From the NCBI GenBank assembly GCA_023150835.1, contig JAKLKB010000191.1, positions 1 through 7,988 of the forward strand: a stretch of 7,988 nt of DNA, read 5' to 3'. The position numbers and the translations under genes are program-made. The notes below the pieces were generated by a model. The model was not told where the DNA came from and searched no databases. It saw only the letters and a program-made list of their open reading frames with translations. This document shows, in pieces, positions 1-7,988 of the stretch (position 1 is its first letter; the number at the start of each line of letters is the position of its first letter). Source of the DNA: Myxococcota bacterium. Lineage in GTDB: Bacteria > Myxococcota_C > UBA6777.

Positions 1-28
1 TGCGGTTTGTTGTAAACGCCCTGTGATT

Positions 29-59
29 GGGCAGCCACACCTGTCTGCCCCTACTTTTT
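29..59 (+). terminator. Possible intrinsic terminator of an upstream gene
   Basis: GGGCAG (29-34) can pair with CTGCCC (45-50) around a 10-nt loop, followed four bases later by a run of five T at 55-59. The stem is only 6 bp and the T-run is offset, so this is a weak candidate. If real, it would separate the cas5c promoter from the gene to the left. Confidence 0.3.
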
Positions 60-246
60 CACGTACTTCACGGACGGAACTCGTAGAAACTGTTTGCTTT
101 GAAAAAAGCAGCCGTCGAAGCGAACAGTCCGGAGCAGAAATTTCTGTCAGAAAAGTATGCGGGCAAGCGTTTTCTTTTGCGTAAGGTGTTGTCAAGAAGC
201 CATCGCTTTTTTTGCTCTGGTTGTTTTTGTTCTTTTCCATCGAATA

Positions 247-254
247 AAGGAGAG
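247..254 (+). promoter_or_regulatory. Ribosome binding site of cas5c
   Basis: AAAGGAGA lies 5 bases before the ATG at 260, a strong Shine-Dalgarno at normal spacing. It fixes the cas5c start. Confidence 0.8.
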
Positions 255-259
255 AAACG

Positions 260-970
260 ATGTCCGATGTGTTTACACCTGTATCGGTGAAAGTATGGGG
301 TGACTATGCTTGTTTTACTCGACCTGAGATGAAGGTCGAACGTGTTTCTTATGATGTGATGACTCCTTCGGCTGCGCGGGGGATCTTGGAGGCGATCTTT
401 TGGAAGCCAGAGTTTGAGTGGCAAGTTCGACGGATCAGCGTTCTGCGACCGCTGCGGCGTTTTTCGATGACGCGCAATGAGGTGAGTTCTGTGATCAGCG
501 CCAAGGCAGCAAGAAAGTGGGAAACAGAAGGACTCGGTGGCTACACGGCGGATCAAGATCGAACACAACGGCACAGCTTGGTTTTGCGTGATGTCGCTTA
601 TCTGATCGAGGCCGAAGTGGTCCCTTATGAGCGGGATGCTGGTCTTTTTGCGAAATACCGCGAGCAGTTTCGCCGCCGCGTGGCGCACGGGCAATGCTTT
701 CGCACGCCTTATCTTGGATGCCGCGAGTTTTCCGCCTCTTTTGGACCGCCCGAAGATTCCGATATCCCCATCGATCTTTCGATGGAGATGGGCCGAATGT
801 TGTTTGATTTGTGCTATGTCCGTAGCGGGAAAAAACAAGGCGAAGCCATCCCGTTTTTTTTCCAATCAGCCCTTCACAAGGGTGTGATGGAGATCGATCC
901 TACCCTTTACAAAAAAACCGATGTCCCTCCACCCAAACGTCTTCGTCGAGCCGCTCTTGGCGATGAGTGA
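260..970 (+). CDS. cas5c: Cas5c (Cas5d), pre-crRNA endoribonuclease of type I-C Cascade
   Basis: This 236-residue protein is a RAMP-fold Cas5 of the I-C subtype, which in this subtype replaces Cas6: it cuts pre-crRNA at the 3' base of the repeat stem and stays bound to the 5' handle in Cascade. Recognisable family stretches are GDYACFTRPEMKVERVSYDV (14-33), MTPSAARGILEAI (34-46), the RTQRHSLVLRDVAYLIEA block (101-118) and CFRTPYLGCREF (146-157). The R104-H105 pair may correspond to the catalytic Lys-His pair of Bacillus halodurans Cas5d, by position only. The length is normal. The C-terminal tail (222-236) is basic and Pro-rich. The start has a strong ribosome binding site. The gene is first in the visible operon and its stop codon lies inside the first copy of a 38-bp direct repeat. 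The repeats downstream have exactly the stem and 11-nt tail expected of a Cas5c substrate. Confidence 0.96.
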   Translation: MSDVFTPVSVKVWGDYACFTRPEMKVERVSYDVMTPSAARGILEAIFWKPEFEWQVRRISVLRPLRRFSMTRNEVSSVISAKAARKWETEGLGGYTADQDRTQRHSLVLRDVAYLIEAEVVPYERDAGLFAKYREQFRRRVAHGQCFRTPYLGCREFSASFGPPEDSDIPIDLSMEMGRMLFDLCYVRSGKKQGEAIPFFFQSALHKGVMEIDPTLYKKTDVPPPKRLRRAALGDE

Positions 971-1068
971 CACCGAGTACACCTGATCGAAGGTCCACAC
1001 GATCCATCCGCATCTCGATCCCCTCGGCCCCTTGGCGAGGAGTGACACCGAGTATACTTGATCGAAGG
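956..1068 (+). repeat. 38-bp direct repeat pair at the cas5c-cas8c junction
   Basis: Copy 1 is 956-993 and copy 2 is 1031-1068; they match at 35 of 38 positions and start 75 bp apart. Both begin CTTGGCGA, continue through GAGTGACACCGAGTA and end TGATCGAAGG. Copy 1 contains the last cas5c codons and its TGA stop; copy 2 carries a matching out-of-use TGA and ends in the AAGG of the cas8c ribosome binding site. The 37 bp before each copy are only weakly alike. The simplest reading is an old duplication of the cas5c tail that lengthened the gap to cas8c to 106 bp. Confidence 0.85.
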
Positions 1069-1070
1069 AG
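1065..1070 (+). promoter_or_regulatory. Ribosome binding site of cas8c
   Basis: AAGGAG, 6 bases before the ATG at 1077, sits at the end of the second direct-repeat copy. It decides the cas8c start. Confidence 0.8.
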
Positions 1071-1076
1071 TTCCCC

Positions 1077-3212
1077 ATGTTGTTGCAAAGATTGTGGGAG
1101 CTGCGAGAGCAGCTTGGCGATGATTACGATACACCCGAATCTTACAAGAAGCGCGACGTCCACTTCGCTGTAGAGATCGACAAAGAAGGCCATTTCCTTG
1201 ATATCTCGCGGCTTGGTGAGGCCAACGGAAAGAACCAAGCCTTGAAGATCGCGACTCCCGATAACAGCAATCGCGGAGGAAAAGAGCCTCCCCCGTTCCT
1301 CTTTGTGGACAAGCCTCAATATGTGCTTGCTGTGCTCGATCCCAAAGAAAAAGCCAAAGCCCTCAGCCCCGAAAAGGCCCATCAACTGTTCGTCCAACTC
1401 GTCCTCGATCTTGTCAAGGGGAAGGGGACGTGGAAGGGCTGCTCCTCTAACGACGAGGGTTATGTGCTGCTGCAAGCGGCTGTGGAGTTCTTGTGCGGAG
1501 AACAGCGACAACGCGCAACCGACGAGCTGAGCAAGCGTTATGCGGATCGCGACCTGCCAGACAAAACACAGCAGGTGTACGAAAAGCACCAACATCCCGA
1601 AAAAAACAGCTTCTTTGCCTTACGTGTGGATGGCCTGTGGCTGCATGACCTACCCTGTGCAAGGGCGTTTTGGGCGTGCCTCTGTCGCGAGGCGTCGGCC
1701 ACAAAGAAGCCATCCTCAAAAGCCAAAAAAGCCGCTGCTCCCGACCCAAACGAAGCTTCTTTTGAGGACGCTTCCTGCGATGTCTCCGCTGCAAATGAAA
1801 GCAGCGAACTTTTCCAATCCCTTCAACCTGATACGGGCGAGCTTTTCCAAACCAGCGACACGGACGACGCTGTCGCGCCAGAGACCGACAAAAACGCCAA
1901 GAAAAAAACCAAGGCGACCAAAGCAAAAGCCAGCGCCCAAAGCGAAGAAGAGGTGGCCCCTGTGCTGCCTTGCTTGGTCACGGGTGAAGTGGCCCCGATC
2001 GCTCGGCTGCATGACGCGGTCCGCTTGGGTGGGCAACCTTGTCAGATCGTGTCCGCAAACAGCGACGCTTTTGTCTCTTACGGACACAAACAAGCCTATA
2101 CATCGCCCGTTTCGCAAGATGCAATGAAGGCGTACACCGAATCCTTGCGTTATCTGCTTGAAAGGCCGAACAATCGGGCTTTTGTAGGAGAAACGGGCTA
2201 TGTGTTTTGGGCCAAACGCGGAGGTCAGGGCCTGCCGATCGATATCTTTGAAGAGGTTCAGCCCGAGCAAGTCCGAGCATTGTTGCAGTCTGCATTTTCC
2301 GGAAAAAAGCAAGACGTCGATGAGCTCCAACAGTCCGAATTTTACGCCGTTGCGTTGCGCTCCAACCAAAAGCGCATGATCGTCCGTGACTATCTCGAAA
2401 CCACGCTCGAACAAGTCCAACACCACCTCAAACGCTGGTTTGAAGGCCACGCCATCCTCTTCTCTTTGGACTCCGGCAGCCCCCCAGAGGCTTTGCGCTA
2501 CTTTGGTCTCAAACGCCTTGCTTCCGCCTTTACACGCAACGCCACCGGCGAATTCAAAGAGATGGAAAAGCTCTCTCCTTTGATCCTTGACGCGCTGTTC
2601 CACGCGGCACTTACCGGACGACCTTTGCCGCTGTCCTTGCTTGTTCAGCTTTTGCAACGCATCCGAAACGATGGGGCTCTTTTCCAAACGCCCCAACGGG
2701 CCGCACTTTTGCGCATGATCCTTAACGCACACCACGCTACGGAGGTTCCTATGAACGCTGCTCTCGATCCCCAACAACACCAACCCGCTTATCTTTGCGG
2801 CCGCTTGTTTGCCGTCCTCGAAGATCTGCAACGTGCCGCACTCGGTAAGACCAATTCCACCATCGCCGATCGCTTTATGGGCACGGCTTCTTCTGCTCCC
2901 GCTTCGGTCTTTGGCCGCCTGCTGCGTGGCGCACAGCCTCACCTCCAATCGCTGCGCAAAACCAACGAACCCGCCTATTTCGCCCTACAAGACCGTATCG
3001 CAGACATCTTGCAGCATCTTCCCTCCTTCCCGATGTTGCTCGATCTCAAAGAACAAGGCACTTTTTCCCTTGGCTATTATCACCAACGTCATCAGACTCG
3101 TGCTGAGATCCGCGAACGAAAAGAGCTGAAGGCGTTGGCAAACTTGATCGATGCTTCGTCCTCCAATACTGCATCCTCCGATGAGACTGCTTCGAAACAC
3201 GAAACGGCTTGA
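1077..3212 (+). CDS. cas8c: Cas8c (Csd1), large subunit of type I-C Cascade, with a low-complexity insertion
   Basis: This 711-residue protein is the I-C large subunit, which recognises the PAM and opens target DNA. Family marks are the N-terminus MLLQRLWELREQL, the CLVTGEVAPIARLH block (299-312), NSDAFVSYGHKQAYTSPVS (328-346), YVFWAKR (375-381), and the C-terminal part with AYLCGRLFAVLE (571-582), TIADRFMGTASSAPASVFGR (595-614) and FSLGYYHQR (663-671). Csd1 proteins are usually about 570-640 residues. The excess is a Lys/Ala/Ser/Asp/Glu-rich stretch at about 205-293, between AFWACLCREAS and the CLVTGE block, which looks disordered, plus a Ser/Thr-rich tail (693-711). The flanks stay in frame and conserved, so it is not a frameshift. 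The gene lies 106 bp after cas5c, and its 3' part doubles as the cas11c gene. Confidence 0.95.
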   Translation: MLLQRLWELREQLGDDYDTPESYKKRDVHFAVEIDKEGHFLDISRLGEANGKNQALKIATPDNSNRGGKEPPPFLFVDKPQYVLAVLDPKEKAKALSPEKAHQLFVQLVLDLVKGKGTWKGCSSNDEGYVLLQAAVEFLCGEQRQRATDELSKRYADRDLPDKTQQVYEKHQHPEKNSFFALRVDGLWLHDLPCARAFWACLCREASATKKPSSKAKKAAAPDPNEASFEDASCDVSAANESSELFQSLQPDTGELFQTSDTDDAVAPETDKNAKKKTKATKAKASAQSEEEVAPVLPCLVTGEVAPIARLHDAVRLGGQPCQIVSANSDAFVSYGHKQAYTSPVSQDAMKAYTESLRYLLERPNNRAFVGETGYVFWAKRGGQGLPIDIFEEVQPEQVRALLQSAFSGKKQDVDELQQSEFYAVALRSNQKRMIVRDYLETTLEQVQHHLKRWFEGHAILFSLDSGSPPEALRYFGLKRLASAFTRNATGEFKEMEKLSPLILDALFHAALTGRPLPLSLLVQLLQRIRNDGALFQTPQRAALLRMILNAHHATEVPMNAALDPQQHQPAYLCGRLFAVLEDLQRAALGKTNSTIADRFMGTASSAPASVFGRLLRGAQPHLQSLRKTNEPAYFALQDRIADILQHLPSFPMLLDLKEQGTFSLGYYHQRHQTRAEIRERKELKALANLIDASSSNTASSDETASKHETA
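2741..2745 (+). promoter_or_regulatory. Internal ribosome binding site for cas11c within cas8c
   Basis: GGAGG lies 5 bases before an in-frame ATG at 2751, deep inside cas8c. It is as strong as the site of any gene in the operon, and it precedes exactly the region where other I-C systems initiate Cas11c. Confidence 0.75.
2751..3212 (+). CDS. cas11c: Cas11c, small subunit translated from an internal start in cas8c
   Basis: In characterised type I-C systems the small subunit is not a separate gene but an in-frame product of the 3' end of cas8c, started from an internal ribosome binding site. Here the ATG at codon 559 of cas8c follows GGAGG at 5-base spacing and would give a 153-residue protein. 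Its spacer sequence (GTTCCT) resembles those before cas8c and cas7c. The product covers the conserved C-terminal Csd1 domain, from just before AYLCGRLFAVLE through FSLGYYHQRHQTRAEIRERKE to the Ser/Thr-rich tail. It is predicted largely helical and should line the Cascade belly, stabilising crRNA and displaced DNA strand. Its length is somewhat above the usual 120-130 residues because of the tail. Other Met codons nearby (545, 601) lack such a site. The mechanism is known for the subtype; use of this start here is inferred. Confidence 0.78.
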   Translation: MNAALDPQQHQPAYLCGRLFAVLEDLQRAALGKTNSTIADRFMGTASSAPASVFGRLLRGAQPHLQSLRKTNEPAYFALQDRIADILQHLPSFPMLLDLKEQGTFSLGYYHQRHQTRAEIRERKELKALANLIDASSSNTASSDETASKHETA

Positions 3213-3295
3213 TCTGTTTTTTTCTCTCGATATCTGTCAGAATCCTTTTGTTTCAGACGTTCTTTTTCGTAGAGTGACGCGGTTGGATTTGTTTT

Positions 3296-3422
3296 GTGGG
3301 GCTTTGCCCCACGCCCCACAAGGGAGCATCGCTCCCTTGACCCTGTATCGGCGAAGAGATTACTGGTTTTTCAAACCAACCACTCTGTCGCTTGAGTGGC
3401 GTGAACACGGGTTTTTTCCACC
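3296..3422 (+). repeat. Structured intergenic element, copy A (before cas7c)
   Basis: The element is a series of inverted repeats. GTGGGGC/GCCCCAC (3296-3312) has a TTT loop. CAAGGGAGC/GCTCCCTTG (3319-3339) is a perfect 9-bp stem with an ATC loop. TGGTTT/AAACCA (3364-3378) and CCACTC/GAGTGG (3380-3399) follow, and CGTG/CACG around AA (3400-3409) is next to a six-T run at 3412-3417. It shares CGAAGAGA, the 14-mer ACTCTGTCGCTTGA (3382-3395), GAAC and TTTCCAC, in the same order, with the element before cas4. The function is unknown: a REP-like or miniature mobile repeat, or an RNA element acting on the operon transcript, are both possible. Confidence 0.65.
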
Positions 3423-3510
3423 GCATCACTCTTATCAAGATCGCGCTTGCTATCGGTAAATATGGTGCCTTCGGCTCGTATGAGCCTCTTCACTTTTTAT
3501 GACACAACAC

Positions 3511-3516
3511 GGAGAG
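3511..3516 (+). promoter_or_regulatory. Ribosome binding site of cas7c
   Basis: GGAGAG is 5 bases before the ATG at 3522. It favours this start over an in-frame ATG at 3447, which lacks a site and would add 25 unconserved residues. Confidence 0.8.
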
Positions 3517-3521
3517 TTCCC

Positions 3522-4427
3522 ATGACAAAGCATTACCTCGACCCCAACAAACGCCATGACGCTGTTCTTCTTTTCGATGTCCAAGATGGAAATCCCAACG
3601 GCGATCCCGATGCCGGCAACCTCCCCCGCGTCGACCCCGAAACCATGCACGGCATCGTCACCGACGTTTGTCAAAAGCGAAAAGTCCGCAATTTCGTCGA
3701 CTACGCACGCGGAAAACAACCTCGCTTCAAGATCTACGTCCAAGAAGGTGCTGTTCTCAACGCCCAACACGCTCGTGCCTATCTCGACGAAGACAACGCC
3801 ATCCGCTCGTACCTCAAAGGCAATGCTCCAAACTTTAAAACGGAAAAGCAGTCCCCCGATGTCACCGAGAAAGCTCGGATCTGGATGTGCCAAAACTTCT
3901 ACGATGTCCGTATGTTTGGCGCGGTGATGTCGATGGGCGTCAACTGTGGTCAGGTCCGTGGGCCCTTGCAGTTCACTTTTGCCCGCTCTATCGACCCGAT
4001 CACTCCGCTTGATATCTCGATCACCCGCATGGCCGTCACCAAAGAAGAAGAAAAAGACAAAGAGCGTACGATGGGCCGCAAAGCCATGATTCCTTATGGT
4101 CTCTATCGTTCTCACGTCTTTTTCTCTCCACACCAAGCCCAAGATACCGGTGTCCAAACCGAAGATCTCGAAGTCTTTTGGGATGCTTTGCTGCAAATGT
4201 GGGAAGTCGATCGTTCCGCATCACGCGGTATGATGGCTTGTCGTGGCTTGGTGATCTTTTCGCATGATTCTCCTCTCGGAAAAGCCCCTGCGCACCAGCT
4301 CTTTGCTCGCTTGCAGATCCAACGCAAACAAGGTGTCGCAACCCCCCGTTCCTTCGCTGATTACGCCGTCTCTCTCGATCAAAGCGACCTTCCCCAAGGC
4401 GTCCATCTTTCCGTCTTGACCCTTTAA
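3522..4427 (+). CDS. cas7c: Cas7c (Csd2), crRNA-binding backbone subunit of type I-C Cascade
   Basis: This 301-residue RAMP protein polymerises along the crRNA to form the Cascade backbone. Very clear Csd2 signatures are HDAVLLFDVQDGNPNGDPDA (12-31), LPRVDPETMHGIVTDVCQKR (34-53), YDVRMFGAVMSMG (127-139), ITRMAVTKEEEKDKERTMGR (167-186) and IPYGLYRSHVFFSP (190-203). The stretch DALLQMWEVDRSASRGMMAC (221-240) and LGKAPAHQLFARL (252-264) complete the C-terminal half. The length is close to the usual 285-295 with a slightly longer C-terminus. The start at 3522 fits both the conserved N-terminus and the ribosome binding site. The gene is isolated by 309 bp upstream and 300 bp downstream, both gaps bearing related structured elements; since many Cas7 copies are needed per complex, separate control of its message is conceivable but unproven. 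Confidence 0.97.
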   Translation: MTKHYLDPNKRHDAVLLFDVQDGNPNGDPDAGNLPRVDPETMHGIVTDVCQKRKVRNFVDYARGKQPRFKIYVQEGAVLNAQHARAYLDEDNAIRSYLKGNAPNFKTEKQSPDVTEKARIWMCQNFYDVRMFGAVMSMGVNCGQVRGPLQFTFARSIDPITPLDISITRMAVTKEEEKDKERTMGRKAMIPYGLYRSHVFFSPHQAQDTGVQTEDLEVFWDALLQMWEVDRSASRGMMACRGLVIFSHDSPLGKAPAHQLFARLQIQRKQGVATPRSFADYAVSLDQSDLPQGVHLSVLTL

Positions 4428-4555
4428 TCGCTCGCCATTTTCGTCTTCTGATCGTTGCCCCGCTCTCTCTGCCCCTTCCTTCTCTTGCTGCTTTTTTCGG
4501 ATGGATGCGACGTCATCGTTTCATTTTCTCCGAACGACGCCGAGTCGCGTCTTGT

Positions 4556-4678
4556 TGGGGGTCCCCTTCACCCCGCTGCCTTCGTGCAGCTCTCTTGCCC
4601 TCGTTGGGCCGAAGAGAACGAGGTTTCTCACTCCGACGACTCTGTCGCTTGAACCGCCGAGAACTCGGCGGTTTCCAC
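4556..4678 (+). repeat. Structured intergenic element, copy B (before cas4)
   Basis: This element is related to the one before cas7c. It holds a GGGGGTCCCC palindrome (4557-4566), GCTGC/GCAGC (4575-4590), CCTCGTT/AACGAGG (4599-4623) and a near-perfect palindrome, AACCGCCGAG (4652-4661) and CTCGGCGGTT (4664-4673), separated only by AA. The 14-mer ACTCTGTCGCTTGA (4639-4652) is identical to copy A, and CGAAGAGA, GAAC, CGG and TTTCCAC fall at matching places. The final hairpin keeps an AA centre while the paired arms differ from copy A, which suggests that the pairing is conserved rather than the bases. The function is unknown. Confidence 0.65.
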
Positions 4679-4714
4679 TTCGCTCGTTTTTTGATCACCG
4701 TGCTCGTTTTACCA

Positions 4715-4722
4715 GAAAGGAA
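4715..4722 (+). promoter_or_regulatory. Ribosome binding site of cas4
   Basis: AGAAAGGA..., with AAGG at 4717-4720, is 7 bases before the ATG at 4728. It is weaker than the Cascade gene sites. Confidence 0.65.
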
Positions 4723-4727
4723 CAGCG

Positions 4728-5375
4728 ATGTCTTTTTCTACTCTTTCAGAAGTCCCTTCCACGCTTTGGTTGCCGCTTTCGGCTTTGCAAGCCTACCGAT
4801 TTTGCCCTCGTCAGAGTGCGCTGATCCATAACGAGCAGATCTTCGACGAAAATCTTTACACGCTTCGAGGGCGTTTGGAACACGAGCGCGTCCATGAAGA
4901 AGGCTTTGAGATCAAAGGTCAAACCCATCTCCATCGCGGACTACGCCTGTTTCACGATGATCTCGGGATCCACGGGGTGGCCGATCTGGTCGAGATCACT
5001 TACCAAGACCAACAGATCACCTCGATCTTTCCTGTGGAGTACAAGTACGGTCGTCGAAAACGTGAAGAACACGACGATATCCAGCTTGCTGCACAAGCAC
5101 TTTGTCTTGAATTCATGTTCCGTCTGTCTGTTCCTCTTGGGGCCATCTTCCACATCTCTTCGCATCGTCGCCGTGATGTCTCTATCGACGCCGATCTTCG
5201 GCGATCTTTGTTCGATACCATCCACGCTTTGCGGCAGATGCTCCTTTCTCAAAAAACTCCTCCTCCTGCTGCCGATCAGCGTTGTCGCCTTTGTGCGCAA
5301 GCCGATTCTTGCCTTCCTTTTGCCTCAAAAAAACTGCGCGAACATCGATCTTCTCTGCAACATCCGATCGAATGA
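4728..5375 (+). CDS. cas4: Cas4, RecB-like nuclease for prespacer processing
   Basis: This 215-residue protein is the Cas4 of I-C systems, an iron-sulfur nuclease that works with Cas1-Cas2 to trim prespacers and check their PAM. Four cysteines at 26, 186, 189 and 195 are placed as needed for the 4Fe-4S cluster: one near the N-terminus (YRFCPRQ) and the C-x2-C-x5-C group near the C-terminus. Nuclease residues are H56 in the GRLEHERVHE motif, D86 in HGVADLVE, and E104 and K106 in FPVEYKYG. QLAAQALCLE (119-128) matches the conserved Gln motif. The length is normal. A basic tail follows the last cysteine. The gene begins the adaptation module; cas1 follows 31 bp later, suggesting co-translation on one message. 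Confidence 0.95.
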   Translation: MSFSTLSEVPSTLWLPLSALQAYRFCPRQSALIHNEQIFDENLYTLRGRLEHERVHEEGFEIKGQTHLHRGLRLFHDDLGIHGVADLVEITYQDQQITSIFPVEYKYGRRKREEHDDIQLAAQALCLEFMFRLSVPLGAIFHISSHRRRDVSIDADLRRSLFDTIHALRQMLLSQKTPPPAADQRCRLCAQADSCLPFASKKLREHRSSLQHPIE

Positions 5376-5393
5376 TCGATCCTTCACCTCTTT

Positions 5394-5400
5394 GGAGAGA
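5394..5400 (+). promoter_or_regulatory. Ribosome binding site of cas1
   Basis: GGAGAGA is 6 bases before the ATG at 5407. It excludes the longer in-frame opening that extends left to 4894 through cas4. Confidence 0.8.
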
Positions 5401-5406
5401 GTCGCT

Positions 5407-6441
5407 ATGCAACAGATCCTCCTGAACACTTTGTATATCCTGCAACCTGAGGGATACCTTCACCTCGACAATGATACTGTGCGTTATGAGCAAGACAACG
5501 AGACCCGAGCGCGCATCCCTCTCCACCACATCGCTGCGATCGCGGTCCATGCTAACGTTCTGATCTCCCCGTCTCTTTTACGTTATTGCAGTAAGCATGG
5601 CATCGCCGTGACATGGCTGGACCGTAGTGGCCAATTTGTCGGGGCTTTGCGCTTGCCCACCCAAGGGAATGTTTTGTTGCGTTTGCAGCAATATCAGGCT
5701 TATTCGGACGAAACCGCCAAGCACAGGATCGCGGCTGCTTTTGTGTTGGCCAAGATCAACAATGCTCGTCTGACTTTGTTGCGGCGTGCGCGGGATGCTT
5801 CGTCGGAGGCAGCCGAGGCGATCCGCGAAAAAGTCACGGAAATCGATCAGCTTCTTCCGCACATCGCACGTTCCACCGACACGGAGCAACTTCGCGGTTA
5901 TGAAGGCTTGATCTCACGTCTGTATTTTGAAGCATTTCCCGCTTTGATCAGTGCTGACATCGCTGCTGATTTTTCTTTTGCAGGTCGTTCCAAACGACCG
6001 CCGCGTGATCGGATGAATGCGATGCTTTCTTTCGGATACACGCTGGTCACCAACGAGTGTCGTGCAGCGCTCGAAGGGGTTGGTTTGGATCCGCAGATCG
6101 GGTTTCTTCATGAAATACGCCCTGGTCGCCCTGCTTTGGCTTTGGATCTCGTCGAAGAATTCCGTGCTGCTTTGGTCGATCGGATGGTTTTTGCGTTGAT
6201 CCACCGCAAGCAGATCCAGTCCCAACATTTCGATACCCAAGAGGGCGGGGCTGTCTTGCTCAACGACGAAGGGCGAAAAGCGTTCCTACACGCTTACCAA
6301 AAACGCAAAGAGCAGCCTGTCCCGCATCCGCTGTTTGAGCAGCCTGTTCCTTTTGGCTTGGTTCCTCACGTTCAAGCGCGGATCTTTGCTCGCTTTTTGC
6401 GCGGTGATATCGAGCAGTACGTTCCTTTTTTATACAAGTGA
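5407..6441 (+). CDS. cas1: Cas1, CRISPR integrase
   Basis: This 344-residue protein is the integrase that, in a complex with Cas2, inserts prespacers at the leader-repeat junction. The metal-binding residues are E166 in RGYEGLIS, H235 in IGFLHEIRPGRPALALDLVE and E250 in DLVEEFR, with D247 beside it; their spacing (69 and 15) fits the family. The motif RPPRDRMNAMLSFGYTLV (197-214) is typical of the subtype. The N-terminal beta domain (about 1-80) and the helical catalytic domain are both complete, and the length is that of other I-C Cas1 proteins. The reading frame stays open leftwards through cas4 to 4894, but that part is the shadow of cas4 and gives no family sequence. The gene lies 31 bp after cas4 and 41 bp before cas2. 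Confidence 0.97.
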   Translation: MQQILLNTLYILQPEGYLHLDNDTVRYEQDNETRARIPLHHIAAIAVHANVLISPSLLRYCSKHGIAVTWLDRSGQFVGALRLPTQGNVLLRLQQYQAYSDETAKHRIAAAFVLAKINNARLTLLRRARDASSEAAEAIREKVTEIDQLLPHIARSTDTEQLRGYEGLISRLYFEAFPALISADIAADFSFAGRSKRPPRDRMNAMLSFGYTLVTNECRAALEGVGLDPQIGFLHEIRPGRPALALDLVEEFRAALVDRMVFALIHRKQIQSQHFDTQEGGAVLLNDEGRKAFLHAYQKRKEQPVPHPLFEQPVPFGLVPHVQARIFARFLRGDIEQYVPFLYK

Positions 6442-6465
6442 GCCTTTTCCGTTCCGAGTTTCTCT

Positions 6466-6470
6466 GGAGG
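6466..6470 (+). promoter_or_regulatory. Ribosome binding site of cas2
   Basis: GGAGG is 12 bases from the ATG at 6483 but 6 bases from an in-frame TTG at 6477. The spacing makes the exact cas2 start uncertain. Confidence 0.65.
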
Positions 6471-6482
6471 TGTGCTTTGAAG

Positions 6483-6776
6483 ATGTATTTGTATCTCGTG
6501 ACTTACGACGTCTGCACGAAAGAAGATGAAGGCCAAGCTCGCTTGCGTCGGATCGCAAAAGCCTGCGAGGGGCGTGGGTGTCGAGTCCAAAAATCAGTCT
6601 TCGAGTTGCGGTTGACGCTCCCCCAACTCGAAGAGCTGCGCCACCGAATGCTCAAGATCATCGATCCCGCGCAAGATTCTTTGCGCATCTATCGCCTGAC
6701 CGGGCCTCTTGAACAAAATCTAGAGGTACACGGCTTGAATCATGCCGTTGATTTTACAGAACCTTTGATATTCTGA
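6483..6776 (+). CDS. cas2: Cas2, structural partner of Cas1
   Basis: This 97-residue ferredoxin-fold protein forms the central dimer of the Cas1-Cas2 integration complex. The start MYLYLVTYDVC gives the first strand with the conserved Asp at 9. RLRRIAKACEGRGCRVQKSV and the IIDPAQDSLRIYRL strand match I-C Cas2 proteins well. I chose ATG 6483 because it gives the family length of about 96-97. The ribosome binding site fits better with a TTG two codons upstream, which would add Met-Lys. A GTG at 6438 overlapping the cas1 stop is in frame but would add 15 unconserved residues. The gene ends the operon; the array leader begins right after it. Confidence 0.94.
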   Translation: MYLYLVTYDVCTKEDEGQARLRRIAKACEGRGCRVQKSVFELRLTLPQLEELRHRMLKIIDPAQDSLRIYRLTGPLEQNLEVHGLNHAVDFTEPLIF

Positions 6777-6961
6777 TGAAATGTTCAGTCTCTGTTTTGC
6801 GCGAACCTCAAGCGATTTTTGGGCGGTGGGTCGATGCGGCCTTTTGTTTTGCCGACGGTTGGGCTGTTTTGGTGGGAGGGCGCTAGGTGGGGGCTTTTGA
6901 ACGGTTCGCTCTGGCAACAATGCCTTGTTTTTATTCGCTTTTTTATTTCGACTCTTTAAGT

Positions 6962-6978
6962 ATTCTCAAAATGAGAAT
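6962..6978. promoter_or_regulatory. Perfect inverted repeat in the leader
   Basis: ATTCTCA and TGAGAAT flank a central AAA, a 7-3-7 dyad. As DNA it resembles an operator for a dimeric regulator; as RNA the 3-nt loop would be possible but weak. It lies 69 bp before the first repeat. The binding partner is unknown. Confidence 0.5.
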
Positions 6979-7009
6979 CGCGCCGAAAGAGGTTCGCGCA
7001 AACAAAGTT

Positions 7010-7039
7010 ATTTACAAAGCGATTTCAGTGGAGTATACC
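7010..7039 (+). promoter_or_regulatory. Possible array promoter
   Basis: TTTACA (7010-7015) matches five of six bases of a sigma-70 -35 box, and TATACC (7034-7039) four of six of a -10 box, with 18 bp between. Transcription would start close to the first repeat. Matches this good occur by chance, so it is tentative. Confidence 0.35.
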
Positions 7040-7046
7040 TGCCAGA

Positions 7047-7988
7047 GTAGCGTCCGTCCTTCGGGGCGGACGAGCATTGAAACCTTGGAGCACGTTCGGA
7101 TGCAGCACGCCGCCGGGGATGTAGCGTCCGTCCTTCGGGGCGGACGAGCATTGAAACACTCAAAAACGCCGACAGCAGCACCGGCCACCGCTGTAGCGTC
7201 CGTCCTTCGGGGCGGACGAGCATTGAAACCGGTAGTATTTGGCCGCGATGGTGTACAGCGTGGGTAGCGTCCGTCCTTCGGGGCGGACGAGCATTGAAAC
7301 CGTTGCGCATCGATGCGATCCGTTTCTTTGTGGTGGTAGCGTCCGTCCTTCGGGGCGGACGAGCATTGAAACTCCAAGCCCTTGTTTTCGTCGTTTCGGG
7401 CTTTTTCGTGTAGCGTCCGTCCTTCGGGGCGGACGAGCATTGAAACGGCAAGCAAGATCCGAAAAAGCGCAAGTCCCGACGTAGCGTCCGTCCTTCGGGG
7501 CGGACGAGCATTGAAACCGATGGCATAAGTGCCAACCAGTGGGATGGGTAGTAGCGTCCGTCCTTCGGGGCGGACGAGCATTGAAACGTCTGTGTGTGTG
7601 TGTGGTGTGGTGTGATGTGATGGTAGCGTCCGTCCTTCGGGGCGGACGAGCATTGAAACCAAGAAAGGAAAAGACAATGCGCAAAGAATATATGGTAGCG
7701 TCCGTCCTTCGGGGCGGACGAGCATTGAAACTTGCATGGTATCTGTGCCGCCCACCCCTAAGCCGTGTAGCGTCCGTCCTTCGGGGCGGACGAGCATTGA
7801 AACCCCCGCCAAGTACCATATCAGCGAAACAAAGCAGAGGAGCGTCCGTCCTTCGGGGCGGACGAGCATTGAAACATTTCGGCGGACGCGCTTATGAGGC
7901 GTTCTTGGTGCGTAGCGTCCGTCCTTCGGGGCGGACGAGCATTGAAACTTGTACAGTGGGGAATCTTGGTTTACCGACCGTGTAGCGT
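7047..7988 (+). CRISPR. Type I-C CRISPR array, leader-proximal part, continuing past the right edge
   Basis: Complete 37-bp repeats start at 7047, 7121, 7193, 7264, 7336, 7410, 7481, 7551, 7623, 7695, 7767, 7839 and 7912; a 14th begins at 7982 and is cut by the window edge. Spacer lengths in order are 37, 35, 34, 35, 37, 34, 33, 35, 35, 35, 35, 36 and 33. Repeats are identical except the one at 7839, where base 2 is G instead of T. Repeat bases 5-13 pair with 18-26 to give a 9-bp stem (one G-T pair) capped by TTCG closed by C-G. The last 11 bases, AGCATTGAAAC, match the 5' handle that Cas5c leaves on crRNA. Thirteen distinct spacers and nearly invariant repeats suggest an active array. Confidence 0.99.

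Follow-up and report, generated by a model that had tools for sequence, protein, structure and literature searches.

The last 153 codons of cas8c in the type I-C CRISPR-Cas operon of this Myxococcota bacterium very probably form a nested in-frame gene, cas11c, whose product would be an internally translated small subunit of Cascade. This gene within a gene is real yet expected, as such genes are already known in type I-C systems. The operon mRNA would be read twice, once from position 1077 for the 711-aa Cas8c and once from the GGAGG/ATG pair at 2741/2751 for a helical-bundle protein of 153 aa with the same sequence as the C-terminus of Cas8c. We infer that ribosomes of this organism initiate at 2751. 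By analogy with Desulfovibrio vulgaris, two copies of Cas11c would lie beside the C-terminal domain of Cas8c along the belly of Cascade (a presumed 2:1 stoichiometry), and would hold the non-target DNA strand that is displaced as the R-loop forms. A sequence-only reading of this DNA had proposed internal translation of Cas11c, and the proposal draws support from the position of the gene, its sequence, its predicted fold, the conservation of the start codon and Shine-Dalgarno sequence across phyla, and the match with the start used in D. vulgaris.

The window, i.e., the whole stretch of DNA that was analysed, is a complete contig of 7,988 nt from a 7.56-Mb draft genome. It carries cas5c, cas8c, cas7c, cas4, cas1c and cas2 followed by a CRISPR array (Table 1), and in profile searches all six cas genes score above their own NCBIfam cut-offs. 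According to the list of open reading frames, the plus strand between cas5c and cas2 holds no additional gene-sized ORF that does not overlap these genes. The window lacks cas3, and cas3-like genes sit on other contigs of the same genome. One cas3-bearing contig, C114, was considered as the upstream neighbor and dropped, since it has no end sequence in common with the start of the window. The first 140 nt of the window belong to a repeat of high copy number that recurs in other contigs, among other places at the end of contig C1; this repeat probably interrupted the assembly upstream of cas5c, which begins 259 nt after the contig start, and would thus explain the missing cas3.

Table 1. Features of the type I-C locus, with the putative internal gene cas11c (positions refer to the window).
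Feature	Position	Strand	Basis
cas5c	260..970	+	TIGR01876, 150.8 bits
cas8c (csd1), 711 aa, host gene of putative cas11c	1077..3212	+	TIGR01863, 340.1 bits (cut-off 218.65)
Internal Shine-Dalgarno sequence GGAGG	2741..2745	+	Read in sequence; aligned with D. vulgaris ggaggtgcccGTG
Putative internal start codon ATG of cas11c, codon 559 of cas8c	2751..2753	+	In frame
Putative cas11c, small subunit of type I-C Cascade, 153 aa, 16.9 kDa	2751..3212	+	Homology and predicted fold
Ser/Thr-rich C-terminal tail, last 18 residues SSSNTASSDETASKHETA, common to Cas8c and Cas11c	3156..3209	+	Translation
cas7c (csd2)	3522..4427	+	TIGR02589, 336.7 bits
cas4	4728..5375	+	TIGR00372, 102.4 bits
cas1c	5407..6441	+	TIGR03640, 448.2 bits
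cas2	6483..6776	+	TIGR01573, 55.5 bits
CRISPR array, 13 repeats of 37 nt, repeat end ATTGAAAC, runs off the contig end	7047..7988	+	

Several other sequence features of the locus can be recorded here. A 38-nt sequence occurs twice at 75-nt spacing with 92% identity (956-1068), spanning the cas5c stop codon and the cas5c-cas8c gap directly before the ribosome binding site of cas8c, and has the look of a recent tandem duplication. The cas8c-cas7 gap (about 3278-3417) contains an element of about 130 nt with a palindrome, copies of which are scattered over the genome: more than 30 places in the sampled stretches match it at about 69-84% identity. The cas7-cas4 gap has a degenerate copy. Residues 209-289 of Cas8c (1701-1943) form a low-complexity insertion rich in Ala, Lys, Ser and Glu, which is missing from most of the relatives compared and contributes to the 711-aa length of the protein.

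The internal start lies in the sequence ctacGGAGGttcctATGAACGCT, where a 5-nt spacer, ttcct (2746-2750), separates GGAGG from the ATG. The earlier reading had located this motif 5 nt before an in-frame ATG at codon 559, with all coordinates correct, and had called it a strong ribosome binding site of its own. Pairing with the anti-Shine-Dalgarno sequence indeed amounts to -9.0 kcal/mol, the best value among all in-frame ATG, GTG and TTG codons of cas8c, and slightly stronger than that of the cas8c start itself (-8.3, compared with -8.7 for cas5c and -6.6 for cas7c). The standard anti-Shine-Dalgarno sequence CCUCCUUA was assumed, because no 16S rRNA was found in the genome or in those of its four family members. 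Within 346 kb of stretches from the same genome, the median pairing is -5.4 at the first ATGs of long ORFs, and the organism therefore appears to use Shine-Dalgarno sequences; for in-frame internal ATGs the median is -1.6, and only 1.0% of them reach -9. In this background GGAGG precedes 7 of 1,085 in-frame internal ATGs by 4-10 nt, a chance rate of about 1.0e-4 per codon, or one in about 9,600 codons. In the minimum-energy fold of 2711-2790, an upstream AUCCUU base-pairs with part of GGAGG, but this fold is weak (z 0.77).

The ORF opened at 2751 comprises 153 codons plus the stop codon that it shares with cas8c. As the earlier reading had held, its product matches the conserved C-terminal domain of Csd1, aligning with positions 443-557 of the 559 of Pfam Cas_Csd1 (PF09709; E 2.6e-40), i.e., its C-terminal end, and with positions 466-582 of the 588 of TIGR01863 (E 3.5e-38). 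It also matches the Cas11c chains of Neisseria lactamica (8g9s_H, E 1.6e-22) and D. vulgaris (7kha_K, E 6e-22), residue 2 of these solved chains aligning with residues 4-5 of the product. AlphaFold2 models the product as a helical bundle (pLDDT 94.8), which Foldseek superposes on 8dex_J (TMt 0.91, rmsd 1.2, 41% identity) and on 7kha_K (TMt 0.83). Three attributes of a type I-C Cas11c, namely homology to the C-terminal part of Csd1, the helical-bundle fold of the small subunit, and an in-frame internal start with a Shine-Dalgarno sequence at the conserved place, are thus present here, the fold in a predicted model and the other two in sequence comparisons.

Could the GGAGG-ATG pair be a by-product of protein sequence and codon use at Thr-Glu-Val-Pro-Met, with full-length Cas8c as the sole product? 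The amino acids do permit the signal: when the upstream codons are recoded synonymously, about 14% of the variants pair equally well, and ACG and GAG represent 27% of the Thr codons and 39% of the Glu codons of the genome. For this reason the internal start is suggestive rather than decisive in the window by itself, and it is the homologues that decide. A TIGR01863 search of four genomes of the same family found no cas8c, which leaves no close comparison within the lineage. In the nearest relative identified (L015, 45% identity) the pairing is weaker, -6.9. We compared 76 cas8c genes from many phyla that carry the conserved Y..GRLF anchor, gathered from a scan of species genomes, from genomes searched with TIGR01863 and from D. 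vulgaris plasmids. The scan pattern (GYYHQR) lies in the last helix, and the start region was consequently not selected for. Eleven homologous loci without the anchor motif were excluded from the counts; relaxing the anchor brought back three of them, all three with a start codon and a Shine-Dalgarno sequence.

Absence of the GGAGG-ATG pair from close homologues had been named by the earlier reading as an observation that would refute cas11c, and the comparison of homologues came out in favor of cas11c. A start codon with a strong Shine-Dalgarno sequence (pairing of -8 kcal/mol or better) is found at codons -17 to -9 before Y..GRLF in 61 of the 76 genes, whereas every other 9-codon interval tested between -260 and +90 yields 0-3 genes. 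Elsewhere in the same genes, 58 of 1,863 in-frame start codons pair that well. The signal persists after clustering, in 25 of 32 clusters at 50% identity and 40 of 51 at 60%. It also exceeds what synonymous recoding would give (61 genes observed, 23.5 expected; Wilcoxon P 6e-13), although the best start codon was picked for each gene, which favors the observed side to some extent, and the interval comparison and the codon test that follows weigh more. At the homologous start position, 17 of the 18 genes with Val encode it by GTG (7.1 expected given the codon use of the individual genes), and in the sole exception, L061, an ATG follows immediately. Directly after a start Met, by comparison, Val is encoded by GTG in one of 14 genes (5.5 expected). 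Initiation predicts this codon pattern; protein constraint and ribosome pausing do not. With the arrangement kept at one position despite differing amino acids around it, Shine-Dalgarno strength above the synonymous expectation across the family, and GTG favored for Val only where Val is the start, it is very improbable that the signal is a by-product.

The remaining 15 relatives lack a strong Shine-Dalgarno sequence at the Cas11c start. Five of them (L052, L060, L063, L070 and L072), titled as cyanobacteria and probably cyanobacterial or alike, have ATGs nearby; internal initiation in these, if any, would need another mechanism.

Even less probable than such a by-product is a pausing site, i.e., a Shine-Dalgarno-like sequence that slows ribosomes and aids folding of the C-terminal domain without initiation. 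The site does lie at a domain boundary, as judged from profile matches and the predicted fold. Nevertheless, pausing needs no start codon, yet 68 of the 76 genes have one at codons -13 to -9, the codon choice at the site obeys the rules of start codons, and the D. vulgaris small subunit exists (PMC7684278). The chance that a Cas11c-like fragment arises because Cas8c is cleaved by a protease, or because ribosomes start elsewhere within the gene, is just as slight. Proteolysis would not select start codons and Shine-Dalgarno sequences; an in-frame ATG at 2715 (codon 547), an example of another start, pairs at just -2.3, without a Shine-Dalgarno sequence; and it is to 2751 that the first residues of the solved Cas11c chains correspond.

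The C-terminal tail of the product had been described as Ser/Thr-rich and longer than usual. The first description suits the last 18 residues, and the second is right in part: it holds against the 123-124 aa of the D. vulgaris and N. lactamica proteins, but among the 76 relatives the length from GYYHQ to the end (46 residues, rank 72nd, range 8-49) is large without being exceptional, and the total length (153 aa, range about 110-165) is likewise within range. In the AlphaFold2 model the last helix extends to residue 144, and pLDDT falls only towards the end, where the last two blocks are 77 and 76. This longer end, helix extension and Ser/Thr-rich tail together, would occur three times in each Cascade, on Cas8c and on both copies of Cas11c; it is quite unlikely that it serves a separate function, for example partner binding or the modulation of Cas3 or of DNA strand handling.

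The locus offers a well-supported case of a gene that annotation of the host gene does not show; in the D. vulgaris plasmid records of the comparison, cas8c is annotated without a cas11c feature. A passage of PMC11899642, citing Tan et al. (2022), reports that type I-C Cascade does not form without Cas11c. Upon transfer of this system to another host, Cas11c would have to be supplied. The family-wide codon test, with GTG chosen for Val only at the start, is a simple demonstration of internal initiation from sequence alone, and might serve equally for other pairs in which one gene is suspected to lie within another.

Three groups of known systems bear on the present case. First, in Desulfovibrio (Nitratidesulfovibrio) vulgaris, internal translation of Cas11c is known: a 14-kDa subunit corresponding to Cas8c residues 489-612 has been purified and its mass measured; its structure has been solved (7KHA, 8DEX), it is present in two copies per Cascade, and was proposed to hold the non-target strand (PMC7684278). 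The earlier reading had called for alignment with that mapped start, and the DNA at the homologous site, ctGGAGGtgcccGTGTCTCTC, has the same GGAGG and 5-nt spacer before an in-frame start within cas8c at the same place. The two proteins share the fold, as predicted here, and about 40% identity; they differ in their start codons (GTG there, ATG here), and the present product is longer both after the start, by two residues, and in its C-terminal tail (153 aa in all, compared with 124 aa). Second, Cas11 of the Neisseria lactamica type I-C system (8G9S-8GAN), described as a hidden component translated within cas8 (PMC11640852, PMC10865793), is a homologous small subunit from the C-terminus of cas8c, although its chain has 124 aa and shares about 41-46% identity over the aligned core. 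Finally, Cas11d in cas10d (type I-D) and Cas11b in cas8b (type I-B) are likewise small subunits encoded as a gene within a gene (PMC10212523, PMC11899642), in other large subunits and subtypes.
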